Shown in pieces: positions 1 through 64,000 of a stretch of 64,000 nt of DNA (position 1 is the stretch's first letter; each line of letters opens with the position of its first letter). The DNA comes from Saprospiraceae bacterium (lineage in GTDB: Bacteria; Bacteroidota; Bacteroidia; Chitinophagales; Saprospiraceae): assembly GCA_029262995.1 (NCBI GenBank), contig JAJCYH010000029.1, forward strand, positions 1 through 64,000. Reading direction: 5' to 3'. A program made the translations under genes and the position numbers. The notes under the pieces were generated by a model. It did not search any database. It was not told where the DNA came from and saw only the letters and a program-made list of their open reading frames with translations.

Positions 1-162
1 AGAAATCAAAGGTTAAAAATAATTCATGATAATATTTATAAACTAACAAAGCTTCCTAATAATCAACTATGGAAAGGAAATGACTTTTGTTCCTATTCAT
101 TTCTAAATAAAATCGATAGTATAATTATAAAAAAAATCCCATCAGGGAATTGGAAGAATTAA
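1..162 (+). CDS. C-terminal end of an unknown protein (partial)
   Basis: Frame 1 is open from the first base to a TAA at 160-162, giving 53 residues that end in SGNWKN. The gene begins outside the window. The piece is rich in Lys, Asn and Ile like its neighbours and shows no motif I recognise. It lies on the same strand as all other genes of the accessory region. It could also be a chance reading frame, since only 53 codons are visible. Confidence 0.45.
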   Translation, partial: RNQRLKIIHDNIYKLTKLPNNQLWKGNDFCSYSFLNKIDSIIIKKIPSGNWKN

Positions 163-296
163 ACCTATATTCAAGTACAAAAGTGTAGCTTGATTTCAAC
201 TTATTTTTTAACCAACGTGGTTTAAATAATCGAGGTAGTTAATATTTTATTTAAAAAACAAACACTTACTTTTATGTTGTTTTTGATCCTATTGGA

Positions 297-980
297 ATGT
301 TTTATGCCACAAACAAGTTAGGTACAAGTCTTAAACTATTTACTCTAATAATAACATACAGATTGAATCGATTATTTTTTATACTAATAATTATATTTTC
401 GTTTATCAAATGCTCATCTATTAAAGAGAAACCTCTTCTCCTATACGATACTGAAAACAACTTAGTATCACAAGATGAGTTTTACAAGAAAATGGATTTT
501 AGATATAATATAGACGTTTACTATGAAACAGATACAAGTCGTGTAGGAGCATTGGTTATAAGAAGTAAATTCGGAAAATTTGATTCTATTAATTTTGGTG
601 AGATTAAAAAGTTACTTTCTTTATCTTTTGACACAATCATTGACTTCAACAAGCCTGTAGTTATTAATTATTATTTAGACTTAAAAGACAATGTTGATTG
701 TGCGCATGAATTTTATTTTGAATCCACAACAGAAGAACTGATTAATTTTTATTCACAATTTAATATACTACATGTAGTAGATAAATATTACAGTCATAAT
801 TTGAAATTCAACAAGATCAAAGTAGATAAATTAGATTTAATACGTAGCACTTTTATTAAATATAGAATTCGATGTCTAAATTATATTGCTATTAAACCAA
901 ATGGTTCATATTACTATTGCATTGGTGATGGGTGTTCAATATATAACACACTATTAGAAGACTGGCCAGATCTGAAATAG
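297..980 (+). CDS. Unknown protein with N-terminal membrane or lipoprotein signal
   Basis: A 227-residue reading frame of unknown function. Residues about 24-39 form a hydrophobic stretch ending in FIKCSS, which could be a membrane anchor or a poor lipoprotein signal (Lys in place of a small residue before Cys). A shorter form starting at an internal TTG nearer that segment would give a more normal signal peptide, so the start is uncertain. The rest is a soluble, Tyr- and Asn-rich domain with four further Cys. It stands alone, and is followed 13 bases later by an attC-like palindrome, as a cassette gene would be. No family recognised. Confidence 0.6.
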   Translation: MFYATNKLGTSLKLFTLIITYRLNRLFFILIIIFSFIKCSSIKEKPLLLYDTENNLVSQDEFYKKMDFRYNIDVYYETDTSRVGALVIRSKFGKFDSINFGEIKKLLSLSFDTIIDFNKPVVINYYLDLKDNVDCAHEFYFESTTEELINFYSQFNILHVVDKYYSHNLKFNKIKVDKLDLIRSTFIKYRIRCLNYIAIKPNGSYYYCIGDGCSIYNTLLEDWPDLK

Positions 981-993
981 GATAATGACCTGT

Positions 994-1159
994 ACCTAAT
1001 AATGCAGGATCACCCCATCTCAGTTCATGCGTTATATTAACATAATCAGTCAATTGATTTAATTATCTTGAACTTATAGCGCATATCCACTGAGACCACA
1101 CTTCGCCCTGTCGCTATCACGCGACGACGGACTCGTTGGGGATCTGCTAGACGTTAGGT
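994..1159 (+). repeat. attC-like imperfect palindrome 1
   Basis: The left end ACCTAA..GCAG(G)ATC(A)CCCC at 994-1016 is complementary to the right end GGGGATCTGC..TTAGGT at 1138-1159. One extra G and one extra A are left unpaired in the left arm. The right end carries GTTAGGT (1153-1159), which fits the integron core GTTRRRY. The left box ACCTAAT is one base off RYYYAAC. A small internal hairpin GTCGC/GCGAC lies at 1110-1125. The element is GC-richer than its surroundings and sits between one gene's stop and the next gene's promoter. At 166 bases it is longer than classical attC sites. Assignment as attC is inference. Confidence 0.55.
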
Positions 1160-1209
1160 GGAATTCCTTAGAATTGGCCTTCAAAATACCTACAATAAGA
1201 TAAATCAAA

Positions 1210-1241
1210 TTTGCAGATATTACCAATTTTTGGTAACTTTG
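1210..1241 (+). promoter_or_regulatory. Bacteroidota-type promoter with embedded inverted repeat
   Basis: TTTG (1210-1213) and TAACTTTG (1234-1241) match the -33 and TAnnTTTG -7 elements, 20 bases apart. The spacer holds the perfect inverted repeat TTACCA/TGGTAA (1220-1225 and 1231-1236). This places a probable operator inside the promoter, suited to autorepression by the ribbon-helix-helix antitoxin encoded next. Confidence 0.65.
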
Positions 1242-1257
1242 TGCAAAATCATTGATT

Positions 1258-1509
1258 ATGGGAAAAAATACATCAATAGCACTCGGACAACATTTTGAGG
1301 ACTTTGTCAAATTTAGAATTAACGAAGGAAGGTACAAAAACGCAAGTGAAGTAATTAGAGCAGGACTCAGATTATTAGAAGAAGAGGAACAAAAATTCTA
1401 TGCTTTAAAAACAGCAATTCAAGAAGGCATTGATAGTGGAATTGTTGAAAATTTTGATCCAAAAGAACATTTAAAGAAAATGAAGCTTGAACGATCCAAA
1501 AATGAGTAG
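1258..1509 (+). CDS. ParD/CopG-family antitoxin
   Basis: An 83-residue type II antitoxin starting at ATG 1258; the track's 1252 start is a TTG two codons upstream. The N-terminal half (SIALGQHFEDFVKF..GRYKNASEVIRAGLRLLE) is the ribbon-helix-helix DNA-binding fold typical of ParD. The charged C-terminal half (IDSGIVENFDPKEHL) is the usual toxin-wrapping tail. It should bind and silence the toxin encoded next and repress its own promoter, where an inverted repeat sits between the -33 and -7 elements. The toxin start overlaps its stop by eight bases (ATGAGTAG), which implies translational coupling. Confidence 0.88.
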   Translation: MGKNTSIALGQHFEDFVKFRINEGRYKNASEVIRAGLRLLEEEEQKFYALKTAIQEGIDSGIVENFDPKEHLKKMKLERSKNE

Positions 1510-1801
1510 TTATCTTTTAACCGAAAAAGCTATTAAGGATTTAACTGAGATTTGGAATTACACAGTAGATACTTGGTCAGAAAATCAAGCGGATAAATAT
1601 TATAAAGAACTTGTAAACTTCTGTCAAACATTATCTGAAAAACCACAAAATAGCAGAAGTTATAGTCAGCTTATCCCAAGCTTGAAGGGAGTAAAAATAA
1701 ATAGGCATATTGTTTTCTACCGTGAAATATCAGAAACTGTAATAGAAATTGAAAGAATACTTCACGAACAAATGGATTTAAAAACTAATCTTGATAAATA
1801 A
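1502..1801 (+). CDS. RelE/ParE-family toxin
   Basis: A 99-residue toxin of the RelE/ParE superfamily. The ATG at 1502 is chosen because it overlaps the antitoxin stop; the track's 1487 start is an upstream TTG. Typical features are the N-terminal YLLTEKAIKDLTEIWNY helix-turn, the central PxxSRSYSQLIPSLKG-like stretch, the strand VKINRHIVFYRE, and the C-terminal IEIERILHEQMDL. Family members inhibit gyrase (ParE) or cleave mRNA on ribosomes (RelE). The partner being ParD-like favours the ParE branch, but the sequence alone does not decide the target. The frame appears intact. Confidence 0.88.
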   Translation: MSSYLLTEKAIKDLTEIWNYTVDTWSENQADKYYKELVNFCQTLSEKPQNSRSYSQLIPSLKGVKINRHIVFYREISETVIEIERILHEQMDLKTNLDK

Positions 1802-1813
1802 TACCCCACACAC

Positions 1814-1948
1814 AATATGCATGACGGCAGCTCAGGCGAAGCATTACTCTACTACATTCAAATAAAATGACTAACTTAATATTATGAACACGTTCAGTCG
1901 CCTGAGACGATGTTCCTCGGGATTGTTCTGCATGCATTGAACGTTGTA
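1814..1948 (+). repeat. attC-like imperfect palindrome 2
   Basis: Two nested complementary pairs are visible: ATGCATG at 1817-1823 with CATGCAT at 1931-1937, and the perfect 9-base CTCAGGCGA at 1831-1839 with TCGCCTGAG at 1898-1906. The right end reads AACGTTGTAG, close to but not matching GTTRRRY. It follows the RelE-like toxin by a few bases. The 68-codon reading frame listed at 1910-2116 runs through it and is not considered a gene. Confidence 0.5.
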
Positions 1949-2112
1949 GGCAGAGAAGGCAAAGCGCTAGAGATTAGATCAAATATGTTAAAATTTATAT
2001 TCGTAAATATTTGTGAACCAAACTTTAGTTTGAGGATTTTAAAATGGGCTCAAATAATTGAACAGTTTCAACCTAATCTTTGTAATTTAGGTATAAGAAA
2101 ACAAGATCAACC

Positions 2113-2340
2113 ATGAAAACATTGACCATCAACATAACAGAAAAAGAGTTTCTCAAATTTGGATTCGAATCTAAAAACCTAAATTTCGAAGAATTTGTCC
2201 GGAAGATAAAGATTGATTTAGCTAAAGAAGCAATGATTAAATGTCAATCTATTGCTGAGAAAGCTGGTTTGTCAAATTTGACTTTAGATGAAATTGATGC
2301 TGAAATCAAAGCAGTAAGGAATGTAAAAGGTAATAATTGA
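2113..2340 (+). CDS. Antitoxin of a PIN-domain toxin module
   Basis: A 75-residue small protein whose product and position fit the antitoxin partner of the PIN-domain gene that follows. It has a short N-terminal strand (MKTLTINITEKEF), a helical middle and an acidic end (LTLDEIDAEIKAVRN), a pattern common in antitoxins paired with PIN toxins of the COG1569 type. There is no recognisable DNA-binding motif beyond that. Its last codons overlap the start region of the toxin. The call rests mainly on context and size. Confidence 0.7.
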   Translation: MKTLTINITEKEFLKFGFESKNLNFEEFVRKIKIDLAKEAMIKCQSIAEKAGLSNLTLDEIDAEIKAVRNVKGNN

Positions 2341-2743
2341 TACCAATGTCATTGTATCAGCCTTAATTTCAAAAGGAATTCCCTCCAAGATAATTTATGA
2401 CCTTGTCCTCAACGAAAAAATTGAGATTTGTATTTCTGATAAAATATTTGAGGAATACGTTGATGTCCTTAACCGGGAAAAGTTTTCAAGATTCCCCGAT
2501 TTCAAAACGAATGCCAATATAGTAATAAGTATAATTGATGAATTAGCTATTCATGAAAATCCTATACAAGAAGTTGAAATGCTGAAAGACCTAGATGACA
2601 ATAAATTTTTAGAGTTTGCAATTGAAGTTGAAGCCGATTTTATCATCACAGGAAATAACAGAGATTTTACAATTAAAGAGATTGGAGCCACAAAGATTGT
2701 AACTCCAACGGAGTATTGGAATAATTGCAAATCAAAGGATTGA
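2321..2743 (+). pseudogene. PIN-domain toxin with a stop codon at position 2
   Basis: The frame from 2330 to the TGA at 2741-2743 encodes about 137 residues of a PIN-domain ribonuclease: VIIDTNVIVSAL at the start, an acidic EEYVDVL, a central LDDNKFLEFAI and the final strand IITGNNRDF. All the acidic residues of the metal site appear present. Homologues normally start M(K)KVIIDTN. Here the codons are ATG TAA AAG GTA ATA ATT, so the expected ATG (2321) is followed directly by a stop, one A-to-T change from AAA. No ATG, GTG or TTG lies between that stop and the domain. Either the toxin is dead or it starts at a rare codon such as ATA/ATT by coupling to the antitoxin. Confidence 0.75.
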
Positions 2744-2752
2744 TGAAAAATG

Positions 2753-3153
2753 CCTACAATCGATTAGACGGCCGTGAGCAATAAAGCCCACGGTGCGCCT
2801 CTCACATTTATCTGCCGAAAGGCATGACCACCGTACGTACGGACCTTCCCGCTCAGCGGGACAGGCTGTATATGCTTACGCCGAAGCTTCAGCATAGGCG
2901 CTACGGCAGTTCACTAAATCTAAAATCCAACTTTAGAGTAGCAATAAGTAAAGGATATATAACCATTACGTTTGGGTAATGATAATGTAATTGCAATACC
3001 AAGAATAGGACTTTGGGCTATTGCCCAACCGCCCATTATGCTTCTACTCCACGCATAAGCCATCCATTTATTAACCCCCAGACTAATGAGATTCTTAGGT
3101 TTACGCTCAGGCTTTTTCCAGTCATGCCTCCTAATATTACTTTCTGTTCTTGT
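2753..3153 (-). mobile_element. Group II intron 3' remnant, copy 1
   Basis: On the minus strand this reads as the end of a group II intron reverse transcriptase followed by the RNA 3' domains. The RNA part contains the characteristic CCGTACGTACGGTGGTC, a GTGAGAGGCGCACC stretch, a strong GC hairpin, and ends near CCGTCTAATCGATTG. The first 277 bases (2753-3029) recur at 6143-6425 in the same orientation. The 5' part of the intron and most of the enzyme are missing. It lies antisense to all neighbouring genes. Confidence 0.75.
2920..3153 (-). pseudogene. Reverse transcriptase/maturase C-terminal fragment
   Basis: The last 77 codons of a group II intron-encoded protein, with an in-frame stop upstream on the minus strand. 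The fragment reads RRHDWKKPERKPKNLISLGV, then WMAYAWSRS.MGGWAIAQSPIL and GYISFTYCYSKVGF before the stop. This matches the maturase-type C-terminus (Lx-LG-x-A-W then W-x-A-x-SPIL-x-T) of such enzymes. The polymerase domain with its YADD box is absent, so it cannot be active. It is part of the larger intron remnant. Confidence 0.75.
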
Positions 3154-3326
3154 TTAGAATATAGATCGGCGTAGCCTTCTACTTGAAGTTACGCTCGTTC
3201 GATAATCGTATTTCTTTTTTTCTCATTGTATCAAGTTTTTAAGTGTTTGCAACATTTAATACTCTGGATTTTTTTATGGTAACTTCTATTTAGCATTGTA
3301 ATAAGGGATATCGCACTAGTGATTTA
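3154..3326. other. Non-coding stretch between intron remnant and attC-like site
   Basis: No gene is seen. A short inverted repeat GCGTA/TACGC near 3172-3197 resembles the GC-rich arms of the other palindromes and could be a relic of a further site. The remainder is AT-rich with many stops in all frames. Confidence 0.4.
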
Positions 3327-3407
3327 GTTCAACAAACGCTGATCACAGCATAGTTTCTGCCGCAAGCACAACATAGAAAATTACGCTGGATAGCTGGACC
3401 GTTAGAC
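3327..3407 (+). repeat. attC-like site 3, best match to integron attC
   Basis: It begins with GTTCAAC (3327-3333), a full RYYYAAC match, and ends with GTTAGAC (3401-3407), a full GTTRRRY match, 81 bases in all and within the known attC range. Inside, the left arm ATC(A)CAGC.TA.TTT.CT is complementary to the right arm around AG.AAAA.TA.GCTG.GAT, with one unpaired A. Outer boxes, inner arms and an extrahelical base in one arm are the defining traits of attC. It precedes hicA by about 65 bases. Whether a recombinase acts on it is inference. Confidence 0.65.
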
Positions 3408-3472
3408 ACAAGCCAAACATTGCAACTGTTCTTTAGTTGCATAACCGTAATTAAAACAAGATATTTACATTA

Positions 3473-3709
3473 ATGAGTAAATATGACAAAATCTTAGAGC
3501 GATTAATAGATAGTTCTATTATATCGACTTTTCAAGAATTAGAACATATACTAAAGAAATTAGGAAAAACTTCTGAATCTAGGGCAACAAATTACGATGA
3601 TAAAAAAAATCATATTATTAGAATTCATAAACCACATCCAGGTAATAAATTGAAAAAATATGTAAAAAAGTATATTGTAAGTGAATTAAAGAAAAACAAT
3701 TTGATATGA
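3473..3709 (+). CDS. HicA-family mRNA interferase toxin
   Basis: A 78-residue protein of the HicA type, a small double-stranded-RNA-binding-like fold that cleaves mRNA. The core HIIRIHKPHPGNKLKKYVKKYIVSELKK shows the family's central His and the PHPGxxLKxxxxxxILxxL ending. The N-terminal helix (KILERLIDSSIISTFQELEHIL) has diverged. Its stop overlaps the start of the HicB antitoxin by four bases (ATGA), the normal toxin-first order of hicAB operons. An attC-like site lies just upstream. Length and frame are intact. Confidence 0.82.
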   Translation: MSKYDKILERLIDSSIISTFQELEHILKKLGKTSESRATNYDDKKNHIIRIHKPHPGNKLKKYVKKYIVSELKKNNLI

Positions 3710-4050
3710 TAGATAGGATAAAATATAAAGAATTCATTGGATCAGTACACTTTTCTGCAGATGATGATTTATTCTTCGGTAAAATTGAAGGCGTCAATGA
3801 CCTAGTTACTTTTGAAGGAAATACTGTCATACAATTAAAGAAAGCGTTTAAGGAAGCGGTAGAGGACTATTTAGATTTGTGCAAACAAACAGGAAAAGAA
3901 ATATTTAAATCATTTAAAGGTTCTTTTAATGTTAGAATAAACCCTGAATTACATTCTTTAGCCTTTGAGAAAACAGCATTAGAAGGAAAAACTCTTAACC
4001 AATTTGTTCAAGACGCCATAGAGCATAAAGTAAAACATGCTACTGAATAA
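3706..4050 (+). CDS. HicB-family antitoxin
   Basis: A 114-residue antitoxin for the preceding HicA. The N-terminal partly degraded RNase H-like fold is seen in YKEFIGSVHFSADDDLFFGKIEGVNDLVTFEG and the DYLDLCKQTGK turn. The C-terminal FNVRINPELHSLAFEKTALEGKTLNQFVQDAI is a ribbon-helix-helix DNA-binding domain, so the protein likely binds its own promoter as well as the toxin. Its ATG overlaps the toxin stop. Confidence is high because both domains and the operon arrangement agree. Confidence 0.9.
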   Translation: MIDRIKYKEFIGSVHFSADDDLFFGKIEGVNDLVTFEGNTVIQLKKAFKEAVEDYLDLCKQTGKEIFKSFKGSFNVRINPELHSLAFEKTALEGKTLNQFVQDAIEHKVKHATE

Positions 4051-4070
4051 ATAAATAAAATTGGCTGCAT

Positions 4071-4108
4071 CTACATTGCAGTATTAACATATCTGTTAGA
4101 CGTTGTAG
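4071..4108 (+). repeat. attC-like hairpin 4 upstream of the aconitase gene
   Basis: CTACA (4071-4075) pairs with TGTAG (4104-4108) and TAACA (4085-4089) with TGTTA (4094-4098), around a four-base loop. GTTAGAC at 4096-4102 matches GTTRRRY and is followed by GTTGTAG. It is much shorter than the other palindromes, so it may be a truncated site. It ends about 28 bases before the next start codon. Confidence 0.4.
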
Positions 4109-4135
4109 AACTGGCAAAAAATTAAACTTTCAAGT

Positions 4136-6082
4136 ATGAAAAGTCAAAACCTTAGTCAAAAATTGATCAGTGCTCATCTTGTTTCAGGTAACATGAATCC
4201 CGGGAACGAAATCGCATTAAAAATTGATCAGATATTATTGCAAGATGCCACAGGCACCTTAGTAATGCTGGAATTGGAAGCGTTTAATTTAAATAAGATC
4301 AAAACAGAGATAGCAGTGCAGTATGTAGACCACAATCTACTCCAAACGGACTATAAGAACATGGATGATCATATCTTTTTACAGTCAGCCGCTGCTCGCT
4401 TTGGATTCTGGTTTAGTAAATCTGGAAACGGAATTAGTCATGTTGTCCATATGGAACGGTTTGGCAAACCAGGAAAAACCCTATTGGGTTCAGATAGTCA
4501 TACTCCTGCAGGAGGTGGTATTGGAATGCTTGCATTAGGAACAGGTGGCTTGGATGTTGCACTAGCTTCTGCTGGTGAGCCTTATTATATTAAAATGCCA
4601 AAAATCATGGGCATCAAGCTCACTGGAAAGCTGCCTAACTGGGTAAGTGCTAAAGATATTATTTTAGAAATGCTTCGAAGGTATGATGTGACCGGGGGGC
4701 GTGGGTATATCTTAGAATATTACGGTGAGGGCTTGAAATATTTGAGCGCTTGGGATCGTCATGTCATTACGAACATGGGCACGGAATTAGGTGCCACTTC
4801 TTCTGTATTTCCTTCCGATGAAATAACTCGTAAATTCCTTCGAAAGGAAGGAAGAGAAGAAGATTGGGTTAAATTTGAAGCCGATGAAGGAGCATCTTAC
4901 GATCATTACGAGGAAATAAATTTATCTGAACTAGAACCTTTAATTGCACTTCCAAGCAGCCCCGGAAAAGTTGTCCCGGTAAGAGAGGTTAGCGGATTAA
5001 AAGTAGCCCAAGTCGTTATTGGCTCTTCTGCAAATCCCGGACTACGTGATTTTTGGATCGTATCTCAAATTGTAAAAGGAAATGTGATGTCTCCCCATAT
5101 TTCATTTGATGTCAACCCATCTTCTCGTCAGGTCTTGGAAAATTTAATGGAAATGAAGGCTCTTGCACCATTAATTGCTGCTGGGGCAAGACTACATCAA
5201 TCCGGTTGTATGGGATGCATTGGTATGGGACAGGCACCTGCTACCAATACGATTAGTCTTCGAACAATGCCTCGTAATTTTCCCGGACGTTCAGGCACAC
5301 TAGAAGATGAGGTCTATCTATGTAGCCCAGAAACAGCTGCAGCTGCGGCACTAATGGGGGAAATTACTGATCCGAGAGAACTCGAAACACTCAAGAATAT
5401 TTCATATCCAAAATGGGAAGAACCTACCCATATTAAGATAAATAAGAATAATCTAATTGCTCCTAATGGGGAATCTACTAAATTAATTAAGGGGCCGAAC
5501 ATTAAAAAGCTTCCCGATTTTGAAGAGCTTCCCGATGAAATAGAAATTCCCATTCTATTAAAAATGGATGACAATATTTCCACGGATGGAATATTGAAAG
5601 CAGGTAGTGATGTGCTGCCTTTGCGTTCAAATATTCCAGAGATAAGCAAGTTTGCTTATTATGCCATTGATCAAAGTTTCTATCATCGTAGCATTGAAAA
5701 TCAAAATAAATATAAAGAGTTTTGTGTGATTGCAGGTGAAAATTATGCCCAAGGTTCAAGCAGAGAACATGCAGCTTTAGCTCCTAGGTATTTGGGACAA
5801 AGGTTTGTTATCGCCAAATCCTATGCTCGCATTGGCTGGCAGAATCTAATCAATTTTGGTATCGTTCCTTTTGAGTTTAAAAACCCACTTGATTGGGACA
5901 AACTAGAACAAGGGGATGTTTTACGTATAGAAAATATTAGGGAAATTATCAAAAACAAGGATTCAATAACTGCCACCATAGTTGGAAAAGCAATAGAAAT
6001 TCAGCTAAGCTTCAATATCAGTAAAAGACAAGTTGAAATCATTTTAAAAGGAGGTATTATAAATTATATAAAGCAAAGGTGA
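4136..6082 (+). CDS. Aconitase-family hydro-lyase (short, Aquifex type)
   Basis: A 648-residue enzyme of the aconitase superfamily, close to the short form described as Aquifex type rather than the 750-900-residue AcnA/AcnB. Visible landmarks are SDSHT (119-123), GGIGMLALGTGGLDVA, the CMGC pair (C358, C361), GRSGT near 385, CSPETAAAAA (396 on) and the swivel domain GSSREHAALAPR. The position equivalent to the first iron-sulfur ligand (GSCTN in classical aconitases) reads GSSAN, with Ser298. The expected role is citrate-isocitrate interconversion in the cytoplasm, but the missing ligand leaves substrate and cluster open. It sits between a HicAB module and an intron remnant, an odd place for a TCA-cycle gene. 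Confidence 0.85.
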   Translation: MKSQNLSQKLISAHLVSGNMNPGNEIALKIDQILLQDATGTLVMLELEAFNLNKIKTEIAVQYVDHNLLQTDYKNMDDHIFLQSAAARFGFWFSKSGNGISHVVHMERFGKPGKTLLGSDSHTPAGGGIGMLALGTGGLDVALASAGEPYYIKMPKIMGIKLTGKLPNWVSAKDIILEMLRRYDVTGGRGYILEYYGEGLKYLSAWDRHVITNMGTELGATSSVFPSDEITRKFLRKEGREEDWVKFEADEGASYDHYEEINLSELEPLIALPSSPGKVVPVREVSGLKVAQVVIGSSANPGLRDFWIVSQIVKGNVMSPHISFDVNPSSRQVLENLMEMKALAPLIAAGARLHQSGCMGCIGMGQAPATNTISLRTMPRNFPGRSGTLEDEVYLCSPETAAAAALMGEITDPRELETLKNISYPKWEEPTHIKINKNNLIAPNGESTKLIKGPNIKKLPDFEELPDEIEIPILLKMDDNISTDGILKAGSDVLPLRSNIPEISKFAYYAIDQSFYHRSIENQNKYKEFCVIAGENYAQGSSREHAALAPRYLGQRFVIAKSYARIGWQNLINFGIVPFEFKNPLDWDKLEQGDVLRIENIREIIKNKDSITATIVGKAIEIQLSFNISKRQVEIILKGGIINYIKQR

Positions 6083-6142
6083 TTTACAATTTTGTTCTTT
6101 TGTAAGATATGTTTTTACTAACAAATTAGTATCAAAACCCGT

Positions 6143-6425
6143 CCTCCAATCGATTAGATGGCTTCGCTCCAAGCTAAGTTGAAGCGGAGTGCAGCTCTCA
6201 CATTTATCTGCCGAAAGACATGATAACCATACGTGCCGACCTTCCCGCTCAGCGGGACAAGCTGTATATGCTTACGCCGAAGCTTCAGCATAGGCGCTAC
6301 GGCGGTTCACTAAATCGAAAGTCCAACTTTAGAGTAGTAATAAGTCAAGGATATATAACCATTACGTTTGAGTAATGATACTGTAATTGCAATACCAAGA
6401 ATAGGACTTTGAGCTATTGCCCAAC
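6143..6425 (-). mobile_element. Group II intron 3' remnant, copy 2
   Basis: A diverged second copy of 2753-3029 in the same orientation. On the minus strand it reads WAIAQSPILGIAIT...KRNGYISLTYYYSKVGLSI and a stop, then the RNA 3' domains with the CGTATGG equivalent, the same CCCGCTGAGCGGG hairpin and a final hairpin whose stem sequence has been replaced (GCTTCGCTCC..GGAGTGCAGC) but whose ability to pair is kept. The shared sequence stops exactly after GCCCAAC (6419-6425). Compensatory change in the hairpin suggests two separately inserted but related introns rather than a simple duplication. Confidence 0.7.
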
Positions 6426-6552
6426 TTAGGGCGATGAACTTTTCAGAATTCAATTATTATTTATAGCTTACGCTAAATAAACGGCAGACTGCATGTACAA
6501 TTCACAGATAGCTTGTTAAACACTTCACAAAGGCTATCTTTAACGTTGGCAA
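6416..6552 (+). repeat. attC-like imperfect palindrome 5
   Basis: ATTGC(C)CAAC at 6416-6425 is complementary to GTTGGCAAT at 6544-6552 with one unpaired C, and the adjoining TTAGGGCGATGAACTTT resembles the reverse complement of the right side. Shorter repeats GATAGC/GCTATC (6507-6537) and GTTAAA/TTTAAC lie inside. The left box GCCCAAC fits RYYYAAC and is also the last shared heptamer of intron copy 2. The right end GTTGGCA misses GTTRRRY at one position. The next gene starts 19 bases downstream. Confidence 0.5.
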
Positions 6553-6570
6553 TAATTCAATATAAGGAAT

Positions 6571-7224
6571 ATGACAAACATTACTTCTAATAAGAATTTT
6601 GAAGAAATAGAACATAGCGATCTGGAAATTATTAAACTGATATGGTTTAACCCTAGGTATGTATTTAAATACTTATTAAATAAAAATTATCAAAAATGGG
6701 TATTGCTATTAATGATATTGGGTGGAATTGCAGCCTTATTAGAAAACACTTCCAGCAAAGATTACGGTGATAAAATACCTGTTTATGGAGTGATAATAAT
6801 AGCAATTATTGGAGGTGTATTTTTTGGCTGGATTGGTTTTTACATCTATTCTTTATTACTTTCTTGGACTGGAAAATGGCTTAATGGTAAAGCAGATTCG
6901 GATTCTCTCCTATTGGTAATTGCGTATGCTCAAATACCAATAGCATTTGGTATAATAATTTATATTTCACAATTACTCATTTTTGATACAAGCGAATTTA
7001 GTTTTGATCAAATTCGAAACCTTGAAACAAATTTAAAATTGATTGCTATCTTGCTTTTGGGAATTGAAATAATACTATCTGCTTGGTCACTTGTAATTGG
7101 AATAATTGGAATATCAGAAGTTCAAAAATTTACCATTTTGAAATCAATAATAAATTTGATTTTGCCAACATTAGTAGTAGCATTACCAATAATTATTTGT
7201 GTATTAATATTAAAAGCGATATAG
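6571..7224 (+). CDS. Yip1-domain membrane protein
   Basis: A 217-residue integral membrane protein of the Yip1 family. It starts with a cytoplasmic segment containing IIKLIWFNPRYVFKYLL, the usual W-x-x-P-R motif before the first membrane segment, and then has about five hydrophobic helices (residues roughly 43-57, 75-97, 113-135, 154-178, 190-215). Bacterial members have no settled role; eukaryotic Yip1 acts in vesicle transport. It is followed 17 bases later by a patatin gene, and the two probably form one transcription unit and perhaps one two-gene cassette. Confidence 0.8.
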   Translation: MTNITSNKNFEEIEHSDLEIIKLIWFNPRYVFKYLLNKNYQKWVLLLMILGGIAALLENTSSKDYGDKIPVYGVIIIAIIGGVFFGWIGFYIYSLLLSWTGKWLNGKADSDSLLLVIAYAQIPIAFGIIIYISQLLIFDTSEFSFDQIRNLETNLKLIAILLLGIEIILSAWSLVIGIIGISEVQKFTILKSIINLILPTLVVALPIIICVLILKAI

Positions 7225-7241
7225 AAAACTAAATATTTGTA

Positions 7242-8114
7242 ATGAAAAAGATATCATTAGTTTTGTCAGGAGGAGGGGCAAGAGGAATTGCACATGTCGG
7301 AGTTTTGGAAGAGTTAGAAAAACAAGGTTATGAAATTCACTCTATAACAGGAACTTCTATGGGAGCAGTTGTTGGTGGAATTTATGCTGCTGGAAAAATT
7401 AAAGAGTTTAAAAAATGGATTCTAGATCTCAATAAAATAGACATATTTAAATTAGTGGATTTCACTCTTTTTAATAGTGGTTTTATTAAAGGAGACAAAG
7501 TGTTTAAAGAATTGTCAACCTTCATTGAGGATAATCAAATTCAGAATTTATCCATTAAGTTTTCTGCAACTGCTACTGATTTAGTTACTAGAAAAGAAGT
7601 ACTTTTCACAGAAGGAAGTCTGTATAATGCAATGCGTGCTTCGATAGCAATTCCAAATGTTTTAACACCTGTAAAAAATGAAAGCTCTATCCTTGTTGAT
7701 GGTGGTGTAGTAAATAATATTCCTATCAATCATGCGCAACGTATTGACAATGATCTTTTGATTGCTGTTAATGTAAATGCCAATATTCCTCTACCTATAA
7801 AGAAAGAAAATGAAGATAAAGAGAAGCAGTCCTATTATCAAAGTATTTTAAATAATTTTAATATTAGCTTAGATAAATTAATTTCAAATGACAAGAAAAT
7901 AAAGTTAGACTATTTTGATATTATGAATGATTCATTTGAAATAATGAGAGATGCATTGGTGAAATTATCTCTTGAGAATAATCCACCTGATATTTTGATA
8001 GAGACACCCCGGGATATCTGTAATATCTATGATTTTTATAAAGCAGATGAATTAATTGAAATAGGGCATAAAGCGACAATAAAAAGTATAAAGAATTATA
8101 CTAATCAATCATAA
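7242..8114 (+). CDS. Patatin-like phospholipase
   Basis: A 290-residue patatin-family lipid acyl hydrolase with a Ser-Asp dyad. The oxyanion loop GGGARG is at 10-15, the nucleophile elbow GTSMG at 37-41 (Ser39), and the DGG motif (VDGGVVNNIP) at about 150. The C-terminal 100 residues are charged and lack a recognised domain. There is no signal peptide, so it likely acts inside the cell, on membrane lipids. Its neighbour 17 bases upstream is the Yip1-like membrane protein, which hints at a shared membrane role. It is intact and follows the family's usual compact length. Confidence 0.92.
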   Translation: MKKISLVLSGGGARGIAHVGVLEELEKQGYEIHSITGTSMGAVVGGIYAAGKIKEFKKWILDLNKIDIFKLVDFTLFNSGFIKGDKVFKELSTFIEDNQIQNLSIKFSATATDLVTRKEVLFTEGSLYNAMRASIAIPNVLTPVKNESSILVDGGVVNNIPINHAQRIDNDLLIAVNVNANIPLPIKKENEDKEKQSYYQSILNNFNISLDKLISNDKKIKLDYFDIMNDSFEIMRDALVKLSLENNPPDILIETPRDICNIYDFYKADELIEIGHKATIKSIKNYTNQS

Positions 8115-8138
8115 ACCGACTTAAGTAGAATATAAAAA

Positions 8139-8279
8139 GCTAACAATAACTGGCTACAATGTATAAAACTAATAGCCGGTTCAGTAGTGAATTCAAGGGT
8201 TGTAGTCCGCTTCAATTTTCTTGTAATTTGACAGGGAAATACCATGCAGTCGGCTACTATTCTTACACAAGGACGGTTA
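8139..8279 (+). repeat. attC-like compound palindrome 6
   Basis: It starts with CTAACAA and ends with GGACGGTTAGTC. ACTGGCTA (8149-8156) pairs with TAGCCGGT (8173-8180) with one mismatch, and TAGCCG (8173-8178) also pairs with CGGCTA further right (8251-8256), so more than one fold is possible. It follows the patatin stop and precedes the frameshifted lipoprotein. The GTTAG end resembles the other sites, though GTTAGTC is one base off GTTRRRY. Confidence 0.45.
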
Positions 8280-8308
8280 GTCAGAATTAATTTAAAATCA
8301 ATTAATAA

Positions 8309-8583
8309 ATGCTAAATTATATATTGGATATTTTTTAAGTGTCTTGTATTTACTTTTATATGCATGTGGAAATCAAGAATCAACTGAGGATCAAGTATCT
8401 GCTATCAATTGCATTGATGACCCAAATAATGAAAGTATTGGTATAGGTCGTATTTATGTTCCAAATATTCTCATTCATAATGAACTTGGTTCCAATAATA
8501 GCAAACTTAGGGTCTTTACAAGTTATAAAAATATAATTGTAAAGTCGTTTAAAATATACAAAGATAAAAGTGCCTTACCCTGA
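8309..8583 (+). pseudogene. Small lipoprotein gene with a frameshift in its signal peptide
   Basis: The open frame from 8344 encodes LYLLLYACGNQES followed by about 65 residues ending in KIYKDKSALP. LLYAC is a good lipobox, but no normal start lies in frame. An ATG at 8309 reads MLNYILDIF then stops in a run of six T. Adding one T would join it to FLSVLYLLLYACGN, a complete lipoprotein signal. This suggests loss of one T from a T7 run, or a sequencing error. The body of the protein is unknown and appears cut short where it runs into the insertion-sequence remnant. Confidence 0.55.
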
Positions 8584-9070
8584 AATAGGCTTACACAAAA
8601 AGTGTAAACATGGACAAAAAATTAAATCGATTTCAGGATTAAAAAGAGGTGAAATAATCCAAAAACCGAATAAATATTTTTCAGAAGCTGAAAAACATTT
8701 TATCATTCAAGAATTATTATCAACCGGATGTACCAAAGCTCAAATTTGGGAAAAACATACTGGTCAGTTAGAAGAACACGGACAACTTTTACGTTGGCTG
8801 CGGCAATTAGGATATGATTCTTCTATTAAAACAAGAAGATCTAATTTTAACACACAAACAAACATCTGTAATGGCATCAAAAAAAGAAACTAAAACATTT
8901 TCGATAACTAACGAGATTGATGATTTTGAAATGCTTCAATTGAAAAAATTTTAGCCGAACTCAAACAAAAATTAAAAGATGCCGATATAAAAGCTATTGC
9001 TTACGCCACAATGGTTGATATAGCAGAAAAGGAGTTTAATGTTCAGATTATAAAAAAAACAGGCAGATAA
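8570..9070 (+). pseudogene. IS3-family OrfA remnant
   Basis: Three reading frames together restore an IS3-type OrfA. The first (to 8893) has the helix-turn-helix part KYFSEAEKHFIIQELLSTGC...HGQLLRWLRQLGYD. The second starts at 8871 (MASKKETKTFSITNEIDDFEMLQ). The third, from about 8942 to 9070, has the family's C-terminus LKDADIKAIAYATMVDIAEKEF..QIIKKTGR. At least two frameshifts separate them, one next to an A6 run at 8943. No OrfB integrase with the DDE core follows and no terminal inverted repeats were recognised. It marks the downstream edge of the accessory region. Confidence 0.75.
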
Positions 9071-9170
9071 ATAAATTAAAGACTAACTCATAGAAACTTA
9101 ATGTTTTCCATTAGATAAATCTTTAATATGAGAGCATTATAGAATTGTATGTTAATAATTGAAATTAAAC

Positions 9171-9200
9171 AAAAAAAAAGCTGTCCTATACAGACAGCCT
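9171..9200 (-). terminator. Rho-independent terminator of the hydrolase gene
   Basis: On the minus strand GCTGTC (loop TGTATAG) GACAGC is followed by nine T. It lies 31 bases past the stop of the T9SS hydrolase and ends the receptor-hydrolase operon. Confidence 0.85.
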
Positions 9201-9230
9201 TTCAAATTGTATTTTTATAAAACAATAATA

Positions 9231-10862
9231 CTACTCAACCAAAAGCTTCTTAGTCGTTACGCCTTCTTCAAATCTAATTTGTATATTATACAAACCACCT
9301 TGTAATTCAGAACGGTTAATTTCTAAGTAATTACTGTTTACGTTTGTGTGCCTTTTCATAAGTTGTCCAGACATGTTAAATATCAAAACCTCCTTTATCA
9401 GCATGTTACCCGTTTCAATCAAAGAGTATGTACTCATTGGGTTCGGACTTAGTTTAACAAAAGAATTATCAAGTATTTCTTCTGTTGATGAAGTAAAGTT
9501 AGCCGCACATGGTAAATCAAGCGCTACACAAGCTCTAGGCAGAACATAAGACATTATTTCATTTATGTTGGCTCTAGCTTTTTCAGCAGACATGTTCTCA
9601 TTTAATCGCAGGCCTTGATCATGAAATGTTCCCCCCGATGGGTGAGGCAATTGATTCCAAGGAACGCCTGCAGGAGAAATCGCATTTGGATCCCACCAAT
9701 CAACAACAACGCCTTCAGGTATTCCCATTGAATTTACAGGTCTTACAAAAGGAAATGTTCCTTCATAGTAAGCATGTCCTGCAACTCCTGAACTCGCCAT
9801 TGCCGTAGCTGTAACAACATCATCAAAGTTGGCCTCTTTCCAAATCTGATTTGTGCCATTAGCTTCTTGAGCAGCTCCTACAAGAGAAGCTCCTTGAACC
9901 TGAACAATTGGATCTCCCGTTGTAGGAACAATCAATACTGCATCACCATAAGGTGCAAAAATATCAAACGGAGATTGAATAGAAATAATTGGTGTTGTAA
10001 CTCCATTCATCCATGAAATATCACCCAGTGCTCCTCCTATATTTATGCTTAGCGCAAAATCATTAGCGAAACCAGGTGAATTAGGGTAATTGGTCGTGTC
10101 ACCAGGCGGCAAACCAAATCCTTGAGAAGATCCATCAGGTGGTGTTACAGTTAACACTTCACCATTGACATCTCCATGAAAGGCTTGAATCACCATTGGT
10201 GTTTCCGGAATACTATCATTATTTAAATCCAGTAAAAATTTACCTGCTGGATTTGTCGTAAGGATGATTTGATTGTATTCTACTAAAGCTGTTAGTGCTA
10301 AAGATAAATAACCTCCCGTTCCAACGCCAAAAACTGTAATTTTGCTTTCATCAATACCAAAATCGTTAGCTCCTTCTACATCTGCTCGGAAGTATCTGAT
10401 CGCACTTCTTCCATCTTGTATTCCTCGGTAAGCTGCTTGTATTAAACCAAGAGCTCTTTCTGGCTGAAGACTAGCCAATGGATTCCAGCCAGTTCTGTAA
10501 TCAACAGACGCAGCAACATAGCCCCTTCTGGCAAACAAGTTGCAAATCTCTACTACTGAAGAGTCCCGTTTGGTTCCGCTGATTTGTCCGTTAAGCATAT
10601 TTGGTAAAAAGTTTCCTGTATGAAAAACCAAAACCAGTGGTCTTGATGTTTCTGTGTCACCCGCTGGTTCATAAACGTCCATAGTAAGAGGAATAGGCAC
10701 AGCTTCTCCTACTAAAGGTAATTGTAATACTGTTGCGTTGACAGCATAGACAACATCAGCAGTAACTTCTACATCAGCAAATACCTCATCTAGGTATCTG
10801 TCCTGAGCAGTAAGTCCAATGGCGACAAAAAATAAGATTAATAGTGTAAGATTCTTTTTCAT
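9231..10862 (-). CDS. T9SS-exported alpha/beta hydrolase-like protein without the usual serine
   Basis: A 543-residue exported protein. The start MKKNLTLLILFFVAIGLTAQ (ATG at 10862) gives a clean signal peptide, so the track's 14 extra residues are dropped. The body looks like a carboxylesterase-type alpha/beta hydrolase: RPLVLVFHTGNF with the oxyanion-like loop, a YRTGW segment, and ITVFGVGTGGYLSLAL where families have GxSxG. Gly181 replaces the nucleophile Ser. The last 80 residues (VKLSPNPMSTYSLIE...GLYNIQI...TKKLLVE) are a type A T9SS sorting domain, so it is secreted or surface-held. It lies 42 bases behind a TonB-dependent receptor and ahead of a terminator, so the two likely serve one uptake or binding task. 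Confidence 0.8.
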   Translation of the reverse strand: MKKNLTLLILFFVAIGLTAQDRYLDEVFADVEVTADVVYAVNATVLQLPLVGEAVPIPLTMDVYEPAGDTETSRPLVLVFHTGNFLPNMLNGQISGTKRDSSVVEICNLFARRGYVAASVDYRTGWNPLASLQPERALGLIQAAYRGIQDGRSAIRYFRADVEGANDFGIDESKITVFGVGTGGYLSLALTALVEYNQIILTTNPAGKFLLDLNNDSIPETPMVIQAFHGDVNGEVLTVTPPDGSSQGFGLPPGDTTNYPNSPGFANDFALSINIGGALGDISWMNGVTTPIISIQSPFDIFAPYGDAVLIVPTTGDPIVQVQGASLVGAAQEANGTNQIWKEANFDDVVTATAMASSGVAGHAYYEGTFPFVRPVNSMGIPEGVVVDWWDPNAISPAGVPWNQLPHPSGGTFHDQGLRLNENMSAEKARANINEIMSYVLPRACVALDLPCAANFTSSTEEILDNSFVKLSPNPMSTYSLIETGNMLIKEVLIFNMSGQLMKRHTNVNSNYLEINRSELQGGLYNIQIRFEEGVTTKKLLVE

Positions 10863-10904
10863 ATTATTTTTATTTATTAGCGAATAGGTTTCTAATATTG
10901 ACAA

Positions 10905-13697
10905 TTATATTCCATAAGTAAATGCTATATAAGCTAATCTCCCAATTCTCGGACCTCCATAAGTCTGAAAATTTCGATTATCGAGAAGGTTTGATGCCCC
11001 AATTTTTAAGCTAGATTTAATTTTTGTAAATCCAAAACTGACTTGAGCATCCAGCATATCATAAGTTGGAATAAATCCAGTAAACTGTGGAGAACCTTCA
11101 AATAAAAATCCTTCCACCCACTTATAATTTATATTAAAAGAAAAATTCTTTACGCCTGCTATGGTTAAGTTTCTACCTGAAAAGCCAAGATTAAACTTGT
11201 GTTCAGGAGTATTAAAAGCAGGAATAATAGGATCGTCTTCTACCGTCTTTACCAATTTGTTCCAGGAATAGTTCCCAATTAGTGCAAAATTTTTATCCAC
11301 AAAATAATTTAGTCCTATACTTGCCCCTTGGGTAATTACTCTATTGCTTGAATTGGCTGCATATCTAAATATTTCGAGCTTACTGATAATTCCATTTGAA
11401 GGGTCCAACTCCACATCAGCACCGATATTAAAGCCAAGAAAATTATCATACCAGCTTCTGTAGTAACCTGCGTCAACAAATACTTTTTGAAATACCGTTG
11501 ACCTAAATCCAAGTTCCAAGGTTTTAACTTCTTCTGGCTTCACCGGATCAATATCAAAAAATTGAAGAACATTTGGCCCTGGTCTATCAAAATATTCAAA
11601 CAAAGATTCAATTGTAGCCAATCCTTCGGCTCCGTTCAAATTTCCGGCAAGGGTTGCCCTTCCAACGTCAAGGAATAAATATTGATCTGACAAAGTGGGA
11701 TTCCTAATTGCTGAAGAAAAAGAAGCTCGGAAGAAGTTGTTTTGCGAAGGAGTCCAAACAATTGAACCTGCTGGTGAAAATAACCAATCGTAATTTTGAT
11801 TCTTATCCAATCTACCTGCAATTTGTACTTTAAGTCTGTTATCATTTGTTACAGCCTTTTGTGTACCCACATAAAATCCATACTCATGATTTCTTATTGA
11901 GACATCTCCTGTATCTGAAAATACAGTACCTCTTGATGATGGTGTATAGAGTCTGTAATTAGATCCAACAGTTATATAATCTACCCAAGTAGGTGTAAAT
12001 TTATATTCACCATGGGTATGATAAAGAGCAGAATTGTCGTAAAATTTAGTACCGCCTTCACTTCTTAGTGAACTTGTAATTCGAGTGAACTCTTGATCGA
12101 ACCTTTCTGTTCCTGGCTCATAAAAAGCCATAGCATTAGAAGCACCTTGTATTGTTGTGTTGGCAAAACCTTCCGCCTCTGTATGCCATTCAGTCAGAAG
12201 ACCCTTATTATCTATCAACCACTGTTTGGCTGCATTAATATCAAAGCTACTTACTACCATTCCGTTAACAATATCAATCATTAACTTAGGGAAATCACTT
12301 TCAGTGATTCTTGGCTTTATCGTATTTAACCAATAATCTGTATAATCCACGGACCATTCTCTATTACTCTTAGCAGATTGTTGCAATTCAAGAGCCGTAA
12401 AATAGGGATCATAAGAATCTCCTGCTCCCGTTCTGGTTGTATACGCTCTCAAGAAAAATTTGTTTTTCTTTTTATACTCCAATCTGCTTTGGAAAAAAGT
12501 AATCCCTTTAAGGCTAAACCTGTTGTCTCCCTGATACACAGTAGTACCTGAACCATAACTATTGGCAAAGACTATTTCGGGAGATAATTCCTTTTTAGAT
12601 GGCTTTGTTTTTAAATGAAAAGTTGCATTTGCTTTATAGTTTCTTGTATTGTAATCAACAAGATCTTCTTCTTTGTAACCAGTCCTATAAAATACACCTT
12701 GCAGTGATTGTGATATTGGAAAAGTAGAAAAGTCATTGCCCCTTTGGTATTCATCTCCGTAAATATTAACAGCATCATATCTTCCTGGATTATCTGCAGG
12801 AACCTGAGACCCGTCTATTGGGTCATAATTATCTGCCACCCAATCATTTGCGCGTAATGCTTCAAAATTTAATTTATAGGCGAAGAGATCATTGTCATCT
12901 TTATTTTTAAAAACCTGTGCATATCGAACAGCTGCATTCATTAAGTTCCGCTCTCCAAGTTTGACCATTGCTGATAAACCATCGTAAAAAAATGGATCTT
13001 TAGTTTCCATACTGATCACTCCATTAAAGGCATTTGGACCATAAAATGCAGAACTAGCACCGACAATGATTTCAACTTTGTTTACATCCAATTCTGAAGA
13101 ACCAAGAAAGTTTCCTAAAGAAAAATTTAATCCTGGTGCCTGATTATCTATTCCATCAATAATTTGCAGTGACCTCACTGGACTAGTACTGTTAAATCCT
13201 CTAGTATTTATCACCTTAAATCCAAGGCTAGCTGCAGTAAGATCCACCCCTTTTAAAGCACCCAATCCATCATAAAAATTGGCTGCCGGTGTTTCTTTAA
13301 TTGCAATTATATCCAAAGCTTCAATTGTAAGTGGCGATTCTTTTTGCTTGTCTGAAATCCGACTTCCTTTCACCACTACCTCTTCCAATATCTTGGAATC
13401 TTCACTTAAGACAACTTCGACTCTAGTGTTTTCAGTTAATTCAATAGTCTTATCAGAATATCCTATATAACTTACCCTTATAATAAATGGAAACGATTGA
13501 TCTGTGATGAGTTCAAAACTTCCATCCCAGTCAGTAGTTGTACCTTCTGTCGTGCCTTCGATAATAATATTGGCCCCAATTACAGCATCATTAAATGCCG
13601 CATCCCTCACCATTCCTCTAATCACTTCTTGACAATCCACTGTAAATGTGCAACATATACATAAACAAATGGATAAATATATACTATCAAATTTCAT
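10905..13697 (-). CDS. TonB-dependent receptor with carboxypeptidase-like N-terminal domain
   Basis: A 930-residue outer membrane receptor. After the signal peptide comes a CarboxypepD_reg-like domain (IRGMVRDAAFNDAVIGANIIIEGTTEGT..DWDGSFEL), then a plug (SPLTIEALDIIAI..., NTRGF, IIDGIDNQAPG, VEIIVGASSAFYGPNAFNGVI) and a long beta-barrel ending in YIAFTYGI, with the terminal aromatic-hydrophobic pattern needed for barrel insertion. It lacks the SusC-type DGV-IPID layout and has no SusD beside it. It imports an unknown ligand using TonB energy. The downstream exported hydrolase-like protein in the same operon may bind or process the ligand. Confidence 0.9.
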   Translation of the reverse strand: MKFDSIYLSICLCICCTFTVDCQEVIRGMVRDAAFNDAVIGANIIIEGTTEGTTTDWDGSFELITDQSFPFIIRVSYIGYSDKTIELTENTRVEVVLSEDSKILEEVVVKGSRISDKQKESPLTIEALDIIAIKETPAANFYDGLGALKGVDLTAASLGFKVINTRGFNSTSPVRSLQIIDGIDNQAPGLNFSLGNFLGSSELDVNKVEIIVGASSAFYGPNAFNGVISMETKDPFFYDGLSAMVKLGERNLMNAAVRYAQVFKNKDDNDLFAYKLNFEALRANDWVADNYDPIDGSQVPADNPGRYDAVNIYGDEYQRGNDFSTFPISQSLQGVFYRTGYKEEDLVDYNTRNYKANATFHLKTKPSKKELSPEIVFANSYGSGTTVYQGDNRFSLKGITFFQSRLEYKKKNKFFLRAYTTRTGAGDSYDPYFTALELQQSAKSNREWSVDYTDYWLNTIKPRITESDFPKLMIDIVNGMVVSSFDINAAKQWLIDNKGLLTEWHTEAEGFANTTIQGASNAMAFYEPGTERFDQEFTRITSSLRSEGGTKFYDNSALYHTHGEYKFTPTWVDYITVGSNYRLYTPSSRGTVFSDTGDVSIRNHEYGFYVGTQKAVTNDNRLKVQIAGRLDKNQNYDWLFSPAGSIVWTPSQNNFFRASFSSAIRNPTLSDQYLFLDVGRATLAGNLNGAEGLATIESLFEYFDRPGPNVLQFFDIDPVKPEEVKTLELGFRSTVFQKVFVDAGYYRSWYDNFLGFNIGADVELDPSNGIISKLEIFRYAANSSNRVITQGASIGLNYFVDKNFALIGNYSWNKLVKTVEDDPIIPAFNTPEHKFNLGFSGRNLTIAGVKNFSFNINYKWVEGFLFEGSPQFTGFIPTYDMLDAQVSFGFTKIKSSLKIGASNLLDNRNFQTYGGPRIGRLAYIAFTYGI

Positions 13698-13835
13698 TTA
13701 GACTTTTTCCTTGAATAATTGAATATAACTAAAATTCTATAGTTGAAACGAATGCAATAAATTTAACAAACTATTCACAGTTTTTTAGAATAATAACTAT
13801 GATAATAGCACTCTTGTCAGAATATAATTGAATCG

Positions 13836-14747
13836 TCAATGCAGATTGACTTGTTCATTTTGCAGTTGGTCAAGGCTGCTAAAATAATAATAGAGTTTAT
13901 AAACCATCAAACTCCAGAGTCCTAGCCTATTGGCAATTAAATCAATTTCAATATCTACAATTCTTGACTTAAAGTAACTCATAAAATACTTTTTCACTCC
14001 CCAATTTTCCATCATTCTAGCTATCCTAGTCAGTTTGGTTTGAATGGGCATTTTTGATTTATTAATCAATATCAAATTATCTATACTCTTCCTAGTCTTT
14101 TGAATAAAGACAGAAGCCGTTTCCAATCCCAAATGCTCAACCGGATTATCTATATTTAAAATATTAATTCCACTGTTATTCAATTTTGTTGCCCACTCCA
14201 AATCCTCATATCCATATCCTTGTATTTTTTCATCAAAAGGAAAGTCAAGCATGATTTCTCTTCTAACTAAAAAGTTATTGGAATGAAAATACATTGTCAC
14301 TTCTTTATTCCTTTTTCTGGCAGAAACGCTCTCTCTTTTCCTTCCATATTTCCAATGTAGATATTTGGATTTTGCCCTAGGTTGTTTTTTAGAATATATC
14401 CTTCCTCCATTTATGACATCATAGTTATTAATATGACTGATATAGTTGGCAATATATTTGGAAGAAACGATCTTAGAGTCACAGTCCAAGAATATTAAAT
14501 TCTCATAGGAAGCAGATTTTGCCATCCAGTTTCTAATTTTTGCTCGACCAAGATTTTCGGATAATTCAGTATAATTGACTCCAAAGTAATCAGACAATAT
14601 CGAATTTTCATATTTGATCTTCTTCCTAGAGCCATCATCAAAACAAAGGATTTCGTAATTAATCTTTAAAGCATTACACTGCTTCATCAAACTTTTTACA
14701 AGCTTTTCAACCTTAAAGTTATATATGGGAACTAGAATGGAAAGCAT
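13836..14747 (-). CDS. Family 2 glycosyltransferase
   Basis: A 303-residue GT-A fold glycosyltransferase. The N-terminus LSILVPIYNFKVEKLVKSLM..EILCFDDGS is the nucleotide-sugar half, with the DxD-like LDCD at about 94. The second half NNFLVRREIMLDFPFDEKIQGYGYEDLEWATKLNNSG is the acceptor part common to galactosyltransferase-like members (GYGYEDLE). It has no membrane segment, so it works at the inner face of the membrane. It stands alone on the minus strand beside a giant surface protein; whether it glycosylates exported proteins or builds a polysaccharide cannot be told. Confidence 0.88.
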   Translation of the reverse strand: MLSILVPIYNFKVEKLVKSLMKQCNALKINYEILCFDDGSRKKIKYENSILSDYFGVNYTELSENLGRAKIRNWMAKSASYENLIFLDCDSKIVSSKYIANYISHINNYDVINGGRIYSKKQPRAKSKYLHWKYGRKRESVSARKRNKEVTMYFHSNNFLVRREIMLDFPFDEKIQGYGYEDLEWATKLNNSGINILNIDNPVEHLGLETASVFIQKTRKSIDNLILINKSKMPIQTKLTRIARMMENWGVKKYFMSYFKSRIVDIEIDLIANRLGLWSLMVYKLYYYFSSLDQLQNEQVNLH

Positions 14748-14802
14748 ACTTTAAAGTAAGGAAAAATTGTTCCAATTTTCAAAACACGATTAATAAAAGA
14801 AT

Positions 14803-17800
14803 TTAATGTAATAAACTTAAGCTTCCTATCAATAAGACTTCAGCTCCTTCCTTGTTTAGATATATAATTTTGTAAACATAAACACCTTGTTCCGCTTTTT
14901 TACCATTGTAATAACCATCCCAACCTTGAGATTTATCATTTGCAACTACATTGTTATTACTGTAAATTAAATCTCCCCAGCGAGAATAAATCTCAAAATC
15001 AACAATTTGAGTAGTTTCGCTGAAAAAAACATTGAATTTATCATTGTTGTACTGAGATGCTGTTGTAATTACATTAGGGATATAAACTTTGAACTCTTCG
15101 ATAACGGTTATTTGTAATGTATCTCTTACGGAGCAATTATTTTCATTAAATACCTCAAGATATATAACTACGTTTTCATCCACACTAAATTGCAATGACT
15201 CACAAGCCATACATTCTTCAATATAAGCATCCGAACTCCACTCTAGATAGTTATAAGCGAAATCAATAATCGGCACAATTTCAATCAATTCATATTGATT
15301 AACTACTATGTCCTGACCTAAACTAATGCTCAAAGGTTCAAATCTAGGAATTTCAATTTCTTCTTTTAATTCACAACCGTTTATATCTAAAACAATTAAA
15401 GTATTATTTCCTTCATTCAAGACATTCTCAATAGATTGAAAGCCTTGGGAGTCGTAGATCTCAAATGAAGTCGGTTCAACACCACCTGAGGTTTCTAGGG
15501 TAATAACAGCAGAATTAGATTCACAAGCATTTATGATATCAAGGCTGTATAAATATTCCAAAGGCTCAGGTTCATTAATTATAAACTCATATTCCACAGT
15601 GCAGCCTTTGGCGTCCGCTGCTGACACAAAATAATTACCCACATCTATGGAATCTCTATTATCCCCAAGATATCCATCTGACCAGATAAGCTCTGAATAA
15701 GGAGGATTACCACCCGAAACTGTCCCTTCAAACCATGCATTATAAATTGAATTACAGCTAGTCTGGTAACCATTGTAATTAGAAATCACTGCATTTATTT
15801 GCAATAAATCAGGTTCTGAAACAAACACAGTTTCCTCAATTGTTTCACCTAATGCATCTATGAAAACGATATTGTATGTTCCTGAAGCTAATTCTTGGAT
15901 AATAAATTGACTTACGTTTTGCTCCAAAGTAATTTCTCCAATCAAATTTAAAGTAATAGCATCAAACCAAGAGATTGCAACAGGATACACCCCTTCGTTG
16001 ATGTCAATGGTAATTATGCCATCATCTGCAGAATTACACTTTACACTTTCTACAAGAAGCGTATAATCAATACTACAATCTTCAAAGTAAGCCTGTAACA
16101 CTATGGTGCTATCACAACCATTTTCAGCAGTAAGATTATAAATATAAGATCCTGTGGAATTAATGATTTGACCATTAAAATCAATTTGTTCCAACTGACA
16201 AAAGCTATCACTCACTTCGGTTAGAATTTCATCATTAAACCTCAAGTCTAAAACAACAGTACTATCACATCCAGATTTGTTTTCCAATTTGGTCATATAT
16301 ATTCCTTCGGTATTCAGATATGAATCGATAAAGAAAATAGAGTCATTGTTACAGAGTTCGGAAAAAAGCATGGTATCACTTTCAGGAAATACTATAAGTT
16401 GCAATTGCACTATGCTGTCACATCCATTTTGTGAAGTAAATACTTTATCATAATCTCCTTGAATTAAAAATGTTTCCGAATCCCAAATAAAAGCTTCGCC
16501 ATTACATAAAGATTCAATTAAAGTGTCTCTAAATATATCCAAAACTTTCAATTCAATAACAATTGTACTGTCACATCCATAGGCAGAAATATAGTTTTGA
16601 ATATAAATTCCATCCTCAGTATATATAGAATTTCCAAATTCTAAAGTCTCGCCATCACATATTTCTATAGAAAAACGCTCTTCAATAGTATCATAAAATT
16701 CAAGTTCAGCATATATTATCGAATCACATCCGCTGCTAGACAATCCAACAAGCTTATAACTGCCTTCTTCATAAAAGTATTGACCATATATAGAAACAGA
16801 ATCACCTTCACATAGAGAATAAACGGACCTTTCAATTATAGAATCTAAGACCAGTAAATTCAAGGCAATAATACTATCACAACCCAATTGGTTTGATACA
16901 ATAATTTCATAATTGCCTTCATAGCTAAAATCCTCACCGCCCACAGTTAAAATTTCACCTTGACAAATCCATTCATTTAGGAGTGTCTCTGAAGGATAAA
17001 ATAGATTTAATTCTAGTATTTCAATACTGTCACATGACTGGACGGAGACATACTCTTGATGATAGATCCCAGGATCTGAATACAGTGAATCTCCAAATGA
17101 ATATATTTCTCCTTCACAGATATTTTCAAAATAATAAACAAATATTGTATCCGAAATTGTCAAACTTAAAAATATTATAGAATCACATCCATTTTGTGAT
17201 GCTAAAACAAATTCATATTCGCCTGCATCAGATAACATAGTATCTGATATTTCAAATTTCTGATCTGAGCAAATGCTTTCCTGTATATAGGATTCATAGG
17301 ATTCAAGAACCTTAAGATTTAAAGTCGTAATACTGTCACAACCATTTACAGAAAATAGTGTATCGGTATAGACTCCTGAGTTAAATAAACTGTCTTGATT
17401 CCATAAATAAACTTCCCCTTGACATATACTATCAAAGAGTAAGACAAAAATTGTATCCATGATTTGGAGATCAAATTCAATTATAGAATCACATTCATGA
17501 CTGCCTTCAAGCGTCACATAATAGGTGCCTGACTGATTATACTTTTGACCTTCATATTCAAAATCTTGTCCTTCACAAATTTTGAACTCCCCTAAATAAT
17601 ACTCAGAATCATCATTATACCATTCAATTTCCAAATAAATTATACTATCGCATCCATAAACTGTCTCGTATTCAAAGTCACGGTCCCGATCTGTACAATA
17701 CATTTCACCTTGAAAAAATGCACATTCTTCATAACATGCCTGTATTAAATAATATTCTTCATAACTCTCATCAACCTGAACTATTGTACAAACCTGAGGG

Positions 17801-18525
17801 CCTTCTGAACAATAATTAAATGGCGTGGCACAGATTAGATAGGAACCTTCTTCATCATCGCTAAAATCATAACTCAATCCCTCACCCATATCCATTCCAT
17901 TTACTTCCCAATTGAAATTGGCTCCACCTTCTGTTAATTCAGGAATATATTCAAAATCTTCTCCATCACAAAGCACCTCGGGTCCTTCAAGAATCGCAAC
18001 TTCATCTAGGTCGGAAGCTCCGGTTTCTCCTTCAATCACCGATAGTGTAAAATCGCAATTTGCCGGAATATTAGAGGTCATGTCAAATACAAGGAAATAA
18101 TACTGTCCTATCTCTAATGATTGATTTGCAGATACGACACCAGATTCGTTTTGTCCAATTGGATTTCCATTAGCTCCACCAAAACAGTTACTTATTAAAT
18201 TAAAATTACTACAATCTGTAGCTTCGAATAATCCTACTTCCAACTCACCGCCACTGCAAAGCTCAACTTCTACTTCAACAGACAAATCTTCGCTAGCAGC
18301 CACAAACCCAAGCCACAACATTTGATGTTGGATGATCGTACAAAAAGTTCCTGGACCTACTCCAGCAGAATTGGAGCCATTATTTCCAGAAAATCCGTCA
18401 ATATCCTCACATAGGATACAATTAATATCACATTCTGGACATAACTGCGCATTTGCGTAAAGCGATAGAAAACAAAAGGCAATTAATAGATATCGTCTAA
18501 GTAAGTTCAATTTAGGTGTTAACAC
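14803..18525 (-). CDS. Giant T9SS type B surface protein with paired-cysteine repeats
   Basis: A 1240-residue exported protein. After the signal peptide (LLRRYLLIAFCFLSLYANAQ) is a segment with CPECDINCILCEDI and a globular domain. Then come about ten tandem repeats of 60-70 residues, each of the form C-x-G-E...F/Y-x-x-x-G-x-Y...GCDSI-x-x-L-x-L, so two Cys per repeat. Following these are PKD/SprB-like stretches, and last a gliding-motility-associated C-terminal domain (YIPNVIT...FNVFFSETTQIVDFEIYSRWGDLIY..GWDGYYNGK..EQGVYVYKI), which is the type B T9SS signal. It likely is a surface adhesin or filament; the ligand is unknown. Confidence 0.9.
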   Translation of the reverse strand: MLTPKLNLLRRYLLIAFCFLSLYANAQLCPECDINCILCEDIDGFSGNNGSNSAGVGPGTFCTIIQHQMLWLGFVAASEDLSVEVEVELCSGGELEVGLFEATDCSNFNLISNCFGGANGNPIGQNESGVVSANQSLEIGQYYFLVFDMTSNIPANCDFTLSVIEGETGASDLDEVAILEGPEVLCDGEDFEYIPELTEGGANFNWEVNGMDMGEGLSYDFSDDEEGSYLICATPFNYCSEGPQVCTIVQVDESYEEYYLIQACYEECAFFQGEMYCTDRDRDFEYETVYGCDSIIYLEIEWYNDDSEYYLGEFKICEGQDFEYEGQKYNQSGTYYVTLEGSHECDSIIEFDLQIMDTIFVLLFDSICQGEVYLWNQDSLFNSGVYTDTLFSVNGCDSITTLNLKVLESYESYIQESICSDQKFEISDTMLSDAGEYEFVLASQNGCDSIIFLSLTISDTIFVYYFENICEGEIYSFGDSLYSDPGIYHQEYVSVQSCDSIEILELNLFYPSETLLNEWICQGEILTVGGEDFSYEGNYEIIVSNQLGCDSIIALNLLVLDSIIERSVYSLCEGDSVSIYGQYFYEEGSYKLVGLSSSGCDSIIYAELEFYDTIEERFSIEICDGETLEFGNSIYTEDGIYIQNYISAYGCDSTIVIELKVLDIFRDTLIESLCNGEAFIWDSETFLIQGDYDKVFTSQNGCDSIVQLQLIVFPESDTMLFSELCNNDSIFFIDSYLNTEGIYMTKLENKSGCDSTVVLDLRFNDEILTEVSDSFCQLEQIDFNGQIINSTGSYIYNLTAENGCDSTIVLQAYFEDCSIDYTLLVESVKCNSADDGIITIDINEGVYPVAISWFDAITLNLIGEITLEQNVSQFIIQELASGTYNIVFIDALGETIEETVFVSEPDLLQINAVISNYNGYQTSCNSIYNAWFEGTVSGGNPPYSELIWSDGYLGDNRDSIDVGNYFVSAADAKGCTVEYEFIINEPEPLEYLYSLDIINACESNSAVITLETSGGVEPTSFEIYDSQGFQSIENVLNEGNNTLIVLDINGCELKEEIEIPRFEPLSISLGQDIVVNQYELIEIVPIIDFAYNYLEWSSDAYIEECMACESLQFSVDENVVIYLEVFNENNCSVRDTLQITVIEEFKVYIPNVITTASQYNNDKFNVFFSETTQIVDFEIYSRWGDLIYSNNNVVANDKSQGWDGYYNGKKAEQGVYVYKIIYLNKEGAEVLLIGSLSLLH

Positions 18526-18616
18526 ATTGGTGCTGAGGTAAATTACTAATATATATTATGAACTCATGAGTTTGATTCTATAAATTTACGATTACAGAAC
18601 CCAAATCACATAAATA

Positions 18617-19444
18617 ATGATTAAGAACCTTATGACAACGGATCCCAAACTTATTGTTGACTGTCTTCATGAAGCTTTCTCAGATTATGCAGTTCCAATG
18701 AAAATGCCTAGTAAATATTGGATTGATAGATGGGAAATGGCAAATATCTCCTATGAATATAGTTATGGCTATTTTGACAATCATCAACTTGTAGGGTTTC
18801 TGTTACATGGACTTGATCACTGGAATGGAAATGACTGCTTTTACAATATGGCTACAGGGGTAATTCCAACATATAGAGGTCAAGGTATAGTTACAAAAAT
18901 TTATGAGCATTGTAAAGCTTTATTGTCAAGCAATAAAATCAATTATGGCTATCTAGAAGTCTTAACCAATAATAAAAAGGCCATTCGTGCCTATGAAAAA
19001 GCAGAGTTTAAAATTATTGATGAACTCATTAGCTACCAACTTAGTCCACTGAAAAATAGCAATTCTGATTTCCATTTTAGCAAAGTTGAAGAATACAACT
19101 CAGAGAAATATAAACACTTAAAACATCATCGATTATCATTTGAACACAGGGATGAAATCATTAATAGAAATCCTGATGCCTTCTCCATTTTTGAACTCCG
19201 TCAAGCAAATAATTGCACTGCTTATGCTATTGTTAAGGTATCCAATCAAAATATTCTACAATTTGGGTTTTTAAACAATAATATGAAACGGTATGGCATT
19301 CCCCTCTTTTCAAAGCTTGGCAAAGAATTTCCGACATCAAGAATTATCAATATCAGCAAAAAAGATCTGGAGCTGGTTAATTTTTTAAATGAGATCAATT
19401 TCCAGGTTTTCATTTCCCAGTATTCAATGCAATTGCATTATTAA
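18617..19444 (+). CDS. GNAT-family N-acetyltransferase
   Basis: A 275-residue protein. Residues 1-145 form a GNAT acetyltransferase domain, with the acetyl-CoA loop VIPTYRGQGIVTKIYE (motif A, R/Q-x-x-G-x-G/A) and the following NNKKAIRAYEKAEFKI strand-helix of motif B. Residues 150-275 have no clear motif and may be a second, degenerate acetyltransferase half, as in other two-part members. The substrate is unknown. It is read divergently from the giant surface protein, whose start lies 91 bases away. Confidence 0.85.
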   Translation: MIKNLMTTDPKLIVDCLHEAFSDYAVPMKMPSKYWIDRWEMANISYEYSYGYFDNHQLVGFLLHGLDHWNGNDCFYNMATGVIPTYRGQGIVTKIYEHCKALLSSNKINYGYLEVLTNNKKAIRAYEKAEFKIIDELISYQLSPLKNSNSDFHFSKVEEYNSEKYKHLKHHRLSFEHRDEIINRNPDAFSIFELRQANNCTAYAIVKVSNQNILQFGFLNNNMKRYGIPLFSKLGKEFPTSRIINISKKDLELVNFLNEINFQVFISQYSMQLHY

Positions 19445-19588
19445 TATCATCATTACAAAATGCTAAGAATCAGCATAATAAGAAAGCTAATTACCGAAAG
19501 AGAAAATACAAAAGCAAATTTGGTAGGTACAATTTTGCTTCATAGACTTAATTTAGAATTCTAAACGACTTAGAATAAAGCCTTATTG
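19445..19588. other. Convergent intergenic region with a weak hairpin
   Basis: No gene. The imperfect inverted repeat AAGCAAATTT...AATTTTGCTT near 19520-19550 lies between two converging genes and might act as a weak terminator for either. It is AT-rich, so chance pairing is possible. Confidence 0.3.
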
Positions 19589-20206
19589 CTAGGACGGATC
19601 GATATTTAGAAAATGACCAAGGCTGTTTTGTTTGGTCTGAAGATATTTTTTATTGTTTTTATTGGCTTCAATTTCAAGTCCAATTCTTTCATTTATAACT
19701 ATTCCAGAATCGCCAAATGCATTGATTTTATCTGGATTATTTGTAAGAAGATTTATTTGTTTAATGCCAAGGTCCTTAAGAATTGCTATCGCTATTTCAT
19801 ACTTTCTGTAGTCATTATCAAACCCTAATGCAAGATTAGCTTCTACAGTATCTAATCCTTCGTCTTGTTTATTGTAGGCCTTTAGTTTGTTAATCAATCC
19901 AATTCCTCTGCCTTCCTGTCTCAAATAAATCAGAACTCCCCTTTCCTTGTTAATTTTTTTCATGGAAGCATCTAGCTGCAATCCACAGTCACAGCGCTGA
20001 GAATGAAATAAATCACCCGTTAAACACTCTGAATGTATCCGCACTGTTACTACCGATTTAGGATCAAATTCAGGGTGTACCATGGCGATATCAGGACTAT
20101 AATTATCCGTTGTAGATCCATAGGCAATCATTAAAAATTCACCCCAATCAGAAGGAATGATCGCTTCAGCCGCTCTTTGCAAAATATTTTCCACTTTCTT
20201 ATTCAA
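19589..20206 (-). CDS. ribA: GTP cyclohydrolase II
   Basis: A 205-residue enzyme that opens the imidazole ring of GTP in the first step of riboflavin synthesis. The family signature is complete: RIHSECLTGDLF with Cys61, SQRCDCG with Cys72 and Cys74 (the three zinc ligands), YLRQEGRGIGL (GTP loop), and DLGIKQINLLTNNPDK near the C-terminus. It is the monofunctional form, without a fused DHBP synthase (RibB) domain. It has no riboflavin neighbours here, and no FMN riboswitch was recognised in the upstream 80 bases. Confidence 0.95.
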   Translation of the reverse strand: MNKKVENILQRAAEAIIPSDWGEFLMIAYGSTTDNYSPDIAMVHPEFDPKSVVTVRIHSECLTGDLFHSQRCDCGLQLDASMKKINKERGVLIYLRQEGRGIGLINKLKAYNKQDEGLDTVEANLALGFDNDYRKYEIAIAILKDLGIKQINLLTNNPDKINAFGDSGIVINERIGLEIEANKNNKKYLQTKQNSLGHFLNIDPS

Positions 20207-20288
20207 AAATACACCCTTTTATCAATAATAATTTGAGTTGCAATACATTTAAGGGTAACCGATCAAATCAAATTAGGTTTAATACTTT

Positions 20289-21704
20289 TTATTCTATAAA
20301 AATTCTTTTGTATTCCTTGACCGTATTTCTGTTGATTCCAATTATAAATATTAGACACAGAACAAACTGTAAACAGCCAAAAATTTGCATGTTAATATTG
20401 TTTATTAAAAACAAATACTGCAAGAAGAAAATGATAGTAAAGACAATTACTGGTGCTCCAAATATAGCCTTGAAATCATAATTAACATGATGTACCTTTT
20501 GCGCAGCAGCGTAAAAAAGAATAAGACTTACCGCATTGGCCAATATTGTAGCGATCAAAACGCCCCAAATCTCGTAGACTGGAATTAAATAAATAAATCC
20601 TGCAATCAATACAAAGGCACTAATCAGAGCAAGCACTGTGATCAGTTTAGATTTTTTAGCAAACAGCAATTGTTGATAAAACAACTTAGACCAAACCATC
20701 AAGAAATAAAGAAAACAAACAGTAGGCATATAATTGTCAATCACCGAATAAGTTAAATTAGAAGTAAAAAACCTAAAGAAAGTGGCTACTAAAACAAGTG
20801 CAGGGACAGCCAATAATGGAAGATTAATTACCATTTTAGACATTAGTTTAATCCTGTTTTCATCGGCATTCTTACGTTTGGCAAATTCTTCAAATAGAAA
20901 TGGTCTTATTCCATTAACAATGGCTTCAACAGCAAGAATTATAATACCACCTAAAACCATCATTAGCGCAAAGAGTGCTACTTTTTCAAGGTCGGTAAAT
21001 GACTCTAGAAAAAATCTACCCCCTCTTGTTAAAAACCAATAAATGATTAAATAAGGCAACAAAGTAATACTAAACTTCAGCGAGTTTACCAATTGCTTTT
21101 TATCTAGAGAAAACTTCAAAAGTGATCTTTCCAAATACACTATTAAAAGAGTTACAATGATATTTCCTAATAAGATGCCTTCCAGTGCGCCATTTACCCC
21201 TCTTTTTAAAAGGATGATAAATACAAATTGAAAAACAATAATACCAATTATGTGAACAAGCATAACCAAACTATATCGAAATACATTCTTTTCATTTCTC
21301 AAGAAATTGATATAAACTTGATTGGATTCAAATAATGCAACATAAATCACTACTATCATTCCGTAAGGAAAGAATAAAATTGAATCATCTTTAAAACTAG
21401 CTGTAAAGAGTACCGGTCCTATCAAATACATGAGAGCGATAAAAATCACTCCAAGGATAATACTAGAAGTATATAGGGTCTGAAGATATTTTTTTTGCTC
21501 TGCAGGCTTTCCCATATAATCATAATAATGGGTAAGCATGGAAGTATTTAACTTGAAAGATACAACAATCATTGCAATTGCTGCAAAATCAATCATCAAA
21601 TTATAAATCGCATATTCAGCATCCGTAAAAAATGCAATATAGACTGGTAATAAAAAAAAATAGACTGCAGGTCTAAGAAATCCGATAACACTATAAAAAC
21701 CCAT
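20289..21704 (-). CDS. Polysaccharide flippase of the MOP/Wzx type
   Basis: A 471-residue membrane protein with about 12-14 hydrophobic helices spread through its length, of the oligosaccharide flippase (Wzx/MATE-like) superfamily. It would move lipid-linked sugar units across the inner membrane. The first Met in frame (GMGFYSVIGFLRP) lies within what should be the first membrane helix approach. Codons before it read IKSLFTKIDALSKTQPLIG, a normal N-terminus for this family, starting at ATA (21759-21761) with no ATG, GTG or TTG. The true start may therefore be a rare ATA, or the original ATG has been lost. Confidence 0.82.
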   Translation of the reverse strand: MGFYSVIGFLRPAVYFFLLPVYIAFFTDAEYAIYNLMIDFAAIAMIVVSFKLNTSMLTHYYDYMGKPAEQKKYLQTLYTSSIILGVIFIALMYLIGPVLFTASFKDDSILFFPYGMIVVIYVALFESNQVYINFLRNEKNVFRYSLVMLVHIIGIIVFQFVFIILLKRGVNGALEGILLGNIIVTLLIVYLERSLLKFSLDKKQLVNSLKFSITLLPYLIIYWFLTRGGRFFLESFTDLEKVALFALMMVLGGIIILAVEAIVNGIRPFLFEEFAKRKNADENRIKLMSKMVINLPLLAVPALVLVATFFRFFTSNLTYSVIDNYMPTVCFLYFLMVWSKLFYQQLLFAKKSKLITVLALISAFVLIAGFIYLIPVYEIWGVLIATILANAVSLILFYAAAQKVHHVNYDFKAIFGAPVIVFTIIFFLQYLFLINNINMQIFGCLQFVLCLIFIIGINRNTVKEYKRIFIE

Positions 21705-21817
21705 TCCAATTAATGGCTGGGTCTTCGAAAGCGCATCGATTTTTGTAAATAAAGATTTTATGACTTTTGAATTTGATGATTAATATAAGTCATATTAATT
21801 GCATTATTATATGAAGA

Positions 21818-22864
21818 CTATAAAGACTCTGCTTGCACTTGGATATAAGCATCTAAATCTGCCAATTGCTGATCACTTAATCTTTCCAATGGATATTGTG
21901 GCATATAAGAGCGTTTTCCTGACTTAGAATACACACCATATCTTGTTACTTGTAATATTGAGTGATGTGAATACCCATCTGCTTTCTTTGCCAAATGCTG
22001 AAATGTAAGTTTGTTATCATCCAACAATAAGAATGAATACCTCCTATTGGCATGGCAATGTAGACAACTGTTTTCATATATTAATTTGCCATTTTCTGCA
22101 TTACCCGTAAGATTCTCAAGAGCCATCTTAGAGTCAAAAGCGGTTGTAAAATGCGCCGGTGAGCTAGTTTTATACTTTGAACGTATCAGATGGGTAGCGG
22201 AATCTTGATTGTTATGATTTTCATATGCATTTTTGATATAAGCTTTTTCTTCATCAGAGATCATCAAATCACTAAACTTTAAATCAATTGACCACAAATA
22301 GGCAAGAATCGACTCAAGTTCCCATTCCATAAGTTTTCTCCCTTGAGCACATTCTACTGCACATAAATTGATAGCTTCACGTATATCATTCCGTGCAGGA
22401 ATAACAAGATCTCCATACTTCTTGTAATAATCATCATTATAAAAATATTCCCTATTCACAACACCGTAAAGTGTAGTTCCCTGAAGGAAAGGAATGCCTT
22501 TCTCTGCTGTATAGTTTAACCTGTCCTTAGGATTTGGCTTGCTTAAATCAGGGTCTTCTCTTTCAAGATTATGGCAAGAAGTACATACAAAATGCTTGCT
22601 TTGTTTTCTTGTGCTCCCTCCTCCAGGTTTTGTACTAAACCCTTCTTTAATAAGTTCTTCACCCCTTTTTACAGAAACACCAAAAATTTCTGTATTTGGA
22701 AAATGATCTACACTTTCAAAACCAAGCGATTCCAAAAGCTTATACACTCTCATGCTCTCATTTAAGGGTTCGATTTCTTTTGGCACTATTAAGGAAGCAC
22801 CAACAATGAAACAAACAATGAGACTTACAATTAGGCTTTTAGTATTTATGGTTCGTATATTCAT
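21818..22864 (-). CDS. Diheme c-type cytochrome
   Basis: A 348-residue protein with an N-terminal signal or anchor (SLIVSLIVCFIVGASLI) and two c-type heme sites, CTSCH at 94-98 and CLHCH at about 268. Axial Met candidates follow (YMPQYPLERLSDQQLADLDAYI, a typical cytochrome c ending). It should be periplasmic or surface-exposed and carry electrons. It is the last gene of a same-strand trio with a DUF5777 barrel and a cytochrome-like lipoprotein, separated from the barrel gene by about 92 bases. Confidence 0.9.
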   Translation of the reverse strand: MNIRTINTKSLIVSLIVCFIVGASLIVPKEIEPLNESMRVYKLLESLGFESVDHFPNTEIFGVSVKRGEELIKEGFSTKPGGGSTRKQSKHFVCTSCHNLEREDPDLSKPNPKDRLNYTAEKGIPFLQGTTLYGVVNREYFYNDDYYKKYGDLVIPARNDIREAINLCAVECAQGRKLMEWELESILAYLWSIDLKFSDLMISDEEKAYIKNAYENHNNQDSATHLIRSKYKTSSPAHFTTAFDSKMALENLTGNAENGKLIYENSCLHCHANRRYSFLLLDDNKLTFQHLAKKADGYSHHSILQVTRYGVYSKSGKRSYMPQYPLERLSDQQLADLDAYIQVQAESL

Positions 22865-22956
22865 AGAGCAATGTAATATTCAGTTTTATGAATGCAATTT
22901 TATCGGATTATGTTTCATAAAATTAAACTTTAAACATATTTTAAGATTGTCTATCC

Positions 22957-23814
22957 CTAGAGTTTAAACTGTCGAGAAATAGTAAATCCTATGCGGTATT
23001 CCCCATCAGCCCAATTGGAGCGTGTATAAGGAATATAATCGGTTTCCATAATTCCTGTTGCATTGGTCAGATTAATCTGGAATACATGTCCTCCTCCTGT
23101 CTCCCATTCGAATCCAACACCAACTGGGTAATAGAATCCTTCAGCAGAAGTTCTCAATTCGGATATAGGAATATTAGCATCGATTATTAGGCCGAAAACT
23201 TTAGACAACTGATACTTGAAAACGCCTGAAATACTAGGCAAATCATTTTTATCATTTGACAAAACGTTATTTCTATATGTCCATGCGGCACCAAATTGAA
23301 GGGCGATGCGCTCATTTATCTTGCTTGCAATCAGAAATTGCAAATTATAACTAAATCTGTGTACAGGTTTTTGAATTAGATTACTGGTTTGCATCGTCGA
23401 ATAAGAAAATGTTCCAACGAATGCAACGCTAACTGGGTTGGTGCCATCTATATCCTGACGCATAACCCTATACTTGAAAAGTCCATTTAAATTTTGTCTC
23501 AAAGGTCCTGACCCTTTAGTTCTGCTAATGCCTACCATAAAATTATCAGATAGACCATACTCAAGTCCAATTAGAACATCTGATGCATTTTCAAGTCCAT
23601 AGAAGGTAGGCCACCCACCTGCAGGGCCAGCAAAATCACCAAATCTGTGTGATATTCTGAAGTCAAGAATTCCCTTTCTTAAAGTTTCAACTGAGTGTGT
23701 GTTGATTACACGTGTGTCCTTAAACGTTTGGTGTACCTTTTCCTGGGCTTGCACATTAACAACAAACATTAATATGAATGACGTTAATATGACTGTAAAT
23801 ATAATCTTCTGCAT
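22957..23814 (-). CDS. DUF5777-type outer membrane beta-barrel protein
   Basis: A 285-residue protein read from MQKIIFTVILTSFILMF (ATG 23814), which gives a proper signal peptide ending at NVQAQ and leaves four bases after the upstream stop. The motif-bearing start RVINTHSVETLRKGILDFRISHRFGDFAGPAGG, then LGLE/DNFMVGISRTKG, match the DUF5777 family. Alternating beta strands and a terminal aromatic residue pattern (RIGFTISRQFKL) suit an outer membrane barrel. It lies between two genes for heme-motif proteins, so it may form the outer membrane part of an electron-transfer assembly. That role is inference. Confidence 0.82.
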   Translation of the reverse strand: MQKIIFTVILTSFILMFVVNVQAQEKVHQTFKDTRVINTHSVETLRKGILDFRISHRFGDFAGPAGGWPTFYGLENASDVLIGLEYGLSDNFMVGISRTKGSGPLRQNLNGLFKYRVMRQDIDGTNPVSVAFVGTFSYSTMQTSNLIQKPVHRFSYNLQFLIASKINERIALQFGAAWTYRNNVLSNDKNDLPSISGVFKYQLSKVFGLIIDANIPISELRTSAEGFYYPVGVGFEWETGGGHVFQINLTNATGIMETDYIPYTRSNWADGEYRIGFTISRQFKL

Positions 23815-23818
23815 AGGA

Positions 23819-24496
23819 TTAGTTTTCAGGGTAATCTTTTTCAACCCAACATAATATCAATTGTATTTCTTCTTCTGTCAAATCTTTTGGACCTGGTGCT
23901 CTATCTGGAGGCATTCCAAGGGTTGGGTCATCTCTAATATCAATAACTCTTCTAAAGAAAAACCCAGATTCTATATCTTGCAATAGACCTTCATATGTAG
24001 TATAATCTCCTCGTACTCCAGGTGTTCCATTATGGCAGCCACTGTAGGCACAGCTTGCATCGATTACAGCTTTTACGGATTCATCATAACTAGCAACAAC
24101 TTCTATAGCTTCTTTAGCAAAACCTTCATTAACCCATTCCATTAACAATTCAATAGTAGCGTCCTCTAGATTAGCCACACCTCCAACATCTACTGCATTG
24201 TCAGGTGGCATTCCTATATCTGGATTAGTCCTAAGATCAAAAACTCTTGATGAAAAACTTCCACTTATCAATAAGGGTTCAATTCCTTCATAGCTCGAAA
24301 AGTTTCCAGGAGCAATACCGCTTATACCATCATGACAACCAGAAATCGCACATGATGCATCAATGATAACTTTAACATCGTCTATGTAATTAAGGGTTGT
24401 TCCACAAGAGTTATTAGGAGGGTCCGTCAAATCTCTCGTACAAGAGGAAATTATAAGAACGAACAATAACAGGACCAGTGAATTTCTCTTCATCAA
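23819..24496 (-). CDS. Lipoprotein with two cytochrome-c-like CX4CH modules
   Basis: A 225-residue lipoprotein (signal MMKRNSLVLLLFVLIISSC, Cys19). It has two repeats, each with a CX4CH motif (CAISGCHDG and CAYSGCHNG) followed about 50 residues later by a GMPPD segment that could supply the Met ligand. This is the pattern of the so-called planctomycete-type cytochrome c domain. It should be anchored in the outer membrane or its outer face. It is the first gene of the trio with the DUF5777 barrel (four-base gap) and the diheme cytochrome. Confidence 0.85.
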   Translation of the reverse strand: MMKRNSLVLLLFVLIISSCTRDLTDPPNNSCGTTLNYIDDVKVIIDASCAISGCHDGISGIAPGNFSSYEGIEPLLISGSFSSRVFDLRTNPDIGMPPDNAVDVGGVANLEDATIELLMEWVNEGFAKEAIEVVASYDESVKAVIDASCAYSGCHNGTPGVRGDYTTYEGLLQDIESGFFFRRVIDIRDDPTLGMPPDRAPGPKDLTEEEIQLILCWVEKDYPEN

Positions 24497-24663
24497 TATT
24501 CTTAAGTTAAATTATTAAACATTTTCACCAATGAAACGTAATATCTTCAACCTTAGGGTGACTAAGCTTTTTTTATTTGAAAAAGCATTAAATTTGTAGC
24601 CCTAAAAATAGTTGAAACAATAAGCAATTTTACGCATTTAAGAAAAAATAAAAAAAATTAATA

Positions 24664-25080
24664 ATGTATCCTTTAGAATTAGTCGCACCGATGGCAAAAG
24701 ACCTCACAGACTTTGGGTTTGTTGGCCTTAGCTCATCACAAGAAGTAGATGAGGTTTTGGGAAAGAACCAAGGAACCGTTTTAATGGTTGTTAACTCTGT
24801 ATGTGGCTGCGCAGCCGCTAATGCCAGACCAGCAGCTAAGTTGGCATTAAGTGTTGCCACAAAACCAGATAATGCTGTAACGGTATTTGCTGGTGTCCAT
24901 AAAGAAGCGGTGGATAAAGCAAGAGAATATCTTTTACCATACCCTCCTTCATCACCAGCAATAGCACTTTTTAAAGATGGCCAATTGGTTCACATGATTG
25001 AAAGACACCATATCGAAGGAAGATCAGCGCAAATGATTGCTGACAACCTAATTGATGCAATGAACAACCATTGCAAATAA
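24664..25080 (+). CDS. Bacilliredoxin, BrxA/BrxB family
   Basis: A 138-residue thioredoxin-fold protein of the YphP/YqiW family. The active site is CGC (47-49) in NSVCGCAAANARPA, the exact motif of bacilliredoxins that remove bacillithiol from oxidised proteins. Family marks FAGVHKEAVDKAREYL and YPPSSPAIALFKDG are present and the length is standard. It implies that this bacterium makes bacillithiol, as several Bacteroidota do. It stands alone, divergent from the cytochrome cluster. Confidence 0.92.
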   Translation: MYPLELVAPMAKDLTDFGFVGLSSSQEVDEVLGKNQGTVLMVVNSVCGCAAANARPAAKLALSVATKPDNAVTVFAGVHKEAVDKAREYLLPYPPSSPAIALFKDGQLVHMIERHHIEGRSAQMIADNLIDAMNNHCK

Positions 25081-25083
25081 AAA

Positions 25084-25112
25084 AATGGATTCTGGTGTGA
25101 ACCCAGAACCCA
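25084..25112. terminator. Possible hairpin between convergent genes
   Basis: TTCTGG (25090-25095) and CCAGAA (25103-25108) form a six-base stem with a seven-base loop just after the bacilliredoxin stop. No T-run follows on the + strand; on the minus strand a short run of T lies beyond. Weak support. Confidence 0.3.
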
Positions 25113-25139
25113 AAATCTCAACGCTCTTAGTGTAAATTT

Positions 25140-28100
25140 TTATCTACTGAAGATCACAATCCTGTGGTTTTCAGTTCTTTCATTGATTCTTAGTTGTAAG
25201 GTATATACTCCTTCAGAAAAGTTTAGAATTGGTATATTAAATTGATGTTTCCCTTTTTTGAAAGTATCTTGACTTCCATAGGTTATCATCTGACTGCCAC
25301 TCATATCAAATATTCTGTAATTAAGGCTTTTGATATCTTCCACAGTATCTATTACAAGGTTTAATTCATCACCAACTACCGGATTAGGAAAGACGTAGGA
25401 CCATCTTTCACTATTGGTAGTTGAAAGATATCTTATATCTGTTACAGCATCACTTTGCTGAGCTGATAAACCTGTAACTTTTTCATTGGGATTGTAATCG
25501 CTAAATTCATGTAGACTATTCTCAAAAGACTTACTGGCTTCAACAACAAAAACACCTTCCTCATTGAATTTCCCTGTTGCAAGGTTATCTAGTTGACCCT
25601 CTCCTGATTTGGAGTTTGGTACCGTATTATCAATATGTATTCCAGCGTTCAATCCATTAATTACTTCGCCACCTACAATTTCGAAGACTTCTGTACTCCC
25701 ATCCGCAGTAACCACATCTGAATCCAATAATTCGTCAGACGTTTCATTAGGCTTTGTAAATTCAAATCCACTTAACAATTCAAACCTCAAATAGTGAAAT
25801 CCGGATTCTATATCACACAACATATATTGTCCAAATGCATCTGTAACATCCGAACTAACAATATCTCCTTGTTCATTATATAAATTTACCATTGCACCTG
25901 AAACCAAAGGCTCCGAAGTTTTATTCTTATTATTGGTTTCATTTCCCTCATTAAATCCTGAAGGATCCTTATCCATGATTCCGTCTTCATTCATATCTAT
26001 CCAATACGTCCCTGCAATACAAGCATTACTTCGTATCAAACCTGCATTTATGCCTTCGTAAATTTTATTGCCACTTATCAACAAAAGATTTGTTTTCCCA
26101 TTGGCTTCCATAACATCAGAATCAAACAAGTCATCGCCTCCGATATGAATAGGAGAAAATATATAATATGTTGGTAAATCAAACATCAGGTAATATTCAC
26201 CAGAAAATACATTATAAAATCTGTAAACGCCATCTTTATCCGTTACAGTGGATTGTAATAGTTCATCATTGCTATTGTACAATCTTATTCCAATATCTTT
26301 CATTCCTTTTTCTACCCCACTTCTTGTCCCGTCCATGTTATCATCGACAAATACTGTTCCTCCAATAATAGACTGGTGGAAATTAAGTCCTAAATCGATA
26401 TCCTCACGCGCAACACCATCTACTATTTCAATAAGTTCGCTCATGTATCTACCCTGCTCTAACCTAAGCTCCGAGTCTTCCAGGTCATTGCCAATTGACT
26501 GAAGAGTTGGCATATAATCATCAGAAGCATTTATAATTTCTAGAAAATAAATTCCCGGAAGTACCTCTGAAAAAGAATAGTATCCATTTTGATCAGTAGA
26601 AGTTATGGCAATAACATCTTCTTGCTCATTAAATAATATCATATCAATGCCTGATATACCTATTTCATTATCATCCTGCTTACCATTTGCATTTTCATCC
26701 AACCAAACTAAATCACCAATTGTAGACATTGGAATGTATGCAGCTTCAATTTCAATATCCTCTCCATCAATATTAAAGCATTCTGATTTTCCAGAACCTG
26801 TTGATCCTGACCCTTCTGTCAAATAAATAAAGAATCCATCCTGTTGATCTACTAAGATGTAATAATTCCCTAATGGTAAATCTGAAAAAGAGTAATAACC
26901 ATTTGTATCTGTTGTAGTGATGTCTATGAGATTATCATCACAGTCGAATAGACTAACTTGGATGGATGATAAATTCTCTTCTGAAACTTGTTCTAAATCA
27001 CCGTTGCTGTCTCTCCAAATATTTCCTGAAATAGAATTTCCTGCGGTAGTAGGTTTCGCTATTAACCCTAAGTCTATGTCAAATAACTCATCAAAAAACT
27101 CAAGTCCAATTGTATTGCTTCTAAAAATCCCATTTTTTTCTGTAAAATCTGAATTGAATTCATCATCAGTGCTATTTACTGTCGTTAATTCAAACAAATC
27201 CTCTAGTGTCGGAATGACCATATAATAACGCCCTGTAGGAATTCTATCAAAGCCATAGAAGCCATTTAAATCACTTTGTGTCTCAGCTATCAACTCGTCT
27301 GAATCATTGTAAAGTTGAAATCTTATGGCTTCAAGCCCCATCTCACCACCATCCTGAATCCCGTTGTTGTTTTTATCAAACCACACAAAATCACCAATTT
27401 TAGGAAATCTTACCAAGCCTAAGTGCAATTCTTGGTGATCGTTCAATAAGAAACAATCAGAAACTATTTTTTGACTATTAAATTTAAATTCAGAAGCACT
27501 GCTTAATGTGAAGTCTTCATCATAATCAAGCTCTATATAATATTCCCCTTCGTCAAGAAATTCAAACATTGCAAGACCGGTATGGTCTGTTGAGCTTGTA
27601 GTTAATTCAACTCCATTGCAATCGAACAAACTAATATTCCAATCTGTAAAGACAACTTCATTTCCTTCATAGGAATTACTGTTATCTAAATCTTGATAAA
27701 CGTATAATTTGATTGAATATGAATTGTCTAAATTAAATATATAATCAATTTCTTCAAGGGATTCGTATTCAAGTATACTGTTACAAGAAGAGCATTCAAT
27801 GGCTTTTGGAATATAAATACCCTGCCTATTGTTATCAATACAGGTTGTGTAACTCCCAGGCTTTAAATCATGGAAACTATAATTTCCATCTATGTCTGTC
27901 ACTGATTCAGAAATTATATTGTCTTGGCAATCTTTAAGAACAACGGGTATATCTTCTAATGCATAGTCTTCAGTCTCCTTAATATTATCTTCATCAATAT
28001 CCAACCATACGTTACCAGATATAGATGCCCTTCTATAAAAAGCTGCGTTTCTATATTGGATTTTGCTCATCTCCAATTCAAATAACTCTGTATAGAAATT

Positions 28101-29573
28101 AGCATTGATATTATTTTCCATTCCAAGATCTGAAGCAAAATATTCTGGAGAATTTTGAAAATTTAGCTGATAGTTTCCTGGCAATAAATCACTAAATGTA
28201 TATGTTCCGTTTTGATCGCTAATAGTTGTTTTTAAAACTTTTGCATTTTCATCCAATAAGTTGACAATCACATTCCCAAGTACTAAATCTTCAGATTCAA
28301 AGAAACCATTCGCATTTTTATCCAACCATGTTAATCCAGCTATGCTGCCTCTGTTAGCAAAACCAAAATCAATATTCTTGAAATGCTGTCCGGGAGCAAG
28401 AGTAATTAATTTGCTCATTTTTTCTTCAAGAAATTCAAAAAAGTCTGAGTTCAAATCATCATTTGAATTATTTGAAGTTGTGATGTCCAGATTGTCAATC
28501 TTTATCTTTAAAAAATATGAACCAGGATCCAAATTATCGAAAGTATAGAAGCCTTGATCTGTTATCACCTGTGCAATAAACTGCATGGATTCATTATAGA
28601 GATAAACTCTTTGATTATCTATTCCTGGCTCTCCTGAATCTTGCAGACCGTTGCCATTCAAATCATGCCAAACAAAATCTCCAATACTAGATTTGTCACA
28701 ATTTCTATATGTAAAAGCATTACAACATTGTTCCTCCGATCCAGAATTATAAATCTTGGTCAAACAAATATTATAATCACCATAATCAGAACCATCAGCA
28801 AGAATATTTATCATTGAAGGTAGATGTTCTACTACTTCATAATTCAAGGCAGAAGGTACTTCCCAATTATACTCTACAACTGTCGGTTCTTCAAAAGCAA
28901 ATAGAGATATATAATAGTCATCACTACATAAATCAATTGCTGCTTCATAATATACAGTAACAACCAATTGATCTAATAACACTAGAACATTATCACTACT
29001 TCTGTTTATCAATTCTATAGATAAACCAAATTCTGAAGAATTAATCTCTTCAGAAGTCCAGTTATAACCCCAATTATCCCTTTCACTACCGTAGGACCAG
29101 TAATCGTATAATGAAGGCCCTTGGTTCCATGGCTTTCCTTTCAAGGATTTATTGGCTTTATCAAGACCTACTTTTTTACCTACAGCATTGATGAGCTGTA
29201 TTTTAAGATCTTTAACCTTTCCATCCCCTTCTTTTCGACCAAACAATCTTGCATCTACTCCAGTTATGATGGCATTGGACGGCAAATTAAAATGGAGTGT
29301 ATTGATTACAAGTGATTCTGATTTTTGGCCCGGTTCCAGATAAATTTTAGTACACAAATCATCTGATAATTGGGTTTTGCCCATATCAAACCAAGCTATT
29401 CGATCATAATACTTTTGAGTGTGAGTGAATTCAGAACTTCGGGGTTGAGAACTTAATGAAAAGCTTTCTTCCGTTCTGATATAACATTGGGATTGTGAAA
29501 ATATGTTTCCCGATATGCAAGCAATAACAAGCAGTATTGCAAAGCAATTACAGCTAAGAGACCTTAGAGACAT
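25140..29573 (-). CDS. Giant T9SS type A protein with nine SdrD-B-like repeats
   Basis: A 1477-residue surface protein. After the signal peptide (to about residue 27) comes a jelly-roll-like domain with an exposed hydrophobic core, then nine SdrD B/Cna-B-type repeats of 100-120 residues. Each opens like SIGDFVWHDLNGNGLQDSGE and closes with YxFxxLxPGxYxL. The acidic D-x-N-x-D-G-x-x-D loops are probable calcium sites. The end (YVFPNPVVGDELNLVI...GVYTLQLRINE..RIVIFSR) is a type A T9SS sorting domain. It is likely a rod-shaped adhesin stiffened by calcium. It is transcribed alone. Confidence 0.92.
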   Translation of the reverse strand: MSLRSLSCNCFAILLVIACISGNIFSQSQCYIRTEESFSLSSQPRSSEFTHTQKYYDRIAWFDMGKTQLSDDLCTKIYLEPGQKSESLVINTLHFNLPSNAIITGVDARLFGRKEGDGKVKDLKIQLINAVGKKVGLDKANKSLKGKPWNQGPSLYDYWSYGSERDNWGYNWTSEEINSSEFGLSIELINRSSDNVLVLLDQLVVTVYYEAAIDLCSDDYYISLFAFEEPTVVEYNWEVPSALNYEVVEHLPSMINILADGSDYGDYNICLTKIYNSGSEEQCCNAFTYRNCDKSSIGDFVWHDLNGNGLQDSGEPGIDNQRVYLYNESMQFIAQVITDQGFYTFDNLDPGSYFLKIKIDNLDITTSNNSNDDLNSDFFEFLEEKMSKLITLAPGQHFKNIDFGFANRGSIAGLTWLDKNANGFFESEDLVLGNVIVNLLDENAKVLKTTISDQNGTYTFSDLLPGNYQLNFQNSPEYFASDLGMENNINANFYTELFELEMSKIQYRNAAFYRRASISGNVWLDIDEDNIKETEDYALEDIPVVLKDCQDNIISESVTDIDGNYSFHDLKPGSYTTCIDNNRQGIYIPKAIECSSCNSILEYESLEEIDYIFNLDNSYSIKLYVYQDLDNSNSYEGNEVVFTDWNISLFDCNGVELTTSSTDHTGLAMFEFLDEGEYYIELDYDEDFTLSSASEFKFNSQKIVSDCFLLNDHQELHLGLVRFPKIGDFVWFDKNNNGIQDGGEMGLEAIRFQLYNDSDELIAETQSDLNGFYGFDRIPTGRYYMVIPTLEDLFELTTVNSTDDEFNSDFTEKNGIFRSNTIGLEFFDELFDIDLGLIAKPTTAGNSISGNIWRDSNGDLEQVSEENLSSIQVSLFDCDDNLIDITTTDTNGYYSFSDLPLGNYYILVDQQDGFFIYLTEGSGSTGSGKSECFNIDGEDIEIEAAYIPMSTIGDLVWLDENANGKQDDNEIGISGIDMILFNEQEDVIAITSTDQNGYYSFSEVLPGIYFLEIINASDDYMPTLQSIGNDLEDSELRLEQGRYMSELIEIVDGVAREDIDLGLNFHQSIIGGTVFVDDNMDGTRSGVEKGMKDIGIRLYNSNDELLQSTVTDKDGVYRFYNVFSGEYYLMFDLPTYYIFSPIHIGGDDLFDSDVMEANGKTNLLLISGNKIYEGINAGLIRSNACIAGTYWIDMNEDGIMDKDPSGFNEGNETNNKNKTSEPLVSGAMVNLYNEQGDIVSSDVTDAFGQYMLCDIESGFHYLRFELLSGFEFTKPNETSDELLDSDVVTADGSTEVFEIVGGEVINGLNAGIHIDNTVPNSKSGEGQLDNLATGKFNEEGVFVVEASKSFENSLHEFSDYNPNEKVTGLSAQQSDAVTDIRYLSTTNSERWSYVFPNPVVGDELNLVIDTVEDIKSLNYRIFDMSGSQMITYGSQDTFKKGKHQFNIPILNFSEGVYTLQLRINERTENHRIVIFSR

Positions 29574-30039
29574 TCGTGTAGTTTTAGACTTAAATTGTAT
29601 CCTAAATCAGTAATTAATTAATTACTATACACGAATATACATATAATAATTATTTATATATCAAATATTTTATAATATGTTTAAAAAAAATATGTTTTTA
29701 CCCTATTTCATTACTGATGTAAGGGCATAAAAAAAGGGGCGATAAGAAAACCACCCCTAGATAATGAGAATGAAACCTGGATATTTTAGGCCAGAGCCTA
29801 TATCAAATATATATAATATTCTGATACCTTTTGCAAAAAAATAAGGTTAAATTATTGATTATCAATGTCTTAAAACAGTAAATTCAACAATAAGCAATTT
29901 TTCATAATCTAACATCTTGATCATACAATGCTTATATATTAGAATTACTTTACATTTTAATTTGTGTCAAGCAAAATGAAATGCAATAAATGTTAAATCT
30001 TTATTTAAAGATTAGGACTAAACAACTATTCTTCTTTCC
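29574..30039. other. AT-rich intergenic region
   Basis: No gene is seen in 466 bases. It holds the upstream region of the giant repeat protein (left) and the downstream tail of the EF-G-like gene (right), with a terminator-like hairpin at 29729-29758. Confidence 0.6.
29729..29758 (-). terminator. Terminator-like hairpin
   Basis: On the minus strand AGGGG, a 14-base loop, CCCCT and then seven T. It lies about 280 bases past the EF-G-like gene, so it may end a long 3' tail or an unseen short transcript, and it shields the next gene from readthrough. Confidence 0.6.
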
Positions 30040-32166
30040 TTATGCTTCAACGGCTTCCATATTAGCTTCAGCTATAATTTTATCTTGAATTGTCTGCATC
30101 ACAGGCAAATACTCTGAAAATTCACGTGTAAACTTTGCTCTGCCTTGAGACAATGACCTTAAGGTCGAACAATATTTATACATTTCTGCCAAAGGTACTT
30201 TAGCAATTATCTTCTGATAATGACCATCTGAATCCATGCCTTGAATAATTGCTCTACGTGTTTGTAGGTCTCCCATAATATCACCCATATATTCATCAGG
30301 GCATAAGACCGTGAGCGTATATATTGGCTCCATTAATTGAGGTCTTGCATTTTTAAATGCTGTTTTAAACACATGAGTCGCAGCAATCATAAATGCCATA
30401 TCATTAGAGTCAACTGCATGCATTTTACCATCATATATACAAACTCTTATGTTTTGACAGTTAGATCCTGTTAATGGGCCTTCTTCCATCTTACTCATTA
30501 TGCCTTTCTTAATGGCATTACTATATTTGGAATCTATGGTTCCCCCAACAATACACCAGTAAAAAGCTAATTTCCCTCCCCAAGGTAGTTCCTCTATTTC
30601 TTTTTTTCTAACGTTAAAACTAGCTGGGTCTGGCATTCCTTCAAAATAAGGCTCAATCCTCATATAGACTTCAGCGAACTGCCCAGATCCACCGGATTGC
30701 TTTTTGTGGCGGTAGCTATCATCTGCCATCCTTGTAATTGTTTCTCTGTATGGAATTTTAGGTTTTTCAAATTCCATTGAAATTCCATTTACCTTTTCTA
30801 TTCTATATTTAATAATATCCAAATGCAATTGTCCCTGACCATGTAATAGGGTTTGTTTCAACGCTTGCGATTGCTCAATATGCAATGTTGGATCCTCTTC
30901 TTCTATCTGATGCAATGCTTTAATAAGCTTTTCCATATCATTTTTCCCTGGAGGTTTAACTGCAACTCTTATTTTGGCCAATGGAAATTGTATTTTTTCG
31001 ATCATGCCTTTAAATGATTTTCCTGCCAGTGTATTATTGGTATGAGAGTCTTTCAATTTAACAGTTGCTCCAATGTCACCAGCTATAAGAAAATCAACAT
31101 TGGTCCTGTTTTTGCCTTCTGCAATGAACAACTGATTCATTCTTTCCGCTGTTCGATTTTCATTATTTGTCAAATCATCTCCTGTACTAACCTTTCCAGA
31201 GTATACTTTAAAATAAGAAACGAGTCCTACTTGAGGTTCTGACATGGTTTTGAATATGAATAAAGCTTCAGGACCATTTGCATCGCATTTCAATGTTTTC
31301 CCTCCTTCAAGTTTAGCTTCTGGTCTATCTACTGGTGATGGCGCAATATCATTTATGAAACCCATGATTCTTCCGCTGCCCATGTTTTTGGTTGATGAGC
31401 AACAAAATATTGGATATATTTCATGATTAGCTAATGCGATCGTCAAACCTTTAGCTAATTCTCTTTCATTAAGAGTTCCTTCGTCAAAAAATTTCTCCAT
31501 CAATCCTTCATCGTTTTCAGCTGCAGCTTCAACCAATAAATTATGCAATTCCTGAGCTTTTTGCATTTCGGATTCCGGGATATTTTCCTTGGTTGGTTTT
31601 CCTCCGTCTTCTGGAAAAACGTACATAATCATCCTTAGAGCGTCAATGATTTTATTAAAGCCACTTCCCTGGTTTAATGGGTATTGTACCAATAGAGCGT
31701 TAGATCCAAACCTCGACTTAATTTGTTCTACAGATCTCTCATAATCAGATTTATCATGATCGATTTGATTGATGACAAAAACTGTAGGCGTATCATATTT
31801 TTGAATATACTCCCAAACAAGTTCTGTACTAACCTCTACGCCCTGAGAAGAATTAATCAATACTACTGCAGTGTCAGAAACCTTAAGAGATGATACTACT
31901 TCACCCACAAAATCATCCAAACCTGGAGTATCAATTATATTTATTTTGGAGTCTTTCCAAAAAACATGCATAAGCGTACTGAAGATAGAATTTCCTCTTT
32001 CTTTTTCAATATTGGTAAAATCAGATACAGTGTTGCCTGCTTCAATAGAGCCTCTTCTGGGAATAGAACCAGCTTCAAAAAGCATGGTTTCCGCAAAGGT
32101 TGTTTTCCCACAACCTGAGTGCCCCAGTAGGCTAATATTTCGGATATTAGAAGATTTGATACTCAT
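30040..32166 (-). CDS. EF-G-like translational GTPase paralogue
   Basis: A 708-residue member of the EF-G family, with the usual five-domain length. The P-loop is GHSGCGKTT (15-23), switch I is changed (FTNIEKERGNSIFS), the G3 motif is DTPGLDD in place of DTPGHVDF, so the catalytic His is Leu83, and G4 is NQID (134-137) rather than NKxD. Domain IV (KKQSGGSGQFAEVYMRIEP) and domain V are present. Such altered second copies (FusA2/EF-G2 type) are known in many bacteria and have weak or ribosome-limited GTPase activity. It is probably not the main elongation factor, and no str-operon genes surround it. Confidence 0.88.
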   Translation of the reverse strand: MSIKSSNIRNISLLGHSGCGKTTFAETMLFEAGSIPRRGSIEAGNTVSDFTNIEKERGNSIFSTLMHVFWKDSKINIIDTPGLDDFVGEVVSSLKVSDTAVVLINSSQGVEVSTELVWEYIQKYDTPTVFVINQIDHDKSDYERSVEQIKSRFGSNALLVQYPLNQGSGFNKIIDALRMIMYVFPEDGGKPTKENIPESEMQKAQELHNLLVEAAAENDEGLMEKFFDEGTLNERELAKGLTIALANHEIYPIFCCSSTKNMGSGRIMGFINDIAPSPVDRPEAKLEGGKTLKCDANGPEALFIFKTMSEPQVGLVSYFKVYSGKVSTGDDLTNNENRTAERMNQLFIAEGKNRTNVDFLIAGDIGATVKLKDSHTNNTLAGKSFKGMIEKIQFPLAKIRVAVKPPGKNDMEKLIKALHQIEEEDPTLHIEQSQALKQTLLHGQGQLHLDIIKYRIEKVNGISMEFEKPKIPYRETITRMADDSYRHKKQSGGSGQFAEVYMRIEPYFEGMPDPASFNVRKKEIEELPWGGKLAFYWCIVGGTIDSKYSNAIKKGIMSKMEEGPLTGSNCQNIRVCIYDGKMHAVDSNDMAFMIAATHVFKTAFKNARPQLMEPIYTLTVLCPDEYMGDIMGDLQTRRAIIQGMDSDGHYQKIIAKVPLAEMYKYCSTLRSLSQGRAKFTREFSEYLPVMQTIQDKIIAEANMEAVEA

Positions 32167-32474
32167 AGCAATTTTATTATTTTTTGATGTAAAACCTGAA
32201 ACAATCTATATGCAAATTCAAAATAATCAAAAATATTTATGCATCATACTAATTAATATCAAAACTTTATTGGCTAAATTGACTGGTTTTAGATATTATA
32301 TTTTATCATAATATTTATCAAATTGACACTCTGACTTCTAGAATGTTATGGCAATCATATACGAAAAATGATTAATCTTCCATATGTAATAATTAATATA
32401 TTTAATTCCGTTTAATATTGTATATTTAGAATGTTAGTCCGCCAATTGCTTAAATCCCATAATAATTATAAGGT
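32167..32474. other. Divergent intergenic region, no feature recognised
   Basis: 308 bases between two divergent genes, very AT-rich. It must hold both promoters. I see no convincing paired -33/TAnnTTTG elements and no gene. Confidence 0.5.
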
Positions 32475-32840
32475 ATGAAGACACATCCAAGAGAAATACT
32501 GATATATTATAATTCCAAATCAAGTAGTGATCGGAAAATTCTTGCTTATGCGCAAAGTACTGGGCTCAAAATTCGCAGTTATTGTCATACTCAAGCTCCT
32601 TCTACTTCAACTGGTTGGCAAACGCTGATTAAAACACTAAATGTCCACCCTAAAGACCTCATGAATAAAGCTCATCCTTATTATCAGGCTGAAATCCGTG
32701 GTAAAGAATTTGATGATGAAGGTTGGTTAAGCGTAATTATGAATAATCCACAATTAATTAAATTCCCAATTGCCATGCAAGGCAAGAAAGCTGTAGTGTG
32801 TGTAACACCAAGTGACATTTACAAATTGCAAGTTAAGTGA
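32475..32840 (+). CDS. ArsC/Spx-like protein without the catalytic cysteine
   Basis: A 121-residue thioredoxin-like protein of the arsenate reductase (ArsC/Spx) family. The fold is seen from EILIYYNSKSSSDRKILAYA through LNVHPKDLMNKAHPYYQ, and the ending MNNPQLIKFPIAMQGKKAVV is typical of the family (N-P-x-L-I-x-R-P-I). Where active members have C-x5-R or CxxC after the first strand (YHNPRCSKS), this one has SKSSSDR, with Ser instead of Cys. It therefore should not reduce arsenate by the usual route. Its 3' end overlaps the converging Fur-family gene by 22 bases. Confidence 0.8.
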   Translation: MKTHPREILIYYNSKSSSDRKILAYAQSTGLKIRSYCHTQAPSTSTGWQTLIKTLNVHPKDLMNKAHPYYQAEIRGKEFDDEGWLSVIMNNPQLIKFPIAMQGKKAVVCVTPSDIYKLQVK

Positions 32841-33256
32841 ACGTTACATCGATCACATATGCCAGATATGGCTAATTGTATGTCTAAAAGCTTGTAGTTA
32901 TCCGGCAGTTGAAAAGAAGGTATATGTACATCATCAAGACAATAAGTAGATCCACATTTTTGACAAAGAAAATGTGGGTGATCATCATTATGTTGAGAGG
33001 GATTGCAATCTTCGTGGCACAAAGCATATTTTAATTCCTCTCCTCCATCTATTGCTTTATGCAAAACACCAGCGCTAACAAAGCTCTTCATTGTTCTATA
33101 CAATGTAATCCTATCGAAAGCTTCAAGACTGCTTTCTATATTGGATTGACTTAAGGCAATTTTAGGATTTTCGAGAAACATTAACAATACCTGTTCCCTA
33201 AAGGATGTATGCCTCAAGTGATGTCTTTGCAATATATTTTTTACTTTTTGCAACAT
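32819..33256 (-). CDS. Fur-family metal regulator, probably Zur-like
   Basis: A 145-residue Fur-family repressor. The winged helix has the recognition helix FDRITLYRTMKSFVSAGVL (about 47-65), followed by the His-rich metal segment HFLCQKCG (Cys98, Cys101) and a second pair CDRCNVHLTC at the end that completes the structural zinc site. The short form and Cys pairs suit Zur or PerR rather than Fur. It is divergent from a MerC-like gene across a 48-base gap with an inverted repeat, which it probably binds. Its tail overlaps the converging ArsC-like gene. Confidence 0.88.
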   Translation of the reverse strand: MLQKVKNILQRHHLRHTSFREQVLLMFLENPKIALSQSNIESSLEAFDRITLYRTMKSFVSAGVLHKAIDGGEELKYALCHEDCNPSQHNDDHPHFLCQKCGSTYCLDDVHIPSFQLPDNYKLLDIQLAISGICDRCNVHLTCNL

Positions 33257-33278
33257 TGTTTCATAAAGATAAATAAAT

Positions 33279-33299
33279 TATATTTGCAACACAATTGCA
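33279..33299 (+). promoter_or_regulatory. Candidate Zur-type operator over the merC-like promoter
   Basis: TATATTTG (33279-33286) fits the -7 element TAnnTTTG of the MerC-like gene. The inverted repeat TGCAA-CACAA-TTGCA (33285-33299) overlaps it directly. A bound repressor would block the promoter. The adjoining Fur-family gene is the obvious candidate regulator. The metal is not deducible. Confidence 0.55.
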
Positions 33300-33304
33300 T
33301 TTAA

Positions 33305-33682
33305 TTGAAATCAATATTTGCCAATCTGGATTTTTGGGGATTTACCACTTCCTTGCTGTGTGCAATACATTGTGCACTGCTGCCAGTATTGTTATCACTA
33401 GGTCTTATCAACAGCTCCTTTTTATGGATAAATCATCCCCTATTCGAGCTCATCATTGCTATATTTACTTCCTATTTTGTCTATCAATCCTTACTAAAAG
33501 GCTATTCTCTTGGAAGAGTTCATAAATCGACTTTTATTCTAGCCCTTGTAGGTTTAACGTTTATCTTAATTCACCATTTCTTAGGACGATACGCCACAAT
33601 AACAGTAGTATTGGGGGGATCAATAATTGCATTAGCACATTTTCAAAACTTAATTATACATAAATATAAACCTGAAGTATAA
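33305..33682 (+). CDS. MerC-domain membrane protein
   Basis: A 125-residue inner membrane protein of the MerC family with four hydrophobic helices and the motif CAIHCALLP (Cys19, Cys23) in the first. The start is TTG at 33305; no ATG is available upstream in frame. Original MerC proteins import mercury, but in Bacteroidota many MerC-domain proteins sit beside Zur/Fur regulators without other mer genes, which points to zinc or another metal. That fits the overlapping operator here. No merA or merR is nearby. Confidence 0.85.
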   Translation: MKSIFANLDFWGFTTSLLCAIHCALLPVLLSLGLINSSFLWINHPLFELIIAIFTSYFVYQSLLKGYSLGRVHKSTFILALVGLTFILIHHFLGRYATITVVLGGSIIALAHFQNLIIHKYKPEV

Positions 33683-33743
33683 CTAACTGTTTTTTATTGG
33701 AATTATTGGAACTTTTATGCGTTCAAAAGACTTTAAATAAGAG

Positions 33744-33769
33744 GCGTAAGGAATATTACGCTATATTTG
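33744..33769 (+). promoter_or_regulatory. Promoter -7 element with adjacent hairpin before the RRM gene
   Basis: TATATTTG (33762-33769) fits TAnnTTTG. Directly upstream is the perfect inverted repeat GCGTAA/TTACGC (33744-33749 and 33756-33761), which would cover the -33 region. Transcription from here gives a leader of roughly 80 bases before the RRM start. Confidence 0.45.
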
Positions 33770-33858
33770 ATTTTTTATTTAACGCATAAATTTTTGGTGC
33801 ATTCATTACTTGTTAAGGTCAATTTGCTTCAGAAATTTTACACTAAACTTTTTTTATT

Positions 33859-34191
33859 ATGAACATTTTTGTAGCAAAATTAGACTACAATACCTCTGAA
33901 GATACATTAAGAGGACTATTTGAAAACTATGGTACTGTAAGTTCCGTAAAAGTTATCATGGACAAATTCACAGGTAGATCTAAAGGTTTTGGATTTGTTG
34001 AGATGGATGATGATAGCGAAGCAAACAATGCTATTAACAATCTTAACGATTCTGAGGTTGATGGCAGAAACATTGTTGTGAAAGAAGCACAACCAAGAGA
34101 AAGAAGAGACTTCCGAGGCGGTGGAGGTGGTGGTAATGATCGAGGCCGTGGAGGATTCAGAGATAGAGACAGAAGAGATTCAAGATATTAA
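33859..34191 (+). CDS. RRM RNA-binding protein with Gly/Arg-rich tail
   Basis: A 110-residue protein. Residues 1-80 are one RNA recognition motif with RNP2 IFVAKL (3-8) and RNP1 KGFGFVEM (42-49). The tail from about 83 is Gly/Arg/Asp-rich (FRGGGGGGNDRGRGGFRD). This layout is that of cyanobacterial and Bacteroidota Rbp proteins, which bind U-rich RNA and may replace Hfq or cold-shock functions. It is monocistronic, with its own leader and a strong terminator nine bases after the stop. High expression is likely but is inference. Confidence 0.95.
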   Translation: MNIFVAKLDYNTSEDTLRGLFENYGTVSSVKVIMDKFTGRSKGFGFVEMDDDSEANNAINNLNDSEVDGRNIVVKEAQPRERRDFRGGGGGGNDRGRGGFRDRDRRDSRY

Positions 34192-34199
34192 TCTTGTCT

Positions 34200-34228
34200 G
34201 AGGGACTTTTTAGTCCCTCTTTTTTTTT
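34200..34228 (+). terminator. Rho-independent terminator of the RRM gene
   Basis: GAGGGACT (34200-34207), loop TTTT, AGTCCCTC (34212-34219) and nine T. A perfect eight-base stem right after the stop codon. Confidence 0.93.
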
Positions 34229-34308
34229 GCCCAAAATAAAAAATAAGCAAAGAGTTTGTTTCAATATTTGAAAGAAAGGGTCTTTTATCTATTTTCATAA
34301 AAAAAATC

Positions 34309-35397
34309 TTGAAAAAACTAAAAATTGCTATTCTATTCGGAGGCAGATCTACCGAACATGAAATTTCACTTTTATCCGCACAAAATGTAGTTAACGCTCT
34401 TGATAGGGAAAAATATGACCCAGTATTGATTGGAATCGATCGTAGTGGACAATGGCATTACAATGAAAATTCAATCCAGCTCCTTAACATTCAAGACGCA
34501 AAAGCAATAAGCATGACACAACTGGACAATCCAGTAGTTTTTTCACAAAACGCTAATGATCACCATCTCATTTCTTTATCCAACAAAGAAAACTTAGCTT
34601 CTATTGATGTTATTTTTCCAGTATTGCATGGAACTTTTGGTGAAGACGGATCTATTCAAGGTTTAGCTAAATTAGCTAATATTCCATGTGTTGGTTGTGA
34701 TATATTAAGTTCATCTATTGGCATGGACAAAGATATCATGAAACGATTACTTAGAGACTCCAATATCTCAGTGGCCAAATGGCATACTCAGCGAGCAAGT
34801 AACCCTTTGATAAAATTCGATCAATTAACCCCAGTACTTGGAAATAAACTTTTCATCAAACCAGCAAACCTAGGCTCCTCCGTTGGAGTTTCATTTGCTG
34901 ACAATGCCAAAGATTTTGATAAAGCATTGAAACATGCATTAGAATTTGACTCTAAAGTCATTATAGAAGAGAAGATTAAAGGAAGAGAAATTGAATGTGC
35001 CATTCTAGGCAATAGAAACCCAAAAGCTTCACTTCCGGGAGAAGTTGTACCAAAAGATGAATTCTATTCTTTTGACAACAAATACATAGACGAAAGTGGT
35101 GCCCAACTCATCATTCCTGCTGAATTATCAAAAGACCAAATTCAACGCATTCAATCCCTTTGTTTACAAACGTATGAGCTTCTAGAATGTAAAGGCATGG
35201 CACGTGTAGACATATTTCTTGAAGATTCTGGGCACATCGTTATAAATGAAATAAATACAATTCCAGGATTTACCAATATTAGCATGTATCCCAAACTATG
35301 GGAGATTAGTGGAATTAACCAAACCGAATTAATTAGTAATCTTATTGATTTAGCAATTGCCGATTATGAAAACCAAAACAAACTAAGACTTTGTTAA
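34309..35397 (+). CDS. ddl: D-alanine--D-alanine ligase
   Basis: A 362-residue ATP-grasp enzyme that joins two D-Ala for peptidoglycan. Start is TTG at 34309 (MKKLKIAILFGGRSTEHEISLLSA). Landmarks are FGGRSTEHEISL, HGTFGEDGSIQG, the ATP-grasp lid IKPANLGSSVGVS, the ligand loop IEEKIKGREIECAILG, and INEINTIPGFT with the magnesium-binding Glu and Asn. Length matches the longer Ddl type. It stands apart from other cell-wall genes, 80 bases past the RRM terminator. Confidence 0.95.
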   Translation: MKKLKIAILFGGRSTEHEISLLSAQNVVNALDREKYDPVLIGIDRSGQWHYNENSIQLLNIQDAKAISMTQLDNPVVFSQNANDHHLISLSNKENLASIDVIFPVLHGTFGEDGSIQGLAKLANIPCVGCDILSSSIGMDKDIMKRLLRDSNISVAKWHTQRASNPLIKFDQLTPVLGNKLFIKPANLGSSVGVSFADNAKDFDKALKHALEFDSKVIIEEKIKGREIECAILGNRNPKASLPGEVVPKDEFYSFDNKYIDESGAQLIIPAELSKDQIQRIQSLCLQTYELLECKGMARVDIFLEDSGHIVINEINTIPGFTNISMYPKLWEISGINQTELISNLIDLAIADYENQNKLRLC

Positions 35398-35435
35398 AGC
35401 GAAATGTTTTTATTAATTCAATCAACTTAAGATAA

Positions 35436-36929
35436 ATGTTCAATCTAAAATCGTATTTACTTATTGCCTTATTTTTAATTATTGGAAATGACATATATAA
35501 TAACCAAAGCATTACATTAATTGAAGATGAAAACATACTTCTACAACTAAACATCAAAGATCAATCTTCTTTCATAGACTCTCAATGGTTCAGCTTTATT
35601 TTAACCAATAAATCCAACAATCGTCTTTCCATTGAAACTCTGGATTACAATATCAATACTTTTAGTGAAGATGAAAATGGTAATTCCTTATTCAATAAAG
35701 GCATATTCGGTTCAGGTTCAAAATTTGACTTGATCCATTACTTTCATAATAGCAATGACCTGGCAAGTGATGAAAAAGCATTTCATCTAAAACCAAATGA
35801 GAAGCTTGAATTTTGGAAATATGCTGTCAGTAAGGCTAGCCTAACAATAGAAACCATGTTGGTTAAGTCTGAAGAAATATGTGCATTGATTGAAGTTGAT
35901 TTTCAATACAAGATTGAAGGTTCAAAATCTTCTTTATTACATAATGAAGAAGTGATGTGCACTAACTGGAATAAAAGAAATAGATTAGAATCAAATCAAA
36001 TTGCTCAATTTTTTAAATACATTATAAAAGAACCAAGCCTTCGAAACATGTATACGCCTTATCTGTCATTAATGACAGAAATGAGAGAAATATTAGATAT
36101 AATTGATGAACAAATCATTGTTGATGGTATCATTAGTCGTAAAAACCAAAGCAACAATTCAGAAAGAGTTTTATTGTTAAAAGCGCTTCAATACAAAGAA
36201 GCACTGGCCAATAACAACTTAAAAGAACATTACCGTAATTGTATTCAAGATAAATACTGCTATTGGGAACCCGACTTCTATATTTATTGGAATAATGAAC
36301 TTCTAGAAGTATTCCTTGAAAGTAAGGTATTTGCTAACACAAAGGCAACTTTACTAGAAATGCACTCAGAGGAATGGTCCGATTCAGACACATTAAAAAA
36401 TATCATATATAATTACCTGGTTTCGGCATATAATTTTGATTTCAATCAAGAAATAAATAAGATAAATTTCACCAATTGGTACAATAAGATCAAAAACTTA
36501 TCTGTGTCTAGACACTCAAATGTAATTGACTATTTAATTCCTTTGTTAGAGAACAAAACATTCTACCCAATAGAAGATTGGTCCAATTTCGATTCTAGAA
36601 AAATTATCAGTGAAAACGATAAAGACAAAGCCAAAATAATCTATTTCAGAGTATGCGATGTTGCATTCGTTAGCCTACTTCGTGCATTGGACCAGATACA
36701 ACTTAAAAACATTTTTACTAGAAATAAACTTAACCCAGAACTGTATATTGATAAAAAATGGAGAGGCTTTAATGAAAATGCTAAAAAGTCAATAAGGATA
36801 GTTAAACCCTATACGGTTCTGTCTCCAAATCTAAAAATGGCAGAAAAATATTACTACTTGGATCAAGAAAACATAAAAGCTCTCAATCTTTTAATCAAGC
36901 AATACAAAGGTCATAAAAATGAAAAATGA
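35436..36929 (+). CDS. Unknown exported protein
   Basis: A 497-residue protein I do not recognise. Residues 4-18 (LKSYLLIALFLIIGN) look like a signal peptide or anchor. Residues about 30-170 suggest a beta-sandwich (LNIKDQSSFIDSQWFSFILTNKSNNRLSIETL); the rest is helical. No catalytic motif is seen. It starts 38 bases after ddl and its last 11 bases overlap the alpha/beta hydrolase gene, so it heads a three-gene operon with two hydrolases. Confidence 0.75.
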   Translation: MFNLKSYLLIALFLIIGNDIYNNQSITLIEDENILLQLNIKDQSSFIDSQWFSFILTNKSNNRLSIETLDYNINTFSEDENGNSLFNKGIFGSGSKFDLIHYFHNSNDLASDEKAFHLKPNEKLEFWKYAVSKASLTIETMLVKSEEICALIEVDFQYKIEGSKSSLLHNEEVMCTNWNKRNRLESNQIAQFFKYIIKEPSLRNMYTPYLSLMTEMREILDIIDEQIIVDGIISRKNQSNNSERVLLLKALQYKEALANNNLKEHYRNCIQDKYCYWEPDFYIYWNNELLEVFLESKVFANTKATLLEMHSEEWSDSDTLKNIIYNYLVSAYNFDFNQEINKINFTNWYNKIKNLSVSRHSNVIDYLIPLLENKTFYPIEDWSNFDSRKIISENDKDKAKIIYFRVCDVAFVSLLRALDQIQLKNIFTRNKLNPELYIDKKWRGFNENAKKSIRIVKPYTVLSPNLKMAEKYYYLDQENIKALNLLIKQYKGHKNEK

Positions 36930-37881
36930 TATCATTCTCGTTCTTAGTATCTTAATATACTCCATAACAGCATACACTCAATCCGTTAATAATAATATTA
37001 ATGAAGCTGTATCTCTAACTACTGAAGAGGGCACTCTTCATGGCACCTTACTGACTAAAAACTCTGATCATCCTATACCTCTTGTAATATTTATTTCTGG
37101 ATCTGGGCCAACAGATCGTGATGGAAATCAAGCAAATCTAAAAACAGATTGCTTCAAGCAATTGGCCAATCATCTAATAGAACAAGAAGTAGCTAGCTTG
37201 AGGTTTGACAAGAGATATATCGGTCAAAGTACGGAATTCAGCAAAGATGTTTCAGATATTCTGTTTGATGACTTCGTGAAAGATATTAGCAACTGGATCA
37301 TCAAATATTTGGATGACCCCAGGTTTTCGAAAATATTGGTTATGGGCCATTCTCTGGGTGCTCTAATGGGTATTCTTGCTATTGACAACCTTCAAGTTGA
37401 TGGATTTATTTCAATAGCAGGTCCTTCAAACAAACTTTCACAAACACTATATGACCAACTCTATAATCAATCTCCCTTTCTTGCTAAAGGGGCCAAACCA
37501 ATAATCGATTCTATTGAAGCTGGGCACCAGGTAAAAGAAGTTCACCCACTCTTGAGTAATATTTTTCCTAAATATTTACATAATTATTTGAGCACTGTTT
37601 TTAAGTACAATCCTGCTCAAGAAATAGGAAAACTGGATCTACCTATACTTATAATTCAAGGAACAACAGATATCCAAGTTACGGTCGAAGATGCCGAAAA
37701 TTTACATGAAAACAGTCGTAATTCTACACTTCATATTATTGAAAACATGAATCATATCTTGAAGGAGGCTCCACTAGACAGGATCGAAAATATTGCTACC
37801 TACAATCAACCAGAATTGGAAATTAATCCAAAAGTTTCGGACCTTATAGTTCAATTCATCATGAACCTAAATCAACAATAA
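36919..37881 (+). CDS. Exported alpha/beta hydrolase
   Basis: A 320-residue enzyme with a signal peptide (IILVLSILIYSITAYTQS). The N-terminal beta part TLHGTLLTKNSDHPIPLVIFISGSGPTDRDGN holds the oxyanion loop SGSGPTDRDG typical of the esterase/dipeptidyl-peptidase-like family, the nucleophile elbow is GHSLGALMG, and IIQGTTDIQV and NMNHILKEA supply the Asp and His. It is likely periplasmic. The stop overlaps the start of the S10 peptidase by one base (TAATG). The substrate is unknown. Confidence 0.88.
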   Translation: MKNDIILVLSILIYSITAYTQSVNNNINEAVSLTTEEGTLHGTLLTKNSDHPIPLVIFISGSGPTDRDGNQANLKTDCFKQLANHLIEQEVASLRFDKRYIGQSTEFSKDVSDILFDDFVKDISNWIIKYLDDPRFSKILVMGHSLGALMGILAIDNLQVDGFISIAGPSNKLSQTLYDQLYNQSPFLAKGAKPIIDSIEAGHQVKEVHPLLSNIFPKYLHNYLSTVFKYNPAQEIGKLDLPILIIQGTTDIQVTVEDAENLHENSRNSTLHIIENMNHILKEAPLDRIENIATYNQPELEINPKVSDLIVQFIMNLNQQ

Positions 37882-39359
37882 TGAAAAATATTATTTATAG
37901 CGTTTCATTGTTTAGCCTACTATTTTTAGGCAACACAGCTCAATCGCAAGATATAAAACTTGAAGCCGAAAGCCAAGAAGTAACACAGAACGAAACCATA
38001 ATTAATGGCAAACCGATTAAATACCAAGCCATATGTGGCACACATCCAGTGTGGGACAAGGATGGAAAAACCATCGCCAGTTTGTTCTTCACTTATTATC
38101 AAAGAACCGATATAGAAGATGTATCCAATAGGCCATTGTTGATTTCATTTAATGGTGGACCAGGGAGTGCATCTGTTTGGATGCATATTGCTTATACGGG
38201 TCCGAAAATTCTTAAAATAGATGATGAAGGTTACCCGATTCAACCCTATGGTATAAAAGACAATGCTTATTCAGTATTGGATGTCGCTGATATAGTATAC
38301 ATCAATCCCATAAATACCGGGTATTCAAGAATACTTTCCGAAGATGCTAAAAAAGAAAGCTTCTTTGGCGTTAATAATGACATTAAATATCTAGCAGAAT
38401 GGATAAATAGTTTTGTGACAAAAAGCAACAGATGGACTTCTCCTAAATTTTTGATTGGCGAAAGCTATGGAACAACAAGAGTATCTGGTCTGTCACTGGA
38501 ACTACAAAACGTACAATGGATGTATCTAAATGGTGTAATTCTTGTTTCACCAACTGATCTTGGCATTAAAAGAGATGGTCCTGTAAAGTCGGCCAACAGA
38601 CTTCCCTATTACGCCGCTACGGCCTGGTATCACCAAAAGTTAATACCTGAACTCCAATCAAAGTCATTAGAGGAACTTCTTACAGAGGTAGAAGAATATT
38701 CAATAGACAAATATATTCCAGCACTGGCCAAAGGTTCGTTCTTGGGCAAAAGTGAAAAAAGAAGAATTGCAAATCAAATCTCTAAATACTCTGGCCTTTC
38801 TGTTAAAAGCGTTTTGCAGAACAATCTAAATGTTTCAAGTTCATTTTTCTGGAAAGACCTTCTTCGTGATGAAGGCTTTACTGTAGGCAGATTAGATTCA
38901 AGATACAAAGGCATCGATAAACAAGATGCTGGTATTCGACCAGATTATAATTCAGAACTTACTTCTTGGCTACACGCCTTTACACCAGCAATTAATTATT
39001 ATATACGGGAGATTCTAAACTACAAAACAGATATCAAATATAATATGTTTGGACCAGTCAGTCCATGGGATAGAACCAATGATAATACTGGAGAAAACCT
39101 GCGTCAGGCTATGGCTCAAAACCCCTATTTGAATGTAATGGTACAAAGTGGATACTTTGATGGTGCCACTAATTATTTTGATGGCAAATATAACCTTTGG
39201 CAACTAGACCCAAGTGGTCGAATGAATCACAGACTTAGCTTTAAAGCCTACGAGAGTGGTCATATGATGTACTTGAGGGCAGAAGATCTCAAGTCCTCAA
39301 ATGAAGACTTGAGACAATTTATTCTTAATAGTTTGACCACTAAACCTGCAAGGTATTAG
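37881..39359 (+). CDS. S10-family serine carboxypeptidase
   Basis: A 492-residue exported peptidase (signal to NTAQSQ). The S10 marks are complete: FNGGPGSASVWMH, INPINTGYSR, the nucleophile motif GESYGTTR, VQSGYFDGATNYF with the Asp and YESGHMMYL with the His. Such enzymes remove C-terminal residues from peptides and are uncommon in bacteria outside Bacteroidota and a few other groups. It is translationally coupled to the hydrolase before it. It ends eight bases before the converging T9SS protein gene. Confidence 0.93.
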   Translation: MKNIIYSVSLFSLLFLGNTAQSQDIKLEAESQEVTQNETIINGKPIKYQAICGTHPVWDKDGKTIASLFFTYYQRTDIEDVSNRPLLISFNGGPGSASVWMHIAYTGPKILKIDDEGYPIQPYGIKDNAYSVLDVADIVYINPINTGYSRILSEDAKKESFFGVNNDIKYLAEWINSFVTKSNRWTSPKFLIGESYGTTRVSGLSLELQNVQWMYLNGVILVSPTDLGIKRDGPVKSANRLPYYAATAWYHQKLIPELQSKSLEELLTEVEEYSIDKYIPALAKGSFLGKSEKRRIANQISKYSGLSVKSVLQNNLNVSSSFFWKDLLRDEGFTVGRLDSRYKGIDKQDAGIRPDYNSELTSWLHAFTPAINYYIREILNYKTDIKYNMFGPVSPWDRTNDNTGENLRQAMAQNPYLNVMVQSGYFDGATNYFDGKYNLWQLDPSGRMNHRLSFKAYESGHMMYLRAEDLKSSNEDLRQFILNSLTTKPARY

Positions 39360-39367
39360 TCTATATT

Positions 39368-42300
39368 TTATTGCCTCAAAACTCTATACAGTCTATTGTC
39401 TTTTGCATTTTCAATTTTAAGATAATACGAACCTATAGGATAATGGTACAATGACATTATTCCTAAATGATAATCATTATATCTTGAAAGTTTAGACTTT
39501 TGGATCAATCGACCTGTATTATCAAACAATGAAATATCTATATTATAATCTGATTTATCCCAACCTTCTAGGATTATTCTAAATACACCATCGGTAGGGT
39601 TAGGATAAACCCGAAGTACAGAATTAATAATTAAATCCTCAATGCCTACAATATTACCAACTCTTACAATATCCTCAAAGATACAACCAAGAGAATCTTT
39701 AACCAAAATATCATATTCTCCTATGGATAATCCAGTAAAGACATTATCGTCAGAAAAATTAATCCCTCCATCTATACTATAACTTAATGGACCAATTTCT
39801 CCACCAGCAACAATTGTTATTTGTCCATCAGAACTATTAATATCAATTTCTGGCAAGACTTCTAATAATACTGAAAGTTGACACTCTTGAACTTCCACCT
39901 CAATGGACTCACTGCAATTGTTAGCTCCATTAACAATAACTGTATACGTACCTGGCTCTAAATCAGAAAAAACATTAGAAGTTTGAATCGACTGACCATC
40001 ATTGATGCTATATGAAAATGGTCCCAAACCATTTAATACTTCTACCATGATGAAACCATCATTTAAGCCTACACCTGTACTAGGTGACGAATTTGCATTT
40101 AATGATATTGAACAAATAAATGTTGCACAGAATTCATTAATCTCTTCATTTCCAAAATTCACATCCATCAACTTGGCAAGTATTAATCCATTGTTATCAA
40201 TAATCTGATAATCACCTGAAACTCCATTAAAGCTTATTCCATCACCATAACTATCCCTTAGAATAAATCGGTAACATTCCTTTGGATCAAGGCAAACAGA
40301 TGCTTCGATAAGCTCCTGTGCCTGCTGTCTTTCATAGGGCCCTCCTGATGCAAGCTCCATTCCTGAAGAATCTTCTATAACCCATGATGTCTCATCAGCA
40401 TAATCATCCAGTAGTAACACAACATTAGCCAGGAACCCATCAGAAATAGATTGCAAGCTAAAATTCAGTTCATTGTTTAATAAAAAAGTATCATTTAGCA
40501 TATTTACACTTAACACCTTAGCCGTAATCTCGTTATTTCCTTCAACTAAATTGTCGATAGGAATATTAAACAATTCATTATCGTCGGTAGATAAACTGCC
40601 GCTATAAATAAAATTAGATGGTTGTCCATCATTTACCGAGATTTCTATATCAGCAAATTTAATTGTATCAAATCCAATATTAGTTAAACCCAATCCAATA
40701 GTAGTAGCAGTACCACAAACAACATTTTCAAAGATTTTAACTGAAGAAAGTGACAGATCTATATCTGCCAAATTTTTAACTCTGGCAGAAACAGTATCAT
40801 TAAATACTGCCTTATCCTTTGGATGTGAAGTATATATTATGAAATCATAATCTCCAACGTTAGATAAATCTGCAGTTTGCGAAAATTGATGCACATAAAC
40901 GCTGTCTGGTTGAAGATCAAAAACAACATTTTCTTCAAATCCAATATTACCATTAGTGATGTATCCTACGATAAATGAATCAACAGGATTTAAACCTAAA
41001 TTTTTTACTTCTATTTCAACAAGCTCAGATCCACTCAAATTAAAATTTGTCAAGGGAGATTTAAAACTCAATGGTCCAATATCGAAAGTATCTTTTGAAA
41101 TTTCATAAGCAACAATTCTTGTCCTTGAACCATTAACGCCCCCATATTCAGAAGTATACCAAAAAGTTTTATCATTTACAGGATCAACTGTCATATGTGC
41201 GTAGTCGCCAAACCTAGTACCGTCATTAATGGCACCTAAACCATCTACGACAACATACTCATCTACAGTCATCATGCCTAATGAATCTCCAGATCGCCTT
41301 CCAGTATACCTGATGCCAGCAAAAGTTGTATCATTGGCTACATTAAAAGCTAAAGCAATATTGCCTGAACCATCCATTGCTATTCCTCCCATAAACCTAT
41401 GCAATCCATCATCTGGCGCATAAGTACCTTCCTGATAAACATACCAGTCTTGAGTATTGTCTCTACGTAACTCCATCCACCGGATACCTGATAGATTATT
41501 ACCATCGGTGACATCAGTTATAAAATTGAGAACTATAGATTCATGAGTTCCAAAGTTTCTGTAATGAGTTTGGTTCATTATGGTTTCAGGTATACCATCC
41601 AAACCTAAAGTTGCGGGTTGGGGTATGCAAGAAAAGAAAAATCCTGCTTCGGCACATGGATATGAATCATAAGGAGAAACTTCTAAACTTAATTGGGACC
41701 AAGCTGTATTATTTTCATTTTCCCAATCCAGAGCTAAGGAAAATATTTCCAATTGATCTTCAGCCTGTCCCGTATTCCAACTTGCATCATTAAGAGAAAG
41801 TACGATAGGTCCTCTATCTGAAGGTGGAGGTGTTTTACCCGTCCAATCAACAGGAGTTGCAACAAAAAATCCTGCTTCGGTTTGAGTGGATCCTGGGAAC
41901 GACACACGTTGTATACTCACTATCTCCTCTCCCGCCAACATTTCCTCTCTATTGATAAAATATCCATGCAGAACTCCGCCACCTTGCTCATTGGTAGTTA
42001 CGGAATAGCAATTATTCCAAACAGCATATTTAGGGTAATCGGGAAATGAAGGTGTACTGAAATTATAAACATCATAAGATCCCATTGGATCGCTTGTTAC
42101 TGAGATGGCTACCAGCAACTGATTAGAGGCCGCTGAAAAACCAGCTGGAAATTCTGTAATTATCCATCTATCTTGTTCTTGATCATACAAAATTATAGGA
42201 TCACCACCTGAATTAAATCCAAGGGGTGTCCACAGGGTGTTAGCAGCAAACTGTTCAACTAATTCGCCTGTTACCTTATCAAATAATCCAATATCTGTAA

Positions 42301-42718
42301 TATTAATGGCTTGCATATAGTAATCCAATCCCACGTCCCCAGAAGGGTCTTGTGGTGATGTACCGTCAATCAAACCATCTCTATTAATTAATGGTTCTAT
42401 AAGAAATGACTTGTTCTTAAGGAAAGAACTCTGTCTTATTTTATCGACTCCTCCATGGTGTTGTTTTCCTACAACTTCTCTATTGGGATATCTTCCTACA
42501 AAGTTCCTTGGCGGTATAATCATATTTTTATAAGCCTTCTTTTTATTAGAACTGGTTGTTTTTCTCCGTACCAATTCATTCAAAGGAGCTGTCCTTCCTA
42601 GTTTGATGGCATAACTTGTCTGGACTTCTGTAGGGACAGGTTTTGAATCTTGCGCTATTGTACTATTTACGATGATACAATTGAACGATAACAACAATAA
42701 AGATTTAAAGATATTCAT
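39368..42718 (-). CDS. Large T9SS type A exported protein with SprB-like repeats
   Basis: A 1116-residue protein with signal peptide (to TIAQ). The N-terminal 500 residues form a domain with PLINRDGLIDGTSPQDPSGDVGL, RWIITEFPAG and VWNNCYSVTTNEQGGGV, likely a beta-propeller-like exported domain. Middle parts resemble CARDB/Ig-like sandwiches (PLTNFNLSGSELVEIEVKNLG). Two SprB-like units follow (GPFSYSINDGQ...GTYTVIVNGANNCS and the next). The end VLRVYPNPTDGVFRIIL...YLKIENAKDNRLYRVLRQ is a type A sorting domain. The start region NRDGLIDG carries possible calcium-binding residues. Role unknown; a small lipoprotein gene precedes it by 27 bases. Confidence 0.88.
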   Translation of the reverse strand: MNIFKSLLLLSFNCIIVNSTIAQDSKPVPTEVQTSYAIKLGRTAPLNELVRRKTTSSNKKKAYKNMIIPPRNFVGRYPNREVVGKQHHGGVDKIRQSSFLKNKSFLIEPLINRDGLIDGTSPQDPSGDVGLDYYMQAINITDIGLFDKVTGELVEQFAANTLWTPLGFNSGGDPIILYDQEQDRWIITEFPAGFSAASNQLLVAISVTSDPMGSYDVYNFSTPSFPDYPKYAVWNNCYSVTTNEQGGGVLHGYFINREEMLAGEEIVSIQRVSFPGSTQTEAGFFVATPVDWTGKTPPPSDRGPIVLSLNDASWNTGQAEDQLEIFSLALDWENENNTAWSQLSLEVSPYDSYPCAEAGFFFSCIPQPATLGLDGIPETIMNQTHYRNFGTHESIVLNFITDVTDGNNLSGIRWMELRRDNTQDWYVYQEGTYAPDDGLHRFMGGIAMDGSGNIALAFNVANDTTFAGIRYTGRRSGDSLGMMTVDEYVVVDGLGAINDGTRFGDYAHMTVDPVNDKTFWYTSEYGGVNGSRTRIVAYEISKDTFDIGPLSFKSPLTNFNLSGSELVEIEVKNLGLNPVDSFIVGYITNGNIGFEENVVFDLQPDSVYVHQFSQTADLSNVGDYDFIIYTSHPKDKAVFNDTVSARVKNLADIDLSLSSVKIFENVVCGTATTIGLGLTNIGFDTIKFADIEISVNDGQPSNFIYSGSLSTDDNELFNIPIDNLVEGNNEITAKVLSVNMLNDTFLLNNELNFSLQSISDGFLANVVLLLDDYADETSWVIEDSSGMELASGGPYERQQAQELIEASVCLDPKECYRFILRDSYGDGISFNGVSGDYQIIDNNGLILAKLMDVNFGNEEINEFCATFICSISLNANSSPSTGVGLNDGFIMVEVLNGLGPFSYSINDGQSIQTSNVFSDLEPGTYTVIVNGANNCSESIEVEVQECQLSVLLEVLPEIDINSSDGQITIVAGGEIGPLSYSIDGGINFSDDNVFTGLSIGEYDILVKDSLGCIFEDIVRVGNIVGIEDLIINSVLRVYPNPTDGVFRIILEGWDKSDYNIDISLFDNTGRLIQKSKLSRYNDYHLGIMSLYHYPIGSYYLKIENAKDNRLYRVLRQ

Positions 42719-42745
42719 ATCAGATATTATGGAAAGGAAATAAAA

Positions 42746-43129
42746 TTATTTTACATCTACATTTTTCTTAGGACTACTTTCAAGTCCTTGAGCCATCATA
42801 ATTTGATATTCCAATGCCTCTGCTGAGTATACTTTTTTGGATTTATTTAATTTTTTCAACAAATTGTCAAGGCTGATTTTATCACTATCATATTGAAATA
42901 AATGTTGGTTTTTTGATTTGCTTGCCACAGCCAAATGCTCTAAAGAATACTTTATAAAATCTGTCTCAAGATCCGAAACCAATGTTGCATTAAGAAGTGT
43001 CACCAATACCTTTCCCCTGAATTGCTCTGGAATTTCGGGACGACTATCTGAACTTGTAATCTCCTTATTGCTTTTGCAAGCAGAAAACAAACAAACAATA
43101 ATGCATAGGTATATTATATTTTTGATCAT
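42746..43129 (-). CDS. Small lipoprotein of unknown function
   Basis: A 127-residue protein with a clear lipoprotein signal (IIYLCIIVCLFSAC). The middle FRGKVLVTLLNATLVSDLETDFIKYSLEHLAVASKSKNQHLFQYD resembles a compact alpha/beta fold, and residues about 90-115 (LNKSKKVYSAEALEYQIM) recall the strand-helix end of subtilase-type prodomains, but this is not secure. It precedes the 1116-residue T9SS protein by 27 bases and is probably cotranscribed with it. Confidence 0.75.
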   Translation of the reverse strand: MIKNIIYLCIIVCLFSACKSNKEITSSDSRPEIPEQFRGKVLVTLLNATLVSDLETDFIKYSLEHLAVASKSKNQHLFQYDSDKISLDNLLKKLNKSKKVYSAEALEYQIMMAQGLESSPKKNVDVK

Positions 43130-43277
43130 GTGTCAATTAAATTTGGTTGGAAAGTTATTGCTTTCTTACAATAAAGAAAACATATTAAAAGAATTTTGGA
43201 ATGATTACAGGCATTAAATGGTTGAATTGTCATTAAAATATGAATTAATGGTCTACTTATAGTGCAGTTATTAAGCC

Positions 43278-44198
43278 TTAAGATTTAGCATTATTCAACT
43301 TAAAGTTTTTCAGGAATTCGTGGTTTGAATATTCGAATTCAGCTTTAATCAAATTGAATTGTTCGTGAATATCTTCATTTGTTGATATTCCAAATAACTT
43401 TTTTAATCTATAAAAGTGAGAGCTAGGAATGTTTTTGATCGATCGCTTAAGTTTATGATTTTCATAATTTTTGCCAATCACTTCGAAAAAATTCCTGTAT
43501 GACAGGTTTTCAGTAATACAAATATATCTTCTATTATCATGACGTTCATCTAAAGACTCAACAACAGATTCTGCAAGTTCATTTATTTGTATAAACCCAT
43601 TACTTCCCATTTTTACAGATGCATCTAAGTTTCTCCATTGAGAAATATTATACAAGACACTACCTTCAGAAAGTTTTCCAAGAGCTATGCCAGAATGTAA
43701 AATAACTACATTCATCCCCTCAGCCCAAGCACGCCACACCTCTTGTTCTTCAAGGAATATATTGTTTAAACAAGTGTTCAGTTGTTTTGAATTAAAGTCA
43801 GAGTTCTCATCAATTATATCCTTATTTGGTGAAGACTTCAATATAGAAGCAGAGCTCAAATAAATCATCTTTTTTACTTGTGCAAACAAAGCTATATTAA
43901 CAATATGTTCAGTCAAGCTTTTACTTTTTTTAAATAAGGACTCCTTATGTGCTGTTTCAAACAATCCTGGCATTCCAGCATGAATGATAGCTGACATCTG
44001 TTTGAATAATTCGATAGTACTATCAATTTCAAATAAATCCAAATCATGAACAATCACCTTTGAATTGTTAAGAGGACTTATTTCTGATATTAATGATTGT
44101 GATGCGATAACATGAGTTTCATAAGAAGTAGTACTAAGTACTTCAAGAATAGAAGTGCCCATTTCTGTTTCAATACCAATCAATAATATTTTATCCAA
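43278..44198 (-). CDS. SDR-type NAD(P)-binding epimerase-like protein
   Basis: A 306-residue protein of the extended short-chain dehydrogenase family. The Rossmann start ILLIGIETEMGTSILEVL has GxxTxxG where GxxGxxG is usual, so the middle Gly is Thr. IYLSSASIL is the strand with the catalytic Ser region; the expected YxxxK is not evident (the segment reads NIFLEEQEVW). Both changes suggest a non-catalytic or altered enzyme. It starts six bases past the AnmK stop, so the two are cotranscribed. Confidence 0.78.
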   Translation of the reverse strand: MDKILLIGIETEMGTSILEVLSTTSYETHVIASQSLISEISPLNNSKVIVHDLDLFEIDSTIELFKQMSAIIHAGMPGLFETAHKESLFKKSKSLTEHIVNIALFAQVKKMIYLSSASILKSSPNKDIIDENSDFNSKQLNTCLNNIFLEEQEVWRAWAEGMNVVILHSGIALGKLSEGSVLYNISQWRNLDASVKMGSNGFIQINELAESVVESLDERHDNRRYICITENLSYRNFFEVIGKNYENHKLKRSIKNIPSSHFYRLKKLFGISTNEDIHEQFNLIKAEFEYSNHEFLKNFKLNNAKS

Positions 44199-44204
44199 TG
44201 ATTG

Positions 44205-45263
44205 TCAGCTTTTACGATAAAAATATAATGCACCGCTACAAGTTCTGAATGCAGCACCCGTTGCTTCATTGATAAAGTTATATTCAAGATTTACTCTTTT
44301 CAATGCCATATAGGCCATTAAGATACATTCTTTGTAATCGATAATATCTTCAGACGGTACAATACATTCTGTATTAGAAGTAAATTTTGCGCTAAGCAAA
44401 CTCATAAAATATTGATTCTTGACTCCACCGCCAGTCATTAAAATTTTAGCAGATTGATCTTTACATATTTCTGCTATAGTCTCAGCAACAAAATGATAGT
44501 GGGTCAAAAGTCTAGAATTGTCATCTAAATCAATAGACATCATTAATGGGATCCACGTCTTGTGAATCCAGTTATTGTCAATAGCTTTAGGAGGACTTAA
44601 TTTAATATAGTCATGCTGCTTGAGGATATTTAGAAGTTCATTATTTAATTCACCCTTCTTGGCCAAATTACCGTCTAGGTCAAAGTCATATCCTAGCCTA
44701 GAAGCAAAAAAATCATGGACTTGATTACAAGGACAAATATCATAAGCTATGACTTTTTCTTGTTTAGTATAACTGATATTAGCTATACCTCCCAAATTGA
44801 TACAATAATTATAATCACCAAACAAATCTCTATCAATAATTGCAGCCATAGGTGTCCCTACACCACCAGCACCCATATCTTGATTTCTAAAGTCTGAGAC
44901 AACTGATTTTTTACAGAGAGAAGACAACTGTCCTGCATTCAACAACTGCCAACTGGACTGAAATTCAGGAAGATGCAATACGGTATGACCATGAACACTT
45001 ATAAAATCACAATCCAATTCATTTTCATTAAGAAAAGAATGAATAAAGCGAGACATACAAATAGTATATTGATATTGAATAACAGCCATTTTTTTAGCAT
45101 TGGCATGCAAAATTTTACGCAACGCTTCTTTTATTTCATGAGGTAATGCAAATGTTTGACATGATTCAATCGTATAGGAGCTAGGATTATTATGATCAAA
45201 GCTTATCAAAGCCATGTCGACCCCATCCAATGAGCTACCAGACATTATTCCTAAAATTCGCAT
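44205..45263 (-). CDS. anmK: Anhydro-N-acetylmuramic acid kinase
   Basis: A 352-residue kinase of peptidoglycan recycling that converts anhydro-MurNAc to MurNAc-6-phosphate. Family marks are MSGSSLDGVDMALISF at the N-terminus, HGHTVLH, SDFRNQDMGAGGVGTPM, CINLGGIANISY with AYDICPCNQ, and LMTGGGVKNQYFM for the ATP site. The length is typical. The gene leads an operon with an SDR-type protein and is divergent from the TetR-RND operon. No murQ is nearby. Confidence 0.94.
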   Translation of the reverse strand: MRILGIMSGSSLDGVDMALISFDHNNPSSYTIESCQTFALPHEIKEALRKILHANAKKMAVIQYQYTICMSRFIHSFLNENELDCDFISVHGHTVLHLPEFQSSWQLLNAGQLSSLCKKSVVSDFRNQDMGAGGVGTPMAAIIDRDLFGDYNYCINLGGIANISYTKQEKVIAYDICPCNQVHDFFASRLGYDFDLDGNLAKKGELNNELLNILKQHDYIKLSPPKAIDNNWIHKTWIPLMMSIDLDDNSRLLTHYHFVAETIAEICKDQSAKILMTGGGVKNQYFMSLLSAKFTSNTECIVPSEDIIDYKECILMAYMALKRVNLEYNFINEATGAAFRTCSGALYFYRKS

Positions 45264-45445
45264 AGAACAATATTACGTCAATCAAAAGATAAAACACCTT
45301 ATTTCTAACAATTATAAGCCTAATTTGACATAAAAGTCAATTGCAGATTTCCCTGATAATTATATTGGATGTTTTCCCCAGAAAGAACTTTTAACCAGAT
45401 TTATAAGCTACTAATCTGCTCCATGATGCAATTAATATAAAAAAG

Positions 45446-45497
45446 TGGAAACTTTTAAACATATTATAGTTTCCAAAGTTTATCTGATATATATTTG
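45446..45497 (+). promoter_or_regulatory. Candidate TetR operator and promoter of the efflux operon
   Basis: TGGAAACT (45446-45453) and AGTTTCCA (45468-45475) form a perfect eight-base inverted repeat with a 14-base centre. The -7 element TATATTTG (45490-45497) follows, so the repeat overlaps the -33 region. The start codon is five bases beyond the -7 element, implying a very short or no leader. Confidence 0.6.
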
Positions 45498-45501
45498 TAA
45501 A

Positions 45502-46113
45502 ATGTCACGCGAATCTCTTATAGAATCATCAAAAGATCTTTTTCTCAGGTATGGTGTTAAAAGCGTCAGCATGGACGACATAGCCAGTATTCTTGGCATA
45601 TCCAAAAAAACCATTTACACTCATGTAGAAAACAAGTCAGAGCTTGTAGAATCAGCAATATCTTCCTTTATCGATGAAGAACAACTCATTGTTGCAGAAA
45701 TTTCAAAGTCTGCTGACAACGCAATTGATGAAATAACCGCAATCGCGAGTTCTGTGATAAAGATGCTGAGAAAAATGAAGCCTTCCCTATTTTATGATCT
45801 TAGAAAATATTACAACAAAGCATGGTTAATCCTTGAAAAAGATCATTTTGCTCACATTGAATCTACAATTTGTTCCAACATTGAAAGAGGTATAAAAGAA
45901 GGATTTTACAGAAAAGATTTAGATCAATATATACAATCAAAAATATACGTTGGCTTAGCTCGAATAATGGTCGATGAAAGTATATTTCCTACAACAAAAT
46001 ATGAAAGACCTTACTTGTACAAACATCTTATAAGCTATCACCTAAACGGGATAATGAATGACAAGGGTAGAAAAGAATTACAAAAATATTTTAATAAAGA
46101 AAATTTAGAATGA
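45502..46113 (+). CDS. TetR/AcrR-family repressor
   Basis: A 203-residue regulator read from ATG 45502 (MSRESLIESSKDLF), since the extra 19 residues in the track cover the promoter. The helix-turn-helix is SMDDIASILGISKKTIYTHVENKSELVE. The C-terminal ligand domain resembles the TetR_C group common before Bacteroidota efflux operons. Its stop overlaps the TolC gene by four bases (ATGA), so it is the first gene of the operon it most likely represses through the inverted repeat just upstream. Confidence 0.9.
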   Translation: MSRESLIESSKDLFLRYGVKSVSMDDIASILGISKKTIYTHVENKSELVESAISSFIDEEQLIVAEISKSADNAIDEITAIASSVIKMLRKMKPSLFYDLRKYYNKAWLILEKDHFAHIESTICSNIERGIKEGFYRKDLDQYIQSKIYVGLARIMVDESIFPTTKYERPYLYKHLISYHLNGIMNDKGRKELQKYFNKENLE

Positions 46114-47480
46114 GACACTTAATTATGCTTCTATTGCTGTCTGCTTCCATAAGTGCACAGCATTCCTACAGCCTGCAAGAAGCTATTGATTATGCAATAC
46201 AACATAGTCAACAAGTTAGAATGGCTGAATTAGACATAAAAGATGCAGCTGCCAAAGTCACTGAATTTAAAGCCATTGGTATTCCTCAGGTTAATGGTAA
46301 GATCAACTATCAATATTATATTGAAGTTCCTGTAAACCCCGTTGAAGATTTTATTACACCTGCTGTATATCGAGTTTTGGAACAGGAAGACGTCCCAGGA
46401 GTTGATCCATTTGTTGGTCCTCCTGAAATTTTTGAGTTTTCTTTTTTCCAGAGAAACAATTTAAATGTTGGCCTTGAAGCATCATGGTTGCTGTTTGATG
46501 GATCCTATCTTTCCGGACTTAAAGCAGCAAAACTATTTAAAGATCTCACGCAAAAAGGCATTGATGTAGCGGAGGAGAAAATAAGAGCTGATGTAACAAA
46601 AGCTTATATGAATATTCTTATTGCAGAGGAAAATAAAAAAATATTAAAAAACAATCTTGATAACATCACTAAAGCATTAAGAGAAACTCAAGCTTACTAT
46701 GATGAAGGATTGGTTGAAAAACTAGATGTCTCCCGTATTGAGCTTTCTTTTGAAAATGTAAAAACAGAATATGAGAAGCTTGATCAATTTATCGACATCA
46801 GTTACAACTTATTGAAATTTCAAATGTCCTACCCTCTCTCAGAAGAACTTATCATTACCGAAGACTTGCAGGTCTTAGTTGATCTATTAAAAATTGAAAA
46901 TGTTGATCTAGCTGAAGAAGTCAATTATAACAAGAAAGCACAATACAGTCAAATTCTTGCCAACAGAGATCTAAATCGCATGAACATTAAAAGATTGCAA
47001 AAAGGATACCTGCCTAGCCTTAATGCTAAAGCAAATTACAATCAATTAATGCAAAGATCAGATCTCTTCGATGGAAATGAATTGGGGTTCATCCCCCAGG
47101 CTTCCGTTAGTCTTGGAGTCAACATACCCATATATGATGGCGATATGAAAAAAGGTCAAATACAACAAGCGAAGATTGATCTTGACAGAATTGACATTCA
47201 GCAATCTGAGTTTGAGCGTTCCTTAAACCTACACGTACAAAATGCTAGGCTTCAATATATCAATGCTAAAAAAACGCTTAAGAATCGAGAGAAAGCATTA
47301 TCCATAGTAGAAGATATCTATGAGAAAACTTCAATCAAATTCAGAGAAGGTGTCGGTTCAAGCATTGAGTTAACACAAGCAGAATCTCAGTTATATGAAG
47401 CGCAATCTCAACATATCAATGCATTATATGATCTGCTTATATCAAAAACAGATTTGGACATCGCCTTAGGAAATATTTAA
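46110..47480 (+). CDS. TolC-family outer membrane efflux protein
   Basis: A 456-residue outer membrane channel protein. A signal peptide (HLIMLLLLSASISAQ) is followed by two repeats of long alpha-hairpins with TolC marks: YSLQEAIDYAIQHSQQVRMAELDIKDA, VTKAYMNILIAEENKKILKNNLDN, and in the second half VQNARLQYINAKKTLKNREKAL with the ending EGVGSSIELTQAESQLYEAQ. It forms the exit duct of the tripartite pump with the next two products. Spacing to the adaptor gene is 15 bases. Confidence 0.93.
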   Translation: MRHLIMLLLLSASISAQHSYSLQEAIDYAIQHSQQVRMAELDIKDAAAKVTEFKAIGIPQVNGKINYQYYIEVPVNPVEDFITPAVYRVLEQEDVPGVDPFVGPPEIFEFSFFQRNNLNVGLEASWLLFDGSYLSGLKAAKLFKDLTQKGIDVAEEKIRADVTKAYMNILIAEENKKILKNNLDNITKALRETQAYYDEGLVEKLDVSRIELSFENVKTEYEKLDQFIDISYNLLKFQMSYPLSEELIITEDLQVLVDLLKIENVDLAEEVNYNKKAQYSQILANRDLNRMNIKRLQKGYLPSLNAKANYNQLMQRSDLFDGNELGFIPQASVSLGVNIPIYDGDMKKGQIQQAKIDLDRIDIQQSEFERSLNLHVQNARLQYINAKKTLKNREKALSIVEDIYEKTSIKFREGVGSSIELTQAESQLYEAQSQHINALYDLLISKTDLDIALGNI

Positions 47481-47495
47481 TAAATCAATAGATAA

Positions 47496-48629
47496 ATGAA
47501 AAATATAATTGCTATAGCAACACTTGGTCTCTTAATGTCTTGCTCACAAGGGAGCAAGACCTCCATAGAAGAAAAAAGAATATTGTTATCAGAACTAAAA
47601 TCTGAATTGCGGGAACTAGAAAGCGAAATAAAAGGTCTCACTGATGAAATTAATAAACTTGATCCTCCAAAGGAAAAGCCAGCAGTACCCGTTCAAGAAA
47701 TAATTGTTAAGTCTAATAAATTCACAAGATTCGTAGATGTTCAAGGAATAGTTGAAGCAGATGACATTGTAAATGTCAGCTCAGAAGTTGGAGGAAGAAT
47801 ATTAAAACTATATGTCAAAGAAGGACAGTATGTTAATAAAGGCCAGTTGGTTGCTACAACAGATCTATCTACTTTGGAAAAACAAATCGCAGAAATTCAA
47901 ACAAGGTTGGACTTGGCTTCAACTGTATTTGAAAGACAAAAAAGATTATGGGATCAAGGTATTGGCTCAGAAATACAATTTCTTCAAGCCAAGAGCAACA
48001 AGGAAGGATTAGAGAAATCACTTGAAACGCTGAATAGCCAGATCGTAAAGAAAAATATTTACGCCCCTATTTCAGGATATGTTGATCGTGAGTTTTTACA
48101 ATCTGGAGAAACAGCTTCACCTGGCATGCCAATTATACAAATTCTGAATACAAAGAATATTAAAATTGTTGCTGATGTTCAGGAAAATTTCCTGAAGTCA
48201 ATTCAAAAGGGAGACAGCGCAAGTATCTTTTTTCCAGCGCTTAACATTCAATTAGAAGAAACCATCACGATGATTGGAAGAACTATTGATTTGACAAATA
48301 GAACATTTAAGATTGAGATAGATACAAAGAGTAACAATGGAAAACTAAAACCAAATCTACTAGCTGTAATTACATTTAAAGACTTTGAAGTCGATGATGT
48401 TATAACGATTCCATTAGATGTAGTACAAGAAGAAGTTACAGGTAAGAAATTTGTCTATGTTGTTAAAGAAGAAGATAGCAAATTGATTGCTCGAAAGTCT
48501 TACATCGAAATAGGTGAATCTACCATCAATACGATTATCGTTACGAAAGGAATTTCCTTGGGTGACAGACTTATCACAAAAGGAACCAAAGATATATCTG
48601 ACGGAGATCTTATTAAATTAAATGCATAA
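47496..48629 (+). CDS. RND efflux periplasmic adaptor (lipoprotein)
   Basis: A 377-residue membrane fusion protein with a lipoprotein signal (AIATLGLLMSC). A coiled coil (RILLSELKSELRELESEIKGLTDEINKLD) precedes the biotinyl-lipoyl half GRILKLYVKEGQYVNKGQLVATTD, the hairpin KQIAEIQTRLDLASTVFERQKRLWDQGIGS, the second lipoyl half NIYAPISGYVDREFLQSGE and beta-barrel domains. It links the RND permease to TolC. The extra coiled coil before the first lipoyl half is unusual in position. It lies 12 bases before the permease gene. Confidence 0.92.
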   Translation: MKNIIAIATLGLLMSCSQGSKTSIEEKRILLSELKSELRELESEIKGLTDEINKLDPPKEKPAVPVQEIIVKSNKFTRFVDVQGIVEADDIVNVSSEVGGRILKLYVKEGQYVNKGQLVATTDLSTLEKQIAEIQTRLDLASTVFERQKRLWDQGIGSEIQFLQAKSNKEGLEKSLETLNSQIVKKNIYAPISGYVDREFLQSGETASPGMPIIQILNTKNIKIVADVQENFLKSIQKGDSASIFFPALNIQLEETITMIGRTIDLTNRTFKIEIDTKSNNGKLKPNLLAVITFKDFEVDDVITIPLDVVQEEVTGKKFVYVVKEEDSKLIARKSYIEIGESTINTIIVTKGISLGDRLITKGTKDISDGDLIKLNA

Positions 48630-48641
48630 GCACAGGCAATC

Positions 48642-51600
48642 ATGAAAAAAATAATTGAAGAACTCAGAGAATTCAAATTAAGTTCTGTTGCCGTAGACAA
48701 TGGTACAAGTGTTTTTCTGATCACATTTATGATATTGCTCTTTGGGTTGGAAAGCTACAATATCATGCCCAAAGAACAATACCCTGATGCATCTTTACCT
48801 ACTGTGTATATCAACACTCCATATTTCGGAAACTCCGCAGAGGAGATAGAAAATCTGATCAGCAGGCCTCTTGAAAAGGAAATCAAATCTATTTCAGGCA
48901 TTAAAGAAGTCAAAGCCACCTGCGTTCAGGACTTCTCTATCATTATTGCTGAATTTGAAAGTGATATTGATATTGATCTGGCGGTTCAGAAAACAAAAGA
49001 TGCCGTAGATAAAGCAAAGAAAGAACTGCCTACAGATTTGGATCAAGATCCTGATGTGGCAGAAATTAATTTCTCTGAAATCCCAATTGTAAGCATTAAT
49101 ATTTCTGGTGACTATAATATGGATGATCTCAGGAATTATGCCGAATACGTTCAAGAAAAGATAGAAGATTTGTCAGAAGTGTCAGAAGCCCAAATGAAGG
49201 GAGCTCTGGAAAGGGAAGTTAAAATCAATGTGGATCTTCTAAAAATGCAGTCACTTAAAATTGGCTTTACAGACATAGAAAATGCTATAGCCGGAGAGAA
49301 CGTTACAATGTCCGGAGGCGAGTTGATCAATGACGGTAAAAGAAGATCGGTAAGAATAGTTGGCCAATTTGAAAGCATTGACGAAATAAAAAACCTTATT
49401 GTCAATTCAGAAAATCAGAGACCTGTATATCTTAAAGATATAGCAGAAGTCTTTTATGGTTTTGAAGAAAGGACCTCATATGCCCGATCAGGCATTCTTC
49501 CTGTAATCTCACTTAATGTCATAAAGCGAAGTGGTGAAAATTTACTTTCAACAGCAGACAAAATAAAAGAGGTAATAGAAATATCTGAGCGCAAACTTCC
49601 TAGTGGAGTCAATATTAGTTTGTTTAACGACATATCTGTTTATACAAGAAATGAAGTTAACAATTTGGAGAATTCAATTATTTCTGGAGTAATTCTAGTC
49701 ATATTGGTATTGCTGTTTTTTCTTGGCTTAAGAAATGCATTGTTTGTAGGAATTGCCATTCCTTTATCAATGCTTACCGGAATATTAATCTTAAATATTT
49801 TTGGAGTTACCATGAATATTGTTGTTCTGTTTTCATTAATTCTTGCCTTAGGTTTGCTCGTTGATAACGGAATTGTTGTAGTTGAAAATATTTACCGTTA
49901 TATGCAAAACGATTACGATGGTCATAGTGCAGCTAAATATGGTGTAGGCGAAGTTGCATGGCCAATCATCGCTTCTACTGCAACAACTCTTGCTGCTTTT
50001 TTACCATTACTTTTTTGGCCAGGAATAATGGGTGTATTTATGCAGTATATGCCTATTACATTAATAATAGTATTAAGTTCATCTCTGTTTGTCGCTCTTG
50101 TTATTAACCCAGTTTTTACAAGTAGATTTATGAAAGTAATGGATTCTCAACATTTGGGTTCATCCCAAAAAAAGAGAAATAAAAATCTGCTTTATGGAAC
50201 GATAATTATGTTAATTCTAGCATCGCTTTCACACTTAACGGGAATACAGTGGTTGAGAAACATCTTTGTGATAGCAGCACTTCTAAATTTATTGAATCAT
50301 TTTGTTTTAAGTCCCAGTTCACTTGTTTTTCAAGATAAGTTTTTACCAATTCTCGAAAATGCATATAATCGTTTTATTTCATTTTGTCTTAAAGGCAAGA
50401 ACGCTATGATAACATTATTGCTAACCGTATTAATGTTGTTTGGTGCAATGGGGCTTTTTATGAAGTTTATGCCCCAAATATCTTTCTTCCCTACTGCAGA
50501 TCCGCTTTATGTTAACATATTTGTAGACTTGCCTATAGGTAGTGATATTGAAGCAACAAATAAAACCATGATAGATCTGGAGAAGATAGTTTCCAAAGTC
50601 ATTGAACCCTATAGTGAAATAGTGGAAGCCATCCTTACTCAGATTGGAGAAGACACCAGCGATCCAAACACACCTCCTGAACCAGGCGTAACTCCAAATA
50701 AGGCAAGGATGACGATTCAGTTCTTAGAGTACAAGTACAGGAACGGCATATCAACCAGGAAGATAATGGAAGAAATACGGAAGGAAATTAAAGGCAGCCC
50801 AGGAGTGCAAATTGTTGTAGATCAAAATGCACAAGGTCCACCAGCAGGAAAGCCAGTAAATATTGAAATCAAAGGGGAGGAAATTGATAGCCTGTTGGTG
50901 ATAAGCAACAATATTAAGAAGTTCATCAATCAAAAAAACATACCTGGCATAGAAGAATTAAAACTTGATGTTGAACTAGGAAAGCCAGAGCTGTTAATAA
51001 ATATAAACAGAGAGTCAGCACGCAGATATGGCATTAGTACGGCTCAGATAGCTGGTGCAATACGAACATCCGTATTTGGTACTGAAGCATCTAAATACAA
51101 GGTAGGCGAAGATGAATACCCTATCGTCATTAGGTTAGATGAATCTTATCGAAACAATATCAGTGATTTGATCAACCAGCTAATTACCTTCAGAAATCAA
51201 AGCAACGGGCAGATCGTCCAAGTGCCCATTTCTTCAGTAGCTAGCTTTGAATATTCATCGACATACAATGCCATCAGAAGGCTTGATTCCAAAAGATTGA
51301 TTACAATCAGCTCAAATGTTCTTGATGGTTATAATGCTAATGAAATCAATACAGAATTGAGAGATATTCTTACAGATTTTGATATGCCTGAAGATTATAC
51401 TTTTGCATTTACAGGAGAACAGCAACAACAAGCAGAGGATATGGCATTTTTGAATAGTGCATTTATGGCAGCAGTCTTTTTTATTTTTATCATTCTTGTT
51501 ACTCAATTTAATTCATTCATTTCTCCATTTATAATAATCTTAACCGTATTCTTTAGTTTGATTGGCGTTCTCTTAGGTTATGTTATTACGGGAAAAGAAT

Positions 51601-52097
51601 TCAATCTCGTATTCTCAGGAGTCGGTGTAATATCCCTAGCAGGTATAGTCGTTAACAATGCCATTGTTCTTGTAGATTATATCAACTTGCTTGTCAAGCG
51701 TAAAAGATTAGAATTATCAAAATCGAGTATTTTTGATCTTGATAAAACCCATGTAAAAAACGCTGTTATTGAAGGAGGCGCAACAAGGTTAAGACCGGTT
51801 TTATTAACTGCAATTACTACTGTACTCGGCTTGATACCACTTGCCATTGGTTTTAACTTCAACTTCTTTTCATTTGTTAAAAATTTTGACCCTCAGTTCT
51901 TTATAGGAGGTGATAATACTGCATTATGGGGACCAATGGCTTGGACCATCATATACGGAATCATATTCGCAACATTCCTTACATTAATTGTCGTTCCTGT
52001 GATGTATTGGCTCGCTTACAGTGCAAAGTATTTCTTTAACAAGAAGTCTGTCAATTCAAATAAAAGAACCTTATCTTTAGGTAAAGCGACAAATTAA
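48642..52097 (+). CDS. RND multidrug-type efflux permease
   Basis: A 1151-residue inner membrane proton antiporter of the AcrB/HAE-1 class with twelve membrane helices in two halves. TM4 reads LILALGLLVDNGIVVVENIYRYM, keeping the first proton-relay Asp but with Asn for the second; the second half has GVISLAGIVVNNAIVLVDYINLL. Porter segments (YFGNSAEEIENLISRPLEKE, VKATCVQDFSIIIAEFE) are normal. A 60-residue insertion near 500-560 with added hydrophobic helices makes it longer than AcrB (1049). The substrate is unknown; the TetR gene suggests drug or lipid-like inducers. Confidence 0.94.
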   Translation: MKKIIEELREFKLSSVAVDNGTSVFLITFMILLFGLESYNIMPKEQYPDASLPTVYINTPYFGNSAEEIENLISRPLEKEIKSISGIKEVKATCVQDFSIIIAEFESDIDIDLAVQKTKDAVDKAKKELPTDLDQDPDVAEINFSEIPIVSINISGDYNMDDLRNYAEYVQEKIEDLSEVSEAQMKGALEREVKINVDLLKMQSLKIGFTDIENAIAGENVTMSGGELINDGKRRSVRIVGQFESIDEIKNLIVNSENQRPVYLKDIAEVFYGFEERTSYARSGILPVISLNVIKRSGENLLSTADKIKEVIEISERKLPSGVNISLFNDISVYTRNEVNNLENSIISGVILVILVLLFFLGLRNALFVGIAIPLSMLTGILILNIFGVTMNIVVLFSLILALGLLVDNGIVVVENIYRYMQNDYDGHSAAKYGVGEVAWPIIASTATTLAAFLPLLFWPGIMGVFMQYMPITLIIVLSSSLFVALVINPVFTSRFMKVMDSQHLGSSQKKRNKNLLYGTIIMLILASLSHLTGIQWLRNIFVIAALLNLLNHFVLSPSSLVFQDKFLPILENAYNRFISFCLKGKNAMITLLLTVLMLFGAMGLFMKFMPQISFFPTADPLYVNIFVDLPIGSDIEATNKTMIDLEKIVSKVIEPYSEIVEAILTQIGEDTSDPNTPPEPGVTPNKARMTIQFLEYKYRNGISTRKIMEEIRKEIKGSPGVQIVVDQNAQGPPAGKPVNIEIKGEEIDSLLVISNNIKKFINQKNIPGIEELKLDVELGKPELLININRESARRYGISTAQIAGAIRTSVFGTEASKYKVGEDEYPIVIRLDESYRNNISDLINQLITFRNQSNGQIVQVPISSVASFEYSSTYNAIRRLDSKRLITISSNVLDGYNANEINTELRDILTDFDMPEDYTFAFTGEQQQQAEDMAFLNSAFMAAVFFIFIILVTQFNSFISPFIIILTVFFSLIGVLLGYVITGKEFNLVFSGVGVISLAGIVVNNAIVLVDYINLLVKRKRLELSKSSIFDLDKTHVKNAVIEGGATRLRPVLLTAITTVLGLIPLAIGFNFNFFSFVKNFDPQFFIGGDNTALWGPMAWTIIYGIIFATFLTLIVVPVMYWLAYSAKYFFNKKSVNSNKRTLSLGKATN

Positions 52098-52106
52098 AAA
52101 ATTGAT

Positions 52107-52748
52107 ATGGATAATTTAGGAGATAAAAGGCAAAATTATAAAAGACATACATTAAATCTGAATGAGCTTAATGCAGATCCGATTGATCAATTTGCTCAAT
52201 GGTACCAAGATGCCGAGAAAGTTAACATCATTGAACCCAACGCAATGGCATTAGCTACTGCTACCAAAGATGGACGTCCTTCTGTCCGTATTGTTTTATT
52301 GAAAGGATTTAATGCAAAAGGATTTGTCTTTTATTCCAACTATTCGAGTCATAAAGGAAAAGAGCTGGATGACAACCCTCATGCAGCTTTGGTTTTCTGG
52401 TGGGACAAACTTCAAAGGCAAATCAGAGTTGAAGGTATCGTAGAAAAAATATCTGAAAAAGATTCTGAAAAATATTTTCATTCAAGACCTCGTGGTAGTC
52501 AACTTAGTGCCCTCGCCTCTCCACAAAGCAAGGAAATTACCATGAAAGAACTTGAACGTCTTAGGGTTTCCGTTGAAGAACGTTTTGCCGATCAATCAAA
52601 AATTCCATTGCCTGAAAATTGGGGTGGATATATCTTAATACCACAGGCACTTGAGTTTTGGCAAGGCAGGGAAAATAGATATCATGACAGGTTCAGATAC
52701 GTTCAATCTGATGATAACCACTGGAACATAACTAGACTTGCACCTTAA
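52107..52748 (+). CDS. pdxH: Pyridoxamine 5'-phosphate oxidase
   Basis: A 213-residue FMN enzyme making pyridoxal 5'-phosphate. The family set is complete: NAMALATATKDGRPSVRIVLLKGF, FYSNYSSHKGKELDDNPHAALVFWW (FMN site), RQIRVEGIVEKIS, YFHSRPRGSQLSALASPQS, and the ending LEFWQGRENRYHDRFRY..WNITRLAP. Length is standard. It follows the RND permease by nine bases, so it may share that transcript, though no functional tie is apparent. Confidence 0.96.
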   Translation: MDNLGDKRQNYKRHTLNLNELNADPIDQFAQWYQDAEKVNIIEPNAMALATATKDGRPSVRIVLLKGFNAKGFVFYSNYSSHKGKELDDNPHAALVFWWDKLQRQIRVEGIVEKISEKDSEKYFHSRPRGSQLSALASPQSKEITMKELERLRVSVEERFADQSKIPLPENWGGYILIPQALEFWQGRENRYHDRFRYVQSDDNHWNITRLAP

Positions 52749-52783
52749 CATGTTATTATTTTTTGTATCTTTTGGATAAAAAA

Positions 52784-53248
52784 ATGATGAAATACCTATT
52801 TCTCCCTTTCCTCGCATTGTGCTTAGTGCAATGTAATACTTCTACAAAATCAGACTCCAACGATCAAGAAGTTCTTGCTGAAACAGAATCTTCAAATGGA
52901 ACAATTTACATGTGCCAATGCCATGAAGGAAATGACCAACAATCGGATTCTTTGAGAATGACAAAGAAAGTATATGTCTATTTGGTTCAATCAGAACAAA
53001 CGCCAGATTGCTGTACAAATACCTTAGTAGAAGGCTACGATGCTTACGTTGAAAACTGGATTAACAATAGGCCAGGATCTCCAAAGATCGTTTGGTCTAC
53101 AAATGATCAAAGCACTGATACGATTGCAGCTACAGAAGCCATGAGTTTAGCTTGCGCTATGGAAGAAAAAACATTTGGTATTCACAGTATTGAAAATTTA
53201 AGCCCATCATTCAAAAAATACTACCCAGAATTAACCAAGACTAAATAA
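52784..53248 (+). CDS. Cys-containing lipoprotein of unknown function
   Basis: A 154-residue lipoprotein read from ATG 52784 (MMKYLFLPFLALCLVQC); the track's longer version begins at an upstream TTG. After the acylated Cys there are CQCHE, CC and one later Cys. CQCH is not CxxCH, so heme binding is not indicated; a metal site is possible. It follows pdxH by 35 bases and precedes the chromate transporter. I do not recognise the family. Confidence 0.7.
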   Translation: MMKYLFLPFLALCLVQCNTSTKSDSNDQEVLAETESSNGTIYMCQCHEGNDQQSDSLRMTKKVYVYLVQSEQTPDCCTNTLVEGYDAYVENWINNRPGSPKIVWSTNDQSTDTIAATEAMSLACAMEEKTFGIHSIENLSPSFKKYYPELTKTK

Positions 53249-53362
53249 CTCATTATAGTTTATTCGATTATTATTTCTGATTGTATTAATCAAGTTTATT
53301 ATACAATGCGTCTATAAAGTATTTCTTATTTTGCGCACCGAAATAACAGGAGGATTAATACT

Positions 53363-54673
53363 ATGGACAAACCATCCTTTAAGGAAGCATTTTGGTTTTG
53401 GTTAAAACTAGGATTTATAAGCTTTGGAGGACCAGCTGGACAAATTGCTATCATGCATGAATTTTTGGTTGAAAAGAAAAGGTGGATTTCGGAAAGTCGC
53501 TTTCTCCATGCTTTGAATTACACAATGATACTGCCAGGACCAGAGGCACAACAATTAGCGACATATACGGGATGGTTGCTTCATGGGGTTAGAGGAGGAC
53601 TAGTTGCGGGCATCTTATTTGTTCTTCCTTCAATGATTATATTGCTTGCTTTATCAATTCTCTATGTCAGTTTTGGGAACATCCCATGGGTCTATGCAAT
53701 GTTTAATGGTTTGAAGCCTGCCGTTATGGCAATCGTCATTCTCGCGTTGATAAAGATTGGTAAAAAATCTCTACATACAACTTTTCATTTCATAATAGCT
53801 GGTGCTGCTTTTGTTTGCATGTTCTTCTTTAACATTCCTTTTCCATATATCATTATTGGTTCGTTGATACTTTCTTTTCTTCTTCAAAAGATTGCACCTC
53901 AACTGTTCAAACAAACCAGTGCCGCAAAGGAACAGCTAGCCAAGGAAGAAGATGGATATTATATCAACAGGAATCACTTTCTTAAAGATGCGGGGTTTAA
54001 GCTGCCAAGGTTAGTCAAGCAAATTCTTATTGCTACCGCTTTATGGTTTATTCCGCTTATTATATTTTTTAGTTGGAGCAATGACTTTTCTTTTTGGAAG
54101 CAACTTAGTTTGTTTTTTACAAAAGCTGCTTTTGTGACTTTTGGTGGTGCCTATGCAGTTTTGCCTTATGTCGCTCAGGTAAGCGTTGAACAACTCCATT
54201 GGTTAACAGAACTACAGATGATTGACGGTTTGGCCCTAGGTGAAACGACCCCTGGTCCTCTTGTCATGGTATTAGTATTTGTTGGTTTCATGGCGGGATA
54301 CAACCACTACAACGGTTCTTTATTAATGGGGTCACTTGGTCTGATTACAACCACCTTTTATACTTTCGTACCATGCTTTCTCTTTATTTTTGCTGGAGCA
54401 CCATTAATTGAAAAAACGCTAGAAAATAAGAGAATCAAACAAGCGTTGACTTTGGTTACGGCAGCGGTTGTAGGTGTGATTCTTAATTTGACTATCTACC
54501 TAGGTAAAGTCGTTGTCTTTCCTAACGAGATTTCCGTTTCCGGAATAGATTTTATTACGCTTAGTTGGATTGTCATTTCATTTTTTGCCATTTACAAATA
54601 TAAAATAAGCATGATTAGCTGGATATTTGTAAGCGCAGGTTTTGGGCTCATCCGTTATTTGTTAACAACTTAA
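53363..54673 (+). CDS. chrA: Chromate transporter, two-domain ChrA type
   Basis: A 436-residue membrane protein of the CHR family, made of two related halves. Half one begins FWFWLKLGFISFGGPAGQIAIMHEFLVEKKRWIS with the PGPEAQQLATYTGW motif; half two has FFTKAAFVTFGGAYAVLPYV and the ETTPGPLVMVLVFVGF motif. A hydrophilic linker (about 186-220) joins them. It expels chromate driven by the proton gradient, or acts on a related anion. No ChrB regulator is present. A GGAGG-like tract (53349-53354) precedes the start, unusual in this phylum and perhaps chance. Confidence 0.93.
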   Translation: MDKPSFKEAFWFWLKLGFISFGGPAGQIAIMHEFLVEKKRWISESRFLHALNYTMILPGPEAQQLATYTGWLLHGVRGGLVAGILFVLPSMIILLALSILYVSFGNIPWVYAMFNGLKPAVMAIVILALIKIGKKSLHTTFHFIIAGAAFVCMFFFNIPFPYIIIGSLILSFLLQKIAPQLFKQTSAAKEQLAKEEDGYYINRNHFLKDAGFKLPRLVKQILIATALWFIPLIIFFSWSNDFSFWKQLSLFFTKAAFVTFGGAYAVLPYVAQVSVEQLHWLTELQMIDGLALGETTPGPLVMVLVFVGFMAGYNHYNGSLLMGSLGLITTTFYTFVPCFLFIFAGAPLIEKTLENKRIKQALTLVTAAVVGVILNLTIYLGKVVVFPNEISVSGIDFITLSWIVISFFAIYKYKISMISWIFVSAGFGLIRYLLTT

Positions 54674-54749
54674 GCTTAGAAAAATAAAAATCTGAAATAT
54701 TCTCAAGCAAGGATCGTTTTAGAATAGTATGCAGATCAATCTCTATTCA

Positions 54750-55424
54750 ATGAAGAATATTCAATTGGCGTTTATATTGCTTTTTTGTAATTTATGTTTA
54801 GCACAAAATTCATATTCAATAAGCGCAGGAGTGGGTGTTTCTTTTATTCACAAACCGCTTATACTTGTTGGCAACAATGAATATTCAAGCCCTTATCAAC
54901 TTTCACACACTATTCAGTTATCAAGTATTAATAAGATTAAAGCAAACCGTAGTATTGAATTTGGTTTATCCTATTCCAGAATCGCCATTCAAGACATGTA
55001 TATTTCTTCTGACCAAAATTCAAATATTAGACTTGAGCGGATTAGTAACTACAGCCTTGATATTTCCTATTTAGATTTAAGCATTTTATACCAAATGAAT
55101 TTAAGGAAATTTGAATTTTCTCCTGGAATTAAATTTTCTAAAAGAATTTCAGGAAAAGAAAGGTTCTATAAAGTTTTGTATTATGGCGAGGAAGTAATCC
55201 CAGAGTCCGATATCATCTCGGACACGGTAGATGGCATCAATTTATACAATGCGAGTCTAGTACTAAATATGACCATGAATGTTTGCAACAATTTAGCTTT
55301 TGGGATAGAGGTAAATGGAGGCATTCTAAATTTATTAACAGGAGATAGTCAAGTAGTACCGGTGAGTCATAGTTGGACAAGAAGATTAAATACAATTTAT
55401 TTTAAAGGAATCTATAAAATATAA
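54750..55424 (+). CDS. Outer membrane beta-barrel protein
   Basis: A 224-residue protein read from ATG 54750 (MKNIQLAFILLFCNLCLAQ), which gives a clean signal peptide; the track start is seven codons earlier. The body has alternating amphipathic strands (SYSISAGVGVSFI, RSIEFGLSYSRIAIQDMYIS, YSLDISYLDLSILYQMNLR) and ends with NTIYFKGIYKI, fitting a small PorT-like barrel of eight to ten strands. No ligand is evident. A decayed gene of similar character lies just downstream. Confidence 0.7.
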   Translation: MKNIQLAFILLFCNLCLAQNSYSISAGVGVSFIHKPLILVGNNEYSSPYQLSHTIQLSSINKIKANRSIEFGLSYSRIAIQDMYISSDQNSNIRLERISNYSLDISYLDLSILYQMNLRKFEFSPGIKFSKRISGKERFYKVLYYGEEVIPESDIISDTVDGINLYNASLVLNMTMNVCNNLAFGIEVNGGILNLLTGDSQVVPVSHSWTRRLNTIYFKGIYKI

Positions 55425-55542
55425 GTAGATAAAATCAGTTATAAAGAACAAATCATTCCCGTTGAAATTAAAGAACTTTCTTTCATTTGTTTCTATTCTT
55501 AGTTGTTAAAATTGTTTTAGCAAATCCAATGATGCCAGTTAG

Positions 55543-56161
55543 GTCATTGGCTTAGAACATAACTTATTAATCAAACAAAGCAAGCAATACTTACCTGACT
55601 GGAATAGTCTCCATCGAATTACCATCACTAAACCAATTAATCACTTTTCATTTGGCCTTGACCTTGGTGTATTAAACTATAGGCAAAAGAATTTCACCTA
55701 ATTCACGGGCAACATCAATTTTATTGAGAAGAAGTCGTTTTCAGAAAACCGATACAAAGCTATGACGGGAAAATTTAGTCTAAAGCATATCAACATATTG
55801 CCAAGAGTCAACTTTCGAATGCCATGCAATTACATATATTTCTATGCGGCAATGAATTTGAACTATTTGTATCAATTAGAAAAGAAAGCAACACAAACTT
55901 GTAATTATAGTACTATTAGAAGCCTTATGTATTTGAAGATGACTTACTAGAGAATATTTTCAATATGAGCATTGCGTTAGGCATAATACATCAATTGCAA
56001 ATAACTGACCTACTTAGAGAAACGTTGCTGTCTACAATAGTATGTTCTAGTTTGCCTCCTAAGAATGAAGATAGGTTTTTTGATTATGGATTTAATTACA
56101 TCCAAATGACAATTGCCTTTGAACATGGAATAAATTATTTTAGCATTTGCCATAACATCTA
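55543..56161 (+). pseudogene. Decayed outer membrane barrel protein gene
   Basis: Successive frames give protein-like pieces without a shared frame: about 55543-55700 with LPDWNSLHRITITKPINHFSFGLDLGVLNYRQKNFT then a stop; 55700-55950 with SLKHINILPRVNFRMP...YFYAAMNLNYLYQLEKK; and 55935-56161 with LLENIFNMSIALGIIHQL...FFDYGFNYIQMTIAFEHG. Strand-like segments such as FSFGLDLGVLNYRQ suit a beta-barrel. At least two frameshifts and a stop break it. The 62- and 65-codon frames in the track are parts of it. Confidence 0.55.
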
Positions 56162-56446
56162 AATTTGACTCTAACCATTTAACAATCTCATCTTTGCAAT
56201 TTTCATTTTATAATTGGAAATCCAATAATCCTTTCACTTTTTCTAGCTTTAGAATAATGGTCAATAAATTATTTATTGTTTAATGAAATCTAGGTTGATT
56301 AGAATGAATTTAGGCCAAGACTAGAGTTCATAATAATAGAGGTGAATGTATTGAAATGTCATTAAGCACAAGATCTGTTAAGCTTTTGTTAGGAAAATCT
56401 TAATTTTTCATTAACTTGGTTTTATTGTTTACTAAAATCCAACTAA
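56162..56446. other. Upstream region of the SusC/SusD operon
   Basis: 285 AT-rich bases between the pseudogene and susC-like start. They should hold the operon promoter. I see no clear TAnnTTTG with a -33 partner and no anti-sigma or sigma gene nearby. Confidence 0.4.
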
Positions 56447-59413
56447 ATGAAAACAGTTAGACTACTATTAATTTTCGCATTTTGCTTGATCGTTGGGCTC
56501 AATTATGCCCAAACGGATATAAGCGGAACAGTAACCGATAAAGATGGGTCACCATTAATCGGTGTATCCATTTTAGTAAAAGGAACAACAGTTGGAACGA
56601 CCACTGATTTAGATGGAAGTTTCATGTTGAGTGTGCCTGAAGGAATGGAAGATATCGAAATATCATATCTCGGCTACAGAACCCAGTCTGTCACATCATC
56701 TGCAGATCCCATGATGATTGTTTTATTTGAAGATCTTAATCAGCTCGATGAAGTTGTCATAACAGGATTGGCGACAAGCGTTAAAAGAAAAAATTCTGCC
56801 AACGCTGTAGCCTCAATTTCAGGAGCAGAGTTAACAGGTGTAACACCGCAAAGTACAGTTGAGACTGCCCTTTATGGAAAATTTAAAGGTGCTGAAATAA
56901 AAGCCAATTCAGGTGCTCCAGGAGGAGGAATAGCTTTTAAATTAAGAGGAACGACCTCTATAAGTGGGTCTTCACAGCCATTAATTGTATTGGATGGTAT
57001 TCTTATAGATAATTCATCGATCAAACCAGGTTTAAGTTTTGTATCTGCTTCACAGGCAGGAGGAAGTACAAGAAACCAGGACAACCCTTCCAATCGGCTT
57101 GCTGATATAGATCCAAACGATATTGAATCCATTGAAATCCTTAAAGGTGCATCAGCAGCAGCAATTTATGGATCAAGAGCAGGTGGTGGAGTTGTAATAA
57201 TAACAACCAAAAGAGGTAAGGAAGGGAAAACAAGCGTTAGTTTTAGACAGTCTGTGGGACAAACTTCCATGCTTAACCCTTTAGGTGTTAGAGAATGGAC
57301 CGAAGAAAAAGTACTTGGTTCTGCATTTGCTGGAGATGTAGCTCTATTTAATGAAGCACAAGCAAACGGTACCTTACACAATTATGAAGATGAGTTATAC
57401 GGCAATAAAGGAGCTTTATATAATACAAATCTTAGCATAAGTGGTGGAAGTGACAAGACTAAATTCTTCGTTGGAGGTTCTTACAAAAATGAAGAAGGCA
57501 TTGTAAATAACACAGGCTATAATAAAGTTTCTGCAAGAATAAATGTAGATCATGAAATATCTAAACTATTTGATATTTCAGTTTCTTCCAATTATATATC
57601 GTCATCTTCAGATAGAGGTTTTTTCAATAATGACAACTCCGGAACTACAATGGGTATATCATTTTTGTCAACGCCATCATGGGCACAATTGCAGGCTAAT
57701 GAAGCTGGTGTATTCCCAGCCAACCCATATGCTCCATCGAATTTTCTTGAAACTGCAGAGTTAATAACGAATAATGAATCTGTCAACAGATTTATTGGTG
57801 GTGGTACAGTTACGGCGAATATCATATCCACTAATAACTCCAGTTTGAAAGCAGTCTTTCAGGGAGGACTTGATTTTTACAATTTAAATACAACTGCAAT
57901 ATTCCCTAATAGTTTGCAATTTCAAAGAGATGGTAATGGATTAAACGGTGTTTCATTACAGGGATTTACCAAAAACAAAAACACAAACCTAGCTTTATAT
58001 CTAGTTCATAATTATTACGCCTCTAATGGTTTGTCTTTTAGCAGTTCTGCTGGTATTACTCAATATGATTTTAACCAAAATACAATTTTTGGAGAAGCAT
58101 CCAACCTTATCGGATCTCAGACAAATCTTGATCAAGCAGGTAATAGAAATGTACAACAAGATAGAATAATTCAGCAGGATAAAGGATTCTTTGCACAGGA
58201 GGAAATTAATTTCAATGATCAAATTATTGGAACCATTGGTATAAGAGCTGACAAGTCTTCCAACAATGGAGATGTCAACAAGCTTTATTACTATCCAAAA
58301 GCTAACGTAGCCATTAACTTGCAAAACTTTGACTTTTGGAACGAAAACAGCATGTTCACTCAATTCAAAATCAGAGCAGCTTATGGTGAATCTGGAAACT
58401 TTGCCAACTTTGGATCTAAGTATACAGAACTTAATTCCACTATTGTAAATGGAAGAGCTGGAGTTTTAGTTCCTACCAGATTAGGAAATTCCCTAGTCGG
58501 TCCAGAGCGACAAAAGGAAATTGAATTTGGTGTCGACCTAGAAATAAACAATAGAATTGCTATTGATGCAACCTACTACATCAAAACAGTTGAAGATCTT
58601 TTATTGAATGCAGACGTTCCAACCTCTAGTGGTTTTGCAGATCAGGTCACCAATGCTGCAGAACTTCAAAACAAAGGAGTTGAATTGGGTTTAAATCTTG
58701 CTGTCATTAATAACAGTGACATTCAATGGAACGCAAGATTTGGATTCTGGAAAAATACTGCTGAAGTAACCAGAATGAGTGTGCCTGCTTTTACTACAGG
58801 AGGTTTCGCGGATTTCTTAGGAAACTATATTGTTAAGGAGGGTTATAGTCCAACTACTCTAATTGGTGTAGGACCAAATCCAGATATCGCATTAAATGAA
58901 GGAGATGATTTAACGCTTCAACAGTGGGGAAATTCTGAGGCTGATTTTCAACTTACATGGGCAAATACTTTAAGTTATAAAAACTTTGACTTTTCAATGG
59001 TTTGGCACTTAAAGCAAGGAGGTGAAAACATTAATCTTTCTACCTTACTTTTTGACCTCTCTGAAACCACTCATGATTTTGATGATTTCACCTTAGATCC
59101 AAGTGGAACCATGAGCAATGGTAATTTCAGATTAGCTGAACTAGGAAGTACAACACAATGGTGGATTGAAGATGCAAGCTATCTTAGACTTAGAGAAATT
59201 GGAATCTATTATAACATTCCTGCAGATCTAATTCCAGGAGATGGTACTTATAAGCTTGGTTTCTCAGGAACTAATTTGATTAACATTTTTGATTACAATA
59301 GTTATGATCCTGAAGTTTCTAACTTTGGTTCAACTGAGTTATCAAACGCTGTGGAAGTTACGCCATATCCTTCTTCGAAGAGGTTTGACTTTCATTTCAT
59401 TGCTAATTTTTAA
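56447..59413 (+). CDS. SusC/RagA-type TonB-linked outer membrane transporter
   Basis: A 988-residue SusC-family receptor. After the signal peptide (LLLIFAFCLIVGLNYAQ) comes the CarboxypepD_reg-like domain (ISGTVTDKDGSPLIGVSILVKGTTVGTTTDLDGSF), the TonB box region LDEVVITGLATSVKRKN, the plug with FKLRGTTSISGSSQPLIVLDGILIDN and DPNDIESIEILKGASAAAIYGSRAGGGVVIITTK, and the barrel ending in FDFHFIANF. With the SusD-like lipoprotein 18 bases downstream it forms an importer for a large ligand, glycan or peptide. No sugar-degrading enzyme accompanies it here. Confidence 0.95.
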   Translation: MKTVRLLLIFAFCLIVGLNYAQTDISGTVTDKDGSPLIGVSILVKGTTVGTTTDLDGSFMLSVPEGMEDIEISYLGYRTQSVTSSADPMMIVLFEDLNQLDEVVITGLATSVKRKNSANAVASISGAELTGVTPQSTVETALYGKFKGAEIKANSGAPGGGIAFKLRGTTSISGSSQPLIVLDGILIDNSSIKPGLSFVSASQAGGSTRNQDNPSNRLADIDPNDIESIEILKGASAAAIYGSRAGGGVVIITTKRGKEGKTSVSFRQSVGQTSMLNPLGVREWTEEKVLGSAFAGDVALFNEAQANGTLHNYEDELYGNKGALYNTNLSISGGSDKTKFFVGGSYKNEEGIVNNTGYNKVSARINVDHEISKLFDISVSSNYISSSSDRGFFNNDNSGTTMGISFLSTPSWAQLQANEAGVFPANPYAPSNFLETAELITNNESVNRFIGGGTVTANIISTNNSSLKAVFQGGLDFYNLNTTAIFPNSLQFQRDGNGLNGVSLQGFTKNKNTNLALYLVHNYYASNGLSFSSSAGITQYDFNQNTIFGEASNLIGSQTNLDQAGNRNVQQDRIIQQDKGFFAQEEINFNDQIIGTIGIRADKSSNNGDVNKLYYYPKANVAINLQNFDFWNENSMFTQFKIRAAYGESGNFANFGSKYTELNSTIVNGRAGVLVPTRLGNSLVGPERQKEIEFGVDLEINNRIAIDATYYIKTVEDLLLNADVPTSSGFADQVTNAAELQNKGVELGLNLAVINNSDIQWNARFGFWKNTAEVTRMSVPAFTTGGFADFLGNYIVKEGYSPTTLIGVGPNPDIALNEGDDLTLQQWGNSEADFQLTWANTLSYKNFDFSMVWHLKQGGENINLSTLLFDLSETTHDFDDFTLDPSGTMSNGNFRLAELGSTTQWWIEDASYLRLREIGIYYNIPADLIPGDGTYKLGFSGTNLINIFDYNSYDPEVSNFGSTELSNAVEVTPYPSSKRFDFHFIANF

Positions 59414-59431
59414 AAGATAAACTGAATAAAT

Positions 59432-60748
59432 ATGAAAATTTTAAAATATATATTAGGACTAACTCTATGCTTGACAATCAGCAGTTGTGACATAGACGAT
59501 ATAGACAATCCAAATGGATCCAGTATTTCTGGATTTGATGAAGATGCTACCAAGAGTGCCATGCAAACTTTGGTAACAGGTATCGAAGATTTAACCAGAC
59601 AGGATTTTGCTTTTTATTATGATGTAGTCTCTATTATTGGAAGAGAATATTATTTCTTCACAGCATCTGATCCCAGGTATACGGGTGAGGTTTTAGGCAA
59701 GAATGGGAATCCATTGGATAATGCAGGTTTTTACGGAACTCGTCCCTATCAAGGTAGATATCGTACCATTAAGAATGCTAATATTTTAATAAACGGTGCT
59801 ACAAATTCTTCTTTAATTACTAACGAAGAATTAAATGGATACTTGGGTTATGCAAAGACTATTCAAGCACATGAATACCTGATTGCAGCTAATTTACAAG
59901 GGAGCTGTGGAATCAGAATTAATGTTTCAGATCCAGATAATTTAGGACCATTTACTTCTGGTTATGACGAATCACTAAGTGCAATTAAGAGTTTACTTGA
60001 TGAAGCTGCAACGCATTTACAATCAGCGGGTTCTTCATTCCCATTTGTTCTTTCCGATGCTATGAGTGGATTCGATGATCCACAATCATTCTTAAGCTTT
60101 AACAGAGGCTTAAGTTCAAGAGTTGCTCTTTATCAAGGAAATAAAGCAGAAGCGTTATCAAGCTTAATGGGTTCATTCATGGATATAGGTGGCAATCTTG
60201 ATAATGGTCCAGCTAGATTTTATTCTAGTGCAGGTGGTGATTTTCCAAATAATCTTTTTAGGGTGCCAGATCAGGCTGATGCTATTATTGCACATCCAAC
60301 ATTTATTGCAGACGCTAACCCAGCAGATCTAAGATTATCGAAAGTCATTGAAAGAAGTACAGGTACACTTAGCCTTGATGGTTTGAGTGGAGATTATGAT
60401 GTCTGGGTTTTCCGTTCACTGGAAGATTATGTTCCATTTATGCGAAACGAAGAATTGATATTAATTTATGCTGAAGCAAATATTGGTTCAAATAATGGTG
60501 AGGCCATTTCAGCTATTAATACAATCAGAAATGCTGCTGGCGTAGGAGATTATGCAGGAGCCACTGACGAAGCTGCACTATTAAACGAAGTACTTTATCA
60601 AAGAAGGTACTCCTTATTTGGAGAAGGTCATAGATGGGTTGATATGAGAAGATTAGGAAGATTAAACACATTGCCTAAAGATAGAGCAGGTGATTTAGTA
60701 CATGACCACTTCCCAAGACCAGTTTCAGAAAACGATCCATGCAACTAA
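59432..60748 (+). CDS. SusD/RagB-type surface lipoprotein
   Basis: A 438-residue lipoprotein (signal ILKYILGLTLCLTISSC) of the SusD family, which caps the SusC pore and captures ligand. TPR-like helices (YRTIKNANILINGA, YAKTIQAHEYLIAANLQG) and the C-terminal SusD marks FMRNEELILIYAEANIGSNN..AISAINTIRNAAGV and LYQRRYSLFGEGHRWVDMRRLGRL are plain. It is slightly shorter than the usual 500 residues. It ends an operon closed by a strong terminator 15 bases further on. Confidence 0.95.
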   Translation: MKILKYILGLTLCLTISSCDIDDIDNPNGSSISGFDEDATKSAMQTLVTGIEDLTRQDFAFYYDVVSIIGREYYFFTASDPRYTGEVLGKNGNPLDNAGFYGTRPYQGRYRTIKNANILINGATNSSLITNEELNGYLGYAKTIQAHEYLIAANLQGSCGIRINVSDPDNLGPFTSGYDESLSAIKSLLDEAATHLQSAGSSFPFVLSDAMSGFDDPQSFLSFNRGLSSRVALYQGNKAEALSSLMGSFMDIGGNLDNGPARFYSSAGGDFPNNLFRVPDQADAIIAHPTFIADANPADLRLSKVIERSTGTLSLDGLSGDYDVWVFRSLEDYVPFMRNEELILIYAEANIGSNNGEAISAINTIRNAAGVGDYAGATDEAALLNEVLYQRRYSLFGEGHRWVDMRRLGRLNTLPKDRAGDLVHDHFPRPVSENDPCN

Positions 60749-60763
60749 CTAAATACTATTAAT

Positions 60764-60797
60764 AAAAAAGCCGATGATAAAACATCGGCTTTTTTTA
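60764..60797 (+). terminator. Rho-independent terminator of the SusC/SusD operon
   Basis: AAAAAAGCCGATG, loop ATAAAA, CATCGGC (60783-60789) and seven T. The A-run before and T-run after extend the stem on both strands. Confidence 0.93.
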
Positions 60798-60814
60798 TAT
60801 CATCAAAGTTCTGT

Positions 60815-61381
60815 ATGATGATTCAAATAAAATTTGCAGAAACAATAAACGAATTAAAGGGTATAATTGAACTCCAAAATAATAATCTATACTCTAATGT
60901 CCCAGAATACGATCTGAAGAAGGAGGGTTTTGTAACAGTCCAACACAATCTTTCATTATTGGAAGAAATGAACAATACACTTCCAAGTGCCATTGCCGTA
61001 CATAACGGTGTAGTCATAGGCTATAGTTTGTCCATGGAAAAATCTTTCAAAAATCAAATCCCTGTTTTAATTCCAATGTTTGAAAAGATAGATAATCTGA
61101 AATTTCTTAATCATAGACTGTCAGAGGTCAAGTATATTATCGGAGGACAAGTATGCATTTTAAAAGAATTTAGAGGAAAGAACTTAATAAAGAATTTATA
61201 CAACCATGCTAGAACACAATATCAAGAAAGATATCCCGTAATGCTCACTGAAGTTTCAAGTGCCAATGAAAGGTCCTTATATGCACATCTTAAATGTGGA
61301 TTTGAAATATTGCACGAGTACCATTTTCTACAAGAAATCTGGTACATATTAATTTGGAATTGGAATCTGACAAAGGCTTAA
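60815..61381 (+). CDS. GNAT-family N-acetyltransferase
   Basis: A 188-residue acetyltransferase-like protein. The acetyl-CoA strand and loop are VKYIIGGQVCILKEFRGKNLIKNLYNHA (about 107-134), with RGKNL in place of the common R-G-x-G-x-G/A, and MLTEVSSANERSLYAHLKCGFEIL supplies motif B. The substrate is unknown. Its start lies 18 bases past the SusC/SusD terminator. Its last four bases overlap the converging proline-iminopeptidase-like gene. Confidence 0.8.
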   Translation: MMIQIKFAETINELKGIIELQNNNLYSNVPEYDLKKEGFVTVQHNLSLLEEMNNTLPSAIAVHNGVVIGYSLSMEKSFKNQIPVLIPMFEKIDNLKFLNHRLSEVKYIIGGQVCILKEFRGKNLIKNLYNHARTQYQERYPVMLTEVSSANERSLYAHLKCGFEILHEYHFLQEIWYILIWNWNLTKA

Positions 61382-62421
61382 AAACTTCCTGAATCTACGT
61401 CCTTAATAAACTTTATCACACCGGAAAAGAAATTGGCTTGATCGTCAAATTGACAAAGATGGCTACCATTAGGACAGTTTAGATATCGACCATTTTGAAC
61501 TTCGCTCGCCATCCATTCCATATGTTTGGGATCCATCGTATCGTATTGGGCACCGATTGTAAGTGTTGGTACTTTTATGTCCTTTAACCTGTCGGTAAAA
61601 TTCCAATCTCTTAGCGTAGCATCTCCCTTTATGCCAAACTCACTTGGTCCTTGCATAGTCACGTACACATCCGGATTGACATTATCAATACATCTACTTA
61701 CAGGATCTGGCCAATCCTCGAGAGGCATTCTCAATACATGTTCGGTATAATAATGCTTAACAATCAACTCCAAATAACGTGGATTGGAATAATCTTCAGC
61801 ATTTTCATAAGTCATAATTTCAGCTAATACCACCGAATCCATTTTAGGGGCAAGAACGGAATCACTGTAAATCTGATAATCATCTATTGAACTCATCATA
61901 TTCGCTATAACCAAACCTTTAAGATTACTCTGATATTTGTGGGCATATTCCATTGCAAGAATCCCTCCCCAAGATTGCCCAAGCAAATAAAAGTTGTCAT
62001 TATTCAATGACAAAGCCTTTCTTACTTGCTCTACCTCTTCAACAAAACGAGGAAGATCCCATAAGGATTTATCTTTTGGTTGATCACTATTAAAGGATCC
62101 TAATTGATCATAGTAATAGTATTCAATACCTTCAAAAGGGAAGTAGCTATCAAAACAAGCAAATTGTTGGTGGGTCATTCCAGGGCCTCCATGTAGAAGA
62201 AGAACCTTTATTTTAGGGTTGTTTCCTACCCGCTTTGTCCAAACCTTAAAATCTCCTTTATCCGTTTTTATATCGATCATCTTAACACCACCAGATAAGA
62301 TGTCATCTTTATTACTGTAATCGAGATAGTTCTTTAGGCATGGTCCTATTTTTTCAGAATTGCTAGATGTCTGGCAGGAAATAAAAAAACATATCGGAAC
62401 TAGAATCATCAGTATTCTCAT
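61378..62421 (-). CDS. Proline iminopeptidase-like lipoprotein (S33 hydrolase)
   Basis: A 347-residue alpha/beta hydrolase read from ATG 62421 (MRILMILVPICFFISC), where the residues form a lipoprotein signal; the track adds 17 upstream residues. The S33 marks are VLLLHGGPGMTHQQF, YYYDQLGSFNSD, the nucleophile elbow LLGQSWGGILAMEYA, TIGAQYDTMDP with the Asp and GSHLCQFDD with the His. It likely removes N-terminal Pro or similar residues from peptides at the cell envelope. It stands alone on the minus strand, behind an Lrp-type regulator gene 86 bases upstream. Confidence 0.9.
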   Translation of the reverse strand: MRILMILVPICFFISCQTSSNSEKIGPCLKNYLDYSNKDDILSGGVKMIDIKTDKGDFKVWTKRVGNNPKIKVLLLHGGPGMTHQQFACFDSYFPFEGIEYYYYDQLGSFNSDQPKDKSLWDLPRFVEEVEQVRKALSLNNDNFYLLGQSWGGILAMEYAHKYQSNLKGLVIANMMSSIDDYQIYSDSVLAPKMDSVVLAEIMTYENAEDYSNPRYLELIVKHYYTEHVLRMPLEDWPDPVSRCIDNVNPDVYVTMQGPSEFGIKGDATLRDWNFTDRLKDIKVPTLTIGAQYDTMDPKHMEWMASEVQNGRYLNCPNGSHLCQFDDQANFFSGVIKFIKDVDSGSF

Positions 62422-62507
62422 AATAGTAAATTTATTGTGAAATGAATTTAAGCTTAATAATGCAAAAATCAAATTGCTTACAACAGTTGCTTGAGCTTGA
62501 GTTGAAA

Positions 62508-62960
62508 CTATTTTTGTTTCATATTTAATGAAATAAAGGACTCTACCCTTCCTATATTAGGAACGTCAAAAAGTTTTTCCATGATAAAGTTTTTGTAATC
62601 ATCCATGTCATTTGCTTTTATCTTGACGATAAAATCAGTACTTCCAGAAACAGCATGCACTTCAACAATCTCAGGAATTGTGAGGAGGTTTGACTCTAGT
62701 TCTCTAAAAAGTTCTTTGGTATGGTTACGCAATGAAATATGAGCAAAGGCAATCAATCTTTTCCCTAAGAGATTCTCATCAATTTCAATCGTATAATTTT
62801 TTATGACGCCGAGTCTTTCCAGTTTTTTAATGCGCTCATATATCGGTGTAGGCGAAAGATTTAGTTTTTCGGATAAGAGCCTTGCGGTAATCTTTGAATC
62901 ACAAGTGAGCTCATTAAGGATTTGATGATCTATGGAATCAAGGTTTATAGCTTTGTTCAT
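62508..62960 (-). CDS. Lrp/AsnC-family transcriptional regulator
   Basis: A 150-residue regulator. The N-terminal helix-turn-helix is LDSIDHQILNELTCDSKITARLLSEKLNLSPTPIYERIKKLERLGVI, and the C-terminal RAM/ligand-sensing domain has IVEVHAVSGSTDFIVKIKANDMDDYKNFI. Family members respond to amino acids. It is divergent from the 2-oxoacid dehydrogenase E1 gene across 140 bases, which makes branched-chain amino acid or oxoacid control a fair guess. Confidence 0.92.
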   Translation of the reverse strand: MNKAINLDSIDHQILNELTCDSKITARLLSEKLNLSPTPIYERIKKLERLGVIKNYTIEIDENLLGKRLIAFAHISLRNHTKELFRELESNLLTIPEIVEVHAVSGSTDFIVKIKANDMDDYKNFIMEKLFDVPNIGRVESFISLNMKQK

Positions 62961-63100
62961 TAGTGTTTTTGACTATTTAATAGAGTTTAAATATACTTTT
63001 GTTCTGAATTTATCAATATTACAGATATTTTATCTATTTATTAGAATTTTATCAGCAAATATTTTCTTTTTCATAACTTAGTACTCCCAATTAATTTTGC

Positions 63101-64000
63101 ATGAAATCAAGAAGTAAGAAAAGCAAAGCTTTATCCAAGAAACTATTACGTCAAGCTTATGAATTGCTTTATACTGCTAAGTCCTTAACAGAGCTGTATG
63201 AAGAAAACATGAAGTCTGTTTCCAAATACGTCCATGCTACATCACGAGGGCATGAGATTATTCAGATTGCTACAGGCCTACAATTAAATGCATCAGATTA
63301 TGCCTACCTCTACTACAGAGACGATGCCTTTCTCCTTTCGATTGGCATGAAACCCAAAGACTTGATGCTGCAATTGCTTGCAAAAAAAGACGATCCCTTT
63401 TCTGGAGGAAGAACTTATTACTCTCACCCATCCTTAAAAGATGACGATAAGGTAAAAATTCCGCATCAATCCTCAGCAACAGGTATGCAAGCCATTCCCG
63501 CAACAGGATCTGCACTGGGATTACAGTACAAGGAACAATTGGGGCTGGACGATCCTGATGAGTCACCAATTGTGGTTTGCTCTCTTGGAGATGCCTGCAT
63601 CACTGAAGGTGAAGTTTCAGAGGCATTTCAAATGGCGGCACTAAGGCAATTACCTATCCTATACCTTGTACAAGATAATGAATGGGACATATCCGCTTAC
63701 TCGGATGAAGTAAGGGCACAAAATGTCTATCAATTTATTCAAGGATTCCATGGCATTAAAGCTGTTAGCATTGACGGAACAGACTTTAATGAATGCTATA
63801 ATTCAGTAGGTGAAGCTATCAAATATATTAGAAAAAATAGAAAGCCCTATTTAATTCATGCAAAAGTACCATTACTAAATCACCATACTTCAGGTGTAAG
63901 AATGGAATGGTACAGAGATGATATAGTAGAGGCAAGGCAAAATGATCCACATCCAAAACTAAGGAAGCTTTTAAAACAATCTGGAATTAGCGAAAAAGAA
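63101..64000 (+). CDS. 2-oxoacid dehydrogenase E1 component (N-terminal part, partial)
   Basis: The frame is open from ATG 63101 to the window end (300 codons) and continues beyond it. It is missing from the ORF track because it has no stop. It is the E1 alpha half of a thiamine-diphosphate enzyme: HATSRGHEIIQIATGLQL, YLYYRDDAFLLSIGM, HQSSATGMQAIPATGSALG, and the thiamine-binding motif VCSLGDACITEGEVSEAFQMAAL...LVQDNEW, followed by FHGIKAVSIDGTD. The absence of a stop fits the fused alpha-beta form of branched-chain 2-oxoacid dehydrogenase common in Bacteroidota, but the beta half is outside the window. An Lrp-type regulator gene is divergent. Confidence 0.9.
   Translation, partial: MKSRSKKSKALSKKLLRQAYELLYTAKSLTELYEENMKSVSKYVHATSRGHEIIQIATGLQLNASDYAYLYYRDDAFLLSIGMKPKDLMLQLLAKKDDPFSGGRTYYSHPSLKDDDKVKIPHQSSATGMQAIPATGSALGLQYKEQLGLDDPDESPIVVCSLGDACITEGEVSEAFQMAALRQLPILYLVQDNEWDISAYSDEVRAQNVYQFIQGFHGIKAVSIDGTDFNECYNSVGEAIKYIRKNRKPYLIHAKVPLLNHHTSGVRMEWYRDDIVEARQNDPHPKLRKLLKQSGISEKE

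Follow-up and report, generated by a model that had tools for sequence, protein, structure and literature searches.

A probable attC-type hairpin site between gene cassettes of a Saprospiraceae bacterium, and a candidate IntI-independent integron of Bacteroidota

Integrons are defined and searched for by their integrase, IntI. An 81-base element in front of a hicAB pair in a Saprospiraceae bacterium raises the question of whether it is an attC site and, if so, which recombinase serves it. The element lies at positions 3327-3407 on the plus strand of the window, by which we mean the whole stretch of DNA analysed, the 64,000 nucleotides of contig JAJCYH010000029.1 (assembly GCA_029262995.1, positions 1 to 64,000). 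The first-pass annotation had called it a near-canonical attC site with full matches to both core boxes, complementary inner arms and a single extrahelical A, and had offered it as an anchor for the idea that an array is present.

The core boxes read in the sequence as annotated, with R'' (GTTCAAC) at 3327-3333 and R' (GTTAGAC) at 3401-3407, and the complementary inner arms are present. The extrahelical bases, however, are two, G3341 and A3345, both on the left arm. Folded as DNA, the bottom strand formed a 13-bp stem with two single bulges, the complements of A3345 and G3341, and brought the two core boxes together, though the boxes remained unpaired in the minimum-energy fold. The top strand, folded as DNA, did not form this stem. 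The fold energy of the site was no better than chance (MFE -8.1 kcal/mol, z -0.63), so the case for an attC-type site rests on comparison. A search of Rfam against the window gave nothing at gathering score.

For this comparison we used R3, a covariance model trained on 79 sites, all from other genomes, with the window's genome left out. R3 detected the site with 42.7 bits (E 1.6e-7 in 289 kb), as its sole significant match within positions 1-10000 of the window. A paralogue was found at C11:156362-156435 with 92% identity over 74 bases, the only other strong match in the genome. Its identity to the window site starts at the AAC of the left core and stops at the GTTA of the right core, which is the part that travels with a cassette. 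Further related elements occur in the same genome, and fragments with recognised sites were found on C18, C24, C6 and at C11:226 kb.

Covariation in the hairpin was 0.488 among 17 sites (16 from C11 and the window site), against 0.177 +- 0.022 when shuffled and at most 0.144 when slid. Among the 79 sites of other genomes it was 0.548 against 0.180 +- 0.010 when shuffled, in an alignment that had been adjusted to the structure and is biased in its favour. The bottom strand folded better than the top in 93 of 95 sites. One extrahelical position was occupied in all 79 sites (A in 67) and a second in 30 of 79, and a further arm position was A.C on the top strand in 76 of 79, corresponding to a G.T pair on the bottom strand. 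The strand polarity of the family is that of integron attC sites, and one feature by which integrons are recognised, attC sites with paired core boxes, extrahelical bases and bottom-strand structure, is present. When R3 was run on a class-1 integron, no attC was recognised, indicating that R3 models the present site family only.

The hairpins are also palindromic and intergenic, and some families occur in near-identical copies, as would be expected of a repeat family or of terminators with no role in recombination. That explanation does not predict the conserved extrahelical base and the A.C apposition on one arm. Nor does it predict two features described below, a unit start that complements the bases before its own hairpin and the linkage to a recombinase, and we consider it scarcely credible.

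In the window, the site belongs to a fragment of an array with ParDE, PIN-domain, HicAB, aconitase and patatin units, all on the plus strand, of which it is the single intact site; the contig begins inside the array. The first element is an attC-like site of a second family with a long loop (989..1160, R' GTTAGGTG at 1153); it shares 84-91% identity with copies from the C11 array and is weak in R3 (7.6 bits). ParD and ParE toxin-antitoxin genes follow as cassette cargo (1252..1801; PF03693, PF05016), and then a degenerate attC-like site (1806..1949), which is non-significant in R3 by itself (11.9 bits, E 0.44) and is placed by the end rule with 2752. The unit after it (1943..2760) provides the one clear end-complement pair of the window, its start GTTGTAGGC at 1943 complementing its end GCCTACAAT at 2752-2760 in 8 of 9 bases. 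Within this unit, at 2113..2743, are an antitoxin-like small ORF (2113-2340, no Pfam match) and a PIN-domain toxin gene ending at 2743 (PF13470). The R'' of the 3327-3407 site is a poor complement of the upstream unit starts, with a best match of 6, and the cassette is therefore decayed.

The unit that starts at the 3327-3407 site carries a HicA-like ORF (no Pfam match) and a HicB gene (3473..4050; HicB PF05534). A possible second-family site with an internal deletion was seen by eye at 4063..4108 (R' GTTGTAGAAC at 4102), and R3 does not recognise it. The next unit holds an aconitase-family gene (4136..6082; PF00330, PF00694), and the complete 648-aa aconitase that it encodes is unusual cargo for a cassette in a decayed array. 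Yip1-domain and patatin-like genes (6571..8114; PF04893, PF01734) lie in a unit whose ends were placed by eye, starting at about GTTGGCAATA 6545 and ending before GTTAGTCAG 8276. Intercassette gaps in which no attC was recognisable are occupied by a repeat of 237 bases, 93% identical between window positions 2759-3029 and 6189-6425 and found also on C24 and C32. Near the array end, an ORF fragment at 8570-8893 resembles, by eye, a remnant of a transposase or helix-turn-helix gene. We conclude with good confidence that 3327-3407 is a hairpin site of the attC type at the junction of two gene cassettes, and that the integron-like array to which they belong survives in the window as a decayed fragment.

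The array idea was borne out, with the intact array lying mainly on contig C11. The paralogue of the window site lies there in a 35-kb run of co-oriented cassette genes (C11:152-187 kb). Each unit of this run begins with GTT and about 7 bases, the exact complement of which precedes the AAC of its own hairpin; examples are GTTATAGCCC with GGGCTATAAC and GTTATCCTGC with GCAGGATAAC, and the same rule holds in relatives. Such complementarity of start and end is reportedly a known signature of circularised integron cassettes, going back to Stokes and colleagues in 1997. The chain of 26 sites on C11 scored 107, against -1.7 to -3.7 for three Markov shuffles and -2.4 and -2.9 for two control regions; on the reverse strand the chain scored 71, because the sites are nearly palindromic. 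Of the 77 pairs of neighbouring sites in all the arrays that were examined, 41 matched at 9 or more bases, and many of the others have an unrecognised site between them. A chain scan with loose stem settings was indistinguishable from the controls, and stricter settings were used instead. Counts of exact GTT/AAC pairs over whole contigs were near the shuffled level; consecutive chaining alone was informative. Co-oriented cassettes in which the unit start complements the unit's own R'', another integron feature, are present in this genome, and the window itself contributes only its single clear pair.

Among the cargo of the C11 array are a Thoeris pair, ThsB/ThsA (L016:10557-11983), a PD-Lambda-2-like pair (L020:14283-14979), a zeta toxin and Phd/YoeB. 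The array begins behind a tRNA-Arg(CCT), where there are partial tandem repeats of the tRNA 3' end (L016:5077-5424). A search for same-genus orthologues of the array flanks, for an empty-site comparison, found no close ones.

The search for IntI (TIGR02249) in the window's genome found none above the cut-off, the best match reaching 94.8 of 265 bits; an intI gene with the IntI-specific domain, a further feature of integrons, is absent there. Only one of 199 genomes of the family, G028, has IntI above the cut-off (421.9 bits, L024:1204-2448), as against attC-like sites in 82 of the 199 (R1, E <= 0.01). As a background check, R3 at E <= 1e-4 matched 11 of 396 phylum-wide genomes, four of them within the window's family. 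No R1 or R3 site was found in the 20 kb around the G028 IntI; the sequence upstream of that gene is attC-like by eye and unmatched by the models.

By our own models, the C11 array and the window fragment have at least two close attC sites and no IntI, which is how a CALIN is recognised. Both might be ordinary CALINs, clusters of attC sites left behind, or inserted in trans, by an IntI integron since lost, with the nearby recombinases incidental. The lack of IntI in the window's genome fits this explanation, as do the real IntI in one relative and the fact that CALINs are common (PMC9024848, PMC8618304). It is unlikely, in our judgement, given how rarely IntI accompanies the sites in relatives, the absence of family sites around the one IntI found, the failure of the site model to match class-1 attC, and the many genomes in which a non-IntI recombinase with an attI-like flank stands at the array start. 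In short, the arrays resemble CALINs in being attC arrays of a genome without IntI and differ from them in that intact relatives have a linked non-IntI recombinase, so they are not simply orphaned IntI integrons. The label of near-canonical attC is right as to the type of site, provided that it is not taken to mean an IntI integron.

The recombinase at the array starts of relatives, which include Saprospiraceae and named Flavobacteriaceae and Cytophagales, is a distinct tyrosine recombinase. The family was found in 112 of 199 genomes, mostly as a single copy of about 360-400 or 580-615 residues. Contigs frequently break off shortly after the gene, as would happen at the beginning of a repetitive array. 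G004 has three paralogous copies with one and the same 3' flank, GAAAAACCGTAACTCGGATAC.GGAATGTTCG.GTTATA.GGGA; behind it come GTT and a first cassette, the start of which is complementary to that cassette's own R''. The consensus of the attI-like motif before GTT behind the recombinase is GGATATAANNRA|GTT. A cassette-end match of at least 10.5 at the GTT behind the stop codon was seen at 26 of 63 loci, compared with 6 of 1072 single GTTs inside recombinase genes. An attI-like site and first cassette are visible in relatives, beside a non-IntI recombinase; in the window, where the contig begins within the array, neither is seen. An initial reading of the recombinases near arrays as merely IS91-associated integrases was dropped once the attI-like flanks were seen.

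At 17 recombinase loci, all 39 sites were downstream and co-oriented, of which only the co-orientation is unbiased because the stretches had been cut mostly downstream. Loci of other organisms, taken with up to 6 kb on each side and including Winogradskyella ursingii, Flavobacterium aciduliphilum, Algibacter onchidii, Zunongwangia mangrovi and a Rufibacter, had 20 of 20 sites co-oriented and 18 downstream, giving 59 of 59 co-oriented with the gene for both sets. Where at least 1.5 kb was available downstream of the recombinase, 13 of 20 loci had a site; no recognised site was present in the 10 kb downstream at L150, L156, L179, L183 and L184. A cation-transporter-like cassette gene of Algibacter onchidii (L232:10240-11047) shares 86% identity with its counterpart in an array from Saprospiraceae (L174:3904-4709), which suggests, from these sequences, cassette exchange between orders.

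The catalytic residues of the array-linked recombinases are conserved. In these proteins 63-69 residues separate the catalytic lysine motif from H-x-x-R, with three apparent exceptions that reflect a second lysine motif upstream; the figure is 106-113 for IntI and 71 for the two Xer proteins of the window's genome. The IntI motif W-x-W-x-F-P was found in none of 58 linked recombinases, and these proteins lack the IntI insert of about 42 residues. In a tree of 83 rows, made by a quick method with no bootstrap, IntI formed one clade (SH-aLRT 100), and all array-linked recombinases fell outside it, in more than one group. The nearest solved structures are the Xer-like 5hxy and 4a8e and IntI4 2a3v.

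The long form has an additional N-terminal part. HARP-family matches of 35.4 and 29.0 bits (cut-off 25) were obtained there in two proteins, with weaker matches in other long-form proteins and none in short forms. In the predicted structure of a long form (mean pLDDT 81), the core-binding and catalytic domains are preceded by three alpha-beta units that resemble one another. HARP domains of the SMARCAL1 type act on DNA with junctions of single and double strands. As a proposal, the HARP-like units could recognise the folded attC and so take the place of the IntI insert.

Folded single-stranded sites can be substrates of Xer enzymes, as is the folded attP of some phages. The host XerC/XerD might in the same way recombine the folded sites here, the linked recombinase being a passenger, and the window's genome does have two Xer-like genes. 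The Xer rows, only two of which were included, are nevertheless separate from the array recombinases in the tree (SH-aLRT 98), the attI-like motif lies behind the linked recombinase and not behind Xer, and three paralogues in one genome have kept the same attI-like flank. We regard a role of the host Xer pair as very improbable, and favour the linked recombinase as the enzyme of the arrays.

In the window's genome itself we found two recombinase genes that are not Xer. Each lies next to cassettes, and neither is intact. On C24, an insert of about 310 bases interrupts the gene directly behind the codon for the catalytic Tyr and contains a GIY-YIG ORF of 87 aa (L018:8694-8957). The C32 copy is truncated at the start of a cassette-like unit (GTTATGTC...GACATAAT). 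Because both linked copies are broken, the window's array is probably frozen, unless an intact recombinase is in the missing part of the assembly (97.7% complete) or is supplied in trans.

Compared with IntI integrons, both class 1 and sedentary chromosomal, the Bacteroidota arrays share attC-type hairpins with RYYYAAC/GTTRRRY boxes, extrahelical bases on one arm, a bottom-strand bias, co-oriented cassettes with complementary ends, and an attI-like site adjoining a tyrosine recombinase. They differ in a recombinase that lacks the IntI-specific insert, lies outside the IntI clade and in its long form has HARP-like units, in a recombinase gene that is co-oriented with the cassettes and has the attI-like site at its 3' end, and in sites whose model misses class-1 attC. 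With XerA/XerC/XerD and the NCBIfam family NF040815 ('site-specific tyrosine recombinase/integron integrase') the recombinase has in common its catalytic and SAM-like core-binding domains, and it is set apart by the HARP-like N-terminal units of the long form and the association with cassette arrays; NF040815 was among its best matches, but below the cut-off of that family. Judged by sequence, the system is integron-like in its working but falls short of the definition on one point, the IntI-type recombinase.

Integrons have been described as rare in Bacteroidetes, from which In0 elements and, in Salinibacter, a complete integron have been reported (PMC9024848), and Bacteroidota have been listed among the integron phyla (PMC8618304). 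The IntI insert has been called essential for integron function, though it is not fully conserved in its subgroup (PMC8138268). We found no prior description of an IntI-independent cassette platform in the open-licence literature, which was the scope of the search.

These observations can be combined into a mechanism. The bottom strand of an attC-type site would fold when single-stranded, and a non-IntI tyrosine recombinase would cut it at G|TT, in the 3327-3407 site at the G|TT of R' on the bottom strand, with the HARP-like N-terminal units perhaps recognising the folded site. Strand exchange would follow with another attC or with the attI-like site behind the recombinase's own gene, so that cassettes would be excised as circles and captured at the array start. 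Hairpin polarity, the complementarity of cassette ends, the co-oriented arrays, and the recombinase and attI-like motif at the array starts of relatives are the parts of this scheme that can be read directly from the genomes. We think it somewhat probable that Bacteroidota carry a second kind of integron that does not depend on IntI. Its tyrosine recombinase would lack the IntI insert, would often have HARP-like N-terminal units, and would capture and shuffle attC cassettes at the attI-like site that directly follows the recombinase gene.

Such an integron would occur in a large fraction of Saprospiraceae, as well as in Flavobacteriaceae, Cytophagales and Bacteroidales, and searches that look for IntI would not detect it. 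In the window's genome the array carries Thoeris defence genes and many toxin-antitoxin pairs. If another recombinase does serve the Bacteroidota arrays, this would be an overlooked gene-capture platform in a major environmental phylum, and it would make testable whether recombination of a folded single-stranded attC needs the IntI-specific domain or whether another domain suffices.
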